Assembly (NCBI RefSeq): GCF_023168145.1
Contig: NZ_BQYK01000004.1
Coordinates: forward strand, 297,723-361,722
Source: Sporosarcina sp. NCCP-2222
GTDB taxonomy: Bacteria; Bacillota; Bacilli; Bacillales_A; Planococcaceae
Direction of reading: 5' to 3'
DNA length: 64,000 nt
This document shows, one piece after another, positions 1 to 64,000 of the stretch. Numbering within the stretch: the first letter of the stretch is position 1; each line of letters opens with the position of its first letter. The position numbers and the translations under genes were made by a program. The notes beneath the pieces are model-generated. The model did not search any database. It was given only the letters and a program-made list of their open reading frames with translations, and was not told where the DNA came from.

Positions 1-224
1 TTTCGCAAATAGTGCGTAATGACTCCATCTTCTTCGTGAACGCCTATATATTGATGCCCTACACTCTCTGCCCAGGCCTTAATATCTGCAATCGATCCTT
101 TATCCGTCGCTTCCACTTCCAGCACTTTTCCCGGAGCCAGCTCCTGCATGACCTTTTTAGTCTTCACGACAGGCATCGGGCAAGCAAGTCCTCTCGCATC
201 TAACTTCATATCTGTCTGTATCAT
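1..224 (-). CDS. TusA-family sulfur carrier (partial, runs off left edge)
   Basis: Cytoplasmic sulfur-carrier protein of the TusA/SirA family, which passes persulfide sulfur between rhodanese-like and DsrE-like partners. The first 74 residues are visible; the family is about 75-80 residues, so only the last few codons are missing. The hallmark CPxP motif is present as CPMP with the sulfur-carrying Cys at residue 15. An AAGGAGAG ribosome site lies 4 nt before the ATG. It is the last visible gene of a co-directional row DsrE2, rhodanese, TusA, and a CsoR-type operator-like palindrome sits just upstream of it. Family call is firm; the sulfur donor and acceptor are inferred from neighbours. Confidence 0.88.
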   Translation of the reverse strand, partial: MIQTDMKLDARGLACPMPVVKTKKVMQELAPGKVLEVEATDKGSIADIKAWAESVGHQYIGVHEEDGVITHYLR

Positions 225-243
225 TTCATCTCTCCTTTATGCC

Positions 244-258
244 TATAGGGGTATACTT
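244..258 (-). promoter_or_regulatory. CstR/CsoR-type operator-like site before tusA
   Basis: On the minus strand the sequence reads TATACCCCTATAGGCATA, an imperfect G/C-tract palindrome of the kind bound by CsoR/CstR repressors. It is the weakest of five similar sites in the window and lies in the 48-bp gap between rhodanese and TusA genes. Confidence 0.5.
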
Positions 259-272
259 ATCAATAAAAATTT

Positions 273-560
273 TTATTCAACCGGACCATCCCACGCAAGC
301 ATACCCCCGGCCATATTCACCACTTTGTATCCGTGGCTCTCCAATAGTTGCGCCGCTCTCCCGCTTCGGCCGCCAGAACGGCAAACCAACGTGTACTCTA
401 TGTTCTTATCTAACTCCTGCATCCGAAATTCCAACAAGCCGAGCGGAATATGAATTGCTCCTGGAATTTTGCCTTCCGCCACTTCGTCTACTTCTCGGAC
501 ATCAATAATATGTTTTACTGGCAACGTTTCTTTTACTTCTGCCGCTGTCATTTCCTTCAT
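273..560 (-). CDS. Single-domain rhodanese
   Basis: A 95-residue single rhodanese domain, a cytoplasmic sulfurtransferase that carries sulfane sulfur as a cysteine persulfide. The active-site loop CRSGGRSG places the catalytic Cys at residue 60, and the DVRE motif typical of the domain is at residues 20-23. The ATG at 560 was chosen because GAGGAG lies 8-13 nt upstream; a longer reading frame would run far back into the DsrE2 gene without a ribosome site. It sits 17 bp after dsrE2 and before tusA, an arrangement like the yrkE-F-H/cst type persulfide-detoxification clusters of Firmicutes. Confidence 0.9.
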   Translation of the reverse strand: MKEMTAAEVKETLPVKHIIDVREVDEVAEGKIPGAIHIPLGLLEFRMQELDKNIEYTLVCRSGGRSGRAAQLLESHGYKVVNMAGGMLAWDGPVE

Positions 561-577
561 TCCACTCACTCCTCTTC

Positions 578-1063
578 TTAAATAAATAGATTGACGTTCC
601 CATCTTGAGCATCTGCCAAGTAGGCAGCAACGCCCGCATATTCGATGCCATCCAACAGCTCTTCCTGTTTCAGCCCAAGCAGATCCATCGTCATCGTACA
701 TGCGACAAGTTTAATATCTTGCTCCTGAGCCAATTCAATTAATTGGGGCAACGTCATCGCATTATGCTTTGACATCACTTGTTTAATCATCTTCGGCCCC
801 ATGCCGGCAAAATTCATTTTGGAAAGGCCCATCTTATCCGCGCCGCGCGGCATCATCTTAGAGAACATGCCCTCAAGAAAACCTTTTTTGACAGGTACCT
901 GTTCCTCTTTCCGAAGTGCGTTCAAGCCCCAAAATGTATGGAATATCGTCACTTCATGATCATAAGCGGCCGCTCCATTCGCGATAATATAGGCGGCCAT
1001 CGCTTTATCGTAATCGCCACTGAATAACACAATGGTCGTCTTTTTTGTTTCTGACAAATTCAT
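578..1063 (-). CDS. DsrE/DsrF-like (DsrE2) sulfur-transfer protein
   Basis: A 161-residue member of the DsrE2 group (YrkE-like), soluble proteins that accept or relay sulfur from TusA. It begins with the beta-strand/loop TTIVLFSGDYDKA and carries one conserved Cys (residue 122, in LVACTMTMDLLG), the expected sulfur-binding cysteine of this family. A methionine- and lysine-rich stretch at about 65-100 matches the family insertion. AGGAAG lies upstream of the ATG. It is first of the row dsrE2-rhodanese-tusA, directly behind a near-perfect CstR-type palindrome, so persulfide-inducible expression is likely. Confidence 0.85.
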   Translation of the reverse strand: MNLSETKKTTIVLFSGDYDKAMAAYIIANGAAAYDHEVTIFHTFWGLNALRKEEQVPVKKGFLEGMFSKMMPRGADKMGLSKMNFAGMGPKMIKQVMSKHNAMTLPQLIELAQEQDIKLVACTMTMDLLGLKQEELLDGIEYAGVAAYLADAQDGNVNLFI

Positions 1064-1086
1064 CTTCCTTCCTCTTTTTGATTACC

Positions 1087-1104
1087 CCTACCCCATGGGG
1101 TATT
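1087..1104 (-). promoter_or_regulatory. CstR operator (strong palindrome) upstream of dsrE2
   Basis: Contains the perfect 14-bp palindrome TACCCCATGGGGTA (1089-1102), the classic CsoR/CstR-family G/C-tract operator, in the short gap between the regulator gene and dsrE2. A further TACCCC half-site precedes it. Confidence 0.78.
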
Positions 1105-1132
1105 ATATGTTGTAAAAAGAAAAGAGTCCATC

Positions 1133-1396
1133 TTACCGACTCTTCACTAGCAGTTCGACTGCTTCTTTCACAATCTCTTCTTGTGTACGGTGATCGTTTT
1201 CATCTTTATTTTGTATACACTCGATGAGATTGGAACTGACAATGACACCGATTGTCCGATCAATAGCCGTCCGGGAAGCCGACAATTGGGTAATGACATC
1301 TTTACAGTTCTGCTCTTCTTCCATCATCCGCAGAATGCCTTTTATCTGGCCTTCAATCCGCCGCAATCTGTTTTTGATTTTATCATCATACTCCAC
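1133..1396 (-). CDS. cstR: CstR-type persulfide-sensing repressor (CsoR/FrmR family, DUF156)
   Basis: An 87-residue all-helical repressor of the CsoR family. Its cysteines are at positions 31 and 60, the same numbers as in Staphylococcus aureus CstR, where they form di- to tetrasulfide links on persulfide exposure. The histidine that completes the copper site of CsoR proteins is absent (Asn at 56 lies nearby), which argues for CstR rather than a copper sensor. It starts with GTG, 8 nt after AGGAGGTT. G/C-tract palindromes lie both upstream of the gene and between it and dsrE2, so autoregulation and control of the sulfur genes are expected. Confidence 0.85.
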   Translation of the reverse strand: MEYDDKIKNRLRRIEGQIKGILRMMEEEQNCKDVITQLSASRTAIDRTIGVIVSSNLIECIQNKDENDHRTQEEIVKEAVELLVKSR

Positions 1397-1434
1397 GTCG
1401 CAACCTCCTTTCTGTTCAGCTCTACGCTTATATT

Positions 1435-1450
1435 ATACCCCAATAGGTAT
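1435..1450 (+). promoter_or_regulatory. CstR operator upstream of cstR
   Basis: ATACCCCAATAGGTAT, a CsoR/CstR-type palindrome 39 bp before the cstR start codon, consistent with autoregulation. Confidence 0.65.
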
Positions 1451-1635
1451 TTTGTCAACACACCAATTTTAATAAAATCTCCGCTTCTGCAATCTTCGAC
1501 AAATTATGGTATACTAGTACTAGACAACTCGAAATAGATCGGCTTCGACTAGTTGTTTTTCCATCTTCTACTGCCCAGTCTGCTAAAGACTGCCGGCCTG
1601 CTAGAAAGATGAAAATCACAATGGGAGGGTTTCGA

Positions 1636-1857
1636 TTGGCATTTCCACGCAAGGAAAAAGACATTTCAGATTTTGTCGCAGCTCGTCATATTGACGAAGA
1701 GATTTCATTTGTCCGTAATGATTACGAGGTAAACGGAACGATCCACAAGATTCTCGAGAACTCTGTCATCGTGAAGATTTCCGAAGAGGATGCAGAACGG
1801 ATTGGCGCTGCCTCCGATCTTACGGTTGTTTCACATAAGAACTACTCTGTCTGCTAA
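1636..1857 (+). CDS. YkvS-like DUF2187 small protein
   Basis: A 73-residue protein resembling the DUF2187 (YkvS) family: a small beta-rich domain with the pattern 'ISFVRNDYEVNGTIHKILENSVIVKI', typical of short SH3-like nucleic-acid- or ligand-binding barrels in Bacillales. No biochemical role is established. The TTG at 1636 is the preferred start because GGAGGG lies exactly 6 nt upstream and the family begins with MAFPRK-like residues; an ATG 27 nt earlier lacks a ribosome site. It is a single-gene unit ended by a strong terminator. Function unknown. Confidence 0.7.
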   Translation: MAFPRKEKDISDFVAARHIDEEISFVRNDYEVNGTIHKILENSVIVKISEEDAERIGAASDLTVVSHKNYSVC

Positions 1858-1868
1858 GGCAGGCGATT

Positions 1869-1921
1869 GAAAAGGACTGTCCCGTCAGCCGAAATGGCAA
1901 CGGAGGCAGTCCTTCTTTTTT
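1869..1921 (+). terminator. Rho-independent terminator
   Basis: AAGGACTG ... CAGTCCTT stem followed by a T-rich run, 12 bp after the YkvS-like gene; it also separates it from the convergent exporter gene. Confidence 0.75.
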
Positions 1922-1923
1922 CT

Positions 1924-2934
1924 TTAAATAATGAAATACGCCACAATGGAAAGCGCAATAGATGCTATCGTCATAGCGAGTAGCGGTTTCATTGCACGTT
2001 CACGAAGATCCCGCAAACTGACATTAAGACCGAGACCGACCATGGCAGCTGTCAATAACCAAGTGGTAATCGTGCTGATACTAGCCATTACGCTGTCCGA
2101 CACGGGAATAGAATGGCCAAGTACATAGCTTCCGAACAAGCTAAGCACAATGAAACCGACCAAAAACCATGGGAACTCGATTTTGCTTTGTTCTTCCTCG
2201 GGATTTCCTTTGCTTTTACGCTTCATAAAATAAATGAAAATGAAACAGAGAGGAACGAGCAGGAATACCCTGCCGAGTTTCGCCAGCAATGCAATAGCCA
2301 GCGCATCTTCTCCTGCGGGTGCCGCTGCAATTGCTACATGGGCAAGCTCGTGCAGGCTCATGCCAGACCAAATTCCATAGTCTGTCGGAATGAGTGGTAA
2401 TATCGGTCGTAAAATCGTATACCCGATGGCAAATACAGTTCCCATCATGGCGATGATTCCCACGCCAATAGCCGTATCCTCATCTTTCGTCTTTAAAATT
2501 GGCGCCACCGCGGCAATCGCGGCTGCCCCGCATACCCCGGTACCTACCCCTAATAGAAGAGAAATGTTTCTATCCGCTTTTAACCATTTCGCCAGAAGTA
2601 CCGTAAAGCCGATGGCGAATGCAATGATAAACGCATCGCGCACAAGCAAGCCGAGCCCGTCACGGAAAACGACATCTATGTTTAATTTCAATCCGTACAA
2701 AATAATTGCAAGCCGCAAGAGTTTTTTTGAAGAAAAAGTAATGCCCGGCCGCAAAATTTCCGGATAACCGAAAAACTGCCGGTAGGCGACAGCAATAATA
2801 ATGGCGCTCGCCAATTGGCCAATATGATCGAACCCCGGTACCTTTGCTAATAAAAATCCTAAAAATGCAATAAAGAATGTAAAAGCGATTCCCGCAATCC
2901 AAAGACCCGTTTTGTTTTTTGATTGTCCGTTCAT
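1924..2934 (-). CDS. YeiH-family putative sulfate exporter (UPF0324)
   Basis: A 336-residue integral membrane protein with about ten hydrophobic segments, member of the YeiH/UPF0324 'putative sulfate exporter' family. Family landmarks visible include GVGTGVCGAAAIAA near residues 130-145 and SLHELAHVA, which are strongly conserved though the transported anion is not proven. The ATG at 2934 follows AGGAGGTG by 6 nt; an upstream in-frame ATG would add an unlikely poly-Ile leader. It is divergent from a LysR-type regulator, the usual partner of yeiH genes, and next to the persulfide module, fitting disposal of sulfur oxyanions. Confidence 0.82.
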   Translation of the reverse strand: MNGQSKNKTGLWIAGIAFTFFIAFLGFLLAKVPGFDHIGQLASAIIIAVAYRQFFGYPEILRPGITFSSKKLLRLAIILYGLKLNIDVVFRDGLGLLVRDAFIIAFAIGFTVLLAKWLKADRNISLLLGVGTGVCGAAAIAAVAPILKTKDEDTAIGVGIIAMMGTVFAIGYTILRPILPLIPTDYGIWSGMSLHELAHVAIAAAPAGEDALAIALLAKLGRVFLLVPLCFIFIYFMKRKSKGNPEEEQSKIEFPWFLVGFIVLSLFGSYVLGHSIPVSDSVMASISTITTWLLTAAMVGLGLNVSLRDLRERAMKPLLAMTIASIALSIVAYFII

Positions 2935-2973
2935 TGGTACACCTCCTAGTCTTAGGATAATATCCGTATTTAT

Positions 2974-3020
2974 ATAAGTAAAATAAATTATAATAATGAT
3001 TATGATAAGTAAAAACTTAT
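2974..3020. promoter_or_regulatory. Shared yeiH/lysR control region with LysR-type palindrome
   Basis: The 109-bp divergent gap holds a perfect inverted repeat ATAAGT-AAAA-ACTTAT (3005-3020) and a second copy of ATAAGTAAAA at 2974-2983, 31 bp away, as expected for a LysR-type regulator with recognition and activation sites three helical turns apart. TAATAATGATTATGA at 2991-3005 also resembles a Fur/PerR box (13 of 15 positions of the 7-1-7 Fur form). Confidence 0.55.
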
Positions 3021-3043
3021 GATAGAACATCGGGGGGATGGGA

Positions 3044-3967
3044 ATGGATACGCAATTACAGATTTTTATTACGGTTGCCGAGAAACAGAGCTTCTCGCGC
3101 GCAGCCGAAATCCATCATATGACGCAGCCTGCTGTGAGCCAATATATCCGCTCACTAGAAGAGGAGATCGGCGTCCGGCTGCTTGAACGGACAAATAAAT
3201 ATGTACGTCTCAATACAGCAGGAGACATCGTCTATCATCATGCCAAGGAAATCATGGCACTCTATGGAAAGATGCAACATCTCGTCGACGACCTTACGAA
3301 TAAAGCGAGCGGTGCATTGTCAATTGGCGCGAGCTACACATTCGGCGAGTATGTCTTGCCCCATATTCTTGCGGAATTAAAGGCGCGCTACCCTGCTATC
3401 ATACCCACCGTCACAATCGGCAATACATCCACCATTGCGCAGCTTGTCGCAAGACATAAACTCGACGTCGGCGTCGTGGAAGGACAGTTTCAAGAATCCA
3501 AATTGATTGCGGAAGAGTTGGCGGAAGACACGATGGTCGTGGTCTGTTCCCCTTCCAGCCCACTTGCCGAGTTCCGGAAGGAAACAGAATCGATAGATAT
3601 GAAACGCTTGGAGAATGAAACGTGGATTATTCGAGAAGCCGGCTCTGGGACGCGCGAAGCAATCGATACTGTGTTTGCCCAACACGGATTAAGCCCCGCT
3701 TCCGTCATGCACTTCAGCAGCACCCAGCCGATCAAAGAATCCGTCGAGGCTGGACTCGGCATCAGTCTGCTTTCCTATTGGTCCATACAAAAGGAATTGA
3801 AGCACGGGGAATTATGCGTCTTGAATGTGAAAGGGCTGCCGTACGTAAGAACATTCTCCGCCGTAACTGGTACACCTTTTCAAACCAAAGCGCTTGAAGT
3901 ATTTATCGATTTGTTGTGGGAGAGTAAGCTGTTGGCTCCGTTTGGCGGGAATACGGATGGGATTTGA
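3044..3967 (+). CDS. LysR-type transcriptional regulator (YeiE/CysL-like)
   Basis: About 307 residues: N-terminal winged helix-turn-helix (roughly residues 1-60, FSRAAEIHHMTQPAVSQYIRSLEEEIG) and a C-terminal periplasmic-binding-like effector domain. It is divergent from the YeiH-type exporter, which it probably activates; YeiE and CysL relatives respond to sulfur or anion signals. Two ATGs are possible; the one at 3044 is preferred because the GGGGGG ribosome site ends 6 nt before it but directly abuts the ATG at 3038. The effector is unknown. Confidence 0.85.
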   Translation: MDTQLQIFITVAEKQSFSRAAEIHHMTQPAVSQYIRSLEEEIGVRLLERTNKYVRLNTAGDIVYHHAKEIMALYGKMQHLVDDLTNKASGALSIGASYTFGEYVLPHILAELKARYPAIIPTVTIGNTSTIAQLVARHKLDVGVVEGQFQESKLIAEELAEDTMVVVCSPSSPLAEFRKETESIDMKRLENETWIIREAGSGTREAIDTVFAQHGLSPASVMHFSSTQPIKESVEAGLGISLLSYWSIQKELKHGELCVLNVKGLPYVRTFSAVTGTPFQTKALEVFIDLLWESKLLAPFGGNTDGI

Positions 3968-4086
3968 GTTGGAGATCCTATGAAATACTGTTTGCATACT
4001 GAAGCTAAGAAAGAGGAGTAACTTGGCTACTCTTCTTTCTTGGCTTCTTCGTATAGGCAAGCTCTGTGATTAATTCATTCTAGTAG

Positions 4087-4590
4087 TTAGTCAGTGTATA
4101 CCATACTTTTTAAGAACTCAATTTTTCTACTATCTTTATTATTATTTTTATTCGCCCGGTAACTATCTTTTGAGGAAGACTCGTATATAGAAAGATATTG
4201 CTCAGGAGTTAGCAAATAATATGTTATTTCTTCTATTTGATGCAATTCTAATTCATCCAGTTGTATTCCTGCAAAGTCTGGAAGGGTGTCTATAATACCA
4301 AATGCAACGGATAAGCCTTCTTTAGAAAACTCATGTTCATGCAAATTAATTAAGTTATATCCCATTGATTCCATGATATTTATTACTTTGTCCCAGTTAT
4401 ATATAGATAATTCCGGCGGGACTTCCCAACCTCTCTTATCTCCAGGTACAAGAATGTCTACATCTTGTGCATCCCAACTCGTTTCAGTTACAATTTCCAA
4501 ACCCACCGATCCGATTAATAAAGGAACTATATTAATGTCGTTTAGTTTTCTTGAAATGCTAATAAACTCATCAAATTTTGCATTGCTCAT
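4087..4590 (-). CDS. Nucleotidyltransferase-like hypothetical protein
   Basis: A 167-residue soluble protein. Residues about 25-50 (LIGSVGLEIVTET...DAQDVDILVPGD) resemble the GS...DxD metal-binding motif of minimal nucleotidyltransferases, and the rest is acidic without known catalytic motifs. GGAAGGAG precedes the ATG. The gene is clearly more AT-rich than its neighbours and stands alone between a regulator and a chemoreceptor, which suggests horizontal acquisition. Antitoxin-like MNT proteins and drug-modifying enzymes share this fold, but no toxin partner is adjacent. Function not assigned. Confidence 0.6.
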   Translation of the reverse strand: MSNAKFDEFISISRKLNDINIVPLLIGSVGLEIVTETSWDAQDVDILVPGDKRGWEVPPELSIYNWDKVINIMESMGYNLINLHEHEFSKEGLSVAFGIIDTLPDFAGIQLDELELHQIEEITYYLLTPEQYLSIYESSSKDSYRANKNNNKDSRKIEFLKSMVYTD

Positions 4591-4910
4591 TTGGCTCCTT
4601 CCTTCCCCAATCATATCTTTTTTCAAAGTGACCTGCTCATTAAATGAAAGCAAAAGCAGAATCAGTGTGATGCTGATTAATATTTTATTTTAATAGTTAA
4701 TTTGCCTATCACATAAGATGTCGATGCTATTTATTTATGCTGTGTACTTTATTTACTTCTTCTTTGGTTAGCTGTTTAATTTACTATTCAAATCTCCGTT
4801 TTTATCTCACTTCAAATTCTCTTTCGCGAAGAAAACTGCTTATCCTTCATCTCAATAAGCACATCATGTTGAAATGGCTAACTTTTTTTCGTAAATTCTC
4901 CTTCACCTAT
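4591..4910. other. AT-rich intergenic stretch, no gene recognised
   Basis: About 320 AT-rich bases between the nucleotidyltransferase-like orphan and the chemoreceptor promoter. No ribosome-site-preceded reading frame or RNA motif was recognised; it shares the low GC of the orphan gene and may be part of the same insertion. Confidence 0.4.
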
Positions 4911-4938
4911 TTGACACATTAAAGTTAATAGGATAATT
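4911..4938 (+). promoter_or_regulatory. Probable sigma-A promoter of chemoreceptor
   Basis: TTGACA (4911-4916) followed after 15 bp by GATAAT (4932-4937); start site would be about 65 bp before the GTG start codon. The spacer is short, so the call is tentative. Confidence 0.45.
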
Positions 4939-5011
4939 TACATTCATGTATTTTAGGTCTAAACTAACTAGCAGTCATTACTATTTTACTATTTTATTTG
5001 AGGTGTCTACT

Positions 5012-6706
5012 GTGAAAAAAATAATTCATTTCAAAACTCTGCGAATGCGAATATTATCCGGATTTGCGATTGTCTTTTTGCTCACCAGCATGTATAGCGG
5101 GTACATTTATTTTGTTAACAAGGAGGCTATTCAGCGAACTGAACAGATTGTGACGAAGCAAGTTGCACTTCTTGATGCTTATCAAAATATGTCTACTTCT
5201 ATGTCTGTTCGTGTCGCTGCGGCTCGCGGGTATCTCCTTTCCGGCGAACAAAGGCTGCTAGATACATTCCAGGAATACATCGACTTTGGTATCGAAAACG
5301 AGAAGATTATCCATGAACTGCAAGATAGTGAGGAATTCGATGCATTGATTGAACGGACTGTCGCATGGCGTTCCTACCTTTCAAAAAACGTATTCGACGT
5401 TTATGCCAAAGGAAATAAAGATCAAGCGATTGCCAATATGACAACCAAAGATCAAGAATCGACTGACATTCGACTCGCATATGAACAGTTCGCGAAAGAT
5501 AGTCGAACTGAAATTGAAGAAATTGGAGCCAATATGATTGCAATGACCAAAAAGAACATGATGATCAGCATCATACTTGCAATTAGCATAAGCTTGCTTT
5601 CTATTACGATTGCTTTGTTGACAGCTCAATCCATTTCCAAACCAATCAAACGTTTAGCCGGAAGAATGGTTAATATTGCTGAAGGGGATATCAGCCAGGA
5701 ACCCCTCCCTGTCACGACAGAAGACGAAGTAGGCCAATTAACAAAAGCGACAAATCATATGGCTGCACGTCTAAATGATTTGCTTCAGCAGATTAATACA
5801 GTGGCCGGTACTGTAGCCGCGCATAGTGAAGAATTGACACAGTCCGCTTCAGAAGTGAAAGCAGGAACATCCCAAGTCGCAATGACAATGCAAGAGTTGG
5901 CTGTTGGTTCTGAAACACAAGCAAACAGCGCGAGCGACCTAGCTTCTATCATGAGTGACTTTGCAATGAAGGTAGACGAATCAAGTGAAAATGGGGAAAT
6001 TGTTAAAAGGGATTCCAATACAGTATTGGAAATGACCGCGGATGGCCGGCAATTAATGGCTACTTCAACAGAACAGATGGCTCGGATCCATACACTTGTT
6101 CAAGATTCCGTGCAAAAAGTAGAAGGGCTTGCCATTCAATCACAAGAAATCTCTAAACTTGTTACCGTCATTAATGACATCGCGGCTCAAACAAATTTGC
6201 TTGCCTTAAATGCAGCAATTGAAGCGGCACGGGCAGGAGAGCAAGGCAGAGGCTTTGCTGTTGTAGCGGATGAAGTGAGGAAACTCGCAGAACAAGTAAC
6301 AAACTCTGTCTCTGATATTTCAACAATCGTCGAAGGAATTCAAAATGAAACAAAAGTAGTCAGCCAATCCTTAGTCGCCGGTTATAAGGAAGTAGAGCTT
6401 GGCACGAATCAGATTCGCACCACTGGAGAAACTTTCGAAAAGATTAGCACTACGGTATCTCATATGGATCAGAACATCAAACACGTCACCAATAATTTAC
6501 TTGATATTGTGGAGAGTACAAAGCGTATTAATAATACGATTGATGATATTGCCTCCGTTGCTGAGGAAGCGGCAGCCGGAGTGGAGCAGACTTCTGCTTC
6601 TGTCCAGCAATCCTCCAGCTCAATGGATGAAGTGGCAGCAAGCTCCGAACAGCTCGCAACACTTTCGGAAGAATTGAATGGATTGGTACAACAATTTAAA
6701 ATCTAA
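5012..6706 (+). CDS. Methyl-accepting chemotaxis protein
   Basis: A 564-residue transmembrane chemoreceptor. Segments in order: N-terminal membrane helix (about 12-32), extracytoplasmic helical sensor region of roughly 155 residues resembling a four-helix bundle (CHASE3/MCP-type), second membrane helix (about 185-205), HAMP domain, and a long coiled-coil signalling domain whose tip contains the invariant [21 protein letters not shown] stretch that binds CheA/CheW. The GTG at 5012 follows GAGGTG by 6 nt and gives a standard short basic N-terminus. No che genes are nearby. Ligand unknown. Confidence 0.9.
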
Positions 6707-6721
6707 AGGTTTAGTACACAT

Positions 6722-6758
6722 GGGGTTGGATCGAAACGGTATCCAACCCCTTTTGTTT
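6722..6758 (+). terminator. Rho-independent terminator
   Basis: Perfect 10-bp stem GGGGTTGGAT / ATCCAACCCC with loop CGAAACGGT and a TTTTGTTT tail, 15 bp after the chemoreceptor stop. Confidence 0.88.
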
Positions 6759-6763
6759 AACCT

Positions 6764-7714
6764 TCAACGCCCTAATCCAGGCTTTAATTCATAAAAAGAA
6801 ACGCCATCTTCCTGAGGAGACATGAAATAAATTCTTTGATTCTCCACCCGGATTGGATGCTCTGCAAAGTAAATGGATTGTTCGTAAGGAACCTGGACAC
6901 TGCCTATTTCCTTCCCCTTTTTATCCGTTACATAGATACGTGAAACGGTGGAGATTGGGCTTTCGTCCTTTACTTCCAGCTTTTCATAAATGATTTGGTT
7001 TGCCTGTACATCGTGAATGGTGAGGGCTCCATACGTTTCTTCGAATGGTATGTCGATAACTGATTCATGTTCTGATTCAGTTACAATGAGCTGCCCGTTC
7101 TTTTCATCCACTCGCCTTGGTGCAACTGTCAAATCACCAAAGGACTTAACGAATGGCTCAATTTGATTGTCAGCTACTGAAAGCGTTCGACTTCCCCCTT
7201 GATGGACGAAGATGTCTCCCTTCGAATTTACCGTTAGACCTGTGGGAATAAATTTGTGTTGCTGCAACGGAAGGTTATTTACTAATACGCCTTCCTTGTC
7301 ATAAATTAAGACGCCTTGTCTTTCATCCAATACATAGATTGTTCCTTCTTGGTCGACATAAATGTCTTTTAGCGAAGCATCATCATCTAGTCTGAAATTG
7401 ATTATTTTCTCTTCCCCATCCGTTACCACCACTTGCTTGGCCGCATTGTCTAATATATAAAAGACATCCTCTTTCACAAAAAAACTCACGGGCGCAAGGT
7501 CAGTTCCTTCTAGGATCCTCTGGGGCTTCCCGATTTGCCCATCGTCCATTCCGTACTCAAGCGAAAAGAGCTTCTCTATCTGCTCGGCCGCACCCCAATC
7601 CGGCTCGACCTCTTGCCTTGCTTCTCGCTGAACGTTTGATTTGCTCAAAACGATAGTAATCAGCACACCCGCGATGAGCACAGCGACCACAACTATCCAC
7701 TGCCATTTTTTCAT
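6764..7714 (-). CDS. Membrane-anchored beta-propeller-like protein, unknown function
   Basis: A 316-residue protein with one N-terminal membrane anchor (about residues 4-24; no lipobox Cys) and an extracytoplasmic domain made of repeating short beta units (for example LKDIYVDQEGTIYVLDERQGVLIYDKEG), the look of an NHL/YncE-type propeller. No catalytic motif recognised. GGAGGCGG precedes the ATG. It heads a co-directional row with two further small genes of unknown role, though it is downstream of them in the transcript. Could be a surface scaffold or sensor; I cannot assign a function. Confidence 0.65.
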   Translation of the reverse strand: MKKWQWIVVVAVLIAGVLITIVLSKSNVQREARQEVEPDWGAAEQIEKLFSLEYGMDDGQIGKPQRILEGTDLAPVSFFVKEDVFYILDNAAKQVVVTDGEEKIINFRLDDDASLKDIYVDQEGTIYVLDERQGVLIYDKEGVLVNNLPLQQHKFIPTGLTVNSKGDIFVHQGGSRTLSVADNQIEPFVKSFGDLTVAPRRVDEKNGQLIVTESEHESVIDIPFEETYGALTIHDVQANQIIYEKLEVKDESPISTVSRIYVTDKKGKEIGSVQVPYEQSIYFAEHPIRVENQRIYFMSPQEDGVSFYELKPGLGR

Positions 7715-7770
7715 TACAAACCGCCTCCACTTACTGTGAATCCTTCATTCCACAAGAGGTTTGCAGCTAG

Positions 7771-8121
7771 TTACATAGAAGTGATGAACAACAGAAGAAG
7801 CATAAAAGCCGCCATAAACATACTAATTACAATAAGGAGCATGGCTGCGAGAACATTGTTTCGAAACTCCTTGATTCCAGAAATAAAACCAAAGATCACG
7901 ACGCCCCACCAGAGAATGTCTAATAATAGATCCGAACTATTGGCGAAACTTCCCGTGACAAAGGCAATGAAGATGCCGACTTGAAGCAAAAAAGCGATCC
8001 ATGCTGTTATCGAGGGCTTTCTTTGAGCCTCTCGATGTCGGAAAAATAACGTTATGCCCAAGCCAGCAGTAATGAGAAAGAGGGTTAGCATAATGAGCAT
8101 GAATAAAATTGAGAAAGACAT
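7771..8121 (-). CDS. Small membrane protein, four predicted helices
   Basis: A 116-residue very hydrophobic protein with four predicted membrane spans (about 3-25, 38-60, 68-85, 92-114) and a short basic loop HREAQRK after the first. No known domain recognised. The AGGGGG ribosome site lies unusually far (about 15 nt) from the ATG, so the start may differ. It lies 20 bp after the preceding gene on the same strand and is probably cotranscribed with it. Confidence 0.6.
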   Translation of the reverse strand: MSFSILFMLIMLTLFLITAGLGITLFFRHREAQRKPSITAWIAFLLQVGIFIAFVTGSFANSSDLLLDILWWGVVIFGFISGIKEFRNNVLAAMLLIVISMFMAAFMLLLLFITSM

Positions 8122-8141
8122 AATATAATCTTGCTTACCCC

Positions 8142-8609
8142 CTATCTGTCAGCAATCGTATCAAACAGCTCGACATCAACGCTGTCACGGTCTGCCCAGC
8201 TATGAAACTTCTCCAAATGCCAAGCATCCAGACGTCTCGAATACTGGTTCTCTTCCATCCAGGCATGCAAATCGGAATAGGCCTCCCTGATTTTGTCGTT
8301 TGGACCTTTGTATCTCACGACGGCGTATGATTGCGGAGGAATCGTCAGCTGGACGAGATCTTCTGGCAAATCCCCGAATCCCCTTACTTCCACACAAATC
8401 CAGTAGCCGTCATTTTCCGGTACCCCATCCACAACAAATCCCCCGATCTGCTGGGACGGATTGATAACATGCGGGATATCTTCCTGCTTATCTTGCAAAC
8501 GAAGGGATGCTTTCGGTATTTCGGTTATGTATTGATCCCCTTCGCATAAAATCCTATAGCCGACCAATTTCAGCTCTCCCCATTTCTTAACTTGCTTCTC
8601 TCTACCCAT
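8142..8609 (-). CDS. GyrI-like/effector-binding domain protein
   Basis: About 155 residues. The central part (LVGYRILCEGDQYITEIPKAS ... IPPQSYAVVRYKG) matches the small-molecule-binding SHS2/GyrI-like fold found in stand-alone effector-binding proteins and in MerR/AraC regulators, especially the 'IPPQSYAVVRYKG' strand. No DNA-binding domain is present. The ATG at 8609 is preferred over one 18 nt upstream because a GGAAGGGG site precedes it. Such proteins may sequester or hydrolyse hydrophobic xenobiotics; the ligand is unknown. Confidence 0.6.
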   Translation of the reverse strand: MGREKQVKKWGELKLVGYRILCEGDQYITEIPKASLRLQDKQEDIPHVINPSQQIGGFVVDGVPENDGYWICVEVRGFGDLPEDLVQLTIPPQSYAVVRYKGPNDKIREAYSDLHAWMEENQYSRRLDAWHLEKFHSWADRDSVDVELFDTIADR

Positions 8610-8785
8610 ACACCCTACCCCTTCCATGTTTGCGTTCTAATCAAGACGATACCATTATGCAGGAGTTCCCTATATTTCACAATATTTCGTTAGCCTCATG
8701 AAAATTTGTCCATTGAATATAAAAAAGAGAAGGAATTCCCTCCCTTTCTATTGAAGGGTAACAGAATGGAAGGAGCTGGACATCA

Positions 8786-9445
8786 ATGCGGAAATTTTTG
8801 CTTGCCTCAATTATTTTAACCGGACTTATTTATCTCTTTTTTGGCCCTGACGAAATCGTGGATGTGAAGATTGCCATGAAACTTCTGCCCATGGCCCTCA
8901 TCCTCATTTATGGATTTGCCACGCCTTCGCTCGTATCCACTTCATACAAGCGGATGATCTTGGCGGGTTTATTTGTCTGCATGGTAGCAGATGGAGTCAT
9001 TTATTGGTTTATGGCTGGACTTGTGACCTTTTTCTTCGGCCATCTTTTTTACATCGCGGCATTCCGCCAAGCAAGCCAGAAGCCGGTGCCTCTTTGGGCG
9101 GGCATCCCCCTTGTCGCCTACGGATTGTTTATGGCTGCATGGATTGCGGGAGCTCAATATTCAGCAGGTCAAACAATAGTAGGCACGGCAATCATCGCCT
9201 ATATTGCTGTCATATTAGTAATGGGCTGGATGGCCATACGGACACTGTTGCCTTTCGCCATTTTGGGCGCACTCCTCTTCATCTGTTCGGATTCCTTGTT
9301 GGCAATCGACCGTTTCGTAACAGCTCTCCCGTATCGTGATGCATTGGTCATGGTCACCTATTATGCCGCACAGGTCCTGATCGCTTCGAGCATCGGGAAC
9401 CGCTTCGTGAAGTATTCCGTAAATCCAAACAATCTGATAAGATGA
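8786..9445 (+). CDS. YhhN/TMEM86-family membrane protein (lysoplasmalogenase family)
   Basis: A 219-residue protein with about eight membrane helices and the family signatures 'VADGVIYWF...[12 protein letters not shown]' and '[14 protein letters not shown]', whose acidic residues are conserved in YhhN/TMEM86 proteins. Mammalian TMEM86B hydrolyses lysoplasmalogen vinyl-ether bonds; the bacterial substrate is uncertain. GGAAGGAG lies 9 nt before the ATG. The gene ends 36 bp before pepT and may be cotranscribed with it. Confidence 0.8.
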
Positions 9446-9480
9446 AAGAATCGTACCACTATTTTGAGGAGGGTTTTGGA

Positions 9481-10707
9481 ATGAAAGAAAAATTGATCGA
9501 ACGGTTAACCCGTTATGCAAAAATAGATACACAATCGGATGCAGAAAGCGCAACGACGCCTTCTACGCCAGGGCAATGGGACTTGCTTCATGAGCTTGAA
9601 AAAGAGTTGGCTGCTATCGGGATGGAAGACATCACACTGGACGACAATGGCTATTTATTCGCCACACTTCCGGCTAATACCGACAAAGACATTCCGGTCA
9701 TCGGATTTTTGGCGCACGTCGATACAGCGACTGATTACACAGGTAAAAACGTCAATCCACAGCTTGTCCATGATTATGACGGTAACGACATTCAACTGAA
9801 TAGCAATACTGTCATGCGGGTAGAAACGTTTCCTGAATTGAAAAATTACGTAGGGCACACGCTCATGACAACAGATGGAACGACGTTGCTCGGGGCGGAC
9901 AATAAAGCCGGGATTGCAGAAATCATGACGGCTATGGAATATTTGATTGCCCATCCGGAAATTCAACATGGCAAGCTCCGCGTCGCGTTTACACCAGACG
10001 AGGAAATCGGGCGCGGGCCACATAAATTTGACGTGGAAGCATTTGGCGCGAAATACGCCTATACGATGGACGGCGGACCAATCGGTGAACTTCAATATGA
10101 AAGCTTCAACGCAGCGGGAGCAAAAGTAACGTTCCATGGAACAAACGTCCATCCAGGTTCCGCAAAGGATAAGATGATCAATTCCATTTTGATTGCGAAT
10201 GAATTCCAAGCAGCAATGCCAGCAGATGAAGTTCCACAAAAAACGGACGGCTACGAAGGATTTATTCACTTAATGGATGTCGATGGGTCCGTCGAAAAGA
10301 CGACATTGAGCTATATCATCCGGTATTTCGACCGCGAGCAATTCGAAGCGCGGAAGCAATTGATGGTCGATACGGCTGCGAAGTTAAAAGAGAAGCATGG
10401 CGAAGAAGCGGTCGTGTTAGAACTGGAAGATCAATACTACAACATGCGTGAAAAGATCGAACCGGTAATGGAAATCGTCGATATTATCGGGGATGCTTTT
10501 AAGGTACTTAGTATTGAGCCTAACATCGTCCCTGTACGTGGCGGAACGGATGGCTCGCAGTTATCTTACATGGGCATGCCGACTCCAAACATTTTCACAG
10601 GCGGCGAAAACTACCACGGCAAGTATGAATATATCTCTGTTGACAACATGGTGAAAGCAACGGAAGTCATTATCGAGGCAGTGAAGCTTTACGAACAACG
10701 GGCATAA
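9481..10707 (+). CDS. pepT: Peptidase T (aminotripeptidase)
   Basis: A 408-residue cytoplasmic M20B dinuclear zinc aminopeptidase that removes the N-terminal residue from tripeptides; length matches the family. Metal and catalytic motifs are visible: [24 protein letters not shown] and [12 protein letters not shown], and the expected [15 protein letters not shown] near the C-terminus. GAGGAGGG lies 7 nt before the ATG at 9481; an in-frame earlier start has no ribosome site. It is followed 12 bp later by a DMT exporter gene with its own AGGAGGA site. Confidence 0.95.
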
Positions 10708-10719
10708 GGAGGAATTTTG

Positions 10720-11688
10720 ATGAAAGCGATTTGGCTTGGAATCCTCTCATCCCTCTTTTTTGCGGTGACGTTTGTTTTGAATCGATCAATGGAAATGTCA
10801 GGGGGAAGCTGGCTTTGGAGCGCTTCCCTCCGTTATTTTTTCATGGTGCCGTTTTTAATCGCGATTGTCGCTTGGCGCGGCGGGCTCCGTGATATGAAAG
10901 ATGCCATGACAGCGCGCCCTGCGCCTTTTTTTGTATGGAGCGTCGTGGCATTCGTCCTATTTTATGCCCCGCTCACTTTCTCGGCAGCGTACAGTCCGGG
11001 CTGGCTGCTGGCCGGTACATGGCAATTAACGATTGTGGCAGGAGTATTGCTCGCTCCATTCTTTGTCATTGTTGTGAAGACATCCACTGGTGTTAAAAAG
11101 GTGAGGCAGCAAGTCCCGTTGATTTCCCTCGGCATCTCGTTGATCATCTTTGCGGGAGTCGTCTTGATTCAAATACCGAACGCGAAAAGTGTTGAGCTGC
11201 AAACGCTGCTGCTCGGCATTTTACCAGTCATCATCGCAGCTTTCGCCTACCCGCTCGGTAATCGGAAGATGATGGATTTATTGCAAGGCCGGCTGGATAC
11301 ATTTCAACGGGTGCTCGCAATGACACTCATGACCCTTCCCGTCTGGGCATTGTTTGCGGTTTATGCCGTCATGACCGTTGGACTTCCATCGATGAGTCAA
11401 GTCGTTCAGTCATTAATTGTCGCGGTCAGTTCAGGCGTCATCGCCACTTCCCTGTTCTTCATGGCGACAGACTTGGTGCAAGGCGACCAGGGAAAACTGG
11501 CAGCCGTTGAAGCAACCCAATCGACAGAACTGATCTTTGCGATGATCGGTGAAATCATTATTTTACATATCGCTTTGCCTGGCGCCCTCTCGCTTGCCGG
11601 GATTGGGGTCATCATCATTGGGATGGCGCTTCATAGCTATCAGACAGCCGTTGCGGGGAAGAAGCGATTGAAGGCGAGTAATGCATGA
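10720..11688 (+). CDS. EamA/DMT-superfamily efflux protein (multidrug resistance type)
   Basis: A 322-residue integral membrane protein with ten predicted helices in two repeats, of the drug/metabolite transporter superfamily. The sequence (FFAVTFVLNRSMEMSGGSWLWSASLRYFFM and the late ATQSTELIFAMIGEIIIL) fits the Firmicute 'multidrug resistance efflux' subgroup. Start is the ATG at 10720, 6 nt after AAGGAGGA, rather than the TTG immediately before it. It probably forms an operon with pepT. Substrate unknown. Confidence 0.85.
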   Translation: MKAIWLGILSSLFFAVTFVLNRSMEMSGGSWLWSASLRYFFMVPFLIAIVAWRGGLRDMKDAMTARPAPFFVWSVVAFVLFYAPLTFSAAYSPGWLLAGTWQLTIVAGVLLAPFFVIVVKTSTGVKKVRQQVPLISLGISLIIFAGVVLIQIPNAKSVELQTLLLGILPVIIAAFAYPLGNRKMMDLLQGRLDTFQRVLAMTLMTLPVWALFAVYAVMTVGLPSMSQVVQSLIVAVSSGVIATSLFFMATDLVQGDQGKLAAVEATQSTELIFAMIGEIIILHIALPGALSLAGIGVIIIGMALHSYQTAVAGKKRLKASNA

Positions 11689-11745
11689 TTTTTATACATC
11701 CAGACCTGCATATCAGCTAAACAGTAGATAGGGAGGAGGATTTTC

Positions 11746-12078
11746 ATGAGCTCGGATTTTTATTGTGATGAAGTGTTGAGTGGCAATACAGAAGTAACTA
11801 GGGTGTTAGAAACCGAAAACGCCCTGGCGTTTTATCATACAAAGCCGTCTTATCCTGTCCACATTGTGGCGATCCCCAAAAAGCATATCCCTTCACTCCT
11901 GACATTAGAGGAAGGCGATAACGAACTCTTGCTTGAGCTAATGCATGTAGTGAAAACAGTGGCAGCAAAGGTGACAGAAGAACATGGAGCCTGCCGGGTG
12001 ATTACCAATCTCGGCAATTATCAAGATTCCAAACATCTTCATTGGCATATCATCTCTGGAAAACCGTTGGATTCTTAA
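11746..12078 (+). CDS. HIT-family nucleotide hydrolase/transferase
   Basis: A 110-residue histidine-triad protein. The catalytic HxHxHxx motif is HLHWHII at residues 97-103, and the upstream FYHTKPSYPVHIVAIPKKH strand matches the HIT core that binds nucleoside phosphates. Usual bacterial HIT proteins (about 110-145 residues) hydrolyse adenosine phosphoramidates or dinucleoside polyphosphates. GGGAGGAGG precedes the ATG. It stands alone between the DMT exporter and an S66 peptidase. Confidence 0.88.
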   Translation: MSSDFYCDEVLSGNTEVTRVLETENALAFYHTKPSYPVHIVAIPKKHIPSLLTLEEGDNELLLELMHVVKTVAAKVTEEHGACRVITNLGNYQDSKHLHWHIISGKPLDS

Positions 12079-12127
12079 GTTTTTTCATGTGAAATAGTAA
12101 ATTAGCGATGAAAGGGAGAGAAAAAAC

Positions 12128-13096
12128 ATGTTGCAAATACCGGGGAAATTAAAAAGCGGCGATGAAATAAGGATTATTGCGCCGAGCCGCAGTGCGTGCA
12201 TTTTATCCGAGGAAGGCATACAAATGGCGAAAGAAAGGCTTCAGCAGTTAGGATTTACCGTCTCTTTCGGCCGCCATGTATTTGAAAAAGACCTTCAAAA
12301 TTCCACAAGCATTGAACAAAGAGTGGAAGACTTGCATGATGCGTTCAGTGACAAGCAGGTAAAAGGGATTCTATCCGTTATCGGCGGTTTTAATTCCAAT
12401 GAACTTCTGCCCTATATTGATTATGAATTAATTAAAAAGAACCCGAAAATATTTTGCGGCTTCAGCGATATTACAGCCACCGCAAATGCCATTACGGCTA
12501 AAACGGGAATGGTTACGTACTCGGGACCTCATTTCTCCAGTTTTCAAATGGTGAAGGGACAGGAATACCAAACCCATTTCTTTACGCAATGCCTTATGCA
12601 GGACACCCCTTTTGAACTGAAACCGTCCAGTCAGTGGAGCGACGATGCTTGGTATTTGGATCAAGAAAATCGAAACTTTGAAGAAACTTCCTGGAAAACC
12701 TATCAGGCAGGGACGGCCGCCGGCACACTGTGGGGCGGCAATCTATGTACACTGAACTTGCTGCAAGGAACGGACTACATGCCAAATCTTGAGAATGCCG
12801 TACTCTTCGTTGAGGATGATGAGATGACCATCCCCGAGACCTTTGCAAGGGATTTAACGTCTTTATTGCAAACTGTAAAATCCCTGAAAGCTCTTGTGAT
12901 TGGGAGATTTCAACGAACATCGAATATCTCCGAGGAACAACTGCTGTTCATTCTTGATAAACATCCGATCTTAAAAGGAATTCCTGTACTATATGATGTC
13001 GATTTCGGACATACGCAGCCAATGTTCACCTTCCCGATTGGCGGAGAAGTACTGGTGGATGCTTCGGCAGAAGAACTGAAACTTGTGAGGTTTTAA
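12128..13096 (+). CDS. S66-family peptidase, MccF-like
   Basis: A 322-residue cytoplasmic serine peptidase of the LD-carboxypeptidase/MccF family. The nucleophile is Ser113 in CGFSDIT; the GGFNSNELL loop (about 87-94) and later FVEDDE and DFGHTQP segments supply the oxyanion loop, Glu and His. The NSN form of the loop is typical of MccF, which cleaves microcin C-type acyl-adenylates, rather than of murein LdcA, so detoxification of peptidyl-nucleotides is as likely as peptidoglycan recycling. GGGAGAG precedes the ATG. Confidence 0.85.
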   Translation: MLQIPGKLKSGDEIRIIAPSRSACILSEEGIQMAKERLQQLGFTVSFGRHVFEKDLQNSTSIEQRVEDLHDAFSDKQVKGILSVIGGFNSNELLPYIDYELIKKNPKIFCGFSDITATANAITAKTGMVTYSGPHFSSFQMVKGQEYQTHFFTQCLMQDTPFELKPSSQWSDDAWYLDQENRNFEETSWKTYQAGTAAGTLWGGNLCTLNLLQGTDYMPNLENAVLFVEDDEMTIPETFARDLTSLLQTVKSLKALVIGRFQRTSNISEEQLLFILDKHPILKGIPVLYDVDFGHTQPMFTFPIGGEVLVDASAEELKLVRF

Positions 13097-13111
13097 GTTT
13101 TTTCAAATATG

Positions 13112-13145
13112 TAATGCGCACGGACTTTCCGTGCGTATTTTTGTG
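13112..13145 (+). terminator. Rho-independent terminator
   Basis: TGCGCACGGA / TCCGTGCGTA stem with a TTTTTGTGTT tail, just after the S66 peptidase gene. Confidence 0.75.
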
Positions 13146-13188
13146 TTCTTGTGTTCAATTTGGGATTTGTTTTAGGACTTTTCCTTGG

Positions 13189-13430
13189 TATGCGGGTTTC
13201 CCGATTTATGCGCGGGTACGGACTGCGTATGCGTGAGTGTCAGACTTTATGCGCGGGTGTGATCTGCGTATGCGCGGGTGCCAGACTTTATGCGCGGGTG
13301 TGGACTTGATATGCGCGGGTGGCTCGCTTTATGCGCGGCTACGGGCCGGGTATGCGCGGCTGGCTCGCTTTATGCGCGGCTGCGACCTGCCTATGCGCGG
13401 GTGTGGGCCGGGTATGCGCGGCTAACTGTA
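13189..13430. repeat. Intergenic array of alternating 20/21-bp units (core TATGCGCGGGT)
   Basis: About eleven tandem units each begin with TATGCGCGG(G/C)T; successive start-to-start distances from 13207 are 21, 20, 21, 20, 21, 20, 21, 20, 21, 21 bp. Units alternate between two spacer types (one ending CTGCG or GGCCGGG, the other ending CAGACTT or CTCGCTT), giving a 41-bp dimer. It fills the convergent gap between the S66 peptidase and the ABC transporter genes. A 62-codon open frame across it is a by-product of the periodicity: no ribosome site and no family. Confidence 0.85.
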
Positions 13431-13467
13431 ATGGGCGTACACTAAACTCCTGAAAAACAACAATTCA

Positions 13468-13491
13468 AAAGCCCGCGACAACTCGCGGGCT
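13468..13491 (-). terminator. Rho-independent terminator
   Basis: GCCCGCGA / TCGCGGGC stem with TTTTG tail on the minus strand, 6 bp beyond the stop of the ABC substrate-binding gene. Confidence 0.8.
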
Positions 13492-13496
13492 TCTAT

Positions 13497-14597
13497 TTAT
13501 TCGTATTCACCTAGTATTTCCACCGCTTTATCCGCGAGTGATGTATCAATCGCGATATTGAAGTCGATGTCACCTAGGATGGCGCCATTTGCTTTGTAGG
13601 AATCGAACTGTTTTTTAATATCGTCCACATACATGTCGCCGTTCGGGTTTAGCCCGGTGACATGGACTTTATCCCATAATGCAGGATCTTTCAGTGCTGT
13701 ATGTTTCACCATGATGTCGATGACTTCCGCTTTGCCGATATCCTTGAAGAAGGCGTCATTGTAATCATGTAATCCTTTCAGGTAGGCAAGCATGAATCGG
13801 AGTGACAGTTCATCATCCGCCATAAATTTCGGTGAGGCGAGTACCATGGCAATTTGTGATTCTGGCGCGTAATCGGTCGCGTCGCCAAATCGTACATGGA
13901 ATCCTTTTTCGACGCCTTGGGTAATGAGCGGCTCGATGTTCAGCGCTGCGTCGATTGTTCCAGAATCAATGGCGCCTAGCATCGCACCGAAATCAGCGAT
14001 GTGGACATACTCGACATCGTCTTCTGTTAAGCCGGCATGCTTCAGCATCTCTTCATAAATATAGCCATCAATCGAATTACGGGATGAAACCCCAATCTTC
14101 TTCCCTTTAAAGTCGCTGTATTCCTTAATTTCATCGACCATATGATTGCCGATGACGAAAGTGAAATAGGAATTGCCTGGTACGTTATGGCCTTTATCCG
14201 CAATAATTCGTACATCTATGCCTTGTGCGATAGCGTTGAAGAACGACGCTGTCGATACACCGCCTGCTATATCCACTTCTCCTGCGGCAAGGGCTGGCAG
14301 CATATCATCGCTATTCGCAAAATCTGCGAATTCCACTTCGATGTTATAGTCCTCAAAGTATCCTTTTTCTTTCGCGATATAAAATCCTGCTCCCGACGCC
14401 GCCCCATCTTCGGCAATCAATACTTTCGTTCGTTTTTCAAGTGGTGCCAAGTCGCCAGACGGCGCTTCTGCGGCAGCTTCACCCGGTGGTTTGGTTTCGG
14501 ATGCCGGCGGGGCGGCCGGCTCTGTCTTGCCGCATGCCCCAAGCACCCATATACAACTTAGCAGGAGTATCCATCCTGCTTTCAGCCGCTTCTTCAT
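13497..14597 (-). CDS. ABC importer substrate-binding lipoprotein (SsuA/NMT1-like)
   Basis: A 366-residue lipoprotein: basic start, hydrophobic stretch and lipobox VLGAC with Cys22, then a Pro/Glu/Ala-rich linker and a type II periplasmic-binding fold of the NMT1/SsuA group (ASGAGFYIAKEKGYFEDYNIEVEF ... LPALAAGEVDIAGGVSTASFFNAIAQGIDVRIIAD). It delivers a small ligand such as an alkanesulfonate, nitrate or pyrimidine precursor to the permease. AAGGGG precedes the ATG at 14597. It is third in the order permease, ATPase, binding protein, 14 bp after the ATPase. The ligand cannot be read from sequence. Confidence 0.88.
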   Translation of the reverse strand: MKKRLKAGWILLLSCIWVLGACGKTEPAAPPASETKPPGEAAAEAPSGDLAPLEKRTKVLIAEDGAASGAGFYIAKEKGYFEDYNIEVEFADFANSDDMLPALAAGEVDIAGGVSTASFFNAIAQGIDVRIIADKGHNVPGNSYFTFVIGNHMVDEIKEYSDFKGKKIGVSSRNSIDGYIYEEMLKHAGLTEDDVEYVHIADFGAMLGAIDSGTIDAALNIEPLITQGVEKGFHVRFGDATDYAPESQIAMVLASPKFMADDELSLRFMLAYLKGLHDYNDAFFKDIGKAEVIDIMVKHTALKDPALWDKVHVTGLNPNGDMYVDDIKKQFDSYKANGAILGDIDFNIAIDTSLADKAVEILGEYE

Positions 14598-14611
14598 ATG
14601 TTTTCCCCTTT

Positions 14612-15394
14612 TCATGCTTTTTGTTCTCTCGATTGTTGAACTTCCCTTTGAAGATGCTTCCATACCTCAATGAATTGCTGTGCCATGTCCGGATCTTTTC
14701 GGATATCTTCTATGGTTCTCGGGCGCGGAGTTGTCACTTTGATTTCTTTGATGATTTTGCCCGGCTGCGAGCTCATCAAAAGGATTCGGTCGCTTAGCAG
14801 CAATGCTTCGTCGATGCTGTGGGTAATGAAAAGTACTGTTTTCTTCGTCTCCGACCAGATGGACAATAATTCTTCCTGCAAGATGAATTTATTCTGCTCA
14901 TCCAGTGCTGCAAAAGGTTCATCCATCAGCAGGATTTCCGGATCGTTCGCAAATGCCCGCGCGATGCTGACCCTCTGTTTCATGCCGCCCGATAATTCCC
15001 TTGGATATAGCTTCGAAAATTTTTCAAGCCCTGTCTTCTCCAAGTAATATTTCGTCCGTTCCTCGATCAATTTCTTCGGCAGCCGCCTCATTTTTAAACC
15101 GAAAGCGACGTTTTCTTCAACTGTCAGCCAAGGGATGACGCCCCGTTCTTGAAAGACCATTGATTGGAGCGGACGGTCCTCATGATCGGTCGCGATATTA
15201 AATTCACCGACACTTGGTTGCTCCAAGCCTGCCAAGATACGGAGCAGCGTTGTTTTTCCACAGCCACTCGGACCGACAATGCACACAAACTCTCCTTCAT
15301 TGATTGTCATGGAGATATCGTCAAGAGCGGTAACACTGCCTTGTTTTTTATAAAATGCCTTCGTCAAATGTTCAATCGCAATTTTCCCTTTCAT
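14612..15394 (-). CDS. ABC importer ATPase (SsuB/TauB-like)
   Basis: A 260-residue ATP-binding subunit. Walker A is GPSGCGKTT, the signature is LSGGMKQR, Walker B is ILLMDEPFAALD and the switch His lies in FITHSIDEA, all as in SsuB/TauB/NrtD proteins. GGAGGTGATCGG stands directly before the ATG at 15394, which is 4 bp past the permease stop. It energises import by the neighbouring permease and lipoprotein. Confidence 0.92.
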   Translation of the reverse strand: MKGKIAIEHLTKAFYKKQGSVTALDDISMTINEGEFVCIVGPSGCGKTTLLRILAGLEQPSVGEFNIATDHEDRPLQSMVFQERGVIPWLTVEENVAFGLKMRRLPKKLIEERTKYYLEKTGLEKFSKLYPRELSGGMKQRVSIARAFANDPEILLMDEPFAALDEQNKFILQEELLSIWSETKKTVLFITHSIDEALLLSDRILLMSSQPGKIIKEIKVTTPRPRTIEDIRKDPDMAQQFIEVWKHLQREVQQSREQKA

Positions 15395-15398
15395 CCGA

Positions 15399-16220
15399 TC
15401 ACCTCCATGGCAGCAATTTTTTCTGGAATCCCCGCAGCAGTACAGAGAACAAATAGCCGAAGAAGGAAATGAGAATGAGCCCGACATACATTTCTTGCAG
15501 CAGGAATGCCTTATACGACGTCCATATCAAGTAGCCGATCCCCGAGGTCGCACCCATCATTTCCGCAGCGACAATTGTTAATAGCGCAATTGCCTGCCCC
15601 ATTTGGATCCCTTCCAGCATAACGGGCAAGGCTCCGGGCAAAGCAATCTTATAAAAGAACTGCAGCTTTCCGGCTCCGTAGTTATTCGCAACATCCAAAT
15701 AGATTTGATCGATGTTCATTACACCGGCTGCCGTATTGATGACGACCGGAAAGAACACACTCCCTGCAATTGTGACAACTTTTGATAAATCACCGATTCC
15801 GAACAAAATAATTATCATTGGAAGTAACGCAAGCGTCGGAATCGGCATCAGCGCCATAACAATCGGCTGCATGAGATGCCGGATCGGCGAATAAAGACCC
15901 ATTAAAAGGCCGATGATGACACCCGGGATGACCCCTGCCAGAAAACCTACAAAAATCCGATACAATGAAACCCCGACATGTTTTACTAGTGATCCATTTG
16001 CCACCATATCAAAGAGAGTCCCTATGATCGCGGAAGGCGGAGGAAAGAAACGGGTATCGATCATCCCTGTTCTCGACAACACTTCCCACAGCAACAATAG
16101 GAAGATGGGCGATACAATGGTCAACAGTTGCTTATACCGTTCCTTCGACTGTCTCCGCTTCCACTCTTGTTGCTCGATTTCAAACGGATCATGTTTTTCA
16201 ATGGTTCCTCTTCTATCCAA
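15399..16220 (-). CDS. ABC importer permease (SsuC/TauC-like)
   Basis: A 273-residue permease with six predicted helices and the EAA loop (ANNYGAGKLQFFYKIALPGALPVMLEGIQMGQA) that docks to the ATPase. It heads the three-gene operon. The TTG at 16220 is preferred as start: AGAGGTGG lies 6-7 nt upstream, whereas the ATG six codons earlier has no ribosome site. A 22-bp inverted repeat lies 35 bp upstream. No riboswitch of the SAM or TPP class was recognised ahead of it, so ligand identity stays open. Confidence 0.88.
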   Translation of the reverse strand: MDRRGTIEKHDPFEIEQQEWKRRQSKERYKQLLTIVSPIFLLLLWEVLSRTGMIDTRFFPPPSAIIGTLFDMVANGSLVKHVGVSLYRIFVGFLAGVIPGVIIGLLMGLYSPIRHLMQPIVMALMPIPTLALLPMIIILFGIGDLSKVVTIAGSVFFPVVINTAAGVMNIDQIYLDVANNYGAGKLQFFYKIALPGALPVMLEGIQMGQAIALLTIVAAEMMGATSGIGYLIWTSYKAFLLQEMYVGLILISFFGYLFSVLLRGFQKKLLPWR

Positions 16221-16254
16221 TGTCCACCACCTCTTCATCTAAATGATATGTTTA

Positions 16255-16276
16255 TGCCTATGGGTCGACATAGGCA
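16255..16276. promoter_or_regulatory. Inverted repeat upstream of ABC operon
   Basis: TGCCTATG-GGTCGA-CATAGGCA: perfect 8-bp arms around a 6-nt centre, placed 35 bp before the permease start codon. Its position suggests an operator or 5'-leader hairpin; the binding factor is unknown. Confidence 0.5.
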
Positions 16277-16332
16277 AACGTCGAGATATCGGGAATTATG
16301 GGGATGTGCTATTGCCCTGCGAATGATCTGTA

Positions 16333-16377
16333 CAAAAAAAAACATCGTTCAGCCGATTTCGACTGTAACGATGCTTT
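16333..16377 (-). terminator. Rho-independent terminator of rhodanese gene
   Basis: On the minus strand GCATCGTT ... AACGATG stem followed by a run of nine T's, about 55 bp past the rhodanese stop. Confidence 0.8.
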
Positions 16378-16430
16378 GTTTTCCTTCTGAAATGAAATCT
16401 CTGGTCTAACGCACTGGGCAGAACTGCTGC

Positions 16431-16781
16431 TCAGCGCCAGGCGCTCATCCCGCCTCTGACATTCAATACATTGGAAAAACCCGATTTCTTCAGCAAAGCT
16501 GCCGCCTTTGAACTGCGCATGCCGCTTTGGCAAATGACGACGACTTCTTTCGATTTATCCAATTGATCCAATTTCGCATGTAACCCTTGAAGAGGAATAT
16601 TCTTGAACTCCTTAATATGCCGACCCTTGTACTCTGCAGGCGTCCGGACATCCACAAATTGCTTTGTTTTGTCCTGCAGCATCCCTTTCAACTCTTCTGT
16701 TGAAATTGAACGCACTCCTTTGGCAGGCATCATTCGCCATACGAGGAAAGCAACAACTAAGAGAAATAGTATCCAGCCCAT
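16431..16781 (-). CDS. Membrane-anchored rhodanese (YqhL-like)
   Basis: A 116-residue protein: one N-terminal membrane helix (about residues 2-18), then a rhodanese domain with DVRTPAEYKGRHI and active-site loop CQSGMRS (Cys84). It handles sulfane sulfur at the membrane. Two CsoR/CstR-type palindromes lie within 65 bp upstream, matching those of the sulfur cluster at the left edge, so this gene is likely a distant member of the same CstR regulon. It is monocistronic with its own terminator. Confidence 0.9.
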   Translation of the reverse strand: MGWILFLLVVAFLVWRMMPAKGVRSISTEELKGMLQDKTKQFVDVRTPAEYKGRHIKEFKNIPLQGLHAKLDQLDKSKEVVVICQSGMRSSKAAALLKKSGFSNVLNVRGGMSAWR

Positions 16782-16808
16782 CTATATCATCCTTTGTTTT
16801 CGTATTTA

Positions 16809-16844
16809 TTACCCCTGTAGGTATCAATATACCATAAGGGGTAT
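16809..16844. promoter_or_regulatory. Tandem CstR-type operators upstream of rhodanese
   Basis: TTACCCCTGTAGGTAT at 16809-16824 and, on the other strand, ATACCCCTTATGGTAT at 16844-16829. Both match the pattern ATACCCC-N3-(A/T)GGTAT seen at 1435-1450 before cstR; they are centred 20 bp apart, two helical turns. Confidence 0.65.
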
Positions 16845-16884
16845 TAAAAAAACAACATAAAAGAGAGAAGCGAGGTTGCTTCTC

Positions 16885-18156
16885 TCAATGCAAGATACCG
16901 AATCGTTTTGCTTCAAATGTAAGTTCTTCCCGGAAGGACGGATGAGCGATTTGAATTAATGCTTTTGCTCGTTGCGACAATGATTTGCCGTGAAGGCGTG
17001 CGATTCCATATTCCGTTACGATGTTATCGACATCATTTTTAGATGTCGTCACGACGGATCCCGGTGTCAAATGAAGTTTAATTCGTGAGATCGTATCGTC
17101 TTTTGCAGTGGAATGCATGCAGACATATCCTTTTCCATGCTTCGCCAAGCGAACTCCGCGGGCAAAATCCGCTTGTCCGCCTGTTGATGAATAATAACTG
17201 CCCCCGACCGTTTCTGAAGCGCACTGTCCGTATAAATCCACTTCCGTTGTGGCATTGATGGAAACGATATGAGGTTCCTTCGCAATTTCATATGGATCAT
17301 TTACCATACGAACCGGTAAAAATTCCACAGATGAATTGTCATGCAGAAAATCATAGAGACGCTGCGACCCGAAGGCGAACGTCGTAACAATTTTGCCTTG
17401 ATGGGTTGATTTCCGCATGCCATCCACTGCACCCGCCTCGACGAGATCCACAATGCCATCCGTCAGCATTTCGGTATGAATTCCGAGATGACGGCGGTCT
17501 TTCAGCATTTTCATAACAGCGTTCGGAATGGCCCCAATTCCTATCTGCAAGGTGTCGCCGTCCTTTATATCATCCGTAATGTACTGGGCAATTTTTATGT
17601 CTTTCTCCGTAACAACAGGAATCCGCTCTTCCGTCAACGGCCGATTGTTTTCAATATATCCGGCCACTTGGCTGATATGAATCTGGTTACGTCCGAATGT
17701 GCGGGGCATGTATTGGTTCACTTCCAGCACAATGGGCACTTTCCCGATGAAATCAGCGACATAATCCGCTTGTGTGCCGAGGGAGAAATAGCCATGCCGG
17801 TCCATCGGGGAGGCGGTCGCCAACACCATCGGACGCTTGGCGGTCTTCTCCAGCAAGCGGGACACTTCCTGAAAAACGTTTGGGATCAACTCGACATGTC
17901 CTTCCCTGAATGCTTTGCGTGTCGCACCGCTAAGAAAATAGGAAATATGCGATACATGCCCTTTCATTTCTCCATTGATGTATGGGCGCTCCTGCAAGGC
18001 GAGCATCTGGTGCACGGTTACATGGTCCAATGATTTATTATTCTCTTCCACTATATCTAAAAGTCGAAACGGCTCGCCATTCGCTAAAGGCAAGATCAGG
18101 TCGGTATGTGGTTCAATTAAACGAATAAATTCTTTCTCCTGTAAAATACGGGTCAT
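16885..18156 (-). CDS. Acetyl-CoA hydrolase/transferase family CoA-transferase
   Basis: A 423-residue class I CoA-transferase of the acetyl-CoA hydrolase / 4-hydroxybutyrate CoA-transferase group. Both lobes are present: the N-lobe with SPMDRHGYFSLGT and the C-lobe with DLYGQCASETVGGSYYSSTGGQADF, where the SETVGG-type Glu is the covalent CoA-ester catalyst, and the final ALIQIAHPSFREEL. It moves CoA between acetyl-CoA and a short-chain acid. AGGAAGTG precedes the ATG at 18156. It is monocistronic; acid substrate unknown. Confidence 0.88.
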   Translation of the reverse strand: MTRILQEKEFIRLIEPHTDLILPLANGEPFRLLDIVEENNKSLDHVTVHQMLALQERPYINGEMKGHVSHISYFLSGATRKAFREGHVELIPNVFQEVSRLLEKTAKRPMVLATASPMDRHGYFSLGTQADYVADFIGKVPIVLEVNQYMPRTFGRNQIHISQVAGYIENNRPLTEERIPVVTEKDIKIAQYITDDIKDGDTLQIGIGAIPNAVMKMLKDRRHLGIHTEMLTDGIVDLVEAGAVDGMRKSTHQGKIVTTFAFGSQRLYDFLHDNSSVEFLPVRMVNDPYEIAKEPHIVSINATTEVDLYGQCASETVGGSYYSSTGGQADFARGVRLAKHGKGYVCMHSTAKDDTISRIKLHLTPGSVVTTSKNDVDNIVTEYGIARLHGKSLSQRAKALIQIAHPSFREELTFEAKRFGILH

Positions 18157-18250
18157 CGTGTACACTTCCTGGCCTGTTTTCCCCTAGTATAACGTAGCCA
18201 GAGTGCCCACTCAACTTGTTGTAAAGTTCCTCGAAATATATAATGAAATT

Positions 18251-18952
18251 ATGAAAAATTTATCAAACGACCAAATTATCCAATTAAATCAGTACAGTGT
18301 GTATGCCGAGAAGCCAGACCATCCTGTATTTACATTAGAGGATATCATGGATACCGCTAAAACCGCAGACTGCTTAAAAACCGTGGAAGTTATTAGCGGT
18401 AGTCCTAATAGCGTAGTTGCCGCCTCTTTCTTTATGAGAAGATATGGAATGTTTGCCGCGATGCAGCTGACCAACCTGACGATGTATGATGAGATGTGGC
18501 AAGGAACGCCGGGCTGTCTAACATTTGGCGCAAAAGTGGAATACGGGAACCGAACGGTCAGCACATATACAGATGAGGCCGATTGGAAGCTGGTGGATCA
18601 TCGGGAAGAGGCCATTCGTTTTCTTCTTGTTCAAGCCAATGACTTAATTCAGCAAATCCGTGAAGCCGTGGCCGTTTCACCACTCACCTTATGGGAGAAC
18701 ATCTTCGGTTTCCTTTTGTGGCAATATCACGTCATGTTAAATCATCCTGCAACCGCATCAGAGGCACGTCATGACTTGAACATCTTAAAAGACGATCAAA
18801 CCTGGGCAGGCATCGCACCCTTCTCACGCTTTGCAAAATACTTAAACGGCAGCGAACCGTCTGCCCTGTTGAATACAACTGTCCGGACGACCTGTTGCTT
18901 CTCTAAAGATGTCCCCGGCCTCATTCAATGTGGGTTTTGCCCGTTAAAATGA
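18251..18952 (+). CDS. FhuF-like ferric reductase family protein
   Basis: About 233 residues. The C-terminus ends CC-x10-C-x2-C (Cys215, 216, 227, 230), the unusual 2Fe-2S binding pattern of FhuF siderophore-iron reductases, and the body is otherwise a helical domain of that family. FhuF proteins release iron from hydroxamate siderophores in the cytoplasm. The start is uncertain: no good ribosome site precedes the ATG at 18251, and an ATG 48 nt upstream is also possible. No Fur box was seen immediately upstream and no siderophore genes are adjacent. Confidence 0.75.
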   Translation: MKNLSNDQIIQLNQYSVYAEKPDHPVFTLEDIMDTAKTADCLKTVEVISGSPNSVVAASFFMRRYGMFAAMQLTNLTMYDEMWQGTPGCLTFGAKVEYGNRTVSTYTDEADWKLVDHREEAIRFLLVQANDLIQQIREAVAVSPLTLWENIFGFLLWQYHVMLNHPATASEARHDLNILKDDQTWAGIAPFSRFAKYLNGSEPSALLNTTVRTTCCFSKDVPGLIQCGFCPLK

Positions 18953-18957
18953 AAAAT

Positions 18958-18986
18958 GGAGACTCCTCAAGAGAAGAAGAGTCTCC
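18958..18986. terminator. Bidirectional terminator between convergent genes
   Basis: GGAGACTC / GAGTCTCC stem; on the minus strand it is followed by ATTTTTCATTTT. Confidence 0.7.
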
Positions 18987-18993
18987 AATCTAA

Positions 18994-19272
18994 TCAAGTT
19001 TGCCGATATGCTGAATAACTATGCTTCAAAGAATATAGAAGACCGAGCGTGGCGGCACTATAAAAGAAGCCCATAAAAATACCAGCAGACAAATTGCCAC
19101 GATGACTTATAAAAATAGAGAGGATCAAGGCAGACACGGTAGCAACTGTAGATAACCATGAAGAAGGCACTTTAAAGAACCACTTGGCTGCGAGCACAAC
19201 GAGTAAAATAACCGGTACTGCCCATATGGCGTCCCAAATATTCGTATGGATGATCGGATATTCGTTCATCAT
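18994..19272 (-). CDS. Small membrane protein (CsbA-like topology)
   Basis: A 92-residue hydrophobic protein with three predicted helices (about 14-31, 38-56, 62-82) and a short basic tail. Its size and topology recall the sigma-B-controlled CsbA/DUF2198 proteins of Bacillales but the match is weak and no function is known. AAGGACTGATG lies upstream of two adjacent ATGs. It is convergent with the FhuF-like gene. Confidence 0.55.
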   Translation of the reverse strand: MMNEYPIIHTNIWDAIWAVPVILLVVLAAKWFFKVPSSWLSTVATVSALILSIFISHRGNLSAGIFMGFFYSAATLGLLYSLKHSYSAYRQT

Positions 19273-19342
19273 TTGTCATCAGTCCTTTTTTATCCATAGG
19301 ATAGCCGAGTCGACTCACTTTATGCATGAAGGAGGAAATAAA

Positions 19343-19669
19343 ATGATGTGCCACGGACATGTTGTAAAAGGAAATGGTATCGATTCGGAAACACGCTGTA
19401 TCCATTATCATTCCCCGCTCGACATCATCGCCATAAAATTTTATTGCTGTGATACGTATTACCCTTGTTTTGATTGCCATGAAGAGTCAGGCTGCGGCAA
19501 TCCAGCTGTATGGCCAGCTGACCAGTTCGATGAGAAGGCTGTTCTGTGCGGCGAGTGTGGGTATGAATTGACAGTAAATGAATATAAAGTCTGCCTATCG
19601 ATGTGTCCAAACTGCGCAGCAAAGTTCAACCCTGGCTGCGGACTGCATTGGGAACTGTATTTTGAATAA
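19343..19669 (+). CDS. CHY-type zinc-finger protein
   Basis: A 108-residue cysteine-rich protein with the CHY zinc-finger layout: CHGHVVKGNGIDSETRCIHYHSPLDIIAIKFYCCDTYYPCFDCHEESGCG followed by CGECGYELT and CPNCAAKFNPGCGLHW. The family binds several zinc ions; in bacteria the role is unknown, in eukaryotes related domains occur in RCHY1. AAGGAGGAAAT lies before the ATG. Monocistronic. Confidence 0.85.
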   Translation: MMCHGHVVKGNGIDSETRCIHYHSPLDIIAIKFYCCDTYYPCFDCHEESGCGNPAVWPADQFDEKAVLCGECGYELTVNEYKVCLSMCPNCAAKFNPGCGLHWELYFE

Positions 19670-19693
19670 AACGTTCGGAGGAGCAGCATTTAG

Positions 19694-20191
19694 TCACTGC
19701 TCCTCCTCATGCACTTTTACAAATACCGTGCCAAATAACTGTTCTCCAATGTACGCATCCAACTTCCACATGCCACTTTTCGGCAGTGACATATTCGATG
19801 GAGCATGCCGGTCCGCTCCATTGTTCGGTCCACCAAGACCTGTTTCCAATACAACGATGGCATCTTGATCCTTTTCATGTGTACCGATTACTTTCAAATC
19901 TCCATCCAGTTCATCATCCGCACCCCAAAAATGCCACATATACTTTTGGACTTTATCCGGATAAAAACGTAATAATTCAGAGTCGTCATATATGAAACCT
20001 ATGCGTCCTTCTTCACCGATCAGGGTAAAATTATCGCTCGTAAACAAAGCACTCTCTTCCCAAGCATCTTCACTATTCTCTGCCTCGTCGGTCACCCCAT
20101 CATTTTTGGTTTCACCAGATGATTTCGTGCAGCCGGCTATGATAAAGGCAAGGAGAAGAGAAATCAATAGTAGATTGGTTTTTTTATTCAT
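19694..20191 (-). CDS. Lipoprotein, DUF4871-like
   Basis: A 165-residue lipoprotein with signal peptide and lipobox IIAGC (Cys21), an acidic linker, then a domain of about 110 residues rich in aromatic residues (FIYDDSELLRFYPDKVQKYMWHFWG ... SGMWKLDAYIGEQLFGTVFVKV) that resembles DUF4871/YhfM proteins of Bacilli. Such proteins sit on the outer face of the membrane; no activity is known. It lies 39 bp after the next upstream gene on the same strand. Confidence 0.65.
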   Translation of the reverse strand: MNKKTNLLLISLLLAFIIAGCTKSSGETKNDGVTDEAENSEDAWEESALFTSDNFTLIGEEGRIGFIYDDSELLRFYPDKVQKYMWHFWGADDELDGDLKVIGTHEKDQDAIVVLETGLGGPNNGADRHAPSNMSLPKSGMWKLDAYIGEQLFGTVFVKVHEEEQ

Positions 20192-20230
20192 ACTAAATAC
20201 CTCCGTTTCATTTAAACTTCTATTTTCACG

Positions 20231-20635
20231 TCAATGAATCGGTTCTTCTGTTTCCCTTGTTATCATCCATCTTTCGTTGATGAGCTCCCAATTTTCGATG
20301 GTAAAAAGCCTCGCTGTGACTTCTTCATCTTTAACAAGTAGCATTTCATAGAAAACGACGGCTTGCTCGGCATCCCTCAGTCGGATGACCCGGTTTTCAA
20401 ACTTCTTTGTTGCACCGATAAAGTGGCTGACGGACTGCTTCATGCCATCAATGGACTGTTGTTTAGAAAATATTATTGGTTGACTCGTGCCGGGTTGAAA
20501 GAAAGCCACATAATAGTCATCGGTCATTCTATCAAGCCGAGAGGTGTCACCCGTTTTCATTGCGTCGTTCCAAGAAACAATGAAGTCATCATGCATTTTT
20601 GTAAACTCACTCAATCGTTTTTGTAATTGTTCCAT
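20231..20635 (-). CDS. NTF2-like (SnoaL/DUF4440-type) protein
   Basis: A 134-residue soluble protein with the cone-shaped NTF2-like pattern: N-terminal helices (KMHDDFIVSWNDAMKTGDTSRLDRMTDDYYVAFFQP) and a curved sheet ending ARLFTIENWELINERWMITRETE. These domains bind small molecules or act as isomerases; no catalytic residues can be assigned here. No signal peptide. It precedes the DUF4871-like lipoprotein gene and may be cotranscribed. Confidence 0.6.
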   Translation of the reverse strand: MEQLQKRLSEFTKMHDDFIVSWNDAMKTGDTSRLDRMTDDYYVAFFQPGTSQPIIFSKQQSIDGMKQSVSHFIGATKKFENRVIRLRDAEQAVVFYEMLLVKDEEVTARLFTIENWELINERWMITRETEEPIH

Positions 20636-20714
20636 TTCCCATTCCCCTTTATTTTCCCGTTACAAGTCTCTTATATTTCACTTATTCGCCACTCTCTCTT
20701 GAAAACCTTTTTAA

Positions 20715-21479
20715 CTAGGCACGCACTTGGGAAGAGCGCCGGTTTTGCTTCCGCTCATAAAAGTGGTGAACACTTATGGAGACAAGCAACAAGCTGATCA
20801 ACGCGGAATCGATTATTCGTACAATAATAATGCCAAAGGACTCAATTGAAACCGCGTCAATGAGATACCATAAACCAAACAAAAGTAGTGATAACAACGC
20901 GATTTGACCCCAATATAGCCATTTTTGTTTTGGTTCTGTGTCAAGGCTCCTCCCATACTTCGCTGTCCGAATGTACAGATAGCTGATAATCGCAAAGATG
21001 CCAACCAGCGTGCCCCCGTGTTGAAGGAACTTAAAGACTGGAATTTCAAAATCTAAAACAGGAACCCGATACGTGAGGATTGAAAAGTTCCTCACCATAA
21101 AGCCGCCTGCATGGGTGAAAGAATCCCACACCACATGAGTGAGCATTCCAAATAAGGCAGAATAGAAAAAGACGCAAATCTTCAAGAAACGAGTCGAGCT
21201 AGTTTTTGGAGAATAGGTGTCCTGCAAAGCCGAAGGCAGATGCCTAAATAACGTTTCGTGTATACATGCCTGGTAAATCAAATAAACGATCATCACAATG
21301 GGTAGATTAAAAACTAGAAATCCCCATAAAGTATGGCCAATCTCACCATACGGCCTGCCACGCAAAAAATACTCAAAATCCGGCGACATGCTCCCCAAAA
21401 CCATCGCTAAAAAATTCACATATTGACTCTTTCTCGAAAAAGGCAAGATGACTGCAGGATGAGCGAAGGTCAGCGGCAT
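20715..21479 (-). CDS. DUF4184 family membrane protein
   Basis: A 254-residue membrane protein starting with MPLTFAHPAVILPF and carrying MSPDFEYFLR and HVVWDSFTHAGGF, the His/Asp signature of DUF4184 (related to YfhO/metal-dependent membrane hydrolases of the LexA-regulated YdjM type). About six predicted helices. The conserved His and Asp residues suggest a metal site, but no reaction is established. Monocistronic. Confidence 0.75.
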   Translation of the reverse strand: MPLTFAHPAVILPFSRKSQYVNFLAMVLGSMSPDFEYFLRGRPYGEIGHTLWGFLVFNLPIVMIVYLIYQACIHETLFRHLPSALQDTYSPKTSSTRFLKICVFFYSALFGMLTHVVWDSFTHAGGFMVRNFSILTYRVPVLDFEIPVFKFLQHGGTLVGIFAIISYLYIRTAKYGRSLDTEPKQKWLYWGQIALLSLLLFGLWYLIDAVSIESFGIIIVRIIDSALISLLLVSISVHHFYERKQNRRSSQVRA

Positions 21480-21646
21480 TTATTTCACTCCTAAATGGTA
21501 ATAGCGATAAACAATTTCTTACTTTTATTGTAGCATAATCCTTCAATGCGACTCTGATGAGCAATAGTATTAGTGATTATTCGTTGAGAACATAGCATTT
21601 ATAGCAGCTCTCAACGAGTAACTCTATCTTACCAACGTACAAAAAC

Positions 21647-21688
21647 AAGCCGCCATAAAATCAGTAATACTGATCCTATGACGGCTCT
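21647..21688 (-). terminator. Rho-independent terminator downstream of AI-2E transporter
   Basis: On the minus strand AGCCGTCAT ... ATGGCGGCT stem with inner ATCAGTA/TACTGAT pairing and a TGTTTTTG tail. Confidence 0.7.
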
Positions 21689-21778
21689 TACGTTTTAAGC
21701 TATGTTTGCAAAGATTGGTCTATCTTCGAGACAGTATTCGTTCAATGTAATAGGTTGAAGCATCTACCTAAACCCTGT

Positions 21779-22858
21779 CTACACATTCTTCGTAGCCGCC
21801 CGTCGGATTTCCTTCCGCCGTTCGTAGATGTTCAATACGATCACTTTGATGACGGCGTAAACCGGAATGGCAACGATAATGCCGACAAAACCTGCGATGT
21901 TACCAGCCGCCAATATGATAGTGATAACAGTGAGTGGATGGATGTCGAGTGTTTTGCCCATGACATTCGGCGTAATAAGATTGCTGTCGATCTGCTGGGC
22001 GATAAGTGTAACGAGCCCCACCCAGATCACCATTTTAGGATCATCCAAGTAGCCGATCACAAGAGCCGGTGCTACGGCAATCCAAGGCCCAATAAATGGA
22101 ATCAAATTCATGAAGAGCGCAAACATGGCCAGCAAGAGTGCATATTCCAATCCAATCAGCTTATAGCCGATAAAGATAAGCGTCGCCAAGATAGCACTAA
22201 TCAAAAATTGGCCTTGGATATACGAACGCAATACGTTGTCAATATCGCTCAATGTCTTTTTAATCCACTCACGGCGCTCACCGGAGAACAAATTGTAAAT
22301 CCGCGGCGCAAATTTCTCGTGGTCCTTCAGCATGAAAATGAAGAAGAATGGCACTAGGATTAACAGGAAGACCGCTTGGAAGAAGGACTGCAGGAATTGG
22401 ACAATCCATTTTCCGAACTTCACAGCAATCGATTGCAAGGAATTGACCGCACTTTCAAGTGAGGTTTTCAACTGTGGTGGTAATTCATCCCGTTGATCCC
22501 AGATCGTTTCCCCAATTTCATTGATCTCTTTTGTCAATGCCGGTGCATTTTCAACCAGCGTATTCACCTGTTTCGTCACAACCGGCCCGACAATGGAGAC
22601 GAATACCCAAAGTAGCAATACCAATCCGACAATGATAATAAGGATACTTCCCCACCGGGGCACCTTTCGTTCCTCCAGCTTGCGCTGAATCGGTTCCGTC
22701 ATGTAATACAGGACGCCGCCGAGCAGCAGGGGCAGGATGATCGCTTTAATAATAATGACGATCGGTGCAAAGATAAAGCTAATTTCCATGAAGTATTTGA
22801 TAATCAGTATGGCGAGCAGCGTGCCCACTCCTACTTGGAACCATAATTTTTTCGTCAA
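21779..22858 (-). CDS. AI-2E family transporter
   Basis: A 359-residue protein with seven to eight predicted helices and the family features PFFFIFMLKDHEKF, FMNLIPFIGPWIAVAPALVIG and a long extracytoplasmic loop of amphipathic helices (about 70-150). Members export autoinducer-2 or act as sodium/proton antiporters; the actual substrate varies. The C-terminus is basic (YERRKEIRRAATKNV). Monocistronic with terminators on both sides. Confidence 0.88.
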   Translation of the reverse strand: MTKKLWFQVGVGTLLAILIIKYFMEISFIFAPIVIIIKAIILPLLLGGVLYYMTEPIQRKLEERKVPRWGSILIIIVGLVLLLWVFVSIVGPVVTKQVNTLVENAPALTKEINEIGETIWDQRDELPPQLKTSLESAVNSLQSIAVKFGKWIVQFLQSFFQAVFLLILVPFFFIFMLKDHEKFAPRIYNLFSGERREWIKKTLSDIDNVLRSYIQGQFLISAILATLIFIGYKLIGLEYALLLAMFALFMNLIPFIGPWIAVAPALVIGYLDDPKMVIWVGLVTLIAQQIDSNLITPNVMGKTLDIHPLTVITIILAAGNIAGFVGIIVAIPVYAVIKVIVLNIYERRKEIRRAATKNV

Positions 22859-22947
22859 TGTCTCACTTCCTTTACCGTCTATTTCTTTTGTTTAAGTATA
22901 CGGTTTAATACGTCTACTGTCGAAAAGAAGTTTCATTTCCAATCAAA

Positions 22948-22990
22948 AACGGGAACAAAGCATCTCCTTGAGATCGCTTTGCTCCCGTTT
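22948..22990 (-). terminator. Rho-independent terminator of sigma/anti-sigma operon
   Basis: ACGGGAGCAAAGC / GCTTTGTTCCCGT stem with TTTTTG tail on the minus strand, just past the anti-sigma gene. Confidence 0.85.
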
Positions 22991-22996
22991 ACTATA

Positions 22997-24103
22997 TTAC
23001 TTGTTTAGTTCCACGACAATCTCTTCAAGCGTGAACTCTTCCCGGCCTTTTCCTTCCTTCGTCGGAATGCTGATTGTCGTTTCTCCGTCTTTCGTAATTT
23101 CAACGCCACCATGATTTTCAGGCGTATATTCCCATAGATTGACGGTAGGTGTGATGTATAGTTTCGTTGCCTTCGGATCCAATTTTTTGAATGTTTTACT
23201 CCAGCTCATATTCCCTTCGATATCTCCAGAGCCGCCATTTATGTCGCCCGGATACATATTGCCCAAATCATCCTTTATTTCAATGTCAGCATCCATGCCG
23301 TGCCATTTTTCACTTACTTCTTTCGATACTAGCTGATCATAATAAACGATGAAGGACATTGGCGTCACGGTGATCTTTTCAATTTCCACCTCGACACCAC
23401 CCTGCTGTACGCTTTGATTGACGACCTGCACATTGTTGTCTGATGCCTGAAGGGTGAGTGCAAAATTCCAATGCCCTTTTATTTTCTCATCCGACTGTTC
23501 CGTTGTAATTCCGTCCACTTTCCATTTCACCTTGACCGTATCAAGTTCATTCGTCCCGAGGTTGCTGCCCGTTATTAATCCGACATACTGGCGATCTCCC
23601 ACTTTCGCCAGTTGATTGGAGCCTCCCATCCCTTCGGCTCCCTTTATATCTAGAAAGTCATTAATCCACGGATCGTCCCCTAAGTCTTTCTCCGATTCAA
23701 TCGTGTATGTTAACGAGACCGTTTTCCCATCGTAAATTGCATCATTCAATGTAATCTTTACGCCATTGCTTTCCCTCGTCATGTTGATCGCCCTAGAATA
23801 GGCCTGATAGTCATCATATAAACCGGTTTTCCCATTGTCCAAAAACCGGAAAATATCGCCGATAACCGGAATATTCCCTGCATAGGCTGGAAATGCCAAG
23901 CCAATCGTCTTAACGGAAAGCCCGCATACCGCAACCGCTGCCGCCGCTTTCATCTTCCAGCTTTTCCTTTTTCTTTTTCCAATCAATCGATTCACCTCTT
24001 TTTTCACTTTCGCCCTGTCGAATTCCGTCACGTCCACCTCTTCAAATTCGGTATCATCCAGATCTAGTTCATATAACAACTCATAAATCGATTTATTTTT
24101 CAC
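22997..24103 (-). CDS. DUF4179 anti-sigma-factor-like membrane protein
   Basis: A 368-residue single-pass protein. The cytoplasmic N-terminus (about 1-45, acidic then basic KKEVNRLIGKRKRK) precedes one membrane helix (about 52-74), and the extracytoplasmic part contains the DUF4179 domain seen in anti-sigma factors partnered with ECF sigma factors. Its start overlaps the sigma gene by 4 nt (ATGA), so translation is coupled. It is expected to hold the sigma factor at the membrane until an envelope signal arrives. Confidence 0.82.
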   Translation of the reverse strand: MKNKSIYELLYELDLDDTEFEEVDVTEFDRAKVKKEVNRLIGKRKRKSWKMKAAAAVAVCGLSVKTIGLAFPAYAGNIPVIGDIFRFLDNGKTGLYDDYQAYSRAINMTRESNGVKITLNDAIYDGKTVSLTYTIESEKDLGDDPWINDFLDIKGAEGMGGSNQLAKVGDRQYVGLITGSNLGTNELDTVKVKWKVDGITTEQSDEKIKGHWNFALTLQASDNNVQVVNQSVQQGGVEVEIEKITVTPMSFIVYYDQLVSKEVSEKWHGMDADIEIKDDLGNMYPGDINGGSGDIEGNMSWSKTFKKLDPKATKLYITPTVNLWEYTPENHGGVEITKDGETTISIPTKEGKGREEFTLEEIVVELNK

Positions 24104-24666
24104 AATGCATGGCCTCCTGGATTCAATTTCAACGCTTTTTCCGAAAGCTTCTTTTTGCCGCGGTATACCCGGTTGTCGATGGCGGTCCTGCTTAATCCAA
24201 GCTTTTCGGAGATCGCATCCGTCTTGTATCCTAAAAAGAACTTCATAATGAAAATCTGCCGATCGATCGGCTCAAGCTGGTTGATGAGCCGAATCAAATC
24301 CTTCTCGTCTTCCTTGTCCATCAGTTGCTCTTCGACAGACCGCTCTGCGTTCATCTCCATCTGGTCCGAAGAAATTTCCTTTTGGTTCGTTGCTTTCCGG
24401 TAATAGTCAATCGCCCTGAACTTTGCGACTGCGCAAATCCATTTCCTGAAATCAATTCCGTCCCCTTCAAACTTTTTTGCATTATGCCAAACAGAAAGAA
24501 AAATATCATTGACGCACTCATCGATCATGCCCTGATTCCCCACTGGGCCAAGCACCTTCTGTGCAACCCCTTTTACCAAAGGCAAATACTGATCAATGAC
24601 AAATTCCAGCGCATCCTCTTTCCCTTTTTTCAGTCGCCTAATAAAATTGTCACTCGTAGATTTCAT
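24100..24666 (-). CDS. ECF-type RNA polymerase sigma factor
   Basis: A 188-residue sigma-70 family factor with region 2 (DECVNDIFLSVWHNAKKFEGDGIDFRKWICAVAKFRAIDYYRK) and region 4 helix-turn-helix (LEPIDRQIFIMKFFLGYKTDAISEKLGLSRTAIDNRVYRGKKKL). Regions 1 and 3 are absent, as in ECF factors. AAGGAGA lies 6 nt before the ATG at 24666. It overlaps the DUF4179 anti-sigma gene. I could not identify its own promoter recognition sequence upstream. Confidence 0.88.
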   Translation of the reverse strand: MKSTSDNFIRRLKKGKEDALEFVIDQYLPLVKGVAQKVLGPVGNQGMIDECVNDIFLSVWHNAKKFEGDGIDFRKWICAVAKFRAIDYYRKATNQKEISSDQMEMNAERSVEEQLMDKEDEKDLIRLINQLEPIDRQIFIMKFFLGYKTDAISEKLGLSRTAIDNRVYRGKKKLSEKALKLNPGGHAL

Positions 24667-24947
24667 ATGCAATCTCCTTCAACGTCGTAAAAGCCTTTAC
24701 ACTCTATACAACGTACCAGAAATTTTTTTCTCGCGCGCTTTTTGATTTTAAGCAAAATTGAACTAGAAAAGACGACTAACCTGCATTCTCTTACACCACT
24801 TTCGTACCGTTCGGTTAACTGATTCATAAAGCAGGATACTACAGCAGGATATCCATCTGGTCGGATGCCTTGCCACAGACATGGATCGGACACTTCGTCT
24901 GCTTCGCTCCCTAAGAGTAATAAGACATTGAACCTTCACTCTGACAT
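24667..24947. other. Intergenic region upstream of ECF sigma gene
   Basis: About 280 bases that must contain the sigma operon promoter. No clear -35/-10 pair of the ECF type and no supported gene was seen; an open frame on the minus strand lacks a ribosome site. Confidence 0.35.
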
Positions 24948-24993
24948 AAAAACTGCACCTCCAATTAATGACTAATTAGAGGTGCAGTTTTTA
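24948..24993 (-). terminator. Rho-independent terminator
   Basis: Near-perfect inverted repeat AAAAACTGCACCTC / GAGGTGCAGTTTTT, usable on both strands, just past the small lipoprotein gene. Confidence 0.88.
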
Positions 24994-25018
24994 TAGCATC
25001 TTATACAATTAATTCGGT

Positions 25019-25396
25019 CTAAAAACTTTGTCCCACAATTAATTTCCACTTATTTTTTTCCTTCTTAACAGGAAATTTCAACTCTAGTTCCCCATCAACA
25101 TCTACCACTGAAATTGTTGCTTCAAATTCAGTTGGACTTATGGCTGAAATTCCAATAATTCGTGTTTCCGAGATTTCAGAATTAATATCCAGGTATTCTT
25201 TCATCTGTTCTTTTTTGTCAGGGAACCTTATGTCATCCGACAGTTTAACTAAGGTTGACAAATCATTATTTTCCAAGGCTTTCAGGTAATTTTGTAATAG
25301 TTTCTCCACCTCCATTTCTGGAGTAAATGTTGCTTTCGTTGAACAGCCGATTAGGAGTAATAGAAGTAGTAATCCTATTAAGGATTTTTTACCCAC
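25019..25396 (-). CDS. Small lipoprotein, NTF2-like/DUF4878-type
   Basis: A 125-residue lipoprotein: long Leu-rich signal with lipobox LIGC (Cys18), then EVEKLLQNYLKALENNDLSTLVKLSDD and a beta-rich half ending KWKLIVGQSF, the pattern of small DUF4878/NTF2-like secreted domains. No catalytic motif. Monocistronic, with its own terminator. Function unknown. Confidence 0.6.
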   Translation of the reverse strand: MGKKSLIGLLLLLLLIGCSTKATFTPEMEVEKLLQNYLKALENNDLSTLVKLSDDIRFPDKKEQMKEYLDINSEISETRIIGISAISPTEFEATISVVDVDGELELKFPVKKEKNKWKLIVGQSF

Positions 25397-25486
25397 TCGT
25401 TTTCACCTCTCCATCCAAAATATAATACAATTTTCTAACTATTATAATACCATAAATTTGGAATAAACCCCATGCTAGCCGTACAT

Positions 25487-25518
25487 AAAAACTCCCGACG
25501 TAATCAAAAGTCGGGAGC
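25487..25518 (-). terminator. Rho-independent terminator of VTC/DUF4956 operon
   Basis: CTCCCGACTT ... GTCGGGAG stem followed by TTTTTATG on the minus strand. Confidence 0.85.
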
Positions 25519-25524
25519 TTGGTA

Positions 25525-26196
25525 TTAAAGATACGATAATGATACTTTCAAATTAGCATTCCGCTCACGAATCGCATCGAGCAGCACTTGGTCACGCGTA
25601 TCCACTTTGCTGCGGATGGAAAATGTATAAAGGATCATTGTGCCAAGATTCGTCGTTTCCACTTGGCGCAGTTGATGGAACTCTGTCATGTCGTTCAAGA
25701 TATCCTCAAACAGCTCCTCATGATTCAGGTTCTCCGGAACGGTCACTTTCAAGATTTGCGTGTCCTTCCCTTTTCCATAATCAAACTTGAATAGCAAGTA
25801 AAAGACGAGACTTGCAAAGAAAGTAAGGACGATTGCCAGTTCGAATTGATACAAGCCGGCAGTCATACCGACGCATAATCCAAAAAATATGTATGCGATG
25901 TCTTTAGCGTTCGTGACAGCACTACGAAAACGGATTAAGGAAAAAATGGCGAATAACCCGAAGGCAACCCCTGCATTGTCACTGACGACGTTCATGACAA
26001 CTGAGACGACAACGCTCATCATGACAATTGTATGGACGAACGACTGAGAATACCGTTCTCCGTTAAATGTTGCCTTGTAAACTTGAGTGATGACCAAGCT
26101 AAGAATTGTGGCTAATACCATGGCGACAAGGCTCATCCAGATGGAATGATCGCCTGCCATTCCGTTAAATGAAAACAAGTTGTTGATCTGATTCAT
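25525..26196 (-). CDS. DUF4956 membrane protein
   Basis: A 223-residue protein with four predicted helices in the first 140 residues, including the strongly conserved FGLFAIFSLIRFRSAVTNAKDIAYIFFGLCVGMTAGLYQ signature of DUF4956, followed by a soluble ferredoxin-like C-terminal domain. The family is almost always linked to VTC polyphosphate polymerases and often to CotH kinases. GGAGGAATGG precedes the ATG at 26196, which lies inside the end of the VTC gene (32-nt overlap), so the two are translationally coupled. It may channel or regulate the polymer; this is inference. Confidence 0.85.
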   Translation of the reverse strand: MNQINNLFSFNGMAGDHSIWMSLVAMVLATILSLVITQVYKATFNGERYSQSFVHTIVMMSVVVSVVMNVVSDNAGVAFGLFAIFSLIRFRSAVTNAKDIAYIFFGLCVGMTAGLYQFELAIVLTFFASLVFYLLFKFDYGKGKDTQILKVTVPENLNHEELFEDILNDMTEFHQLRQVETTNLGTMILYTFSIRSKVDTRDQVLLDAIRERNANLKVSLSYL

Positions 26197-26953
26197 CTTC
26201 CATTCCTCCAATAGTTGTCTGTTCTTTTGTTGTTTGCGGTACTACTACCTCATGCAGCATCTCGGTACTCGTGCAAAACTTCGAAGCGCTCCGCTGCTCA
26301 CATTCGAGCCCCTGCAAAATACGCGCCAGCCAAAGCGGCACACTATGCTCCACCTTCACTTCAAGTACGACGAGATCCGGATCAATAAAATGATCGCCGT
26401 ACGGTCCATGCTCCAGGGCTAAATCCTCTTTCCGGCAACGCAAATTAAAATCGAATGTCATTCTCAAATCTGCGTTGTCAACTCCATGTAGCGCATGCCG
26501 ATCGTAACTGACGACCATTTCCGGTTCTAGATGATAGAAACGCCGGAAATAATCAATTTCCTTTAGCACTTGGCCATTCGTCGATTCATAATCGGCCGGA
26601 TCTGGGTCCTTCTCGCCCAAATAACGGTATGCTTCCTGAAGAGGCATGAGCAAGCGTCTTTTATTCACAACCTTGTTGTGCTTCTGCTTCACTTCAAAAA
26701 ACGCAGTGCTCGACAGCGTTGCGTCGTCATACACCCGCAGCCGAAGCTTTTGACGATATTTCAGCTTGTTCTTCGTCTCGTAATAAATGGAATGCTCCCG
26801 GTTGTCGAAATACAAGCTCGTCACCGTATATCGCCCGTCCGTTCCATTCTTGTCATTCCGCATACGAGGACCCATCTCCTCAATGAGCTGCTCATACTGC
26901 TTGCGGGTAATCAAATACTTCTGTTCCTTGCGGCAGAAAATCTCAATTGCCAT
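26165..26953 (-). CDS. VTC-domain polyphosphate polymerase
   Basis: A 262-residue member of the VTC/CYTH-like tunnel-fold superfamily, which builds polyphosphate from ATP. Characteristic basic and acidic tunnel residues are visible: RKEQKYLITRKQYEQL, TSLYFDN, KLRLRVY, FEVKQKHNKVVNKRR and LVVLEVKVE. No SPX domain is present, as is usual for bacterial forms. GAAGGAGGCGG precedes the ATG at 26953. It forms a two-gene operon with DUF4956; a CotH kinase gene is 1.6 kb away, an association seen in other genomes. Confidence 0.85.
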   Translation of the reverse strand: MAIEIFCRKEQKYLITRKQYEQLIEEMGPRMRNDKNGTDGRYTVTSLYFDNREHSIYYETKNKLKYRQKLRLRVYDDATLSSTAFFEVKQKHNKVVNKRRLLMPLQEAYRYLGEKDPDPADYESTNGQVLKEIDYFRRFYHLEPEMVVSYDRHALHGVDNADLRMTFDFNLRCRKEDLALEHGPYGDHFIDPDLVVLEVKVEHSVPLWLARILQGLECEQRSASKFCTSTEMLHEVVVPQTTKEQTTIGGMEDESDQQLVFI

Positions 26954-27068
26954 GGAACCGCCTCCTTCTTTCAACAACCTCTCTTTTAAGTTCTTTTATC
27001 CTAATCCTTTCAAATTGGATCTTGCTGTGAACTAGATTAGAGATTGGTGAGAAAGGTTGGGCGAAATA

Positions 27069-27095
27069 AAAAAACGATTGCTGGTGAGCAATCGC
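27069..27095 (-). terminator. Rho-independent terminator
   Basis: CGATTGCT-CACC-AGCAATCG stem and a seven-T tail on the minus strand, after the dioxygenase gene. Confidence 0.88.
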
Positions 27096-27106
27096 CTTTC
27101 CTCTAT

Positions 27107-27949
27107 TTATTTTAATCGAAGAATCATCCCTGTTCCCGATGGATCAGCTGTCACGTAATGAGAGCCTGCTTGTTTGACTTCCTTATTCAACCCACGAATT
27201 TGATTCACCGCGTCATTCAAAGTCTGGTCGTCCGGATAGATGAGCGTAAACGAATGCAAGCCCGCACTGTTTTTTGAAGGCTGCGGCGCCCCCTTGCCAT
27301 TCCACGTGTTCAGGGCGATATGATGGTGATAGTTGCCCGTCGACATGAACACGGCATTCGGGTAATGGCTGACAGTCGCGAAGCCGAGCGCCCGGTAGAA
27401 CGCTTCCGCCTCCTCTACGTCCGCAACATGCAGGTGAATATGCCCCATGACAGTTCCAGCAGGAAGCCCCTCCCAAGGACCGTCCACTTCTGCCACAATG
27501 CTTTGAGCGTCGAGTGGATCTGTCGTCATGGAGACGAGTCCGTTGCCCCATTCCCATTCTGCCGGATCCCGGTCACAATAGATTTCGATGCCATTGCCAT
27601 CCGGGTCGGATAAATAGAGAGCTTCACTCACTTTATGGTCAGACGCGCCAAGCGGGATGCCGCAGTTAGATAAATGAATCAGTACTTTGCCAAGATCTGC
27701 ACGCGTCGGTAGCAGGAGTGCAAAATGGTACAACCCCGATTTGCGGGATTCCTTCGGCTTTACGCCTTCAGGTTGCTCAATGATCAACAGCGGTGTCGTT
27801 CCATCTGCTGTGAGGATAATGCTTGTTGGCCCCTGTTCCAAGACGTTGAACCCAATGACCTCCGTATAAAACTTGAGAGAGCGTTCCAAATCCGTTACGA
27901 ATAAATGCACTTCGCCTGTATATGTGAAAGGTGATATATGAAAGTTCAT
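27107..27949 (-). CDS. catE: Catechol-2,3-dioxygenase-like VOC enzyme (CatE-like)
   Basis: A 280-residue two-domain vicinal-oxygen-chelate protein, close in length and layout to Bacillus subtilis CatE, an iron-dependent ring-cleaving catechol 2,3-dioxygenase. Domain 1 covers about 8-125 (SLKFYTEVIGFNVLEQG ... SEALYLSDPDGNGIEIYCDR) and domain 2 about 165-280 (MGHIHLHVADVEEAEAFYRALGF ... NYHHHIALNTW). His residues of the metal site are visible in HIHLHV and HHHIALN. The ATG at 27949 sits 8 nt after GGAGG. Divergent from an HxlR repressor that probably controls it. Substrate range inferred from the family. Confidence 0.82.
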   Translation of the reverse strand: MNFHISPFTYTGEVHLFVTDLERSLKFYTEVIGFNVLEQGPTSIILTADGTTPLLIIEQPEGVKPKESRKSGLYHFALLLPTRADLGKVLIHLSNCGIPLGASDHKVSEALYLSDPDGNGIEIYCDRDPAEWEWGNGLVSMTTDPLDAQSIVAEVDGPWEGLPAGTVMGHIHLHVADVEEAEAFYRALGFATVSHYPNAVFMSTGNYHHHIALNTWNGKGAPQPSKNSAGLHSFTLIYPDDQTLNDAVNQIRGLNKEVKQAGSHYVTADPSGTGMILRLK

Positions 27950-27967
27950 TGTCAATTCCTCCAGGTA

Positions 27968-27988
27968 AGTTACTTACTTTATGTAACT
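27968..27988. promoter_or_regulatory. Probable CatR/YodB-type operator
   Basis: Inverted repeat AGTTAC-N9-GTAACT in the 102-bp divergent gap between the dioxygenase and HxlR genes, 19 bp before the dioxygenase start. Its TTAC/GTAA form resembles YodB/CatR boxes of B. subtilis. Confidence 0.6.
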
Positions 27989-28051
27989 AACTTTATATGA
28001 TATACTTATTATTGTCAACAAGATAAGAACTTATAGGAAAGGAACATACCT

Positions 28052-28357
28052 ATGAATGAATTTGAATTATGCCCTCGATTCGAAAAAGCAGTCGGGCTGT
28101 TGAGCCAGCGGTGGACAGCCTTAATTTTATACCAGCTGATGGCCGGTCCCCAGCGCTTCTGTACGATGACCGAGAAACTCGGCGTAAACGGCAAAACATT
28201 AACCGAGCGATTAAAAGAATTGGAGCAGCAAGGGTTTGTCATTCGCGCAGTCTATCCGGAGACTCCGGTACGGATTGAATATTCATTAACAGAAAAAGGG
28301 ATGGCTTTGACGCCGATTATGAAGGCAATTGAAGAATGGTCGCAGCAGTGGATGTAA
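28052..28357 (+). CDS. HxlR-family redox/quinone-sensing repressor (CatR/YodB-like)
   Basis: A 101-residue winged helix-turn-helix protein with the HxlR signature (CPRFEKAVGLLSQRWTALILYQLMAGPQRF ... LTERLKELEQQGFVIRAVYPETPVRIEYSLTEKG). Cys7 corresponds to the conserved N-terminal cysteine of YodB and CatR, which is oxidised or alkylated by quinones and diamide to derepress catE. AAAGGA lies 8 nt before the ATG. Divergent placement next to a CatE-like gene supports the same circuit here. Confidence 0.87.
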   Translation: MNEFELCPRFEKAVGLLSQRWTALILYQLMAGPQRFCTMTEKLGVNGKTLTERLKELEQQGFVIRAVYPETPVRIEYSLTEKGMALTPIMKAIEEWSQQWM

Positions 28358-28374
28358 CTTTGATAATTAAACTG

Positions 28375-28414
28375 AAGTACCCGAAATGGCCGCAATCGTT
28401 TGTTTCGGGTACTT
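28375..28414 (+). terminator. Strong hairpin after HxlR gene
   Basis: Perfect 12-bp stem AAGTACCCGAAA / TTTCGGGTACTT with a 16-nt loop, 17 bp past the stop codon. No T-run follows, so it may stabilise mRNA or terminate inefficiently. Confidence 0.6.
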
Positions 28415-28469
28415 GCCCACCAGAAACTGCTCTCAGTCTGCTCATTGAAGAAATTAAAAAGACACATAA

Positions 28470-28497
28470 AAAAAAGACTCCACTAGTGAAGTCTCGT
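28470..28497 (-). terminator. Rho-independent terminator of cotH
   Basis: On the minus strand AGACTTCAC-TA-GTGGAGTCT stem followed by eight T's, 13 bp past the cotH stop. Confidence 0.85.
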
Positions 28498-28510
28498 AAG
28501 CGTGAAGCAA

Positions 28511-29590
28511 TTAAAGAAATTGCAATTCTTTTTGGATATAGGCCGATCGAGCTTCGATAAATTTTAGAATATAGTCCGGCTCTTGATCAAAGCGATTCAA
28601 GCCTCTTTTTTTATAGGGGTCGAGTTGAACATGCGGCCGAATCTGCTCATGCATCGTTTGTATTTTAGGTTTTAAATAATCTACTGTAAATTGATTCTGT
28701 AAGATATTCACCATCAAGTCCTTATATTGGGTACGAAAAGTTTTACAATCGAGGATGCGGGCTGTCAATGTATTAAAACCTTCAATACGTAAATAATCAC
28801 TTTCCATCTCTTCCCCATTCACATCCCTGCCCCATGTTGCATCGTAATCCCAAGGAATGATTTCATATTGACCCGTCTGTCTGCGCTGATACAGCGCATA
28901 GTTATGAACAAAACCATCAAAGTTTTGTGTACATACAACCCCCGCAAGCCAGCGCAAATAAGCATCGATATTCACATACTTCATGATAGTCCCTTCAAAC
29001 TCATCCCGTGGAATGGTATTGATATGAATAATCGTTTCTCGCAAACAATCCTCATCTTCCTTTGTCCCGTGTATTTGCTCATATCCTTTTAATAGCGATT
29101 TTTTTACTTGCTTATCCAGGTCACTCACTAATGAAAAATTAGCATCCCCGTCCACCGCATAAAATATTGGCCCTTCCGGCAACTTTCGATTAGCGAGAAA
29201 GTTTTCGTCCACTGATTCCAATTCCAAATAGACACCTTCGTTTTTCCCATTTAGTTTTAAGGAAACAAAACGAGCTTGAGGCGCCAAGCAGCCGATGTCA
29301 TGAAAGAAGTCGAATGATAGTTTATTTCTTAACAACGAGGGATCCTTAAATTCCGCATTCAAATGAATAACTTTTGCGTTTCGAAACTTGGGAGGGCTGT
29401 AGAAGGATACTTGATAAGATTTCTTTTTGAAATCACGGATGTGGGATCCGCGATACGCAATATCCACTTCATACTTTTTCCCATTAATCGTTAGCTTGGC
29501 AGGGACAGAATCATCTATCCAAATATCTCTCCTCAATTCCATGATGTCTAGAGGGTGAATAAATAGCTGGTATTCCTGTAACTTCTCGAT
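28511..29590 (-). CDS. cotH: Spore coat protein kinase CotH, probable AUC start codon
   Basis: An atypical protein kinase of the spore-coat CotH family; in B. subtilis it phosphorylates CotG and CotB during coat assembly. The core is clear: AYRGSHIRDFKKKSYQVSFY, HLNAEFKDPSLLRNKLSFDFF, NGKNEGVYLELESVDENFL, YVNIDAYLRWLAGVV, NFDGFVHNYALY and IIPWDYDATWGRD, whose Asp residues bind metal. The first in-frame ATG (29542) has no ribosome site and starts inside the conserved N-terminal strand; upstream codons read IEKLQEYQLFIHPLDI, matching the CotH N-terminus. AAAGGAG ends 8 nt before an ATC at 29590, itself right after a TAG. Starting there gives 359 residues, close to the usual 362. Divergent from a CotG-like gene. 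Confidence 0.85.
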   Translation of the reverse strand: MEKLQEYQLFIHPLDIMELRRDIWIDDSVPAKLTINGKKYEVDIAYRGSHIRDFKKKSYQVSFYSPPKFRNAKVIHLNAEFKDPSLLRNKLSFDFFHDIGCLAPQARFVSLKLNGKNEGVYLELESVDENFLANRKLPEGPIFYAVDGDANFSLVSDLDKQVKKSLLKGYEQIHGTKEDEDCLRETIIHINTIPRDEFEGTIMKYVNIDAYLRWLAGVVCTQNFDGFVHNYALYQRRQTGQYEIIPWDYDATWGRDVNGEEMESDYLRIEGFNTLTARILDCKTFRTQYKDLMVNILQNQFTVDYLKPKIQTMHEQIRPHVQLDPYKKRGLNRFDQEPDYILKFIEARSAYIQKELQFL

Positions 29591-29617
29591 CTACACCACT
29601 CCTTTGCTCGTTATTCC

Positions 29618-29645
29618 ATTTCTATGCTGAATTGATGATAAGGTG
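29618..29645 (-). promoter_or_regulatory. Possible sigma-K promoter of cotH
   Basis: On the minus strand CACC, 16 bp, then CATAGAAAT, close to the mother-cell sigma-K pattern (AC at -35, CATANNNTA at -10) but with the last two -10 bases differing. Placed 28 bp before the proposed start codon. Confidence 0.3.
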
Positions 29646-29764
29646 TGCACTTCACTCTGTTCCCTCCAAAAAACGAGCGTATGGTAGATAGGAGGGCGGA
29701 ATGCGTTCAAAGCTATAGTTTTTGCGTGTTTCACCTCAGCCAAGCGGGAAGGGGGTGTTGATAT

Positions 29765-30400
29765 ATGTCACTCTTTTTTGAGGAAGAAATTCGAAGAGCC
29801 ATGGGAAGAGCAAATCAACTGGGATTGAATGACTTTATGTTTCAGGATCCTACGAGTAACCGGCACCGTACAAGCAGACGACGTCGCACGTCTCGAAAAA
29901 ATCGCAGAACAAGCCGAGTTCGTCGCACATCTCGATTTGGATGCTGTGGGCAAAGAGTAAGAGCTACATCCAGGAATCAACGGCGCACAAGCAGAATGCG
30001 TGTCACTTCACGGAACCGTCGCCGCACGAGCAGAATGCGCGTCACTTCTCGGAACCGTCGCCGCACAAGCAGAATGCGCGTCACTTCTCGGAACCGCCGC
30101 CGCACAAGCAGAATGCGCGTCAATTCACGGAACCGTCGCCGCACGAGCAGGATGCGCGTCACTTCTCGAAACCGTCGCCGCACAAGCAGAATGCGCGTCA
30201 CTTCTCGAAACCGTCGCCGCACAAGCAGGATGAATGTCACATCTCGAGCAAGATGTTGCGGACAAAGAAGAAGAGTCAGAGTTACATCAAGAAGGCGTAT
30301 AACCTCTAGTAATCATCAACTTACAAACAGAAGTAATGAAAACTTCAACATACGACCTAATTGCAGAAACCGAGCCACTTGTCGCAATCGATGGTTTTAA
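29765..30400 (+). CDS. CotG-like Arg/Ser/Thr-rich repeat protein (probable spore coat, CotH substrate)
   Basis: A 211-residue extremely basic protein. Residues 73-163 are seven copies of a 13-residue repeat RRTSRMRVTSRNR, encoded by near-identical 39-bp DNA repeats; the block is flanked on both sides by a CCGQR motif (60-64 and 164-168), and the C-terminus carries two more Cys in CRNR contexts. The N-terminus (FFEEEIRRAMGRANQLG) is amphipathic. AAGGGGGTG precedes the ATG. It is divergent from cotH, exactly as cotG is from cotH in B. subtilis; CotG also is a basic, Ser-rich tandem-repeat protein phosphorylated by CotH. Sequence identity to CotG is not evident, so the assignment rests on composition and position. 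Confidence 0.7.
   Translation: MSLFFEEEIRRAMGRANQLGLNDFMFQDPTSNRHRTSRRRRTSRKNRRTSRVRRTSRFGCCGQRVRATSRNQRRTSRMRVTSRNRRRTSRMRVTSRNRRRTSRMRVTSRNRRRTSRMRVNSRNRRRTSRMRVTSRNRRRTSRMRVTSRNRRRTSRMNVTSRARCCGQRRRVRVTSRRRITSSNHQLTNRSNENFNIRPNCRNRATCRNRWF
29981..30253 (+). repeat. Seven 39-bp coding tandem repeats
   Basis: In-frame repeats of 39 bp encoding 13 residues each inside the CotG-like gene; copies differ by only a few bases, so copy number is likely to vary between strains. Confidence 0.85.
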
Positions 30401-30449
30401 TCATTATATAGTTTTAAAGCATAGCAATAATAAGTTGCTTAGCCCCCCC

Positions 30450-30501
30450 AATCCGGATATTGGACAAATGAGTGAAACATTGTCCTTTCCGGTTTTTTTG
30501 T
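30450..30501 (+). terminator. Rho-independent terminator of CotG-like gene
   Basis: CCGG-atatt-GGACAA ... TTGTCC-ttt-CCGG interrupted stem followed by seven T's, 50 bp past the stop. Confidence 0.7.
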
Positions 30502-30609
30502 GTGTTTAATCATCTCAAAGACAATATGGAAAATATAGTATATAATCATATGTAGTGATATAGGACGAAATGAATACGAAGAAAACTGCTACTATATGGA
30601 GTGAGTAGA

Positions 30610-30849
30610 TTGAATAGCCAATCGTTTTTAATCGGTTTTATTCTTGCTTATGTATGTCTCTGTATTCCATCTATGTTAGGCATAATTATTTGCTGGGCTC
30701 CAGAAGTTACGTTTTTGCAGAAAATCAAAGGGTATGTGGTTACGATGCTCCTTGATAATTTTGTGAATAAATTTTCCTTTTCTATCCTCTGGGGTATGAT
30801 TTGCAGTTTTATATTTTCACGCTACAGGCGCAATCAGTTGAGTTATTAG
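30610..30849 (+). CDS. Small membrane protein
   Basis: A 79-residue protein with two predicted helices (about 6-30 and 45-70) and a basic C-terminus SRYRRNQLSY. The TTG at 30610 is the start because GGAGTGAG lies 5-8 nt upstream. No family recognised. Monocistronic; a terminator overlaps its end. Function unknown. Confidence 0.5.
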   Translation: MNSQSFLIGFILAYVCLCIPSMLGIIICWAPEVTFLQKIKGYVVTMLLDNFVNKFSFSILWGMICSFIFSRYRRNQLSY

Positions 30850-30880
30850 AAAAAGACCGATCACGCAATCGGTCTTTTTC
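30850..30880. terminator. Bidirectional terminator
   Basis: AAAAAGACCGAT / ATCGGTCTTTTT stem between two convergent genes. Confidence 0.85.
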
Positions 30881-30884
30881 TCTT

Positions 30885-31382
30885 TTACGATTTTACTTGG
30901 AAGTACCCTCTGCAAAAAACGGAGTTCTTTGGTTTAATTGCAATCAAAACGGAATTATAAATGTCTGCAGCGGAAATGATGGCGTTGATCCAGCTAACAA
31001 ATAATAGGATGGATTTCAAATCCTCCGATACATAGAACGACAAAACGGCAGGCACGATCGTCAATCCAATAAAGGGCAAGGTCATAAATATCCAAAATCT
31101 CGGCTTGGATAGAACGGCATTGGTATGCAGCCAAAAAAATATGCCGCTAAATGTTAAGCTTATGTCCCCTTCTTTGTATACGACCAAGATGTGCAGACAT
31201 TCGTGGATGATGAAGACAAGGATGCTTATGGCAATGAGAAAGTAGATCTTCTGATGAGTGAATTGTGCTCCAAAAAAATTCGGTAATAAAAATAGGATGA
31301 CCTGAAGCAGATAGACAAACTTCATATAATGTTTTCGATACCAATCGTTTTGAATGAAAGGAGTCCATTCTGCCAAATTCAT
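30885..31382 (-). CDS. DUF3267-type putative membrane metalloprotease
   Basis: A 165-residue membrane protein with four to five predicted helices. HECLH (about residues 60-64) matches the HExxH zinc motif of DUF3267 proteins, which resemble site-2-type intramembrane proteases in miniature. A short cytoplasmic N-terminus and a basic tail flank the core. No ribosome site is obvious before the ATG, so the start is uncertain. Substrate unknown. Confidence 0.7.
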   Translation of the reverse strand: MNLAEWTPFIQNDWYRKHYMKFVYLLQVILFLLPNFFGAQFTHQKIYFLIAISILVFIIHECLHILVVYKEGDISLTFSGIFFWLHTNAVLSKPRFWIFMTLPFIGLTIVPAVLSFYVSEDLKSILLFVSWINAIISAADIYNSVLIAIKPKNSVFCRGYFQVKS

Positions 31383-31436
31383 ATGTATGTGTGGTAAGTG
31401 ACGAAACCATATGATGAAAGCAATCTTCCCCTCTCT

Positions 31437-31955
31437 TTAGTGTACAGTCGCGTTTTTCAAGTATTCCTCAATTTGCTTGGAGGAATGTAGATAATAGACT
31501 GTTTTCCCCTCGGCTGTATAACGCTCCAAGCGCTCTTTCATTTTCTTTTTCCGCCTGCTGTAGGTCGTTAGGATAAAGCGGAGAAAAGGCCAGTCAATCT
31601 TTTCTGGACAACCCTCCGTCAAATCATCGCGTGTTTTGCCATGAAATTGAATACGTCGCTTGAGGACTCTATACAGGCATACATATAGTGGAAGTTCTAA
31701 ATATATGACCGTGTCTGCATGTGGCTCACGAATAGAAAACGTGGAAGTGTAGTTTCCTTCGATGATCCACCGTTCCCTTTGGACAACTTGCTCTTGAGCT
31801 TGCGAAAATTCTGCGGCCGGAGTTTCCTTCCATCCCGGCTGCCAATAAAGACGATCCAGATGCGTCACTTCAATCCCCAACTTTTCGCTGATCCTTCTGG
31901 CAAAAGTGGATTTACCGACACCCGCTGAAACACCGATTACCATGACACGCTTCAT
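31437..31955 (-). CDS. P-loop kinase, FlaR/topology-modulation-type
   Basis: A 172-residue P-loop NTPase: GVSAGVGKSTFARRIS (Walker A), THLDRLYWQPGW and RWIIEGNYTSTF, the pattern of the adenylate-kinase-related 'DNA topology modulation protein' family, whose true substrate is unproven. The second half is very basic (RRKKKMKERLERY). GGAAGGGG lies before the ATG, which overlaps the stop of the upstream nucleotidyltransferase by 4 nt (ATGA), so the two are cotranslated. Confidence 0.8.
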   Translation of the reverse strand: MKRVMVIGVSAGVGKSTFARRISEKLGIEVTHLDRLYWQPGWKETPAAEFSQAQEQVVQRERWIIEGNYTSTFSIREPHADTVIYLELPLYVCLYRVLKRRIQFHGKTRDDLTEGCPEKIDWPFLRFILTTYSRRKKKMKERLERYTAEGKTVYYLHSSKQIEEYLKNATVH

Positions 31956-32527
31956 TTTATTTCCCCTTCCATTCGGGAAATCCATTCATGGCCTGGCGTA
32001 TGGGTTTGCAAAGCGTCATACAGCCACTTTTTATCCTGCTCTCCCAGCAAAGGGTAGGCATTTTGAAAATCCAATGTATCTTTTGGCCTTGTCCCTTTCG
32101 CTTTGTAGAGTAGCACAATTGCCGGATGTAAATAGGGCAGGCCTTCTTTTGTCTTTAGAAACAAGGAAGACGCCGGAAAGGTAATTGTCGGATCTCTGCG
32201 AAACACCCACTCTTCAGCGATAATTTCATTTAAGAGAATCTCCAGTTCAGCATTCGTATCCCTACGTACTGCATGCAATTCATGGATTGGAAGTTCGAGC
32301 TGTTCCCCCTCCCATTCTTGAAATTTTCCCTTTACCACTTTTCGGAACGACCAGTCGGCAAGTACAGTTTTCAGTGCGTGTTGATCCGACCGTAGAACTG
32401 CCACTTCGACGTCCGAATGATCTCTCGTATTTCTGCCGACAAATAGGTCAATCGCCCACCCGCCTGCAATTCCCCAAGGTCGATTGTACCTCTGGAACCA
32501 TTTTTTATTTTCTTCAATAAATTGCAC
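31952..32527 (-). CDS. Nucleotidyltransferase-fold protein (AadA/LinB-like)
   Basis: About 191 residues. GIAGGWAIDLFVGRNTRDHSDVEVAVLRSD (about 20-50) is the GG...DxE/D metal motif of the nucleotidyltransferase fold used by aminoglycoside and lincosamide adenylyltransferases and by related uncharacterised proteins. The C-terminal half (LHPAIVLLYKAKGTRPKDTLDFQNAYPLLG) matches the same 'aminoglycoside-2-adenylyltransferase-like' group. The GTG at 32527 is preferred after the AGGGGGG site; earlier TTGs lie within or before it. Resistance function is possible but not shown. Confidence 0.72.
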   Translation of the reverse strand: MQFIEENKKWFQRYNRPWGIAGGWAIDLFVGRNTRDHSDVEVAVLRSDQHALKTVLADWSFRKVVKGKFQEWEGEQLELPIHELHAVRRDTNAELEILLNEIIAEEWVFRRDPTITFPASSLFLKTKEGLPYLHPAIVLLYKAKGTRPKDTLDFQNAYPLLGEQDKKWLYDALQTHTPGHEWISRMEGEIK

Positions 32528-32693
32528 AGTCTCCCCCCTCAAACCAGCCAACTAAGGGGCGACAGCTTGCCACCCCTTTCTATCGGAATCATCATTGTAC
32601 TGAATTTTTCGTCTCTCAACAACCAGATATCATACTGTAACAGGCTTCATTACAAAAGATTTCACATCAATAGTTACAAATCAAACCGGATTC

Positions 32694-32716
32694 CACACTT
32701 CGATAAGCGTTGAAAT
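32694..32716. promoter_or_regulatory. Operator-like site upstream of DMT exporter
   Basis: ACACTTCGAT-AAGC-GTTGAA with the same spacing as the palindrome before the ArsR-type regulator at 34425-34448; a TATAAT at 32727-32732 follows, so a bound repressor would block the promoter. Confidence 0.55.
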
Positions 32717-32774
32717 AACCTAGCACTATAATATAAAAAGATGATTCATCAAAAAATTGTTGGGAGACGAACGA

Positions 32775-33665
32775 ATGAAAACAATCAAATTTACAGTGCT
32801 AACTATTTTTACAACCTTTTTAATGGGTTCTTCTTTTGCTGTCGTTAAATTAGGATTGCCTTACTCCTCACCATTGCTGCTGGCAGCACTCCGCTTTATA
32901 CTGGCCGGGATCCTCATGGGTGCAATAGTGATAAAGTTGAAGAGGCCCCATCCAACATCCGGAATAAACTGGCTCAAATTGTTCTGTATTGGTTCACTTC
33001 AAACAGCAGGCGTAATGGGATGCATCTTCCTAAGTTTGCGCACCATCTCAGCAAGTGAATCTTCCATTCTTACATTCACCAATCCATTACTTGTTGTAGT
33101 GTTCGGCACCCTATTTTTTAAAACGCGCTACAAATTTTATCAGTGGATTGGCGTTCTTCTAGGGATGATAGGTGTCATCATCACCATGGGAGCCCAAATT
33201 AAATTTGAGGTTGGAATAGTCTTCGGTTTTCTTTCAGCTGTATTTTGGGCATTAGCGACATTATTAGTGAAACAGTGGGGTGACGTTTTCGATACGTGGG
33301 TCTTATCCGCTTATCAAATGCTGTTCGGTGGTGTGCTGCTTTTAGTTGGCAGTTTTCTATTTGAGCAACCATTTTTCCATTTGAATGCTCATTCCATCCT
33401 CCTCTTGTTATGGTTAAGTATCATGTCATCTATCTTGCAATTTGCTGTGTGGTATTATTTGTTGTCAACGAGTGATCCCGGAAAAACAAGCGCCTACTTG
33501 TTTCTAGCTCCTTTCTTCGGCGTCATATCCGGTTGGTTTTTACTGGGTGAACGTTTATACCCTTCACTCCTAGCGGGTGGCCTGTTTATCATAGTCGGCA
33601 TTTATCTTGTCAATCGAACTTTCCAGACGAAACGTGAATATCAAGGGATAGTAAATAAAAGTTAA
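32775..33665 (+). CDS. EamA/DMT-superfamily exporter
   Basis: A 296-residue ten-helix membrane protein with two EamA repeats (SSFAVVKLGLPYSSPLLLAALRFILAG and LSAVFWALATLLVKQWGDVFDTWVLSAYQMLFGG) typical of RhaT/YdcZ-like metabolite exporters. GGGAG lies before the ATG at 32775. It shares an operator-like sequence with the convergent ArsR-type regulator gene directly downstream, which likely represses it. Substrate unknown. Confidence 0.87.
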   Translation: MKTIKFTVLTIFTTFLMGSSFAVVKLGLPYSSPLLLAALRFILAGILMGAIVIKLKRPHPTSGINWLKLFCIGSLQTAGVMGCIFLSLRTISASESSILTFTNPLLVVVFGTLFFKTRYKFYQWIGVLLGMIGVIITMGAQIKFEVGIVFGFLSAVFWALATLLVKQWGDVFDTWVLSAYQMLFGGVLLLVGSFLFEQPFFHLNAHSILLLLWLSIMSSILQFAVWYYLLSTSDPGKTSAYLFLAPFFGVISGWFLLGERLYPSLLAGGLFIIVGIYLVNRTFQTKREYQGIVNKS

Positions 33666-33671
33666 ATGACG

Positions 33672-33706
33672 AAAAAAGAAGCCTTCTTTATGGGAACGGC
33701 TTCTTT
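33672..33706. terminator. Bidirectional terminator
   Basis: AAGAAGCC / GGCTTCTT stem between the convergent exporter and regulator genes, with T-runs on the minus strand. Confidence 0.7.
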
Positions 33707-33711
33707 CGTGT

Positions 33712-34401
33712 TTATTCGTTTGGGTAATCAAAGAATTGTTTAAATCCCTTTTTTCCTGTTTCTGTTATGTTAACAGCACGAATCGCAGGGGCTTGCGTAA
33801 TCCACCCTAATTCCAAAAATCTAACCATCAGTCCATTGCCCAAAGAGCCACCAAGATGATGATGTCGCTCGCTCCAATCAATGCAAGCATGAGAAAACGA
33901 ACGCCGTTTCTTTTTCAATACATCCAAATCCACACCAAAGTCTGCAAGAAATTGGTTTCCCAATAGAGTCACTCTAAACTCTTTCTCTTCTTTCTCCAAA
34001 TAACCTGCAGAAACCATGGATTCCGTCAATCCCACGCCCAATTTTCCAGCTAAATGATCATAACAGGTTCTCGCGTCTTGAAGCAGCTTTAATTGATTTG
34101 ACTGTTTTAACGAACGAATTTCAGGTGGAGGCGAGATGGCCAGCAACGATTCTAAAAGGGCGGCAACTTCCATGTTAGCCAGTTGAAAATAACGATGCCG
34201 CCCCTGTTTCTCCGCCTTCACAAGATTCCCTTCAACCAATTTCGATAAGTGAAAGCTGGCTGTTTGGGGTTTGATCCCTGCCATATAAGCTAATTCAGTG
34301 GCTGTGTGAAAACGACCATCCATTAAACTCGTTAAAATAGATGCGCGAGAGGCTTCTCCAAGAAGAGAGACAACTTGAGCCACATTTGCATTGATACTCA
34401 T
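33712..34401 (-). CDS. ArsR-type winged-helix regulator with C-terminal domain
   Basis: A 229-residue regulator. Residues about 1-85 are an ArsR-like winged helix (SRASILTSLMDGRFHTATELAYMAGIKPQTASFHLSKLVEGNLVKAEKQGRHRYFQL); the remaining 140 residues form an extra domain lacking the paired Cys metal sites of classical ArsR proteins. AAAGG precedes the ATG at 34401. A 24-bp palindrome 24 bp upstream, echoed before the convergent DMT gene, suggests autoregulation and control of that exporter. The inducer is probably organic rather than metal, by inference. Confidence 0.83.
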   Translation of the reverse strand: MSINANVAQVVSLLGEASRASILTSLMDGRFHTATELAYMAGIKPQTASFHLSKLVEGNLVKAEKQGRHRYFQLANMEVAALLESLLAISPPPEIRSLKQSNQLKLLQDARTCYDHLAGKLGVGLTESMVSAGYLEKEEKEFRVTLLGNQFLADFGVDLDVLKKKRRSFSHACIDWSERHHHLGGSLGNGLMVRFLELGWITQAPAIRAVNITETGKKGFKQFFDYPNE

Positions 34402-34424
34402 TTCAATCAACCTTTCTTCATTCA

Positions 34425-34448
34425 ACACTTCGATTATAGTTGAAGTGT
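34425..34448. promoter_or_regulatory. Operator palindrome of ArsR-type regulator
   Basis: ACACTTCGA at the left end and TTGAAGTGT at the right end form an inverted repeat with one mismatch around a 6-bp centre, directly upstream of the regulator gene. Confidence 0.65.
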
Positions 34449-34483
34449 GGATGACGAACAAGAAGGAGTTCAACTGTGGTTAC

Positions 34484-34819
34484 TTACTTCTCTTGTATTT
34501 TTACCAACGTTCCCACCGGCACCATGGCTGCTAATTCGAGCACATCTTTGTTATACATCCGGATACAGCCATGAGACACAGCTTTTCCAATGGAGGATGG
34601 ATTGTTGGTCCCGTGAATTCCATAATGGGGCCGTGACAACCCCATCCAGAACGCTCCGAAGGGCCCACCGGGATTCCATTGTTTATTAATAATTTTATAC
34701 GTCCCAATCGGAGTAGCGGTTACCATTTTTCCGATAGCCACCGGATATGTTTTAACAAGCCGATCATTTTCATAGAGTCTTAATTGCCTCTTAGACACGG
34801 ATACTTCTATTCGATACAA
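34484..34819 (-). CDS. Minimal L,D-transpeptidase (YkuD domain)
   Basis: A 111-residue bare YkuD catalytic domain. The active-site motif is [20 protein letters not shown] with nucleophile Cys85 and His83. No signal peptide, LysM or anchor is encoded, which is unusual because the substrate, peptidoglycan, is outside; short forms such as YciB-like proteins in Bacilli share this. The TTG start follows AAAGGGG by 8 nt. It could make 3-3 cross-links or act on spore precursors. Confidence 0.87.
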
Positions 34820-34960
34820 GCTCCTGTCCCCTTTCCCTTATCGTTCTTCCAGTATATGAATATCTTTATGAAAGGGCGAAGGGTATGCGAGTTTAGGCAT
34901 CTATAAATCGGGAAAACAAAAAGCAGAACAAAATTGAATTTCGATAAGGAGGAGCATTTC

Positions 34961-35158
34961 ATGAAAAAGAAAATGGCACTCGCTGCACTCGGACTAGGGG
35001 CTGCGTACCTCATGCGAAATAAAGATGCCCGGGAGAAACTTTCAAACCAATTTGACTTATTCGGTTCCACACCAATGCGAGGCGAGAAATCGAGTACAAC
35101 AGCAAAAACACAAAATACCGGTCGCCGCAAAGGGTTGCTCGGCAATCTGCTGGGCTGA
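34961..35158 (+). CDS. Small AALGLGAAYLMRNKDAREKL-family protein
   Basis: A 65-residue protein with one short hydrophobic helix (about 5-16) followed by RNKDAREKL and a Ser/Thr/Lys/Gly-rich tail. AAGGAGGAG lies 8 nt before the ATG. The first 30 residues are closely related to a second mini-gene at 41090-41221, so this is a small paralogous family, reminiscent of DUF3918/YtxH-type mini-proteins. Monocistronic with a strong terminator. Function unknown. Confidence 0.7.
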   Translation: MKKKMALAALGLGAAYLMRNKDAREKLSNQFDLFGSTPMRGEKSSTTAKTQNTGRRKGLLGNLLG

Positions 35159-35173
35159 CCGCAACATCGTGAG

Positions 35174-35205
35174 ATTAGGGTTAGTCCTAGAGACTAACCC
35201 TTTTT
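35174..35205 (+). terminator. Rho-independent terminator
   Basis: AGGGTTAGTC-CTAGA-GACTAACCCT stem followed by TTTTTATTTTT. Confidence 0.9.
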
Positions 35206-35345
35206 TATTTTTATGTATGCTCTGATGCTTCCGCACATAGAATGGAATAATTAAAGACTTTTATCTGGTAAAAGATCGGACTGGTGATTACGTTTGATTC
35301 CACGCAAACTTGTTGCCAACTGCATTCAGATCATGTACGAGACGT

Positions 35346-35541
35346 GCCAAATAATTGCTGGACCACGCCAAATCATCGTGGATGGCGCCAAATAAATTGA
35401 TAATTCGCCAAATCCTAAGCAAGGGGCGCCAAATTACTCCTGATTTGCGCCAAATCATGTGCGAGACGCGCCATATAAATCGATAATTCGCCAAATCCCA
35501 TGTGTGGAGCGCCAAATCATTTCTGACTTGAGCCAATCATG
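35346..35541. repeat. Intergenic array of 20-21-bp units (core GCCAAAT)
   Basis: Ten units start with GCCAAAT (once GCCATAT, last one truncated); start-to-start distances are 21, 20, 20, 21, 21, 21, 20, 21, 21 bp. Units vary outside the core. The frame shift between 20 and 21 bp and lack of ribosome site rule out coding. It directly precedes a second array of different sequence. Confidence 0.82.
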
Positions 35542-35580
35542 GATGAATGCTAGTAGCCTGATTGCCATTAAACCGGGATA

Positions 35581-36018
35581 ACGTCAGTATAATGGCTTGA
35601 ACGCCAGATTATCCGAACGAACGCCAGGATAACGAGCTGTACGCCAGATTATCCGTACGAACGCCAGTATAACGAGCTGTACGCCAGATTATCCGTACGA
35701 ACGCCAGAATAATGATCTGAACGCCAGATTATCCAAACGAACGCCAGGATAACGAGCTGTACGCCAGATTATCCAAACGAACGCCAGTAACGAGCTGTAC
35801 GCCAGATTATCCAAACGAACGCCAGTATAACGAGCTGTACGCCAGATTATCCAAACGAACGCCAGTATAACGAGCTGTACGCCAGATTATCCGAATGAAC
35901 GCCAGTATAACGATTTGAACGCCAGATTATCCGAACGAACGCCAGTATAACGATTTGAACGCCAGATTATCCGAATGAACGCCAGTATAACGATTTGAAC
36001 GCCAGATTATCCGAGTGC
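35581..36018. repeat. Intergenic array of 22 alternating 20-bp units (core ACGCCAG)
   Basis: Twenty-two consecutive 20-bp units (one shortened to 18 bp at 35781) begin ACGCCAG and alternate strictly between type A (ACGCCAGATTATCC followed by GAACGA, GTACGA or AAACGA) and type B (ACGCCAGTATAACGA or GGATAACGA followed by GCTGT or TTTGA), an 11-fold 40-bp dimer repeat. TTATCC of type A and GGATAA of some type B units are complementary. Lies upstream of the SLC13 gene. Confidence 0.9.
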
Positions 36019-36223
36019 CCAAATACTGCAGGACTGGCTCCAAAATCATCTTATCACACGCCAAATCCCTACTCTTCTTCTGTCAGTCACCTCTCGTCGA
36101 ACCCCCTAACGAGCCCAAATCACAAAGTATCGACCATTCTATAAGAAGCGACAATTTTCCACAGATTCTCCTATCTAACTTGTCTAATTATTCGTTTATT
36201 AGTATACTCATAGAAATCACCAA

Positions 36224-36259
36224 GGCTCCATTTATTTGGAAAGGAGCCATTACTTTTTT
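36224..36259 (+). promoter_or_regulatory. Hairpin with T-run before SLC13 start (possible attenuator)
   Basis: GGCTCC-N13-GGAGCC stem (36224-36248) followed by TTACTTTTTT, immediately ahead of the AAGGAGG ribosome site. It looks like an intrinsic terminator inside the leader; no ligand-binding domain was recognised upstream. Confidence 0.45.
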
Positions 36260-36272
36260 GAAGGAGGAGAAC

Positions 36273-37922
36273 ATGATGTTTTCGACTGCTTGGCAGCGCA
36301 TGTGGGATATGCACGATCAGGTGAAGGATCTTTTCCGATTCTTCTTTCATCCGAACAGCTCGGAAATGGCTTCGGGTGGCGGTGGTGGGCAGCCGGTCGG
36401 AGTTAATAATGAGGGTGGGGGACGTGAGCCTCGGAGTTATTCACCCGCTCAATTAATTGGACTTATTTTAGGACCGCTTTTATTTTTCCTAACGCTTTTC
36501 TTTTTTCATCCGGCGGACCTTTCTCCAGAAGGAGTGGCTATTTTAGCGAGTACCCTTTGGATCGCCACATGGTGGATTACGGAAGCGATTCCGATTCCGG
36601 TTACTTCTTTATTGCCGCTTGTGCTCTTTCCTTTATCGGGTGGCATGGAAGTGAAGCCGACTGCTTCCGCTTATGGGGATGAAACTATCTTCCTTTTCAT
36701 GGGAGGTTTCATGATCGCGTTGGCGATGGAGAAATGGAATTTGCACCGCAGAATTGCCTTGACGATCATTTCTCTAATCGGTACAAATATGGACCGCATT
36801 GTGCTCGGGTTCATGGTAGCAACCGGTTTCTTATCGATGTGGATTTCCAATACGGCGACAGCCATGATGATGGTGCCGATTGGACTTGCGATTATTTATC
36901 AAGTCTCGGATGCCTTAAAGGATGATCCGTCCATTGATACCTCCAAAGAGAATTTTGGCTTTGGGAAAGCGCTCATGCTCGGCATTGCCTATTCAGCTTC
37001 ACTTGGTGGTATCGCCACCTTAATCGGAACACCACCTAATACGTTGCTCGCAGGAGCAATTGATAAAATGTACGGCATTGAGCTCTCATTTGCGAAATGG
37101 ATGTTGTTTGGTGTCCCTCTCGCTTGGACTTTCATTTTGATTGCTTGGTTTTATCTCGTTAAATTTGCGTATCCTTCCAAACTGAAGACACTCCCTGGAG
37201 GCAGGGCTGTTATCAACTCAGAAAGAAGTAAACTTGGAAGCGCTTCCGTCGAGGAAGTTCTGGTCTTCATTATTTTTGTTTTAGCAGCTTTGTCATGGAT
37301 CACTCGGACTTTCCTGATTGCAAAGGTAATCCCTGGCGTTTCAGACGGCGTCATCGCTATGACCTTTGCCATCCTCTTATTCATTATCCCCTCCGTCAAG
37401 AAAAAAGGGGATCATCTGCTGGACTGGAATACGGCCGTGAAATTGCCGTGGGGCATCCTGCTTTTATTCGGAGGCGGGCTGGCCATTGCGGCGGGCTTCG
37501 TCAGTTCCGAACTGTCTGTATGGATTGGTTCTCAGTTGTCAGGGTTGCAAGGTGTTAATATACTGGTTGTCATCATAATCGTTACAACGCTAGTCATTTT
37601 CCTGACTGAGATTACGTCAAATACGGCAACCGCCTCCATGATGTATCCGATCATGGCTTCGCTTGCAGTTGCTCTCGGTTTCCATCCTTACGCATTAATG
37701 ATTGCCGCAGGTGTTGCCGCTTCTTGCGCCTTCATGCTTCCGGTCGCCACACCGCCAAACGCTGTTGTTTTCGGCTCTGGCTACTTGCGGATTCCGGATA
37801 TGGCGAAAGCAGGATTTGCGCTCAATATCATTGGCATCATTCTCGTGACGGTAGCCATTTATGTTCTGTTGCCGCTCGTATGGGGAATTGACCTAACGTC
37901 CATTCCGGATTCATTTAAATAA
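36273..37922 (+). CDS. SLC13/DASS-family sodium:dicarboxylate or anion symporter
   Basis: A 549-residue carrier with about twelve helices. Two repeats show the family's SNT motifs in ISNTATAMMMVPIGLA and ITSNTATASMMYPI, plus TPPNTLLAG and ATPPNAVVFGSGYLRIP. Related proteins import succinate, malate or other di-acids with sodium. An unusual 60-residue soluble N-terminus with a Gly-rich linker (ASGGGGGQPVG) precedes helix 1. The ATG at 36273 follows AAGGAGGAG; long upstream frame runs into a repeat array and is not used. Confidence 0.9.
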   Translation: MMFSTAWQRMWDMHDQVKDLFRFFFHPNSSEMASGGGGGQPVGVNNEGGGREPRSYSPAQLIGLILGPLLFFLTLFFFHPADLSPEGVAILASTLWIATWWITEAIPIPVTSLLPLVLFPLSGGMEVKPTASAYGDETIFLFMGGFMIALAMEKWNLHRRIALTIISLIGTNMDRIVLGFMVATGFLSMWISNTATAMMMVPIGLAIIYQVSDALKDDPSIDTSKENFGFGKALMLGIAYSASLGGIATLIGTPPNTLLAGAIDKMYGIELSFAKWMLFGVPLAWTFILIAWFYLVKFAYPSKLKTLPGGRAVINSERSKLGSASVEEVLVFIIFVLAALSWITRTFLIAKVIPGVSDGVIAMTFAILLFIIPSVKKKGDHLLDWNTAVKLPWGILLLFGGGLAIAAGFVSSELSVWIGSQLSGLQGVNILVVIIIVTTLVIFLTEITSNTATASMMYPIMASLAVALGFHPYALMIAAGVAASCAFMLPVATPPNAVVFGSGYLRIPDMAKAGFALNIIGIILVTVAIYVLLPLVWGIDLTSIPDSFK

Positions 37923-37925
37923 AAG

Positions 37926-37962
37926 AAGGAAGTGCGGTCATTAGACTGCGCTTCCTTTTTGT
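37926..37962. terminator. Bidirectional terminator
   Basis: AGGAAGTGCGGTC / GACTGCGCTTCCT stem with T-runs, between the convergent SLC13 and MFS genes. Confidence 0.8.
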
Positions 37963-39143
37963 TTGCCTTGACGGCTTTGAATAAAAACCACATAGAGAAC
38001 CGGCAAAATAGCGGTCAATGCGACGAGGCCACTCCAGCCAAACGCGCCCCACCATGGACTGAGCAGCGTGCTTCCGAGTGTCACGCCAATATAATAAGAG
38101 ACTAAGTAAAGACTGGAAGCACTGCCTTTATGATGGGTTGCCTCCTTGCTGACTGAGGCGGCCGTCAAGGAATGGGCCGTGAAAAATCCGAGACAGATCA
38201 AACAGAAACCGACGACTAGCAGCCATGTGGCGGATGTCAGCGTCAACAAAATTCCAATCGAAAATATAAGGATTGCGACAAGGCGGACACTGCGCAAACC
38301 GAATCTTCCAGAAAGCCAGCCGCCAATCGGACCGCCTACTACACCGAAACTATAGACAAGATACAAATAAGAGATTGTTTCAAGTGACAGTGAAAACGGA
38401 GGGGCCATTAAATGAAATGGCGCATACGTCCAGATACCGGTAAACGATAATTGCAACACCACTCCTAAACCGAAAACGAGTAGCAGCGAAGGATTTTTCA
38501 AATGAAAGAAGAATCCCTCTAAGTCTTCGGCAAAACGGACGGTACTCGATGTAAAGTTTTTCGATTTCGGCAACAAGAAACAGATGAAGCCAAAAAGCAC
38601 TGCTCCGAAAGCGGCCAAAATATATAAAGAAAACTGCCAGGAAACCTGTTCCGCCATATAGCCAGTCAGGAAGCGGCCAATCATTCCGCCGAGGCTGTTG
38701 CAAGAAATATATAAAGCGGTCGCCAAATTGGCATACCGTCTGTCCACCTCTTCGCTAATGTAAGCGAGCGCCGCTGCCGGTACGCCTGCCAATGCAAATC
38801 CTTGGATAAATCGCAATACGACGATCAGCCAGAATGCGTCTACCGACGGGATAATTAAAAACGGAAGAACAGAACATAATAAGGATAACTTTACAAATAT
38901 ACTTCGGCCCCTCCGGTCTGACATGAAACCTAATACGACCAGGCCGAGAATTAAACCGATTGTCGTGGCGGACATCGCCATACTTGCATAGGAAACGGAA
39001 ATAGAAAATTCCTCTGTAAAAACGGGGAGAAGAGGCTGCATGGCATACATCGCTGCGAAGATGAAGACCGAGGACATTCCGGTGCCCAAGATAATTCTCC
39101 AAAACGCAGTATCCCGAGCCGTATACCCTTTCAGTTTTTCCAT
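37941..39143 (-). CDS. MFS transporter (YnfM/YybF-like)
   Basis: A 400-residue twelve-helix major facilitator protein. The MFS motif GFMSDRRGRSIF follows helix 2, with its counterpart GGWLSGRFGLRSV in the second half, as in YnfM/AraJ-type exporters. GAGGGGGTG lies 8 nt before the ATG at 39143. A 16-bp perfect palindrome lies 21 bp upstream. It follows a chemoreceptor gene on the same strand after 64 bp but probably has its own promoter. Substrate unknown. Confidence 0.87.
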   Translation of the reverse strand: MEKLKGYTARDTAFWRIILGTGMSSVFIFAAMYAMQPLLPVFTEEFSISVSYASMAMSATTIGLILGLVVLGFMSDRRGRSIFVKLSLLCSVLPFLIIPSVDAFWLIVVLRFIQGFALAGVPAAALAYISEEVDRRYANLATALYISCNSLGGMIGRFLTGYMAEQVSWQFSLYILAAFGAVLFGFICFLLPKSKNFTSSTVRFAEDLEGFFFHLKNPSLLLVFGLGVVLQLSFTGIWTYAPFHLMAPPFSLSLETISYLYLVYSFGVVGGPIGGWLSGRFGLRSVRLVAILIFSIGILLTLTSATWLLVVGFCLICLGFFTAHSLTAASVSKEATHHKGSASSLYLVSYYIGVTLGSTLLSPWWGAFGWSGLVALTAILPVLYVVFIQSRQGKQKGSAV

Positions 39144-39163
39144 AAAAAAACACCCCCTCATGC

Positions 39164-39179
39164 ACCTATTATAATAGGT
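39164..39179. promoter_or_regulatory. Perfect 16-bp palindrome before MFS gene
   Basis: ACCTATTATAATAGGT is its own complement and contains a TATAAT-like -10, so a dimeric repressor (MarR/TetR type) bound here would block transcription of the MFS gene. Confidence 0.55.
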
Positions 39180-39207
39180 AATGAGAGGATGATGTCCAAT
39201 TTTGTTT

Positions 39208-40941
39208 TTATAACCGAAACGCCCGGACCGATTCTTGGAGTTCTTCTGCCATCTTCGCCAGTGTGTCGGAGGCAGCTGCGATTTCCTCCATGGAAGCCGT
39301 TTGCTCTTCTGCCGCGGCAGCAATATTTTGTGTATGGGCCGCCGAGTCAACTGAAATCTTGGAAGCTTCCTTTATTGAAATGGATACATTTTCAAATTCT
39401 TGGACATTCGTATGCAATGACTTGGATACGTCCTCCATTTGCATAAGCACCTCTTCGACACCTGTAGAAATGTTGCGGAAAGCATCCCCCGCTCCGTTGA
39501 CCAAGTCAATTCCCTCATTTACAGAAGAATGTCCTCGGTTAATCGCAATGACCGATTGGTCGATGTCCTGTTGAATCGCTTCAATGAGATGGCCGACCTG
39601 GCTCGCTGAATTTGCGGACTGCTCCGCCAATTTTTTTACTTCGTCCGCCACTACTGCAAAGCCTCTGCCGTGTTCTCCCGCCCGTGCTGCTTCGATTGCT
39701 GCATTGAGAGCAAGTAAGTTTGTCTGTTCGGCAACATCGGTAATCATAGAGAGAATCTTAGTTATCTCTAAGGATTTATTGCCAAGCTCGTTAATCAAGT
39801 CAGCCGTGGATGCTGTTTCCTGTTGAATGGTCTGCATATGGTTAATGGTTCGGGAGATGACTTCCCCGCCATTACCCGCTATATCCGCTGTTTTCTTGGA
39901 CGTCTCATTCGCTTTCCCCATGGCCGCCGACAGCTCTTTCATTTCATCGGTCATTTGATGGATTGCCTCGTTGGATTGTTCCATTTTTTCCATTTGGGCA
40001 TCCGTCCCGTAGGCCAAATCCTGAATGGCTCCTGAGACCTGCTCAACGGAGCGGCTTGTCTGCTCGCTGCTCGCGGATAGTTCCTCTGATGTTGCAGCCA
40101 CTTGCATGGATGCCGTCGATACTTGCTCAATCATCTGCTTCAGATTTCCTGACATCCGGTTCACATAACGAGCCAGTTCACCAATTTCATCTTTATTTTT
40201 AATTACCATTTGCTCAGACGACAAGTCGCCATCCGCCACCTTGCCGACCTGTTCCGTCACCATCCGGATCGGCTTAGATAAATGGCCGGAGAACCAAATA
40301 ATAAGAACTGTACCTAAAATGATTGAAACGGCCAATACTATTGCCAACGTAATTAGCAAATCATTCGCGCCGCTATTGAAGTCACTCAAGTATGTACCTG
40401 AAATAACAATCCATCCCCATGCAGGATCCGTTTCGGCGTAAACGATTTTCGGCGCTACCCTTTCTTCACCGGGCACTTTGAAATCGAATGTGACAAAACC
40501 GCCTCCATCCTCCGCGGCTTTGAGCATTTCACGTGTTGTATAACGCCCATCGTTCGATTGGGAATCATATAAGTTTTTCCCTTCCATCGTCGGGTGGACA
40601 AGTGCGTTTCCTTCCTTATCCAAAACGAAGTAGTACCCATACTTACCCATATCCACCTTATTCTCTATAGAGCGCGTTCCATCAGCTTGTAGAGGACCGA
40701 TCAATGTCTCCTTCGCCTTGTTTTGCGCTTCCTCAAGCGTCATGGAACCGTTTTCGACTTGTTCATTCAGCCTGGCAATCAAATCGAGAGCCGACATTAC
40801 ATTATTTTCAAGTCCTGTAGATCCAAGCTCATCCAAGTTGGTTTTGGCTGTCCAGTAACCTGATATGCCTATAGTCACACTCGGTAAAATCAAAAGAGCC
40901 AACGTAATGACTATTAATTTTATACGAATTGAAGTCTTCAT
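39208..40941 (-). CDS. Methyl-accepting chemotaxis protein with Cache sensor
   Basis: A 577-residue chemoreceptor: membrane helix (about 8-28), extracytoplasmic single-Cache domain (about 40-190; [36 protein letters not shown] and [17 protein letters not shown] are typical sCache_2 strands, which bind small carboxylates), second helix (about 195-215), HAMP, and a coiled-coil signalling domain with [24 protein letters not shown] at the tip. Transcribed toward the MFS gene. No che genes nearby. Confidence 0.92.
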
Positions 40942-41089
40942 AATAAACCCTCCTTACTATATACATCGGAGGTAAATGACATTTTATAAGACTATTTGAT
41001 TAATTTTCTTACTGATCATGTATAATTTATATAATTCCGGTGAATATAAGGCGATTCAAAAAATCATGAAGCGAAAGGGTGTATGTCCC

Positions 41090-41221
41090 ATGAACAAAAT
41101 GGCCATAGCCGCTATAGGATTGGGTGCTGCGTATTTAATGCGTAATAAAGAAGCCCGTGACAAGCTAATGAAACAATTTGGATCGCTTACGGGCGCAATG
41201 GGCATGATGAAAAACAGCTAA
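41090..41221 (+). CDS. Small AAIGLGAAYLMRNKEARDKL-family protein
   Basis: A 43-residue protein: one hydrophobic helix (about 3-17) followed by RNKEARDKLMKQFG and a short tail. It is a close paralogue of the 65-residue protein encoded at 34961-35158, with the core GLGAAYLMRNK(D/E)AR(E/D)KL shared. AAAGGGTG lies 7 nt before the ATG at 41090; earlier ATGs lack a ribosome site. Monocistronic, own terminator. Function unknown. Confidence 0.68.
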   Translation: MNKMAIAAIGLGAAYLMRNKEARDKLMKQFGSLTGAMGMMKNS

Positions 41222-41232
41222 CGTCCGTAAAA

Positions 41233-41270
41233 TGAAAAATCGGGGTCCTAATTAGGACTCCGATTTTTTC
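41233..41270 (+). terminator. Rho-independent terminator
   Basis: AAATCGGGGTCCTAAT / ATTAGGACTCCGATTT stem with T6 tail, after the 43-residue gene and before the convergent tatC. Confidence 0.88.
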
Positions 41271-41276
41271 GCTTTG

Positions 41277-42113
41277 TTAATCCACGCTCACTTCTTCCAT
41301 CTTCTTTGCCCGCCGTTCCCCTTGCATGACAATGAAGATGCTCGCCTCATACAATAAAATCATCGGAATGAGGACAATCAATTGACTTACAAAATCAGGT
41401 GGCGTGATGAGAGCCGAGACAACCGCCAGCACCACATACGACCATTTGCGGATTTTTTTCATTGCATCTGCAGTCAACAGGCCAATTGCCGAAAGAAACA
41501 TCGCAACAATGGGCAATTCGAAAAGAAGTCCGACCGGCATCGTTGTCATGAGAAGAAATCTTACGTATTCCTGTGCGGAAATTAATACTGAAAAATTCAC
41601 TTTACCGATTGAGACTAAAAACTCATAACTAAGCGGGTTGACGATAAAATAGCCGAAAGAAAGACCCCCGATAAACAAAAGGAACATCACAGGGGAATAG
41701 AGACTGAGGAACTGGCTCTCCCTTTCAAGCAAACCTGGCTTCACAAATTGCCAAAGAAAATGGCAGAGGAAAGGCAACGATAAACCGAAAGCCAATGCCG
41801 TCGAAATGGACATATAAAATGTCACCACTTCTAGCGGACCAAGAACGATCAATTCATGTCCCCTCGTCACAAACGGAAACCAGAAATTAATTGTTGAGAA
41901 AACGACGATAAAGAAAAAGAGGAATACAAATGCACTCTTGATGAGCTGCTTTCGTAAATCAGTAAGATGATCAACAAGCGACGGATTCGGTTCCTTTTTC
42001 TCTTTCGAATTAGGCAGCTTTTCCACCAATTCTTCGACCTGCTCTCTTGGCGTTTCCTGTTTTTTATCTAATGGACTTAAGATTTTGCGATGATGATGCT
42101 CGTAAGGATCCAT
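41277..42113 (-). CDS. tatC: TatC, twin-arginine translocase receptor subunit
   Basis: A 278-residue six-helix TatC. The core starts HLTDLRKQLIKSAFVFLFFF and contains the expected FVKPGLLERESQF, family PLSYEFL and ITPPDFVSQLIVLIPMILLYEASI segments. An extra 45-residue charged, Pro-rich cytoplasmic N-terminus precedes the first helix, longer than in B. subtilis TatCd/Cy. The ATG at 42113 has a moderate AGGTGA site. It follows tatA by 13 bp and forms the end of an operon with the Tat-exported dehydrogenase. Confidence 0.92.
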   Translation of the reverse strand: MDPYEHHHRKILSPLDKKQETPREQVEELVEKLPNSKEKKEPNPSLVDHLTDLRKQLIKSAFVFLFFFIVVFSTINFWFPFVTRGHELIVLGPLEVVTFYMSISTALAFGLSLPFLCHFLWQFVKPGLLERESQFLSLYSPVMFLLFIGGLSFGYFIVNPLSYEFLVSIGKVNFSVLISAQEYVRFLLMTTMPVGLLFELPIVAMFLSAIGLLTADAMKKIRKWSYVVLAVVSALITPPDFVSQLIVLIPMILLYEASIFIVMQGERRAKKMEEVSVD

Positions 42114-42126
42114 TCCATTCACCTGC

Positions 42127-42321
42127 TCATGAAGGATCTTTTTTCTTAGGGGTGTCCGGTTTATCCTCTTCATCTAAAATATCCCTGGCTGATTTTTTAA
42201 ATTCAGCCAACGTTTTTCCGACTGCGGATCCGACCTCAGGCAATTTCCGAGGACCGAACAAAATTAGCACAATGACTAGGATGATTATTAACCCCGGAAC
42301 GCCGATGCTTGCTAAACTCAT
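42127..42321 (-). CDS. tatA: TatA, twin-arginine translocase pore subunit
   Basis: A 64-residue TatA: short N-terminus, one membrane helix (about 6-22), then the [23 protein letters not shown] amphipathic helix and an acidic/lysine tail. AGGAGG precedes the ATG. Located 19 bp after the GMC dehydrogenase gene and before tatC; together a minimal TatAC translocase dedicated to the upstream substrate. Confidence 0.95.
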
Positions 42322-42340
42322 GCTGTCATCCTCCTTTTAT

Positions 42341-44053
42341 TCACACTAGTGAACCTCCGCTTTTGCTGTACTTGATGATGCCTTCCGCCGCGCGATACGC
42401 AAGCGCTCCGACTGTGGCCGTCGGGTTATACCCTCCATTGTGTGCGAAATTTCCGGCTCCTACTACAAATAAATTCTCCGCATCCCAATGTTGCAAGTAA
42501 TTATTGACAACACTTGTTGCAGGGTCATCGCCCATCGTCGTTCCGCCTGTATTATGCGTAGATTGATACGGCACAATGTCATAATCACTGATCGGGCCTC
42601 CAGGCACTACCGTTTTGGCACCCATCTCCTTCATGATCTCTGCCGTGCGGTCTGTGATGTACTTATGCAGATTGCGATCCTGATCGGTGAAGTTATACGT
42701 CATCTGTAGTAGCGGTAAGCCATATGCATCCCGATAATCAGGATCAAGCGATAAGAAATTTTCCCGATGCGGCATAGAAGCACCTTGCCCATATACCGAT
42801 AGTGTTCTCGGATAATTAAGAATCGATTCCTTTTTAAATTCCGCGCCCCATACCGGCACATCCGGCGGAACCGGGTTTGTCTGGATCGGCCGTACCCCAG
42901 TCTGGGATAATGTAATGCTGGCACCATGAATAAAATCGACATCTGAATGGTCGAAACTGTCGCCATTGAAATCATCGATTGTCATCCCAAGAGCTCCTGC
43001 TCCCATGAATACATTCATCGGCTCTTCAAAGAATCCAGTAGTACCCGGTTCAATTTGATAGCCATAGTTTTTGCCCAATGTCCCTCGTCCTGTGTCCGGA
43101 TTATACTGTTCTCCAATTTTAGATACCATAAGCAGCTTCGCATTATTTAATACATAACTTGTTAAAATGACCATTTCAGCAGGCTGGATATATTCCGCCC
43201 CGGATTGTGTGTCGATATAACGGACGCCCGTCACTTTATTGCCAGACTTCATGATTTCAACAACATTAGCATGGACGGTCAGTTCGAAGTTATTTGTTTT
43301 CATCGCAGTTGGTACGACTGTCACTTCCGGCGATGATTTGGCTCCATATTCACAGCCGAATCTTTCACAAAAACCGCAGTACTGACAAGCGCCAATTGAC
43401 TCACCATCTGGATTTTCGTATGGCTGAGACAAGTTAGCCGACGGAACCATGTATGGATGATAACCAAGAGATGTCGTGGCATCCTCGAATTTTTTTAAAA
43501 TCGGGGTCCGTTTCATTGGAGGCGTCGGGAATTCTTCAGATCGTTTGCCCCAAAACGGATTTTTGTCTTCACCGGAAAGTCCAATAGTCTTGTCGAACTT
43601 CGTAAAGTAGGGTTCCAGTTCCTCGTACGTAATGCCCCAATCCTGGATCAGGTATTCGGCTGGCAGTTTATTTTTACCGTACTTTTTATCTGTCATCGTT
43701 TTAATTTGAAAATCGTACGGCAGGAAACGATAGGTCATGCCGTTCCAGTGCGTACCCGAACCGCCAAGTCCTTCGCCGAGCAGGAATGAACCCATCTGGC
43801 GCATCGGCAGCGCCCTCATTTTACGATTATTGCGGAAGGTGATCGTCTCCCTAGAAAGGTCCTGCATAAGTTCATAGCGAATCGCATAACGATATTCATC
43901 ATGGACCATAACGTAGTCAGCAGTGCTTCTGGCACCGCCCCTCTCCAGCCCTCGCACTTTCAAGCCTGCCTTTGCGCATTCTGCCGCAATGATGCCGCCT
44001 GTCCAACCGACTCCAATTACTACCACGTCTACTTTATCCATCGTAATTGCCAT
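42341..44053 (-). CDS. GMC-family FAD dehydrogenase (gluconate 2-dehydrogenase alpha-like)
   Basis: A 570-residue flavoprotein of the GMC oxidoreductase family. The FAD-binding VVVIGVGWTGGIIAAECAKAGLKV lies at the N-terminus, GEGLGGSGTHWNG and ACQYCGFCERFGCEYGAKSSPEVTV in the middle (a Cys-rich stretch that may bind a cluster), and the catalytic HNTGGTTMG plus FVVGAGNFAHNGGYNPTATVGALAYRAAE at the end. It has no signal of its own and is expected to be exported piggyback with the Tat-signal subunit encoded 14 bp upstream. It oxidises a sugar or sugar acid at the membrane; no cytochrome subunit gene is present. Confidence 0.88.
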   Translation of the reverse strand: MAITMDKVDVVVIGVGWTGGIIAAECAKAGLKVRGLERGGARSTADYVMVHDEYRYAIRYELMQDLSRETITFRNNRKMRALPMRQMGSFLLGEGLGGSGTHWNGMTYRFLPYDFQIKTMTDKKYGKNKLPAEYLIQDWGITYEELEPYFTKFDKTIGLSGEDKNPFWGKRSEEFPTPPMKRTPILKKFEDATTSLGYHPYMVPSANLSQPYENPDGESIGACQYCGFCERFGCEYGAKSSPEVTVVPTAMKTNNFELTVHANVVEIMKSGNKVTGVRYIDTQSGAEYIQPAEMVILTSYVLNNAKLLMVSKIGEQYNPDTGRGTLGKNYGYQIEPGTTGFFEEPMNVFMGAGALGMTIDDFNGDSFDHSDVDFIHGASITLSQTGVRPIQTNPVPPDVPVWGAEFKKESILNYPRTLSVYGQGASMPHRENFLSLDPDYRDAYGLPLLQMTYNFTDQDRNLHKYITDRTAEIMKEMGAKTVVPGGPISDYDIVPYQSTHNTGGTTMGDDPATSVVNNYLQHWDAENLFVVGAGNFAHNGGYNPTATVGALAYRAAEGIIKYSKSGGSLV

Positions 44054-44067
44054 TGTTCTTCTCTCCC

Positions 44068-44820
44068 TTAATGTTGCATACTGCTAATCGATTTTGGTTC
44101 GATCTTTTGAAACTTCTCTTCTTCTATGACATTGATATACGCCATCTGATGGCCCGGGAATCCTTTCATCCGCCACCCATCCATATTGTTGTTGCCGTTA
44201 TAGATCGGGTCGGCATAGGCTCCCTCCAATGTGGCCTGTCGTAGAAGCCGGAAGAAGAACTCAGAGGATACCCCTTTCATTTCCACTTCATTTTTCTGGA
44301 AGGCCGTGATGATTTCATCCATCTGTCCTCCATCTAGATCGACAAAGCTCTTTTGGAAGCGTTTATTCGCTTCTTCATCCATTTTTGCAATCCCTTGCGA
44401 GAAAATTTCTGCTCGGGTTAAACGGCTTTGATAGCCCTGTGTCACTTCTCCCGCAAAAAATGGTCCTTGCATATACTCTCTGGCATTACTGCCGTAGTTC
44501 CCTGCCAATTGATTGTCAATAAAGTAAGCAACCCCAAGCTTAATAGCACCTGGACCTAAATCATCTTCAGGGAAAATTCTTTCGACAGCCTGCGACAGCA
44601 CTTGGAAATCATGCGGATTCCTGAAAAACATTAAACCGCGTACGCTGGTCGCATCTGTATGGGTACCGCCTTGTTCCGTTCCTTGCAATGCTTTATCTTC
44701 TTTTTTGACGTTATATCCAACTAATCCGCCAATAATTCCTCCGCCAACCAAGGCGCCGGTCGCAATACCCGTTGTTTTCAGGAAATCACGCCTGGATAAC
44801 CCTTTCTGTTCTTCTGCCAT
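44068..44820 (-). CDS. Gluconate 2-dehydrogenase subunit 3-like protein with Tat signal
   Basis: A 250-residue protein beginning with a twin-arginine signal (SRRDFLKTTGIATGALVGGGIIGGLVG; the RR at about residues 10-11) and continuing with the gluconate 2-dehydrogenase subunit 3 fold (FQVLSQAVERIFPEDDLGPGA ... GVAYFIDNQLAGNYG). It supplies the export signal and scaffold for the GMC flavoprotein. AAAGGAGG precedes the ATG at 44820. First gene of the operon subunit 3 - GMC - tatA - tatC. Confidence 0.9.
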   Translation of the reverse strand: MAEEQKGLSRRDFLKTTGIATGALVGGGIIGGLVGYNVKKEDKALQGTEQGGTHTDATSVRGLMFFRNPHDFQVLSQAVERIFPEDDLGPGAIKLGVAYFIDNQLAGNYGSNAREYMQGPFFAGEVTQGYQSRLTRAEIFSQGIAKMDEEANKRFQKSFVDLDGGQMDEIITAFQKNEVEMKGVSSEFFFRLLRQATLEGAYADPIYNGNNNMDGWRMKGFPGHQMAYINVIEEEKFQKIEPKSISSMQH

Positions 44821-45003
44821 GCTATTTCCTCCTTTATTATGTTTCAAATTACGTAACTACCTATCAGCATGTCCGTGACTCTCCTCTTTTCATACAGAGA
44901 AAACATCTTTTTACCAAAATTAATGGAACGTTTCGTCATTATTGTTTTGTTTAGGCAGCTAAAATAGTTACGATAGAGTTACCAATGCATGGAGGCGATA
45001 CAA

Positions 45004-46005
45004 TTGAAACGCTTACACAACCTTTTTCTCGTTTTCTTATTATTCGGCTGTAGTCAAGATTTTTCTGAAGAAAACCAAGCAGAGATTGTAGCGACTGGCT
45101 TGGAGGCCCCATGGTCTATTACATCTGACGGCAATAAGATATTCATAAGTGAACGAGCAGGAACCATTACAAGTGTTGATAAGGATGGGAGCACCAAAAG
45201 AGAAGCAGTAAGGTTATCCAAACCATTGTCTACCGTTGCAGAAGCAGGTTTGTTAGGCTTCATCCTGTCACCTGATTTTGAATCGTCCCATTTGGCATAC
45301 GCCTTTTACACGGCCGATCTGGATGGGGCGCCTAGCAGCAGAATCGTTACTCTTTCCTACGATGGAGCCATGTGGAACGAGCAAGACGTATTGCTTGATG
45401 GCATTGAATCTGGCCCGGTTCATCACGGCGGCCGTCTTGCCATCTCTCCAGACGGTATCCTGTTCGCGACTGTAGGGGACGGGGCAAAACCTGAAACAGC
45501 ACAACATCCTTCGGCATATAATGGAAAAATTTTAGAACGGCAGCCGGACGGCTCATTTCGAATTTTCTCGTTAGGACACCGGAATCCTCAAGGACTTGCA
45601 TGGGATAAGAAAGGGACACTATATTCGTCAGAACATGGACCATCGGCAAATGATGAAATTAATCTGATTCAAGAAGGATTCAACTATGGGTGGCCGCTTA
45701 TCGAGGGAGCAGAAACAGCTACAGGCTTGCAGCCGCCGCTGCTTACTTCAGGGAGCGATGAGACATGGGCTCCGTCCGGTATGACGTTTCACCAAAATCT
45801 TTTATACGTGGCCACCTTGCGCGGAGAAAAAATTCTTGTTATTGATCTGGAAAAAGAAGAAATTGTTCATTCCATCGAAGGATATGGTCGAATCCGTGAT
45901 ATATATTCGGACGGGGAATATCTATATTTCATTACAAACAACACGGATGGGAGAGGAAATCCGAAGCAGGATGATGACAAGCTGTACAGATTTAAGCCAG
46001 ATTAA
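45004..46005 (+). CDS. PQQ-type aldose sugar dehydrogenase lipoprotein
   Basis: A 333-residue lipoprotein: signal with lipobox LFGC (Cys16), then a six-bladed beta-propeller of the soluble PQQ glucose/aldose dehydrogenase family (GlAPWSI, ISERAGTI, GLLGFILSPDF, HHGGRLAISPDGILFATVGDG, SLGHRNPQGLAWD, SSEHGPSANDEINLIQEGFNYGWP). The paired HHGGR His and GHRNPQG Arg are the expected active-site residues. TTG start 7 nt after GGAGGCG. No pqq biosynthesis genes are in view, so the cofactor may be scavenged. Divergent from the Tat/GMC operon, which may share a role in extracytoplasmic sugar oxidation. Confidence 0.87.
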   Translation: MKRLHNLFLVFLLFGCSQDFSEENQAEIVATGLEAPWSITSDGNKIFISERAGTITSVDKDGSTKREAVRLSKPLSTVAEAGLLGFILSPDFESSHLAYAFYTADLDGAPSSRIVTLSYDGAMWNEQDVLLDGIESGPVHHGGRLAISPDGILFATVGDGAKPETAQHPSAYNGKILERQPDGSFRIFSLGHRNPQGLAWDKKGTLYSSEHGPSANDEINLIQEGFNYGWPLIEGAETATGLQPPLLTSGSDETWAPSGMTFHQNLLYVATLRGEKILVIDLEKEEIVHSIEGYGRIRDIYSDGEYLYFITNNTDGRGNPKQDDDKLYRFKPD

Positions 46006-46066
46006 ATCCCGCCATAGGTAACCGGAAAATAATCGGCGAGTGCAATCTCGGCGCTTTTGGAGAAAT

Positions 46067-46081
46067 CAGTAAAATTTACTG
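46067..46081. promoter_or_regulatory. Short palindrome upstream of flagellin-like gene
   Basis: CAGTAAA-A-TTTACTG, a perfect odd palindrome 59 bp before the flagellin-like start. A GACGATAG at 46111-46118 loosely resembles a sigma-D -10 (GCCGATAT) but has no good TAAA partner. Confidence 0.3.
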
Positions 46082-46139
46082 GAAACAAGTTCACAAATCT
46101 TCCAGATGGACGATAGTAAAGTAAAGGAGGGGGAGCGAA

Positions 46140-46949
46140 TTGCTGGGTAAATGGAATGCCACCGGGTTGAACATCATCCGCAACATGTCGATGCATAATA
46201 ATCAAGTGATGTTATCCATGGAACGGCTTTCAACAGGAAAACGGATCAACCGGGCTGCAGATGATCCGGCTGGACTTGCCATTTCTGAAAGAATGAGAGC
46301 CCAGATACGAGGTCTTCAAGTAGCACAACGGAATATCCAAGACGGCATTTCCATGGTGCAAACCGCGGAAGGCGTATTGAATGAAACGCATGCCGTCTTA
46401 CAAAGGATGCGTGAATTAAGTGTGCAGGCATCAAATGGGACATTATCTGACAAAGACCGCGAGCTGCTCAATCAGGAGTTCCAGCAGTTGAAAGATGAAA
46501 TTACACGACAGGCAACGCAATCGGAGTTTAATACGAAGCCTTTATTGGATGGCAGCCAAAAATCCATCAAAATTCAGGTAGGGGCGAATGCGGGGCAAAC
46601 GATCGATTTGGAAATTGGGAATTTAAATAATTTGGGCTTGGACGATGTCTCCATTGCTACCCAAGAAGGAGCAAATAACGCCATTTCCAAGCTGGATAAA
46701 GCCATTGACAATGTATCCTCCGAGCGTTCTAAACTGGGAGCCTACGCGAACCGGCTGGAGCATGCATACAACAATGCTATGACCATGGAGGAGAATTTGA
46801 CAGCCGCCGAATCACGCATACGGGACGTGGATATCGCAAAAGAAATGATGGCTCTGACGAAAGCGAATATTCTGCTCCAGGCGGGACAATATGTATTATC
46901 CCTTCATATGCAGCAAGCCCAATCGGTTCTTCAACTTTTAAAGACATAA
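46140..46949 (+). CDS. Flagellin-like protein (orphan)
   Basis: A 269-residue flagellin homologue. Conserved N-terminal D0/D1 (RLSTGKRINRAADDPAGLAISERMRAQIRGL ... NIQDGISMVQTAEGVLNETHAVLQRMRELSVQASNGT) and C-terminal D1/D0 (AESRIRDVDIAKEMMALTKANILLQAGQ) are intact, with almost no variable D2/D3 domain. The start differs from normal flagellins (LLGKWNATGLNIIRNMSMHNNQ instead of MRINHN). TTG start after AAAGGAGGGGG. No other flagellar gene, CsrA or FliW is nearby, so it is an orphan copy. Confidence 0.88.
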   Translation: MLGKWNATGLNIIRNMSMHNNQVMLSMERLSTGKRINRAADDPAGLAISERMRAQIRGLQVAQRNIQDGISMVQTAEGVLNETHAVLQRMRELSVQASNGTLSDKDRELLNQEFQQLKDEITRQATQSEFNTKPLLDGSQKSIKIQVGANAGQTIDLEIGNLNNLGLDDVSIATQEGANNAISKLDKAIDNVSSERSKLGAYANRLEHAYNNAMTMEENLTAAESRIRDVDIAKEMMALTKANILLQAGQYVLSLHMQQAQSVLQLLKT

Positions 46950-46952
46950 GAA

Positions 46953-47005
46953 AAAAGATCAACAGGTTGTCCTTGTTTGACAGCACGTTGATCTTTTGTA
47001 TTTTT
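46953..47005 (+). terminator. Rho-independent terminator
   Basis: AAAAGATCAAC / GTTGATCTTTT stem with long loop and TTTTT tail, between convergent genes. Confidence 0.75.
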
Positions 47006-47010
47006 ACGCA

Positions 47011-47403
47011 TTACATTCCGTAAAGCGGAAAACGTTCTTCTAAAACGTCCACTTGATCGACCGGCATCTCGATAATATACTCCAGGCTGCCATATGGCTG
47101 AACGTCGACTTTTCCTTGTACAAATGGATTATTTGTCACGAGCGCGACCTTTCCATTCGCATGGTTAATTCCTTCCACTGCAAAGCGATACCCTTCGAGC
47201 ATTGTATACGGAATTACCTCATAGGCCTCTTGCAACTCTTTCAACGATACAGAACGAATTAGTACATGCTCTTTTCCGTTCATCCGTTCAAACCCATTAC
47301 TTTCCTCAGCAACTTCCTCAGTCTGCAAATAATACTGTCGTTGATAGGATACGAGTGCATATTCTTTTCCATTCCAAATGGCAAAGCGTCCTTTCCGAAT
47401 CAT
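47011..47403 (-). CDS. Hypothetical 130-residue protein
   Basis: A 130-residue acidic, beta-rich soluble protein (FAIWNGKEYALVSYQRQYYLQ ... YRFAVEGINHANGKVALVTNN) without signal peptide, membrane helix or recognised family motif. GGGGGTGACGG precedes the ATG, so it is very likely a real gene. It stands alone between the flagellin-like and CsbD genes. Function unknown. Confidence 0.55.
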   Translation of the reverse strand: MIRKGRFAIWNGKEYALVSYQRQYYLQTEEVAEESNGFERMNGKEHVLIRSVSLKELQEAYEVIPYTMLEGYRFAVEGINHANGKVALVTNNPFVQGKVDVQPYGSLEYIIEMPVDQVDVLEERFPLYGM

Positions 47404-47551
47404 TCCGTCACCCCCGAATTATTGATTACGTTCATTATACGAATGTACCGATAATTTAGATAGATGATTTAGATGCATTTTACCAAAGTTAACCAGTTAA
47501 TTGTACCTAAAAAAATGATAGTAATTATAAATTTTACCCTTTTTTCATCTC

Positions 47552-47577
47552 GTTTAAACATATTTGATGAAGGGTAT
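47552..47577 (+). promoter_or_regulatory. Consensus sigma-B promoter of csbD-like gene
   Basis: GTTTAA (47552-47557), 14-bp spacer, GGGTAT (47572-47577): an exact match to the general-stress sigma-B consensus, 34 bp before the CsbD start codon. Confidence 0.85.
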
Positions 47578-47611
47578 ATAGTAATAACCACAAAAAATGG
47601 AGGGATTGCTT

Positions 47612-47806
47612 ATGAAAGACAATGGATTTTCAGATAAGATGAAAGGCGCTGTCAGCAAAGCGAAAGGCGAAGTGAAGGACCAGGTCGGTAATGCTTCGGA
47701 TGATCCGATGCTCCAAGCAGAAGGAAAATTGGATAAGATGAAAGGCGAAGTGCAAAAGCAGGTCGGCAACATGAAAGACCGTGCAAACAATGATGATAAA
47801 TGGTAA
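47612..47806 (+). CDS. CsbD-family general stress protein
   Basis: A 64-residue hydrophilic protein made of two KMKG(A/E)V-type repeats (DKMKGAVSKAKGEVKDQVGNASDD and DKMKGEVQKQVGNMKD), the CsbD signature. CsbD-like proteins are abundant sigma-B products of unknown mechanism, thought to be disordered or helical stress protectants. GGAGGG precedes the ATG at 47612. A perfect sigma-B promoter lies directly upstream, supporting both identity and regulation. Confidence 0.92.
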   Translation: MKDNGFSDKMKGAVSKAKGEVKDQVGNASDDPMLQAEGKLDKMKGEVQKQVGNMKDRANNDDKW

Positions 47807-47871
47807 CAACAGGCTGCTGTAAGGCACCTATTGATAAACAACACAAATTGGCTTTGGCCACTTTAATAGAT

Positions 47872-47923
47872 CAGCCGCCAAGACTTCCCTCGGCAAGATA
47901 GCCGTTCGAAGCCAAGGCGGCTG
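47872..47923. ncRNA. Structured hairpin element, identity unknown
   Basis: A 52-nt element folds into stacked helices: CAGCCGCC/GGCGGCTG (outer 8 bp), CTTC/GAAG, then CGGC/GCCG around loop AAGATA, separated by symmetric internal loops AAGA/CCAA and CCT/TTC. It lies between the CsbD gene and the convergent stress gene, with no T-run at either side. It may be a small-RNA domain, an mRNA 3' element or a dispersed palindromic repeat; it is not a riboswitch class I recognise. Confidence 0.45.
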
Positions 47924-47992
47924 TATTTACGCAGTAGAAGTTCCGGTGCCATTGCCAATTTACACGATACTAGCCATAAGAATGCGGCTTTT

Positions 47993-48412
47993 TTACAATC
48001 CCTCTGTATTAAGCCTCGGTACGGTTCCTTCATTATCGTTTCTTGGCTGATAATCCGCATCGTTTTGCAACGACTCACCGCTCTCAGACAATGCCGCCTG
48101 GCTGTCGTGTTCCATTTGGACTTTCGCTAATGGATCGCTGTCTATGAATAGGGCAATACCGCCATTTCGGATGTCTTCCTCCACTCGCGCACTCACTTTT
48201 TTTGCATCTTCTATCCCAGAGTTGCTTAACAATTGATTATTTTCTTGGCTAATCACCCTCACATAGGACTGACTACGCAACCGCTCTAGCTCATCCTCCC
48301 TTTGGGCGACTACATGAATAGCAGATTCCTCATAGCCTTCCGACTTGAGCTGGGTGATCTTATCTAAAGCGACATCAACCGAATGAAATGTCCCGACATA
48401 TTTCATTTCCAT
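47993..48412 (-). CDS. General stress protein 17M-like (YflT-type)
   Basis: A 139-residue protein with an N-terminal domain of about 95 residues (KYVGTFHSVDVALDKITQLKSEGYEESAIHVVAQREDELERLRSQ) typical of the 'heat induced stress protein YflT / 17M' family and a disordered acidic tail. In B. subtilis such genes belong to the sigma-B regulon; the molecular role is unknown. GGAGAGTGTCAGG precedes the ATG at 48412. Sits beside csbD, another stress gene. Confidence 0.8.
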   Translation of the reverse strand: MEMKYVGTFHSVDVALDKITQLKSEGYEESAIHVVAQREDELERLRSQSYVRVISQENNQLLSNSGIEDAKKVSARVEEDIRNGGIALFIDSDPLAKVQMEHDSQAALSESGESLQNDADYQPRNDNEGTVPRLNTEGL

Positions 48413-48721
48413 CCTGACACTCTCCTTTTCCTTTTTATTCACTGTACCCCAGTAAAATGGAATTCACACACCGGCATTTCGTCCCGTTGAAATGAAGTTT
48501 TCGTACCTCTCGTATATCCTGGTTACCGCTCATTTCTGTGTCTAAACCGATCGTATTTCACAGCAACCGCTTCCATCGCATCGCGGATTCCAGCCACTCG
48601 CTTCTGTCCTCCATCGTTCCATTCGATTCCTCTACTCTTGGCAAAGCAAGTCGAAATTAAATGTTTAGACATGATCTGAAAGGTCAATACTTGGAGTATC
48701 ACCTAAGAGGAGTGTGGATAG
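48413..48721. other. Divergent intergenic region of two stress-type genes
   Basis: About 310 bp between the YflT-type and DUF3243 genes. On the minus strand GTTTAG-N13-CGGTAA (48547-48523) resembles a weak sigma-B promoter for the YflT-type gene. Nothing else was recognised. Confidence 0.35.
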
Positions 48722-49027
48722 ATGGACGCGAAAGATCGTGTGGCTAAGGAATTGAATCAAATGGACGCGGAGAAGAAAGAAGATATTCTGGAAAACTTCA
48801 ATCGCTTTAAAATGTATCTGTCGGATAAAGTAAGCAAAGGCGAGAGCTTAGGCTTGAACGAGGAACAGCTTGCCAAGACGACAGAATTTGTAGCCAATTA
48901 TTTATCCAAGCACGAAGAACCGCGTAACCGTGAGCAGTATCTTTTGCAGGAATTATGGAATGCCGGCGATAAGGAAGAGCAACATGCGCTTGCGCATATG
49001 CTGTTAAAATTAGTTCGCCAAGCATAA
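48722..49027 (+). CDS. DUF3243 (YmfJ-like) protein
   Basis: A 101-residue mostly helical cytoplasmic protein; the segment NRFKMYLSDKVSKGESLGLNEEQLAKTTEFVANYLSKHEEPRNREQYLLQELWNAGDKEEQHALAHMLLKLV matches DUF3243/YmfJ throughout. Function unknown in the family. GAGGAGTGTGG precedes the ATG. A small hydrophilic gene follows 21 bp later and is probably cotranscribed. Confidence 0.82.
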   Translation: MDAKDRVAKELNQMDAEKKEDILENFNRFKMYLSDKVSKGESLGLNEEQLAKTTEFVANYLSKHEEPRNREQYLLQELWNAGDKEEQHALAHMLLKLVRQA

Positions 49028-49048
49028 CATCGAAAGGATGTGGTTTTC

Positions 49049-49285
49049 ATGAATCGAAAGAGAGTTTTTACGGAGCACGACCGGAAGGATGCGGAAGGAC
49101 CGTATATGGACAATCCGGAAAACATGAAGACGGACAAGGAAAGTATTTACGATATGCATGAAGATATGCAGACGGTCGACACAGTCCCTCTCGAAGATGC
49201 CAAAATGGAATGGAACGAAGAAAAGCAGGAGAATCACCATAAGACAAAAAGTGATTCCTCTACTGAAGAAAAATTTCCTGGATAA
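49049..49285 (+). CDS. Small hydrophilic hypothetical protein
   Basis: A 78-residue, highly charged protein rich in Lys, Glu, Asp and Met (KTDKESIYDMHEDMQTVDTVPLEDAKMEWNEEKQENHH), probably disordered, without family match. AAAGGATG lies 8 nt before the ATG at 49049. Follows the DUF3243 gene and is ended by a terminator. Function unknown. Confidence 0.6.
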   Translation: MNRKRVFTEHDRKDAEGPYMDNPENMKTDKESIYDMHEDMQTVDTVPLEDAKMEWNEEKQENHHKTKSDSSTEEKFPG

Positions 49286-49301
49286 TACAACTAACATAAG
49301 A

Positions 49302-49337
49302 AAGAGCGGCGGATATCCCATTCCGTCGCTCTTTTCT
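49302..49337. terminator. Bidirectional terminator
   Basis: AAGAGCGGCGGA / TCCGTCGCTCTT stem with TTTTC tail, between convergent transcripts. Confidence 0.8.
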
Positions 49338-49342
49338 ATTCT

Positions 49343-50125
49343 TTATACTGTTGTCTTGGCCGCATTCCGCCCGGACATGTAGGAGCCGAATAGGACGAGC
49401 AAAATGATCAAGAACACTGTCAGTCCCGCCGCCTTCCAAAATGTCGGGTAATCCATGCTTCCCATCAAGATATAAGAGGCATACGTAGAAATCTTCCAAG
49501 GCGTCACCGTCCAGTAGGCACCGATGACGGAGTCTAATATCGCCATGATCAATGTCAAGAATAAGCCAAGTGCCGCCACTCCGCCCGTCGGCAGCCAAGC
49601 GCTGAGGGCTAACACGATTGACACGACGAAGATGATCCATAAACTGTAGGCGGCGAGAAAGGCGAATACGTCCGCGGCAGGTATGGAACCGAATAATTGG
49701 GCCGTATAATACCACCCTGCTAAAAAGCCGACCCAAACACTGGCCAACACGAGGATATTGATCATCGTCCATTTGCTTAGAAAATAGCTTGCATATGAAA
49801 TAGGCCGTACATATAACAACGTCGCTGTTCCGTTTTTCCGTTCACTCGAAATCGCCCCCATGAATGCAAGCACGATGATCAACAATCCGATTGACTGATA
49901 TTGTCCCATTAGGGAGACGAGGATCTCTTTTGGCGCGAATTCCGGCCATGGAAAATCCATTCCGTCCGGCATATTCCCAACACTTTTCATGATTTGAGGC
50001 AAGAAATGATTGGTCACCGGCTCTATAATTCCGAAGATGATGAAGACGAGAGGAATCCAAAGCAACTTAAAATTCCGGACCTGTTCGCGCCATTCTTTAT
50101 GAAGCAACACACTAAATCCCTTCAT
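49343..50125 (-). CDS. ABC-2 permease, YxlG-like
   Basis: A 260-residue membrane protein with six predicted helices and the ABC-2 pattern (KEWREQVRNFKLLWIPLVFIIFGIIEP ... GAISSERKNGTATLLYVRPISYASYFLSKW). It pairs with the ATPase whose stop overlaps its start codon by one base. Together with the PLDc_N gene it reproduces the yxlE-F-G block of B. subtilis, which belongs to the sigY operon and affects SigY activity. Substrate unknown. Confidence 0.87.
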   Translation of the reverse strand: MKGFSVLLHKEWREQVRNFKLLWIPLVFIIFGIIEPVTNHFLPQIMKSVGNMPDGMDFPWPEFAPKEILVSLMGQYQSIGLLIIVLAFMGAISSERKNGTATLLYVRPISYASYFLSKWTMINILVLASVWVGFLAGWYYTAQLFGSIPAADVFAFLAAYSLWIIFVVSIVLALSAWLPTGGVAALGLFLTLIMAILDSVIGAYWTVTPWKISTYASYILMGSMDYPTFWKAAGLTVFLIILLVLFGSYMSGRNAAKTTV

Positions 50126-51021
50126 TATTGCACCACCTTCATAAAGATTTCTTCCAGGCTCGCGGACTGTTTCTCCACCTTGCGAACGCCATAACGCCCG
50201 CTGCTCAGTAACGCCAGCACGTCCGACATTGAGACTTGCTTCCCAGTCAGATCAATCCAGCCAATCGCACCTGCCAGCTCCACTTTCCACGGAGATGCCT
50301 GCTCAAAGCGCTGCGTTTCCTCCGCCCCTTCAAATTCAATACGGATTTTTGGTTCCGCATAACGCTGCCTAAACTCATTGAGAGAACCTTGCTCAATCAA
50401 CTTTCCATGCTGCATGAACAGGAGCTGATCCGTCATTTCTTCCGCATCGTTCAGAATATGAGTGGAATAAAGGATGGTCGTCTGATGCTGCAATTCCTTC
50501 AATAAATTCATGATTTGCCGTCTCCCTACCGGATCAAGGGCGGAAACTGGCTCATCCAGCAACAGGAGTTTTGGTTTGTGAACGATGGCTTGCGCCAAGC
50601 CAAGCCGCTGTTTCATCCCACCGGAAAAGGTACCCGTCCGCTTATTCAATGCCTTCCCAAGACCAACGAACTCAAGCGTTTTTTGTGCCTCAGCCCGGGC
50701 TTCTCGCGCTCCTAAACCACTGAGCTTGGCCGCCATTTCGGTAAATTCAATTGCTGATAACCAGGGGAAAAACTTTGGATATTGCGGGAGGAAACCAATG
50801 TGGGAACGAATTTCCTGATCCGCTGATCCTTCGAATGAAATGCTTCCTTCCGTCTGCGTGACTAAGCCCGCCAGCATCGACAGCGTTGTCGTCTTGCCGG
50901 CTCCATTCGGCCCAATCAACGCTGTCGCCGTAAAGGCATCCAATGTAAAACTGACAGCATCGACCGCCTTTTGCTCACCATACCGTTTCGATAAACCCGT
51001 TGCTTCTAACAGGACATTCAT
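50125..51021 (-). CDS. ABC transporter ATPase, YxlF-like
   Basis: A 298-residue ATPase: Walker A GPNGAGKTT, signature FSGGMKQRLGLA, Walker B LLLLDEPVSALDP, switch His in STHILNDAEEM, then about 80 residues of a C-terminal domain usual for ABC-2 exporter ATPases. The ATG at 51021 overlaps the stop of the PLDc_N gene by 4 nt (ATGA) after a GGGAGGCGAC ribosome site, and its own stop overlaps the permease start. Three-gene coupled operon. Confidence 0.9.
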   Translation of the reverse strand: MNVLLEATGLSKRYGEQKAVDAVSFTLDAFTATALIGPNGAGKTTTLSMLAGLVTQTEGSISFEGSADQEIRSHIGFLPQYPKFFPWLSAIEFTEMAAKLSGLGAREARAEAQKTLEFVGLGKALNKRTGTFSGGMKQRLGLAQAIVHKPKLLLLDEPVSALDPVGRRQIMNLLKELQHQTTILYSTHILNDAEEMTDQLLFMQHGKLIEQGSLNEFRQRYAEPKIRIEFEGAEETQRFEQASPWKVELAGAIGWIDLTGKQVSMSDVLALLSSGRYGVRKVEKQSASLEEIFMKVVQ

Positions 51022-51218
51022 GCTTGTCGCCTCCCGAATATGAAATATAGAATAGGACCGACAAGATTCAGCAGGAGGATGATGAAAATCCACATGATAA
51101 ACGGCCCGTTCGTCCGTTGGTTCCGGATTAGGTCAATTAACGCAACAATCATTAGAATCAACTGCAAGCCAAGTATCGGCAAGATGAGATTCCACGGGAT
51201 ATTAGCCAATTCAGCCAT
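51018..51218 (-). CDS. PLDc_N-domain membrane protein, YxlE-like
   Basis: A 66-residue protein with two membrane helices and the PLD-nuclease N-terminal motif (LIDLIRNQRTNGPFIMWIFIILLLNLVGPILYFIFGRRQA). In B. subtilis YxlE is a negative regulator of SigY. First gene of the YxlEFG-like operon here, but no sigY or yxlCD is adjacent. Coupled by 4-nt overlap to the ATPase. Confidence 0.87.
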   Translation of the reverse strand: MAELANIPWNLILPILGLQLILMIVALIDLIRNQRTNGPFIMWIFIILLLNLVGPILYFIFGRRQA

Positions 51219-51300
51219 TCCCTCACAACCTTTCCTCTATTCTGTATTGTCTTAAGTATAATACGACTGTTCTATTCTGTATATAACAAAATAAAAAAAT

Positions 51301-51333
51301 AAAAAAGAGAGTGACGACAATCCGTCTCTCTCC
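51301..51333 (-). terminator. Rho-independent terminator
   Basis: On the minus strand AGAGAGACG ... CGTCACTCTCT stem and T6 tail, after the PfkB kinase gene. Confidence 0.75.
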
Positions 51334-51339
51334 TGCTTC

Positions 51340-52257
51340 TTAAAGTTCATGTAATCTCGGCAAAGCGGTCAATGCCCCTTGCTTTGTCGTTGCCAATGCC
51401 CCCATTCGATTGGCGAAGCGAATGAATTCTATCCATCCCTTTGGATCTTCCGGTATCCCTTTTGTATAGAGTTCGCGAAGGATGCCTGCCATAAATGCAT
51501 CTCCCGCTCCTGTCGTATCCACAACTTTGACAGGTTCTACGCCAACGCGATGCTGTTCACCGTCGATGACACCGATCGTGCCCCGTTCGCCTGCTGTGAC
51601 GAGAATAACAGGAATTTCATAACCGGAAAGCCGCCGGATTCCGCCCTCCACTGTATGGGAACCTGTTAAAAAGGACAGTTCCTCTTCTGTCACTTTCAAC
51701 AAATCCACATCCGGGAGGAAAGAAGTAATTGTCTCCCTGCACTCCATCTCGCTTTTCCAGCGCTTCAGCCGGATATTGGCATCAAAGGAAAGGAAAAGCC
51801 CTCTTTGCTTTGCCATCTTGACGGCTTCCCGAGACGTTCGGAGCGCTGTAGGATGAAACATGGTGCCCGATGCAAAGTGAAAGATAGACGCCTGATCAAA
51901 TATCTCTTCCTGCAAGTCTTCCGGCTGCACTTGAATATCAGGCGTCTCATCGATATACGAATGGAAAATCCGCTCAAATCCTTCTGTTAAATGAACAATC
52001 ACACCACTTACCCGCTTGTCCGGAACCCGTTTAGCGAAAGACAAGTCGACGCCTTCTTCTTCTATCTTCTTCCTGACATCGGATGAGGTATCATCATCCC
52101 CAGTCACCGTTATATAAGATGCCGGAACGCCGAGCCTTGATATTCCAACTGCCACGTTGACAGTCGTTCCGCCCACATGCGTCGTAAAGGTTCGATTTGT
52201 TGCGTCATCTGCTACATAATCAACGAACGCATCACCATACACTACTACTCGTTTCAT
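51340..52257 (-). CDS. PfkB-family sugar kinase (fructokinase-like)
   Basis: A 305-residue ribokinase-family kinase. GGTTVNVAVGISRLG (about 30-45) is the sugar-binding PfkB signature 1, and DTTGAGDAFMAGIL (about 245-258) carries the catalytic Asp and anion hole. Length and order fit bacterial fructokinases, which phosphorylate fructose released from sucrose, though adenosine or other sugar kinases share the motifs. AAGGGAG precedes the ATG at 52257. Monocistronic. Confidence 0.85.
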   Translation of the reverse strand: MKRVVVYGDAFVDYVADDATNRTFTTHVGGTTVNVAVGISRLGVPASYITVTGDDDTSSDVRKKIEEEGVDLSFAKRVPDKRVSGVIVHLTEGFERIFHSYIDETPDIQVQPEDLQEEIFDQASIFHFASGTMFHPTALRTSREAVKMAKQRGLFLSFDANIRLKRWKSEMECRETITSFLPDVDLLKVTEEELSFLTGSHTVEGGIRRLSGYEIPVILVTAGERGTIGVIDGEQHRVGVEPVKVVDTTGAGDAFMAGILRELYTKGIPEDPKGWIEFIRFANRMGALATTKQGALTALPRLHEL

Positions 52258-52484
52258 GCCACAATAACTCCCTTTCTTTTCATTTTCATTATACAAAATA
52301 AGTACCTGACTCATCACCTGAAATCCATACCAGTGCTGTGACATTCTTCGCGCCTTTGAATAAACTAAAATAACTATTTTTTTGAGTCTATGCATACTTG
52401 CAAGTCAGTTAGGGTATAGATTGATATGTATTATGCATTCCGCTATCTTGGCGGGAACTTCATCATGACAAGGAGGTACAATCG

Positions 52485-52841
52485 ATGGATATCATCCTCG
52501 CGGCTTTCGATACGCTCATTATCCTGTTGTACATCACATTGATCGCATTTATTACGCCCATCTTAATGAAAGTCTTGCAAAAAAGGAACTACGATATATT
52601 TTTTCAATTGATTCCTGTCTTTATTCTCACATTCGTTACGAGTCTTGCCATCTTTCTTGGAACAGGCGGATTCGAAGAGTCGCTCCTATTTTTCCAGCTG
52701 ACGACCATTATCTCGCTCGTCCTGATCGGCATTCTTTTATTCGTAACGCTCGCCATGAAGAAGTTATGGCACCAGCAGTATGAAAAAATGTTGGATTGGA
52801 TTATTACATTCAAGACAGAACGAAGCTTCTCGCTAAAATAA
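52485..52841 (+). CDS. Hypothetical membrane protein
   Basis: A 118-residue protein with three predicted helices (about 5-28, 42-62, 70-92) and a basic C-terminal tail. No family recognised. AAGGAGGTAC lies 7 nt before the ATG, so it is a real gene. Its terminator overlaps the stop codon; alaX follows 79 bp later. Function unknown. Confidence 0.6.
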   Translation: MDIILAAFDTLIILLYITLIAFITPILMKVLQKRNYDIFFQLIPVFILTFVTSLAIFLGTGGFEESLLFFQLTTIISLVLIGILLFVTLAMKKLWHQQYEKMLDWIITFKTERSFSLK

Positions 52842-52857
52842 GCGGGGAGTTTTTTAG
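52823..52857 (+). terminator. Rho-independent terminator overlapping stop
   Basis: CTTCTCGCTT-like stem pairing with AAGCGGGGAG and a T6 tail; the 5' arm lies in the last codons of the membrane protein gene. Confidence 0.7.
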
Positions 52858-52920
52858 TTTGATTCCATCTTCTGCCGCGTTACAATATTTGTATTACATA
52901 ACGGAAAGAAGCGTGGTCAG

Positions 52921-54117
52921 ATGGCACTTCATGAACGGTTTTATTACCAAGACGCATATCAGAAGGAATTTACAGCGGAAGTTTTGCGGCAAGCGGAGGA
53001 CGAGAATGGCCGGCCTTATGTCGTCCTTTCCAATACGGCCTTCTATCCGACCGGCGGCGGGCAGCCTCATGACACGGGCTCAATCCAGAGGATAGCCGTT
53101 GTGGATGTGGAAGAAGTCGACAGCGAGATCCGTCATTACCTGGCCGAACCACTTCAAGAAGCTGTTCAGGTGGAAGGGGTTATCGATTGGGAGCGACGCT
53201 TTGATCATATGCAACAGCATGCGGGCCAGCATATTTTAACCGCCTCCTTCGTAGAATTGTTCGGATTCCCTACAGTCAGTTTCCACCTAGGAAAAGAGCT
53301 TGTCAGCATCGATCTGGATGTTGAAGAGGTAACGGAGGAACAATTGCGTGCAGCAGAACGGCTGGCCAACGACATCCTGCTAAACAACCGGCCGATCGAA
53401 ACGAAATGGGTAACGGAGGAAGAACTGGACCAATACGCTTTGCGCAAACAACTGGCTGTCACCGATGAGATCCGTCTCGTCATCATCCCTGATTTTGATT
53501 ATAACGGCTGTGGGGGAACTCATCCGAAATCGACAGGAGAAGTCGGTCTCATTTCGATTCTTGGCACAGAAAAACAAAAACGGAAAACCCGAGTCCATTT
53601 CGTTTGCGGCGGACGGGTGCTTAAACAGCTTCATAAGAAAAATGCGGAGCTGCGGGAGGCATCCCAGTTATTAAGTGCCCCAGAGGATGGTGTCAGCGAA
53701 GCCATTGCAAAACTGCAATCCTCCCATCACATTCTCGAAAAATCATTGGAAGATGCGAACGAGACGTTATTAGCTGTCGAAGCGAAAGAGCTGGCGGATT
53801 CCAAAGAGGAGACATCTGTCATCAAGGCGGCTTTCACTAACCGGACCGTTCAGGAATTGCAAAAACTGGCGCGGCTCATCGCCCAGGAAGATGAATCTGC
53901 AATTGTTTTCCTCGTGGCAAAAAATGATACGAAGCTTCAATTCGTTGCAGCACGAGGTGCGGCTGTTTCGACTAGCATGAAACAAGTCGCTTCCGGCGTA
54001 CTTCCTCTCCTAAATGGAAAAGGGGGCGGCAACGATGCATTCGTCCAAGGCGGCGGCGAGCGCACAATGCTGGCGGATGAACTGCTTGAAGCTATGGAGA
54101 AGACAATCTTGCAATAA
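52921..54117 (+). CDS. Alanyl-tRNA editing protein AlaX (long form with DHHA1)
   Basis: A 398-residue trans-editing factor that hydrolyses mischarged seryl- or glycyl-tRNA(Ala). Zinc ligands are His100 and His104 (HAGQH) and Cys197 and His201 (CGGTH). An N-terminal beta barrel (ENGRPYVVLSNTAFYPTGGGQPHDTG) precedes the editing core, and a C-terminal coiled coil plus DHHA1 domain (GGGNDAFVQGGGE) makes this the long AlaX-L type. Start ATG after GGAAAGAAGCG. Followed by a strong terminator. Confidence 0.92.
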   Translation: MALHERFYYQDAYQKEFTAEVLRQAEDENGRPYVVLSNTAFYPTGGGQPHDTGSIQRIAVVDVEEVDSEIRHYLAEPLQEAVQVEGVIDWERRFDHMQQHAGQHILTASFVELFGFPTVSFHLGKELVSIDLDVEEVTEEQLRAAERLANDILLNNRPIETKWVTEEELDQYALRKQLAVTDEIRLVIIPDFDYNGCGGTHPKSTGEVGLISILGTEKQKRKTRVHFVCGGRVLKQLHKKNAELREASQLLSAPEDGVSEAIAKLQSSHHILEKSLEDANETLLAVEAKELADSKEETSVIKAAFTNRTVQELQKLARLIAQEDESAIVFLVAKNDTKLQFVAARGAAVSTSMKQVASGVLPLLNGKGGGNDAFVQGGGERTMLADELLEAMEKTILQ

Positions 54118-54130
54118 ATCCCTAAAACAG

Positions 54131-54168
54131 GCGGCCTGGATATCCAGGACCGCCTTTTTTTACTCTTT
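54131..54168 (+). terminator. Rho-independent terminator of alaX
   Basis: AGGCGG-CCTGGATATCCAGG-CCGCCT stem with T7 tail. Confidence 0.9.
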
Positions 54169-54566
54169 TCCTAACACTTCGTTCCAGTCAATTGTGCCGT
54201 CTTTGATCTGATCGCGTCGTTCTTTATTCATAATATCAGTCGGCCGATCGCCTTTTGGCCAATCTTTGTCATGATTCTTCCATTCCGGGCGATCCTTTGA
54301 CAGTATAAAAGCTGCCAAGTCACTCGCCTCTTGGTCTGTCAAAGTGCCTGCCTGGCCTACAGGCATGTTATTTTGAATATATCCGGCCATTTTGGACATA
54401 CGCGCAATTCCTGCTCCATCATTGAATGAACCATCTCCCCAAAGGGCAGGACCTGTATTCGAGCCTGTACCTGTGCCATCCCCTGCATGGCAGGCGATTC
54501 AAGAACATTTTCAGTATTCTTCTCCATTTTTCCAATTCACTTGATACCACTCGGCTCTTTCCAAAC
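54160..54566 (-). pseudogene. Remnant of TsdA-like diheme cytochrome c (thiosulfate dehydrogenase family)
   Basis: The frame reads IACHAGDGTGTGSNTGPALW then GDGSFNDGAGIARMSKMAGYIQ, NNMPVGQAGTLTDQEASDLA and FILSKDRPEW, the second-heme domain of TsdA/diheme cytochromes c. The codon that should be the first heme Cys is TGA (54501-54499; CIACH expected), and a second in-frame TGA lies at 54513-54511. The first heme domain and signal peptide are absent upstream. The piece that remains open from the ATG at 54399 lacks any heme motif. It is a decayed gene, unless sequencing error is involved. Confidence 0.75.
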
Positions 54567-54582
54567 TTCACAGAGACGTAAT

Positions 54583-54607
54583 GTTACTGTCACAAACAAC
54601 AGGGTAT
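54583..54607 (+). promoter_or_regulatory. Sigma-B-type promoter of glycosyltransferase/phosphatase operon
   Basis: GTTACT (54583-54588), 13-bp spacer, GGGTAT (54602-54607). The -10 is perfect and the -35 keeps GTT; start site about 45 bp before the glycosyltransferase ATG. Confidence 0.68.
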
Positions 54608-54658
54608 AGATATAGTGATAGACGTTCACTAGAATCCAATTTGGAAAGGGGAATCTTT

Positions 54659-55879
54659 ATGCGGAAAAAGCTATTATTCATTTCCGATCATGGCGATCCG
54701 CTGGCAGCCCTAGGTGGTGAACAAGCAGGCGGACAAAACAACTATGTAAAACAACTGGCCCTGGCACTTGATCAAACAGGACATCAAGTCGATGTAATTA
54801 CACATTGGGCAGATGAATCAAAACCACATACTGAATCATTTGGCAATCGATGCCGTGTCATTCGCATCGCTGGTGGCAAGAAAGGATACGTGCCAAAAAG
54901 CGATTTGTATGACTTGCTTCCTGACTTTTACGCAGAAATGTGTGAGACGATCGATCCGTCGTCATATGACGCCATGCATACCCATTATTGGCTTTCCGGC
55001 CTGCTCGGCTTAAACATGGTCAAAGATTACGGGTTGCCGTGGATCCATACGTCCCACTCACTCGGAATTGCGAAAGCGCAAGCGACAGGTCAGCGCGAGC
55101 AAGAGCGCCTTCAGGCGGAACGTGTCATCTTGGAGCATGCAGACACAATTGTCGCTACTACTAAAACGGAGCGGAATCTAATCCAAGGATTTGTGACGGA
55201 CCCCGCACCAATCCAAGTGATTCCGATCGGGGTTGATAAAAGCTTTGAATCAAAAGCTTTTTCTACACAAAGCGACTCCCCCTATTTCGCTTTTGCCGGT
55301 CGCTTGGAATCGACAAAAGGGATCTTCACACTTATCCGCGCTTTTCGTTTATTAAAAGAAAAAAACGAACTTTCTACATCTACAAAGCTCGTGATTGCGG
55401 GAGGCGACACGAACAAAGTGGATCCACAGAACAAAACACCCATCTGCCCTAAATTAAAAAAAGCAGTCAATGGAGTGGAAGATCATATCCTATTCGTAGG
55501 CGCACGCACCCAATCCCAATTGGCTCAATTGTTTAATGGAGCAACGGCTGTTGTCGTTCCTTCCACATACGAATCCTTCGGCATGGTTGCTGCGGAAGCG
55601 CAAGCGTGCGGCTGTCCTGTCATCGCATCAGCTGTTGGCGGATTAAAAGACGTCGTACAACATCGGGAAACAGGCCTCCATGTGGAACGGGAAAACCCCT
55701 TGCAACTGGCTCGCGCGATGAAGTTCTTAGCAGCCAATCAAGAGTTCGCCCGCCTGCTTGGACGAAAAGCCGCTTCTTTTGCTAGGCGGGAGTTTAATTG
55801 GCCAACCGTTGCCAAGAAGATGGACAACATTTATGAGGTGGTCATACGTGAAACAGAAAAAATTTATGCTGGCGACTGA
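54659..55879 (+). CDS. GT4 glycosyltransferase, sucrose-phosphate synthase-like
   Basis: A 406-residue family 4 glycosyltransferase. The N-terminus shows GGEQAGGQNNYVKQLALAL, the donor-loop form of sucrose/sucrose-phosphate synthases and MshA, and the C-terminal Rossmann domain has AFAGRLESTKG and ESFGMVAAEAQACGCPVIAS (the E-x7-E retaining motif). GGAAAGGGG precedes the ATG at 54659. It overlaps a sucrose-phosphatase-like gene by 32 nt, which together imply synthesis of a phosphorylated disaccharide followed by dephosphorylation. Driven by a sigma-B-type promoter, so likely an osmo- or stress protectant. Acceptor could be fructose-6-P, glycerate-P or glycerol-P. Confidence 0.85.
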   Translation: MRKKLLFISDHGDPLAALGGEQAGGQNNYVKQLALALDQTGHQVDVITHWADESKPHTESFGNRCRVIRIAGGKKGYVPKSDLYDLLPDFYAEMCETIDPSSYDAMHTHYWLSGLLGLNMVKDYGLPWIHTSHSLGIAKAQATGQREQERLQAERVILEHADTIVATTKTERNLIQGFVTDPAPIQVIPIGVDKSFESKAFSTQSDSPYFAFAGRLESTKGIFTLIRAFRLLKEKNELSTSTKLVIAGGDTNKVDPQNKTPICPKLKKAVNGVEDHILFVGARTQSQLAQLFNGATAVVVPSTYESFGMVAAEAQACGCPVIASAVGGLKDVVQHRETGLHVERENPLQLARAMKFLAANQEFARLLGRKAASFARREFNWPTVAKKMDNIYEVVIRETEKIYAGD

Positions 55880-56579
55880 TTTGGATGGAACGCTTGTCGG
55901 AAACGAGGAGGGGCTTGCAGATTTGCTTGCTTATTACGACGGAGCACCTTATGAGGTGGCCCTTGTATATGTAACGGGGCGACATCTCGACTCTGCCAAA
56001 TCGTTGATCAAAGAAGTATCCTTGCCTATCCCGGACCTGCTCATTACAGATGTCGGGACTGCTATCTACCATCACGATGGCGAAGACTCCGATTGGAAGC
56101 AGAAAATGAATGAGCATTGGCTGCCTGATCGGATTGTCGAGATTGCCACTGACTTCCCGGAGCTAAAGCGGCAGCAGCTTCCGAACGATTACCGCGTATC
56201 CTATACGGTAGATAGCAATCCTAGCGCGGCAGGGAAGTTTAAGAAGAGACTAGAACAGGAGGGAATCCCCCATACGTTCATCTTCAGCTCCAATCGGGAC
56301 ATCGATGTGCTGCCGCCTTCTTCCGGGAAAGGACGGGCACTGAAGTATGTCATCGAGCGCTATGCGGCTCCAGATGTCAAGCTGCTCATCGCAGGCGATT
56401 CAGGAAATGACATTGACATGTTGTCGCTCGGACACCCTGCTGTTATTGTCGGAAACGCCCAGCCGGAGTTGCTTGATATGGTCGATCATCCCAATCTGTT
56501 CCGTGCCAAAACCCATTGCGCCGCCGGTATCCATGAGGCATGGGTGCATTTTTATGATAAAAAAGACAAGCACGCATAG
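55848..56579 (+). CDS. HAD IIB phosphatase, sucrose-6-phosphate phosphatase-like
   Basis: A 243-residue HAD-superfamily phosphatase of the sucrose-phosphatase subfamily. Motif I is LATDLDGTL (Asp nucleophile near residue 12), motif II VTGRH, motif III/IV SGKGRAL and IAGDSGNDIDML. The GTG at 55848 lies 6 nt after GAGGTGG inside the end of the glycosyltransferase gene, indicating translational coupling. Removes phosphate from the disaccharide made by its partner; exact product inferred. Confidence 0.87.
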   Translation: MKQKKFMLATDLDGTLVGNEEGLADLLAYYDGAPYEVALVYVTGRHLDSAKSLIKEVSLPIPDLLITDVGTAIYHHDGEDSDWKQKMNEHWLPDRIVEIATDFPELKRQQLPNDYRVSYTVDSNPSAAGKFKKRLEQEGIPHTFIFSSNRDIDVLPPSSGKGRALKYVIERYAAPDVKLLIAGDSGNDIDMLSLGHPAVIVGNAQPELLDMVDHPNLFRAKTHCAAGIHEAWVHFYDKKDKHA

Positions 56580-56608
56580 GGAAACCTATACATGCTTGTC
56601 TCTTTTGA
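56561..56608. terminator. Bidirectional terminator
   Basis: AAAGACAAGCA ... TGCTTGTCTCTTT stem with inner ATAGG/CCTAT pairing; the 5' arm lies in the last codons of the phosphatase gene, and it also serves proS. Confidence 0.82.
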
Positions 56609-58045
56609 TTAATACGCTCTTGCAAACCAAACCGTATGCTTCGCTTCTTTACCACAGTTAATACATACATGTTTTTCTGCAGGCGGGTTGAATGGAATAT
56701 TGCGCGTCGTGAATTTTGTTTCTTCTTTCACATGCTCTTCACACGCATCATCTCCACACCAGCCGGCAAGGATCCATCCAGGGATCTCCCCTTTTTCTTG
56801 AGAGCTGGCAATATGCTCTTTTAGCTCCGACAATTTGTCGATATGCGTGTGGGAGTGCTCTTCCCGGAATTTCCGTGCTTTTTCAAGCAGGCGCGTTTGC
56901 ATCGTTTCGAGTTCTTGTTCGATGCGTTCTACGACATTCGCAAGATCGACTGCTACTTTATCCGCTTCATCACGAGCCTTCATCAATGCCTGGTTATTCT
57001 CCAGGTCACGCGGACCAAGCTCCAGACGGACCGGTACTCCTTTTAATTCCCACTCATTGAACTTGAAGCCAGGAGATTGATCGGAATCATCCAGACGGAC
57101 GCGGATGCCTTTCGCTTTCAGTGCCGCGTAAACCTCATCCAGCTTCTCCATGATCGCCGGATTTTTCTTCCACGGACCGACCGGAATCAAAATAACCTGC
57201 GTTGGTGCAATGCGCGGCGGCAAGACTAATCCTTGCTCATCCCCATGCACCATGATGACCGATCCGATGAGACGAGTGGACGTTCCCCATGATGTCGTAT
57301 GAACGTACTCATGACGATTTTCTTTCGTTAAATACTTAATATCAAATGCTTCCGCGAATTTTGTGCCTAAGTAATGGGAAGTCCCGGCTTGAACTGCCTT
57401 GCCGTCCTTCATCATTGCTTCAATGGAATACGTATCGACTGCTCCCGCAAAACGCTCGGATGGCGTCTTTTGACCATCATAAACAGGAATAGCAAGAAGT
57501 CCTTCGACTACTTCCTTATAGATGTTCAGCATTTGCATCGTCTCTTGGCGTGCTTCCTCTTCATCCACATGAGCTGTGTGCCCTTCCTGCCATAGGAATT
57601 CAGACGTCCGGATGAACGGCAGCGTCTTTTTCTCCCAACGGAAGACGTTCGCCCACTGGTTGATCAAAACCGGAAGATCGCGGTAGCTCTTAATCCAATC
57701 GGAATACAAATGACCGATCATCGTCTCGGACGTCGGACGGAGTGCCAGCCGCTCCTCCAATTTCTCACCTGCCGCCTCAGTTACCCAAGGAAGCTCTGGC
57801 GAGAAGCCTTCGATATGGTCCTTCTCTTTTTGGAAAAACGATTCAGGAATCAACATCGGGAAATACGCATTGCGATGACCCGTTTCCTTGAAACGGCGGT
57901 TCATCTCTTCCTGAATATGCTCCCAAATCTCAAAGCCATCCGGTTTGAATGCGATACATCCACGAACTGGTGTATAGTCCATCAAATCTGCCTTTTGGAT
58001 CGTATCAATGTACCATTTTGAAAAATCATTTTGTTGATTGCTCAA
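56609..58045 (-). CDS. proS: Prolyl-tRNA synthetase (archaeal/eukaryote-type ProS)
   Basis: A 478-residue class II synthetase of the short ProS type lacking the bacterial editing insertion. Visible motifs: RGCIAFKPDGFEIWEHIQEEMNRRF, motif 2 region NQWANVFRWEKKTLPFIRTSEFLWQEGHTAH, motif 3-type RLIGSVIMVHGDEQGLVLPPRIAP, and the C-terminal zinc-like domain CGDDACEEHVKEET ... CINCGKEAKHTVWFARAY ending in Tyr. TTG start 7 nt after AAGGAGG. Preceded by a proline T-box leader. Bacillales often carry this type as a second, stress- or starvation-induced copy beside the housekeeping enzyme. Confidence 0.93.
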   Translation of the reverse strand: MSNQQNDFSKWYIDTIQKADLMDYTPVRGCIAFKPDGFEIWEHIQEEMNRRFKETGHRNAYFPMLIPESFFQKEKDHIEGFSPELPWVTEAAGEKLEERLALRPTSETMIGHLYSDWIKSYRDLPVLINQWANVFRWEKKTLPFIRTSEFLWQEGHTAHVDEEEARQETMQMLNIYKEVVEGLLAIPVYDGQKTPSERFAGAVDTYSIEAMMKDGKAVQAGTSHYLGTKFAEAFDIKYLTKENRHEYVHTTSWGTSTRLIGSVIMVHGDEQGLVLPPRIAPTQVILIPVGPWKKNPAIMEKLDEVYAALKAKGIRVRLDDSDQSPGFKFNEWELKGVPVRLELGPRDLENNQALMKARDEADKVAVDLANVVERIEQELETMQTRLLEKARKFREEHSHTHIDKLSELKEHIASSQEKGEIPGWILAGWCGDDACEEHVKEETKFTTRNIPFNPPAEKHVCINCGKEAKHTVWFARAY

Positions 58046-58074
58046 AAGTATAACCTCCTTCTGCATAATAAAAA

Positions 58075-58310
58075 GCGCAAAGACGTCCTATAAAAAAGGA
58101 CGTCTTTGCGCTGGGTCGACGTGGTACCACCTTTGTTCGGCCTATGGTTGCCATAAGCCCTCAAACGTTTCGTAACGGAACGACCCGGTCATGTTTGCAT
58201 GACATCTCCGTGGTAGGTTTCAATGAAAAGCGGTGGCATAACTCTCAGCAATCGCTATGCTTTCTGTATCACAATTTCCATCTACTCGGCCACTTCATGG
58301 ATTTCATATT
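58075..58310 (-). promoter_or_regulatory. T-box riboswitch leader of proS
   Basis: On the minus strand the leader carries the T-box AAGGTGGTACCACG (58133-58120) followed by an intrinsic terminator GCGCAAAGACGTCC / GGACGTCTTTGCGC (58111-58075) with T-tail, 30 bp before proS. A stem I region lies upstream; a CCT at 58217-58215 (in AAACCTACC) is the best candidate specifier for proline. Uncharged tRNA(Pro) would favour antitermination. Confidence 0.9.
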
Positions 58311-58316
58311 GACTCT

Positions 58317-58345
58317 ACTATACCAAATAGGATTGTCATATACAA
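58317..58345 (-). promoter_or_regulatory. Sigma-A promoter of T-box/proS
   Basis: TTGTAT (58345-58340), 17-bp spacer, TATAGT (58322-58317) on the minus strand, just ahead of the T-box leader. Confidence 0.7.
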
Positions 58346-58351
58346 TCGCGT

Positions 58352-59095
58352 TTATACAGTTGTGCAAATATCGTCAAAATAGGCAGACAGTGATTGATTG
58401 CGCCCCGCCTCATGCCACTCGTGATAAAGTCGGAACACCTGCTGGACATCCCCATGATGAAACTCAACGATGTCTTTCACCTTCAAAAAGCTGCGCCAGT
58501 AATCGAACATAATGCTTGATATCGATCCTGCATATGTACCCGCTCCGAAGTCATCCAATGAATGACCGCCATACTGTTCCTGAAAAGTTTTTACAAGAGT
58601 ACCTTCCACTTTCGTCAATTCATTGAAATAGTCTTCGCCAAGAAAACGTCGCGGCAAATAAAAGCACATGCCCTCCTCAAACCAGATCGAATCTTCCCGG
58701 TCATCATCAAATTCGTCCAAAAACAGCTCACTATGATGAGTCAATTCATGTGCCAGAATTTCAAACAGATGATCCTCGCCAAATTTCTCATAATAAGACT
58801 TGATCCCAGGCAACTCGTTCCCATCCAATTGAAGCAACATCAAGTCCCGCCATTGCTCAAGCTCCGGTGATAGGTAAATGAACTCCTCATTCGTATATGC
58901 TGGAATCGGAAGAGCGGAAAAAACAGTCGTCGCCAGTTCTGCGGATGTCCACATAACAGCTTTCGGTGTTTCCTCCAGTTGATAGGAGGACCGCAGTACT
59001 TCCTCGTATTTCCCCAGCCTTTCCATTTGGCGTTTGATCAGAGCTGCATGCTGTTCGCATTCCTCCGCAGTTTCAAAGCATAAGATAGATTTCAT
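58352..59095 (-). CDS. Hypothetical protein with HExxH-type metallopeptidase motif
   Basis: A 247-residue soluble protein. HELTHHSELFLDE (about 115-127) looks like a zincin HExxH motif (HELTH), and a Glu-rich WFEEGMCFYLPRR follows 20 residues later, as in gluzincin-like peptidases and the DUF2268/collagenase-like groups. GAGGGGGAATG lies before the ATG at 59095. No signal peptide. Monocistronic. The substrate is unknown. Confidence 0.65.
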   Translation of the reverse strand: MKSILCFETAEECEQHAALIKRQMERLGKYEEVLRSSYQLEETPKAVMWTSAELATTVFSALPIPAYTNEEFIYLSPELEQWRDLMLLQLDGNELPGIKSYYEKFGEDHLFEILAHELTHHSELFLDEFDDDREDSIWFEEGMCFYLPRRFLGEDYFNELTKVEGTLVKTFQEQYGGHSLDDFGAGTYAGSISSIMFDYWRSFLKVKDIVEFHHGDVQQVFRLYHEWHEAGRNQSLSAYFDDICTTV

Positions 59096-59232
59096 GAAAC
59101 ATTCCCCCTCTTTATACAAACATTCTAGCAGACGGATTCACATTAATTCATACAGTTGCTTTTCCGATGCCGCTCTTCTATACTTTTTACACAAAATGTT
59201 TTTTCGTTACTTATTAATGGGAGGTTTTATAT

Positions 59233-59661
59233 ATGTTGAAAACTACAGTATTTGAACAGTTGAAAACGGCTATGAGAGAGAAAGATACGTTATCAAAAGG
59301 CGTGCTCACTTTATTGAAATCGGCGCTTGACCTGACTGAGAAAGAAAAAGGGGCTCCGCTCACAGAGGAAGAAGAAACAGCGATCGTCAATCGGGAAATC
59401 AAACAAACTAACCAGGCGCTTGAAGGAGCACAAAGTGCACAGCGGGATGATTTGATCGAACAGGAAAAAGCAAAATTGACCCTGTTGAAATCATTTTTGC
59501 CAAAGCAATTAACTGAGGAAGAAGTCGCAGCTTTATTGACAGAAGCGGGTGTTTCCCAAGGAATGAATATGGGCGATGCGATGAAAATCGCCAAACCATT
59601 GCTCGCGGGCAAGACAGATGGCGCCACCATGTCAAAAGTGGTGAAGAGCTTAATTCAATAA
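59233..59661 (+). CDS. yqeY: GatB/YqeY domain protein
   Basis: A 142-residue all-helical YqeY protein (FEQLKTAMREKDTLSKGVLTLLKSAL ... LPKQLTEEEVAALLTEAG ... KIAKPLLAGKTDGATMSKVVKSLI). It resembles the tRNA-binding tail domain of GatB, but the stand-alone form's role is undefined. GGGAGG precedes the ATG. Usually located next to rpsU; here it is isolated and may be a second copy. Confidence 0.92.
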   Translation: MLKTTVFEQLKTAMREKDTLSKGVLTLLKSALDLTEKEKGAPLTEEEETAIVNREIKQTNQALEGAQSAQRDDLIEQEKAKLTLLKSFLPKQLTEEEVAALLTEAGVSQGMNMGDAMKIAKPLLAGKTDGATMSKVVKSLIQ

Positions 59662-59672
59662 GAAGTTGAAGT

Positions 59673-59698
59673 CCCCTGCTGTAGGCAGGGGATTTTTT
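59673..59698 (+). terminator. Rho-independent terminator of yqeY
   Basis: CCCCTGC-TGTAG-GCAGGGG stem and T6 tail. Confidence 0.92.
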
Positions 59699-59700
59699 GT

Positions 59701-59732
59701 ATAAAAAAAGGGAACTGAAGCTGCTCCCTTTT
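59701..59732 (-). terminator. Rho-independent terminator of MFS gene
   Basis: On the minus strand AAGGGAGC ... GTTCCCTT stem followed by T7. Confidence 0.65.
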
Positions 59733-59795
59733 CATCGCCGGCTTTCCGTCCTGATTCCGGCGACCGAGCAGCAGGACGAGGAAATTGTCCCCATG

Positions 59796-60965
59796 TCAGT
59801 CAGCTGCAGAAACAGGTGTCCTCCTTCTCTTACCAAACAACGTAGTCAGAAATAAAACACCAAGGAACAAAGCGTACAAGAAGAGATAACTTACTTCCGT
59901 ATCGAGCTCCAAGAAAAAGCCGCCTAATATTGGGCCTGATAAACTGCCAATGCTAAAGAAGATGCCACACAGCAAGTTGCCTGTAGGCAGGAGCGATTTT
60001 GGCGTCAAATCGGACATGTAGGAAACACCTAGCGAAAAGACAGAACCTGCGAACAAGCCCGCCATGAAAAACATGACCATGACGAGGACCGCATGATCTC
60101 CTACCAAGCCGGCTCCCAGAAAAGACAAGCTGCCGCCGCCAAATGCCACTAATAAAACGGGCTTCCGTCCAATTTTATCCGACAACATACCAAGTGGAAT
60201 CTGCGTCAGTATGCCGCCGAGCGCAAAAGCAGGAATGATCAGGGAGACCATCGAAAGAGGAATTCCATTGCGCAGAGCGTAAACGGGATACATCGCATTG
60301 AGCGAGGATTCCAAAAAGCCGAAGCCAAACGGCCCAAGAAAAGCAATGCCTGAGATCAGGATTGTCGCCTTAAATTGGGAACCGGGATGTCCCTTCGCAA
60401 CCTCTCCAGGCAATACGTCCGGAAAATCATTGGGCAAGAGGAAAACAGAAGACCACACTAGAACGCTCAAACCGGCCGACACAATGAACGGCAAACCTTC
60501 AAAAATATCAACGAGCGGTACAAACATAGGTCCGATTGCAAAACCAAGCCCGACTGATAGGCCATAGATGGATATGCTCCGGCCTAATTTATGCTGGGGT
60601 ACGGTGCTGGTCAACCACGTCTGCGTCGCAAAGTGGAGAGAATGGTCCCCAATTCCGACTAGCATGCGGAGGACAAACCAAAAGACAACATTCTTCCACA
60701 GTGGAAACGCCAGCAACGATACCAGCAAGCAAAGACCGCCAAAAATGATAATTGGCTTATACCCATATTTCCTCAGCGGCGCCTCCATGAACGGGGAGAC
60801 GAGCAGCGTCCCTATGTACAATCCGGTCGCATTCAGACCGTTCAACGTACTCGAGATCCCTTCCCTTTCAAAGATGGTCGAAATCAGCGGAAGCAGCATG
60901 CCCTGCGAAAAACCCGCGACCGACACGATGAGAACAAGCACCCAGAAGCGATGCCGTTCAACCAT
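59796..60965 (-). CDS. MFS transporter
   Basis: A 389-residue twelve-helix major facilitator. N-terminus VLVLIVSVAGFSQGMLLPLISTIFE and MLSDKIGRKPVLLVAFGGG (motif A of the second half) identify the drug-exporter-like group common in Bacilli. The ATG at 60965 has no ribosome site within 15 nt; GGGGGGAG lies about 23 nt upstream, so initiation could occur at an upstream non-ATG codon. A repeat array lies upstream. Substrate unknown. Confidence 0.85.
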   Translation of the reverse strand: MVERHRFWVLVLIVSVAGFSQGMLLPLISTIFEREGISSTLNGLNATGLYIGTLLVSPFMEAPLRKYGYKPIIIFGGLCLLVSLLAFPLWKNVVFWFVLRMLVGIGDHSLHFATQTWLTSTVPQHKLGRSISIYGLSVGLGFAIGPMFVPLVDIFEGLPFIVSAGLSVLVWSSVFLLPNDFPDVLPGEVAKGHPGSQFKATILISGIAFLGPFGFGFLESSLNAMYPVYALRNGIPLSMVSLIIPAFALGGILTQIPLGMLSDKIGRKPVLLVAFGGGSLSFLGAGLVGDHAVLVMVMFFMAGLFAGSVFSLGVSYMSDLTPKSLLPTGNLLCGIFFSIGSLSGPILGGFFLELDTEVSYLFLYALFLGVLFLTTLFGKRRRTPVSAAD

Positions 60966-61117
60966 TTGATGAATATGTATGACAGACTCCCCCCTGCTAC
61001 CGAAACGCTATACCACATCGTACCATAAGTCAGGTACGTCAAAAAGACGGCGCTGGGTAACGAATCTATGAATCGGTTTGCTTATTCTATCTTTTTGTAA
61101 AATGAAACAGGAGATTC

Positions 61118-61264
61118 GCCAAATCCATTGGGTTTGACGCCAAATTAACCGGCAAACGCGCCAAATCCGGCCATCCATGCGCCAAATTAACTCGCAGCCC
61201 CGCCAAATCCGACCACCTACACGCCAAATAACCCCGCAAATCCGCCAAATCCACACGACAAACC
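61118..61264. repeat. Intergenic array of seven 21-bp units (core GCCAAAT)
   Basis: Seven units begin at exactly 21-bp steps (61118, 61139, 61160, 61181, 61202, 61223, 61244). Odd units read GCCAAATCC, even units GCCAAATTAAC or GCCAAATAAC, a 42-bp dimer. The same core word occurs in the array at 35346. Apparent minus-strand open frames (IWR every seven residues) are artefacts of the 21-bp period. Confidence 0.88.
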
Positions 61265-61273
61265 CATAAAATG

Positions 61274-61312
61274 AACAATGGTGAGCGCTCAATTTAGGCG
61301 CTCACCATTGTT
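61274..61312. repeat. Perfect 15-bp inverted repeat
   Basis: AACAATGGTGAGCGC and its exact complement GCGCTCACCATTGTT around a 9-nt loop, 10 bp beyond the 21-bp array. No T-run follows on either strand, though it could end the upstream-lying minus-strand gene. Confidence 0.75.
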
Positions 61313-61460
61313 AAAGCTCCAAGGGGAAATTTCCTGGAACTTCGGTTTCATATTATGCACTTGAATAATGTACATATTAAAATATAAAAATACAATTTTC
61401 TATTATGCAGAAAATCCCACGCAAAAAAGCCACCATACGGCGGCTTTTGTTTTGGGCGAA

Positions 61461-62012
61461 TCATCTTCTCTGAAATTCAATGTCATTATTAGTCAGTTTC
61501 TCTCTAATTGCATTATGCAGTAGCCGGACATGCTCGGTCTCCGGGAGCGAAATGACATCTCCATCGATAAAATGGAAATCGAACTTCGGGAAACCTCCTT
61601 CTTTTGGAAATTCCCGGTATGTTACCACTTCCACCTCACTCCATGGATACCGTTGTTCAGACGCAAACATTCCACGCTTAAAGGATACATCATCCGTTGA
61701 CACGCCCACATAATGCTGGGTCCCCTCGGCCATGAATAGAATGCATAATAACACACTGACGACACTGATCCACTTTGAAGTTTTATTTAGGCGCAATAAA
61801 AATAGTATGAAACAAGCAATGAATAAGAACAGAAGGCCAATTCCGTAGAATAGATAGGCTTTCGCTGGTGGAAGCACTACCCATGAGTCTGATACCCCAT
61901 GCATGGAAATGGCGATAAATATAGGGGCCGCTATTAGAAATATGGGTGATAACAGAAAAACTCCGAACGTAATAGCCATCATTACATGGCGGGGCTCATT
62001 CTGATCCAACAT
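61461..62012 (-). CDS. Hypothetical membrane protein with PH-like C-terminus
   Basis: A 183-residue protein with three predicted helices (about 12-36, 48-70, 80-97) followed by a soluble domain of about 85 residues (STDDVSFKRGMFASEQRYPWSEVEVVTYREFPKEGGFPKFDFHFIDGDVISLP) with the YPWSEV pattern common in bacterial PH-like membrane proteins. GGGAGGTGAGG precedes the ATG. Function unknown. Confidence 0.62.
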   Translation of the reverse strand: MLDQNEPRHVMMAITFGVFLLSPIFLIAAPIFIAISMHGVSDSWVVLPPAKAYLFYGIGLLFLFIACFILFLLRLNKTSKWISVVSVLLCILFMAEGTQHYVGVSTDDVSFKRGMFASEQRYPWSEVEVVTYREFPKEGGFPKFDFHFIDGDVISLPETEHVRLLHNAIREKLTNNDIEFQRR

Positions 62013-62128
62013 ATCCTCACCTCCCTGTAATGATACGGATGAAAAGTGAAATAGTTACAATTCATTTTAAATTTAATTAATTGAATACGAAGTTAGAAAG
62101 TAAGTATTACTTGTGTTATATTGTTATT

Positions 62129-62147
62129 GATAATGATTTTCATTTTC
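62129..62147. promoter_or_regulatory. Fur box upstream of nitroreductase
   Basis: GATAATGATTTTCATTTTC matches 17 of 19 positions of the classical GATAATGATAATCATTATC Fur box and lies 23 bp before the start codon. Confidence 0.8.
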
Positions 62148-62170
62148 AATAAAAGATAGGGGTATGAGAA

Positions 62171-62737
62171 GTGAAAGGGAAGAATCCAGTAGAGCAAGCC
62201 ATTATCAGCCGTAGAACGATTAAAGCATTCAAACCAGACCCGGTCGACGTTGAAGAAATTATAGAATTACTGAACGTTGCAAAGTGGGCACCAAACCATA
62301 AGCTGACGGAGCCATGGCGTTTTCAATTGTATACGGGAGAAGGAAAAGATAAATTCGTCCAAGCCTATGTTGATTCACAAACTAAAGCAGATGGAGACAT
62401 TCCAGAGAAAGTGCAGCGAAAATCCGAGTACTTCCGCAATATCCCCCTCCATCTCGTTGTCATTATGCCCGAAGACCCGCGGCAAAGAAGATGGGATGAA
62501 GATTATGGCGCCGTCTCTACCATGATCCAAAACTTCCAGCTTGCAGCATGGGAACGTGGTATTGGCATGATCTGGCGCTCCAATGATTGGATTTACGATC
62601 CTGTCTTCCGAGAAGCGATCGGTGTCCAGCCGGGCGAAAAAGTTGTAGCGACACTGATGATCGGCTATCCAAAGCATATTCCGAACCCGCAAGAACGGAC
62701 TGACATTCGTGAACGGCTAATGATTATCGACAATTGA
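62171..62737 (+). CDS. Nitroreductase-family flavoprotein, Fur-controlled
   Basis: A 188-residue FMN-dependent nitroreductase-family oxidoreductase: AIISRRTIKAFKPDPVDVEEIIELLNVAKWAPNHKLTEPWRFQLYTG at the N-terminus and DYGAVSTMIQNFQLAAWERGIGMIWRS, ending GEKVVATLMIGYPKHIP, as in YdjA/small nitroreductases. GTG start, AGGGG about 9 nt upstream. A strong Fur box in its promoter suggests a role in iron metabolism, such as reductive release of iron from a siderophore, as reported for NtrA of Staphylococcus aureus. Monocistronic. Confidence 0.88.
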   Translation: MKGKNPVEQAIISRRTIKAFKPDPVDVEEIIELLNVAKWAPNHKLTEPWRFQLYTGEGKDKFVQAYVDSQTKADGDIPEKVQRKSEYFRNIPLHLVVIMPEDPRQRRWDEDYGAVSTMIQNFQLAAWERGIGMIWRSNDWIYDPVFREAIGVQPGEKVVATLMIGYPKHIPNPQERTDIRERLMIIDN

Positions 62738-62818
62738 CAAGAAACCGCGTCTTCGAACAATCGCGCCCTACCAGACGATTGTTTCAGTAATATTATTAAA
62801 GAACATTTACTTATAATT

Positions 62819-62856
62819 AAAGGTGTGTTTCCAAATTAGAAACACACCTATTTTAA
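62819..62856. terminator. Bidirectional terminator
   Basis: AGGTGTGTTTC / GAAACACACCT perfect 11-bp stem with flanking A/T runs, between the nitroreductase and the convergent methyltransferase. Confidence 0.88.
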
Positions 62857-62865
62857 AAAAAATAT

Positions 62866-63519
62866 TTAGACCTGTTTATTTACCTTCGTATATACAACAA
62901 CTTTATATTCAAGTCTTGTTTTATTCACTTTATTACCCTGTTCTCCAAAATAGAATGTGAGAAGCTTTTTTGCTTCTTCAACAGTATCAAAAACAAATTC
63001 CGTATCTATTATCTCGTATTTAAACCCTCGCTCTACCCACTTAGATACAGGGTTTGAAATATCATTTGGTGAAAAACTACAAAACTCATCGTTACCGTAA
63101 TTATCCACTATGATAATAAGCCCTTCGTTTTTGACAACTCTTTCAATTTCGTTTAATCCTTCATCAATATCTGTAATTCCATCGAAAAAGAATGCCCAAG
63201 TAGAATACATCGCATCAAAGGTATTTGAATGAAATGGTATCGACTGAGCAACACCATTAGACCAAGCCAAATCCTTACTTAGATCAATCATCTTTTCATC
63301 TGGTTCCATAGGAATTACAATACGATTTTCGTGTACTAACTTTTCTGCAGTATATCCATTTCCTGCACCAATGTCTATAACTATACCATTAGGTAAAAAT
63401 GAATCTAAATACTGAATAACCTTTCCGTCTCTATCCATACATCTTCTTTCTATTTCAAATAGATCAGGTTTTATTCCACCATAAAAGGGAATTATTTTTG
63501 TGTTTATATCATTTATCAT
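62866..63519 (-). CDS. Class I SAM-dependent methyltransferase, attenuator-controlled
   Basis: A 217-residue methyltransferase with the SAM-binding motif I VIDIGAGNGYTAEKL (about 46-60), acidic motif II VIPMEPDEKMID, and the later FDAMYSTWAFFFDGI and EGLIIIVDNYG strands of the UbiE/COQ5-like group. It is not an Erm or Cfr type enzyme. ATG start 6 nt after AGGAGG, but that ribosome site is buried in a hairpin formed with the 3' part of an 11-codon leader ORF, the arrangement used by inducible antibiotic-resistance genes. The gene is AT-rich relative to the window, suggesting transfer. Substrate unknown. Confidence 0.8.
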   Translation of the reverse strand: MINDINTKIIPFYGGIKPDLFEIERRCMDRDGKVIQYLDSFLPNGIVIDIGAGNGYTAEKLVHENRIVIPMEPDEKMIDLSKDLAWSNGVAQSIPFHSNTFDAMYSTWAFFFDGITDIDEGLNEIERVVKNEGLIIIVDNYGNDEFCSFSPNDISNPVSKWVERGFKYEIIDTEFVFDTVEEAKKLLTFYFGEQGNKVNKTRLEYKVVVYTKVNKQV

Positions 63520-63521
63520 TG

Positions 63522-63558
63522 TTAGCCTCCTAATATTTAATTATTTCTGGAAGGCTAA
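63522..63558 (-). promoter_or_regulatory. Translational attenuator hairpin sequestering methyltransferase ribosome site
   Basis: On the minus strand TTAGCCTTCC (63558-63549, inside the leader ORF) pairs with GGAGGCTAA (63530-63522) through 9 bp with one bulged T and an 18-nt loop. The second arm contains the GGAGG of the methyltransferase ribosome site. Confidence 0.65.
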
Positions 63559-63576
63559 ATCCCATAGTTTCTCCAC
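63541..63576 (-). CDS. Candidate 11-residue leader peptide
   Basis: GTG-initiated ORF encoding MEKLWDLAFQK and then TAA. A full GAAGGAGG ribosome site ends 9 nt before the GTG. Its last codons form the 5' arm of the hairpin that hides the methyltransferase ribosome site, so ribosome stalling on it would expose that site, as in ermC or cat-86 leaders. Identified from layout, not homology. Confidence 0.55.
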   Translation of the reverse strand: MEKLWDLAFQK

Positions 63577-63803
63577 TGTTTTGAACCTCCTTCAAATTTC
63601 TATGCAAGGTATTTTTACTCCTACAGTATTTGTATTTTAAGAATTATCTTGGAGGATCTTAAATATATTTATCTTTTAGTTTAACATATATTTCCTGATT
63701 AATAAGCTATTTACACACTTTCAGCTACAATATTATTCAACACTTTGGCTCATCATAATAAGTGCATTTTTCTTGTTCTAGAATTTGGCCCGTTTGTTGA
63801 ATA
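63577..63803. other. AT-rich intergenic region upstream of attenuator
   Basis: About 230 bp of AT-rich DNA containing the leader ribosome site at its left end and presumably the methyltransferase promoter; no clear -35/-10 pair was singled out. Confidence 0.35.
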
Positions 63804-64000
63804 TCAAGAACCATCATTTTTTATATAGTAATTTTGCCTATTCCAGTTCCACATTGCTGTGACTGTGTAGGCTTCATCTTCTTTTTCCTCATCATCTTCA
63901 TCAATCACTTTTATCAAATCACCATCTTCTGCATCATCTAAATTTACTTCTTTGTGTATCTCTTTCAGCAATCCACCGTATGAAATTAACCTTTCACGGA
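63804..64000 (-). CDS. Partial hypothetical protein (runs off right edge)
   Basis: The last 64 residues of a minus-strand gene are visible: RERLISYGGLLKEIHKEVNL then an acidic stretch (DDAEDGDLIKVIDEDDEEKEDEA) and a C-terminus YTVTAMWNWNRQNYYIKNDGS. The region is AT-rich like the neighbouring methyltransferase. I do not recognise the family; it could belong to a mobile region. Confidence 0.5.
   Translation of the reverse strand, partial: RERLISYGGLLKEIHKEVNLDDAEDGDLIKVIDEDDEEKEDEAYTVTAMWNWNRQNYYIKNDGS

Follow-up and report, generated by a model that had tools for sequence, protein, structure and literature searches.

A putative CotG-CotH module in Sporosarcina with a conserved N-terminal cap and a divergent repeat array

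Main finding

The repeat protein encoded divergently from cotH in the window (the whole 64,000-nucleotide stretch of Sporosarcina DNA that was analysed) is, by the homology of its N-terminus, the CotG of a Sporosarcina species, and its tandem array alone sets it apart. The original prediction had seen in it a Ser/Thr-rich, CotG-type candidate substrate lying beside CotH, and this part stands. It had also taken the protein to be unlike CotG and independently evolved, a view contradicted by the CotG/ExsB cap, by the cotG-cotH layout and by the presence of TSR repeats in many Bacillaceae CotG-like genes. We consider it very likely that the two genes form a module in which CotG is multiply phosphorylated by the adjacent CotH, its ends binding the coat and its disordered array serving as a charged spacer. 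The locus is a neat and essentially expected example of the known cotG-cotH pair. Its new elements are modest: apparent cap homology across species whose CotG-like proteins were called non-homologous, a cotH promoter that probably differs from that of B. subtilis, and a genome that apparently holds the CotG-CotH pair but no CotB.

The kinase gene and its start

The cotH gene, encoding an atypical Ser/Thr kinase, occupies 28511..29542 on the minus strand (343 aa counted from the first in-frame ATG). Its coordinates and its match to PF08757 (E=1.4e-88, profile search) agree with the original description of a CotH kinase gene divergent from a gene for a 211-residue Arg/Ser/Thr-rich protein. Over residues 1-341 it matches the solved structures 5JD9/5JDA ("Spore coat protein H") at full length (E=1.6e-132). 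The motifs NFDGFVHNY (NxDGFxHNY) and PWDYDATWGRD are present and largely invariant among relatives, with the catalytic Asp and metal-binding motifs in place (N207, D209 and H213; P230, W231, D232, Y233 and D234). On these motifs the kinase is intact, and it is the single CotH of the window genome (4.02 Mb, 99.95% complete).

Translation of cotH probably starts at about 29590, at an ATC upstream of the listed ATG, which would give a protein of 359 aa. This ATC follows an in-frame TAG and opens a probable N-terminal extension, IEKLQEYQLFIHPLDI (29543..29590, minus strand), whose YQLFIHP-like stretch is kept in relatives, and 8 nt ahead of it the sequence holds a ribosome-binding site, AAAGGAG (29599..29605, minus strand). 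No ribosome-binding site precedes the first in-frame ATG (29542), and a start there would lose the conserved YQLFIHP. The same ATC/TAG arrangement is present in S. cyprini. A disrupted cotH was also observed elsewhere, beside an intact 227-aa cotG, with another intact pair in the same genome (L228, G563:C25; L190, S. limicola).

Anatomy of the repeat protein

On the plus strand, cotG (29765..30400) encodes a modular, positively supercharged protein of 211 aa that is predicted to be a coat protein. It contains 73 Arg, 1 Lys, 25 Ser, 23 Thr and 6 Cys, including 19 TSR triplets, and has a pI of 12 and a net charge of about +68. The seven 13-residue repeats between two CCGQR motifs that were originally described are found as such: the units, RRTSRMRVTSRNR, fill residues 73-163 as judged by eye (29981..30253, plus strand), the first motif lies at residues 60-64 (29942..29956, plus strand; kept in S. 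cyprini and S. luteola) and the second, read directly from the sequence, at residues 164-168 (30254..30268, plus strand). TRF reports the array at 29984-30246 with a 39-bp period, 6.7 copies and 91% matches; by eye, five units are perfect, one carries a T->N change and one reads MNVTSRAR. The protein ends in a conserved C-terminus, CRNRATCRNRWF (30362..30397, plus strand), which is identical or near-identical in seven Sporosarcina-type orthologues. In S. cyprini the orthologue has five units versus seven in the window gene, so that the number of units changes fast while the ends of the protein stay fixed.

The structure model places a helix at residues 3-18 of the cap, followed by GLNDFMFQDP, with a pLDDT of 70-80 in the cap. 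From residue 33 on pLDDT is below 50, and the array is predicted to be disordered. A Pfam Lysostaphin_N match on the array (6e-8, 33 bits versus a cut-off of 60) was rejected as a low-complexity repeat match, and no Rfam families were found within positions 25000-33000 of the window.

The N-terminal cap and its pairing with cotH

The informative part of the repeat protein is its first ~30 residues, which were passed over in the original prediction. Residues 6-29 (29780..29851, plus strand), marked as a cap by NF047410, by the cap profile of relatives and by the structure model, match positions 3-26 of the 26 in NF047410, the NCBIfam model of the CotG/ExsB N-terminal domain, at E=8.2e-4. The score of 19.3 bits (22.7 by frame) is below the curated 28-bit cut-off, and the cap genes of sister species score above it. 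With a cap profile built from 22 relatives, the window gene and its closest sister being left out, the window gene scores 56 bits, and among the 3,527 ORFs of the first loci good scores were obtained for cotH-adjacent genes only. With this profile, CotG is recovered at 9e-8 to 6e-6 in the B. subtilis-like genomes L033-L035 and at about 1e-7 to 2e-4 in the B. subtilis group.

For a broader survey, 80 named loci were picked by CotH alone (59-93% identical to the window CotH, the nearest being S. cyprini at 93% and S. luteola at 88%). A cap gene divergent from cotH was found at E<=0.002 in every one, including those of Bacillus spizizenii, B. mojavensis, B. tequilensis and B. velezensis. Beyond these, cap-profile matches at E<0.1 are confined to second cap genes at the same loci. 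TSR-type units are common among the 80, for example in Neobacillus and Psychrobacillus, and beneath the one cap the repeats form a graded series of TSR, RRTSRRS and SHKKS. The shared cap argues for common descent of CotG-like proteins with turnover of the array; repeat turnover among them has already been published (PMC9765600). Because what is shared is this short cap, it is likely to be a fixed contact, with CotH, CotB or CotE, that leaves the array free to change.

Two further observations concern variation at these loci. A second cap gene lies near the first, as a duplication of the substrate gene, in L064 (3404-4039), L141 (5444-5656), L179 (5391-6053) and L201 (5086-6189). In L061 (G328) the cotH-divergent repeat gene is acidic (GDDSGDDSGNES), not basic, beneath a cap-like N-terminus.

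Within the genus of the window, the cap (NF047410, E up to 1e-3) was found in 26 of 61 genomes, and CotH-A, the window type of kinase (63-100% identical), in the same 26; the remaining 35 have neither. This corresponds to p=8e-18 on the assumption of independent genomes, an assumption that does not hold within a single genus. Cap and cotH are separated by 228-1535 bp in these genomes. By a strict filter, a repeat-type ORF stands upstream of 45 of 77 short CotH genes versus none of 16 of the long secreted type (p=8e-6). Absence of co-occurrence with cotH in relatives had been named at the outset as a finding that would count against the substrate proposal; the pairing was instead seen in 80/80 named loci, and in 26/26 versus 0/35 genus genomes.

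Candidate promoters

A candidate sigmaK-type cotH promoter, AC-N16-CATA, lies at 29616..29646 (minus strand) and was picked out by enrichment of the pattern at this place across loci. Outside the B. subtilis group, AC-N15..17-CATA-N3..4-TA occurs close upstream of cotH in 36 of 71 loci versus 0.5 in shuffles, and the looser AC-N15..17-CATA, the form present in the window, in 40 of 71 versus 2.9. We take these elements to be probable sigmaK sites on the basis of the sigmaK consensus. For cotG, a weak candidate -10 element, CGTAnnnTA (29678..29686, plus strand), is kept in seven Sporosarcina loci; the -35 is weak or absent, making the cotG promoter uncertain.

The longer pattern was found near cotH in none of the 10 B. 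subtilis-group loci, in agreement with the published promoter of B. subtilis cotH, which is distal and lies beyond cotG, so that cotG falls inside the cotH leader (PMC4130616). From this distribution of promoter-like elements, nesting of cotG in the cotH leader seems not to be a general rule.

CotB, CotH-B and neighboring genes

CotB, an interaction partner of CotG in B. subtilis, was not found in the window genome with two queries (74 aa, then 160 aa), and no cotB adjoining cotH, as in the B. subtilis cotB-cotH-cotG cluster, was seen there; CotE is present. The 160-aa query gave matches in 8 of 31 genus genomes. In some sister species there is a further kinase, CotH-B (50-55% identical), and CotB-family genes lie at its locus. 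Among the sampled genus genomes, CotB accompanies CotH-B in 5/5, and three others have CotB without CotH-B. Near CotH-B, a capless Thr-rich repeat ORF with TTGHK or STGHVSKGDASKGHT units was observed (L067 6177-6611, L068 4395-4853, L221 6963-7394, L225 4327-4842), making it a candidate for another kinase substrate without the CotG cap.

We entertain tentatively, and on balance doubt, a wider scenario in which whole CotG-like arrays are exchanged while the docking cap is conserved. The B. subtilis trio would, in Sporosarcina, have been split into two kinase-substrate modules: CotH-A with CotG, and CotH-B with CotB and a capless, unrelated Thr-rich repeat protein. Of these, only CotH-A/CotG would have been kept in the window genome, which would make CotG the primary substrate and CotB dispensable.

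About 1.5 kb from cotH, at 25525-26977 of the window (minus strand), are genes for a VTC-domain protein and a DUF4956 protein, a pair that S. cyprini and S. luteola also retain. Elsewhere these two genes sit next to a long secreted-type CotH; the window genome has no long CotH, and the pair therefore looks orphaned there.

Proposed mechanism

In the mechanism that we propose, CotH would be produced by the mother cell at a late stage of sporulation and would phosphorylate the neighboring CotG at Ser/Thr of the TSR repeats. The added phosphate would partly neutralize an extremely basic, disordered chain, and because of this partial neutralization CotG would stay soluble and assemble into the coat. 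The N-terminal helix of the cap and the C-terminal RNRATCRNRWF would act as fixed binding ends, with the array as a charged spacer of variable length between them.

According to work in B. subtilis, the repeats of both CotG and CotB are phosphorylated by CotH. CotG that lacks phosphate forms aggregates and interferes with assembly of the coat, and its repeats serve as a spacer separating N- and C-termini through which it binds other proteins of the coat (PMC7821199, PMC9765600, PMC4130616). ExsB of B. anthracis is phosphorylated on many Thr (PMC7821199). It is from this work on CotG, CotH and ExsB that we infer the phosphorylation, coat location, spacer role and timing of the Sporosarcina protein. 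With an intact kinase, 19 TSR triplets, a helical cap, a disordered remainder and CotE, the anatomy fits the published mechanism. In B. subtilis, loss of cotG relieves part of a cotH phenotype. A charge-balance idea was also considered: across loci, net charge follows S/T counts (r=0.85), the densities do not correlate (rho=0.09, p=0.42), and we make no claim of charge balance.

Alternative explanations

The character of the repeat ORF goes beyond chance: in the 64-kb window a filter for repeats, basic character and S+T content is passed by this ORF and by just one other, which reads the same array in a different frame. Since the period is a multiple of three, further frames of the array are open too, and on this ground the repeat ORF might be read as no gene, merely an accidental reading frame within a 39-bp DNA repeat. 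The probability of this is vanishingly small, the idea being already refuted by conservation of the cap in 80 loci and by dN/dS: values of 0.11 versus S. cyprini (dN 0.037, dS 0.32) and 0.07 versus S. luteola (dN 0.046, dS 0.70) support the annotated frame and a real protein under purifying selection. Cap and C-terminus, both conserved, lie outside the repeat, cotG has a good ribosome-binding site, and 69 of 87 codon differences in pairwise comparison of the seven units are synonymous. A real protein might nonetheless have evolved independently and been captured as a new CotH substrate, with no descent from CotG. Its repeat unit does not resemble the Lys-rich SHKKSRSYKK units found in B. subtilis CotG, and most CotG-like proteins have been described as not homologous to CotG (PMC9765600). 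This origin is largely refuted by the cap, which ties the window protein to CotG and is kept in all 80 loci with no competing matches beyond the extra cap genes there. The same divergent position beside cotH and the graded repeats beneath one cap weigh in the same direction, and we judge independent origin most unlikely.

Only slightly less improbable, in our estimation, is a reading in which the repeat protein belongs to the coat yet serves CotH as a poor or secondary substrate, with the array acting chiefly as a charged spacer and crosslinker by way of Arg and the Cys pairs. Those pairs, which flank the array, are kept among the closest orthologues, charge and S/T densities are uncorrelated across loci, and in B. 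subtilis, function is kept when the repeats are swapped for differently charged ones (PMC9765600). Set against this are the strict pairing with the kinase, the retention of TSR triplets in the array, purifying selection, and the fact that CotG and ExsB are known phosphoproteins. We accordingly retain phosphorylation of CotG by the adjacent CotH as the preferred reading.

Comparison with known systems

Among the papers searched, none joins Sporosarcina, spore coat and CotG. The picture of CotG-like proteins arising from unrelated minigenes in different bacilli is corrected by the shared cap. A Sporosarcina strain that carries a single CotH and a single CotG, and in which CotB is not detected, would offer a simpler setting than B. 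subtilis for probing the role of coat phosphorylation.

The window CotG resembles that of B. subtilis in its N-terminal cap, its position divergent from cotH, its central basic, S/T-rich tandem array and its W/F-containing C-terminus. It differs in having Arg/TSR-based 13-residue units where B. subtilis CotG has Lys/His/Ser units of 6-7 residues, and in the Cys pairs around the array; the cotH promoter apparently lies between the two genes, whereas that of B. subtilis lies beyond cotG. With ExsB, the CotG-like protein of the B. cereus group, the window CotG shares two features, the NF047410 cap model and Thr in the repeats; ExsB holds the exosporium to the coat, a role not known for the window CotG. 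The window CotH is like 5JD9/5JDA in its full length and conserved catalytic and metal-binding motifs, and differs in its probable ATC start, in being the only CotH of its genome and in having no detected CotB substrate. The CotG-like modular proteins of spore-forming bacilli (Saggese 2016, cited by PMC9765600 and PMC7821199) are described there as not homologous to CotG, and they share with the window CotG their chromosomal position, modular layout, tandem repeats and positive charge.
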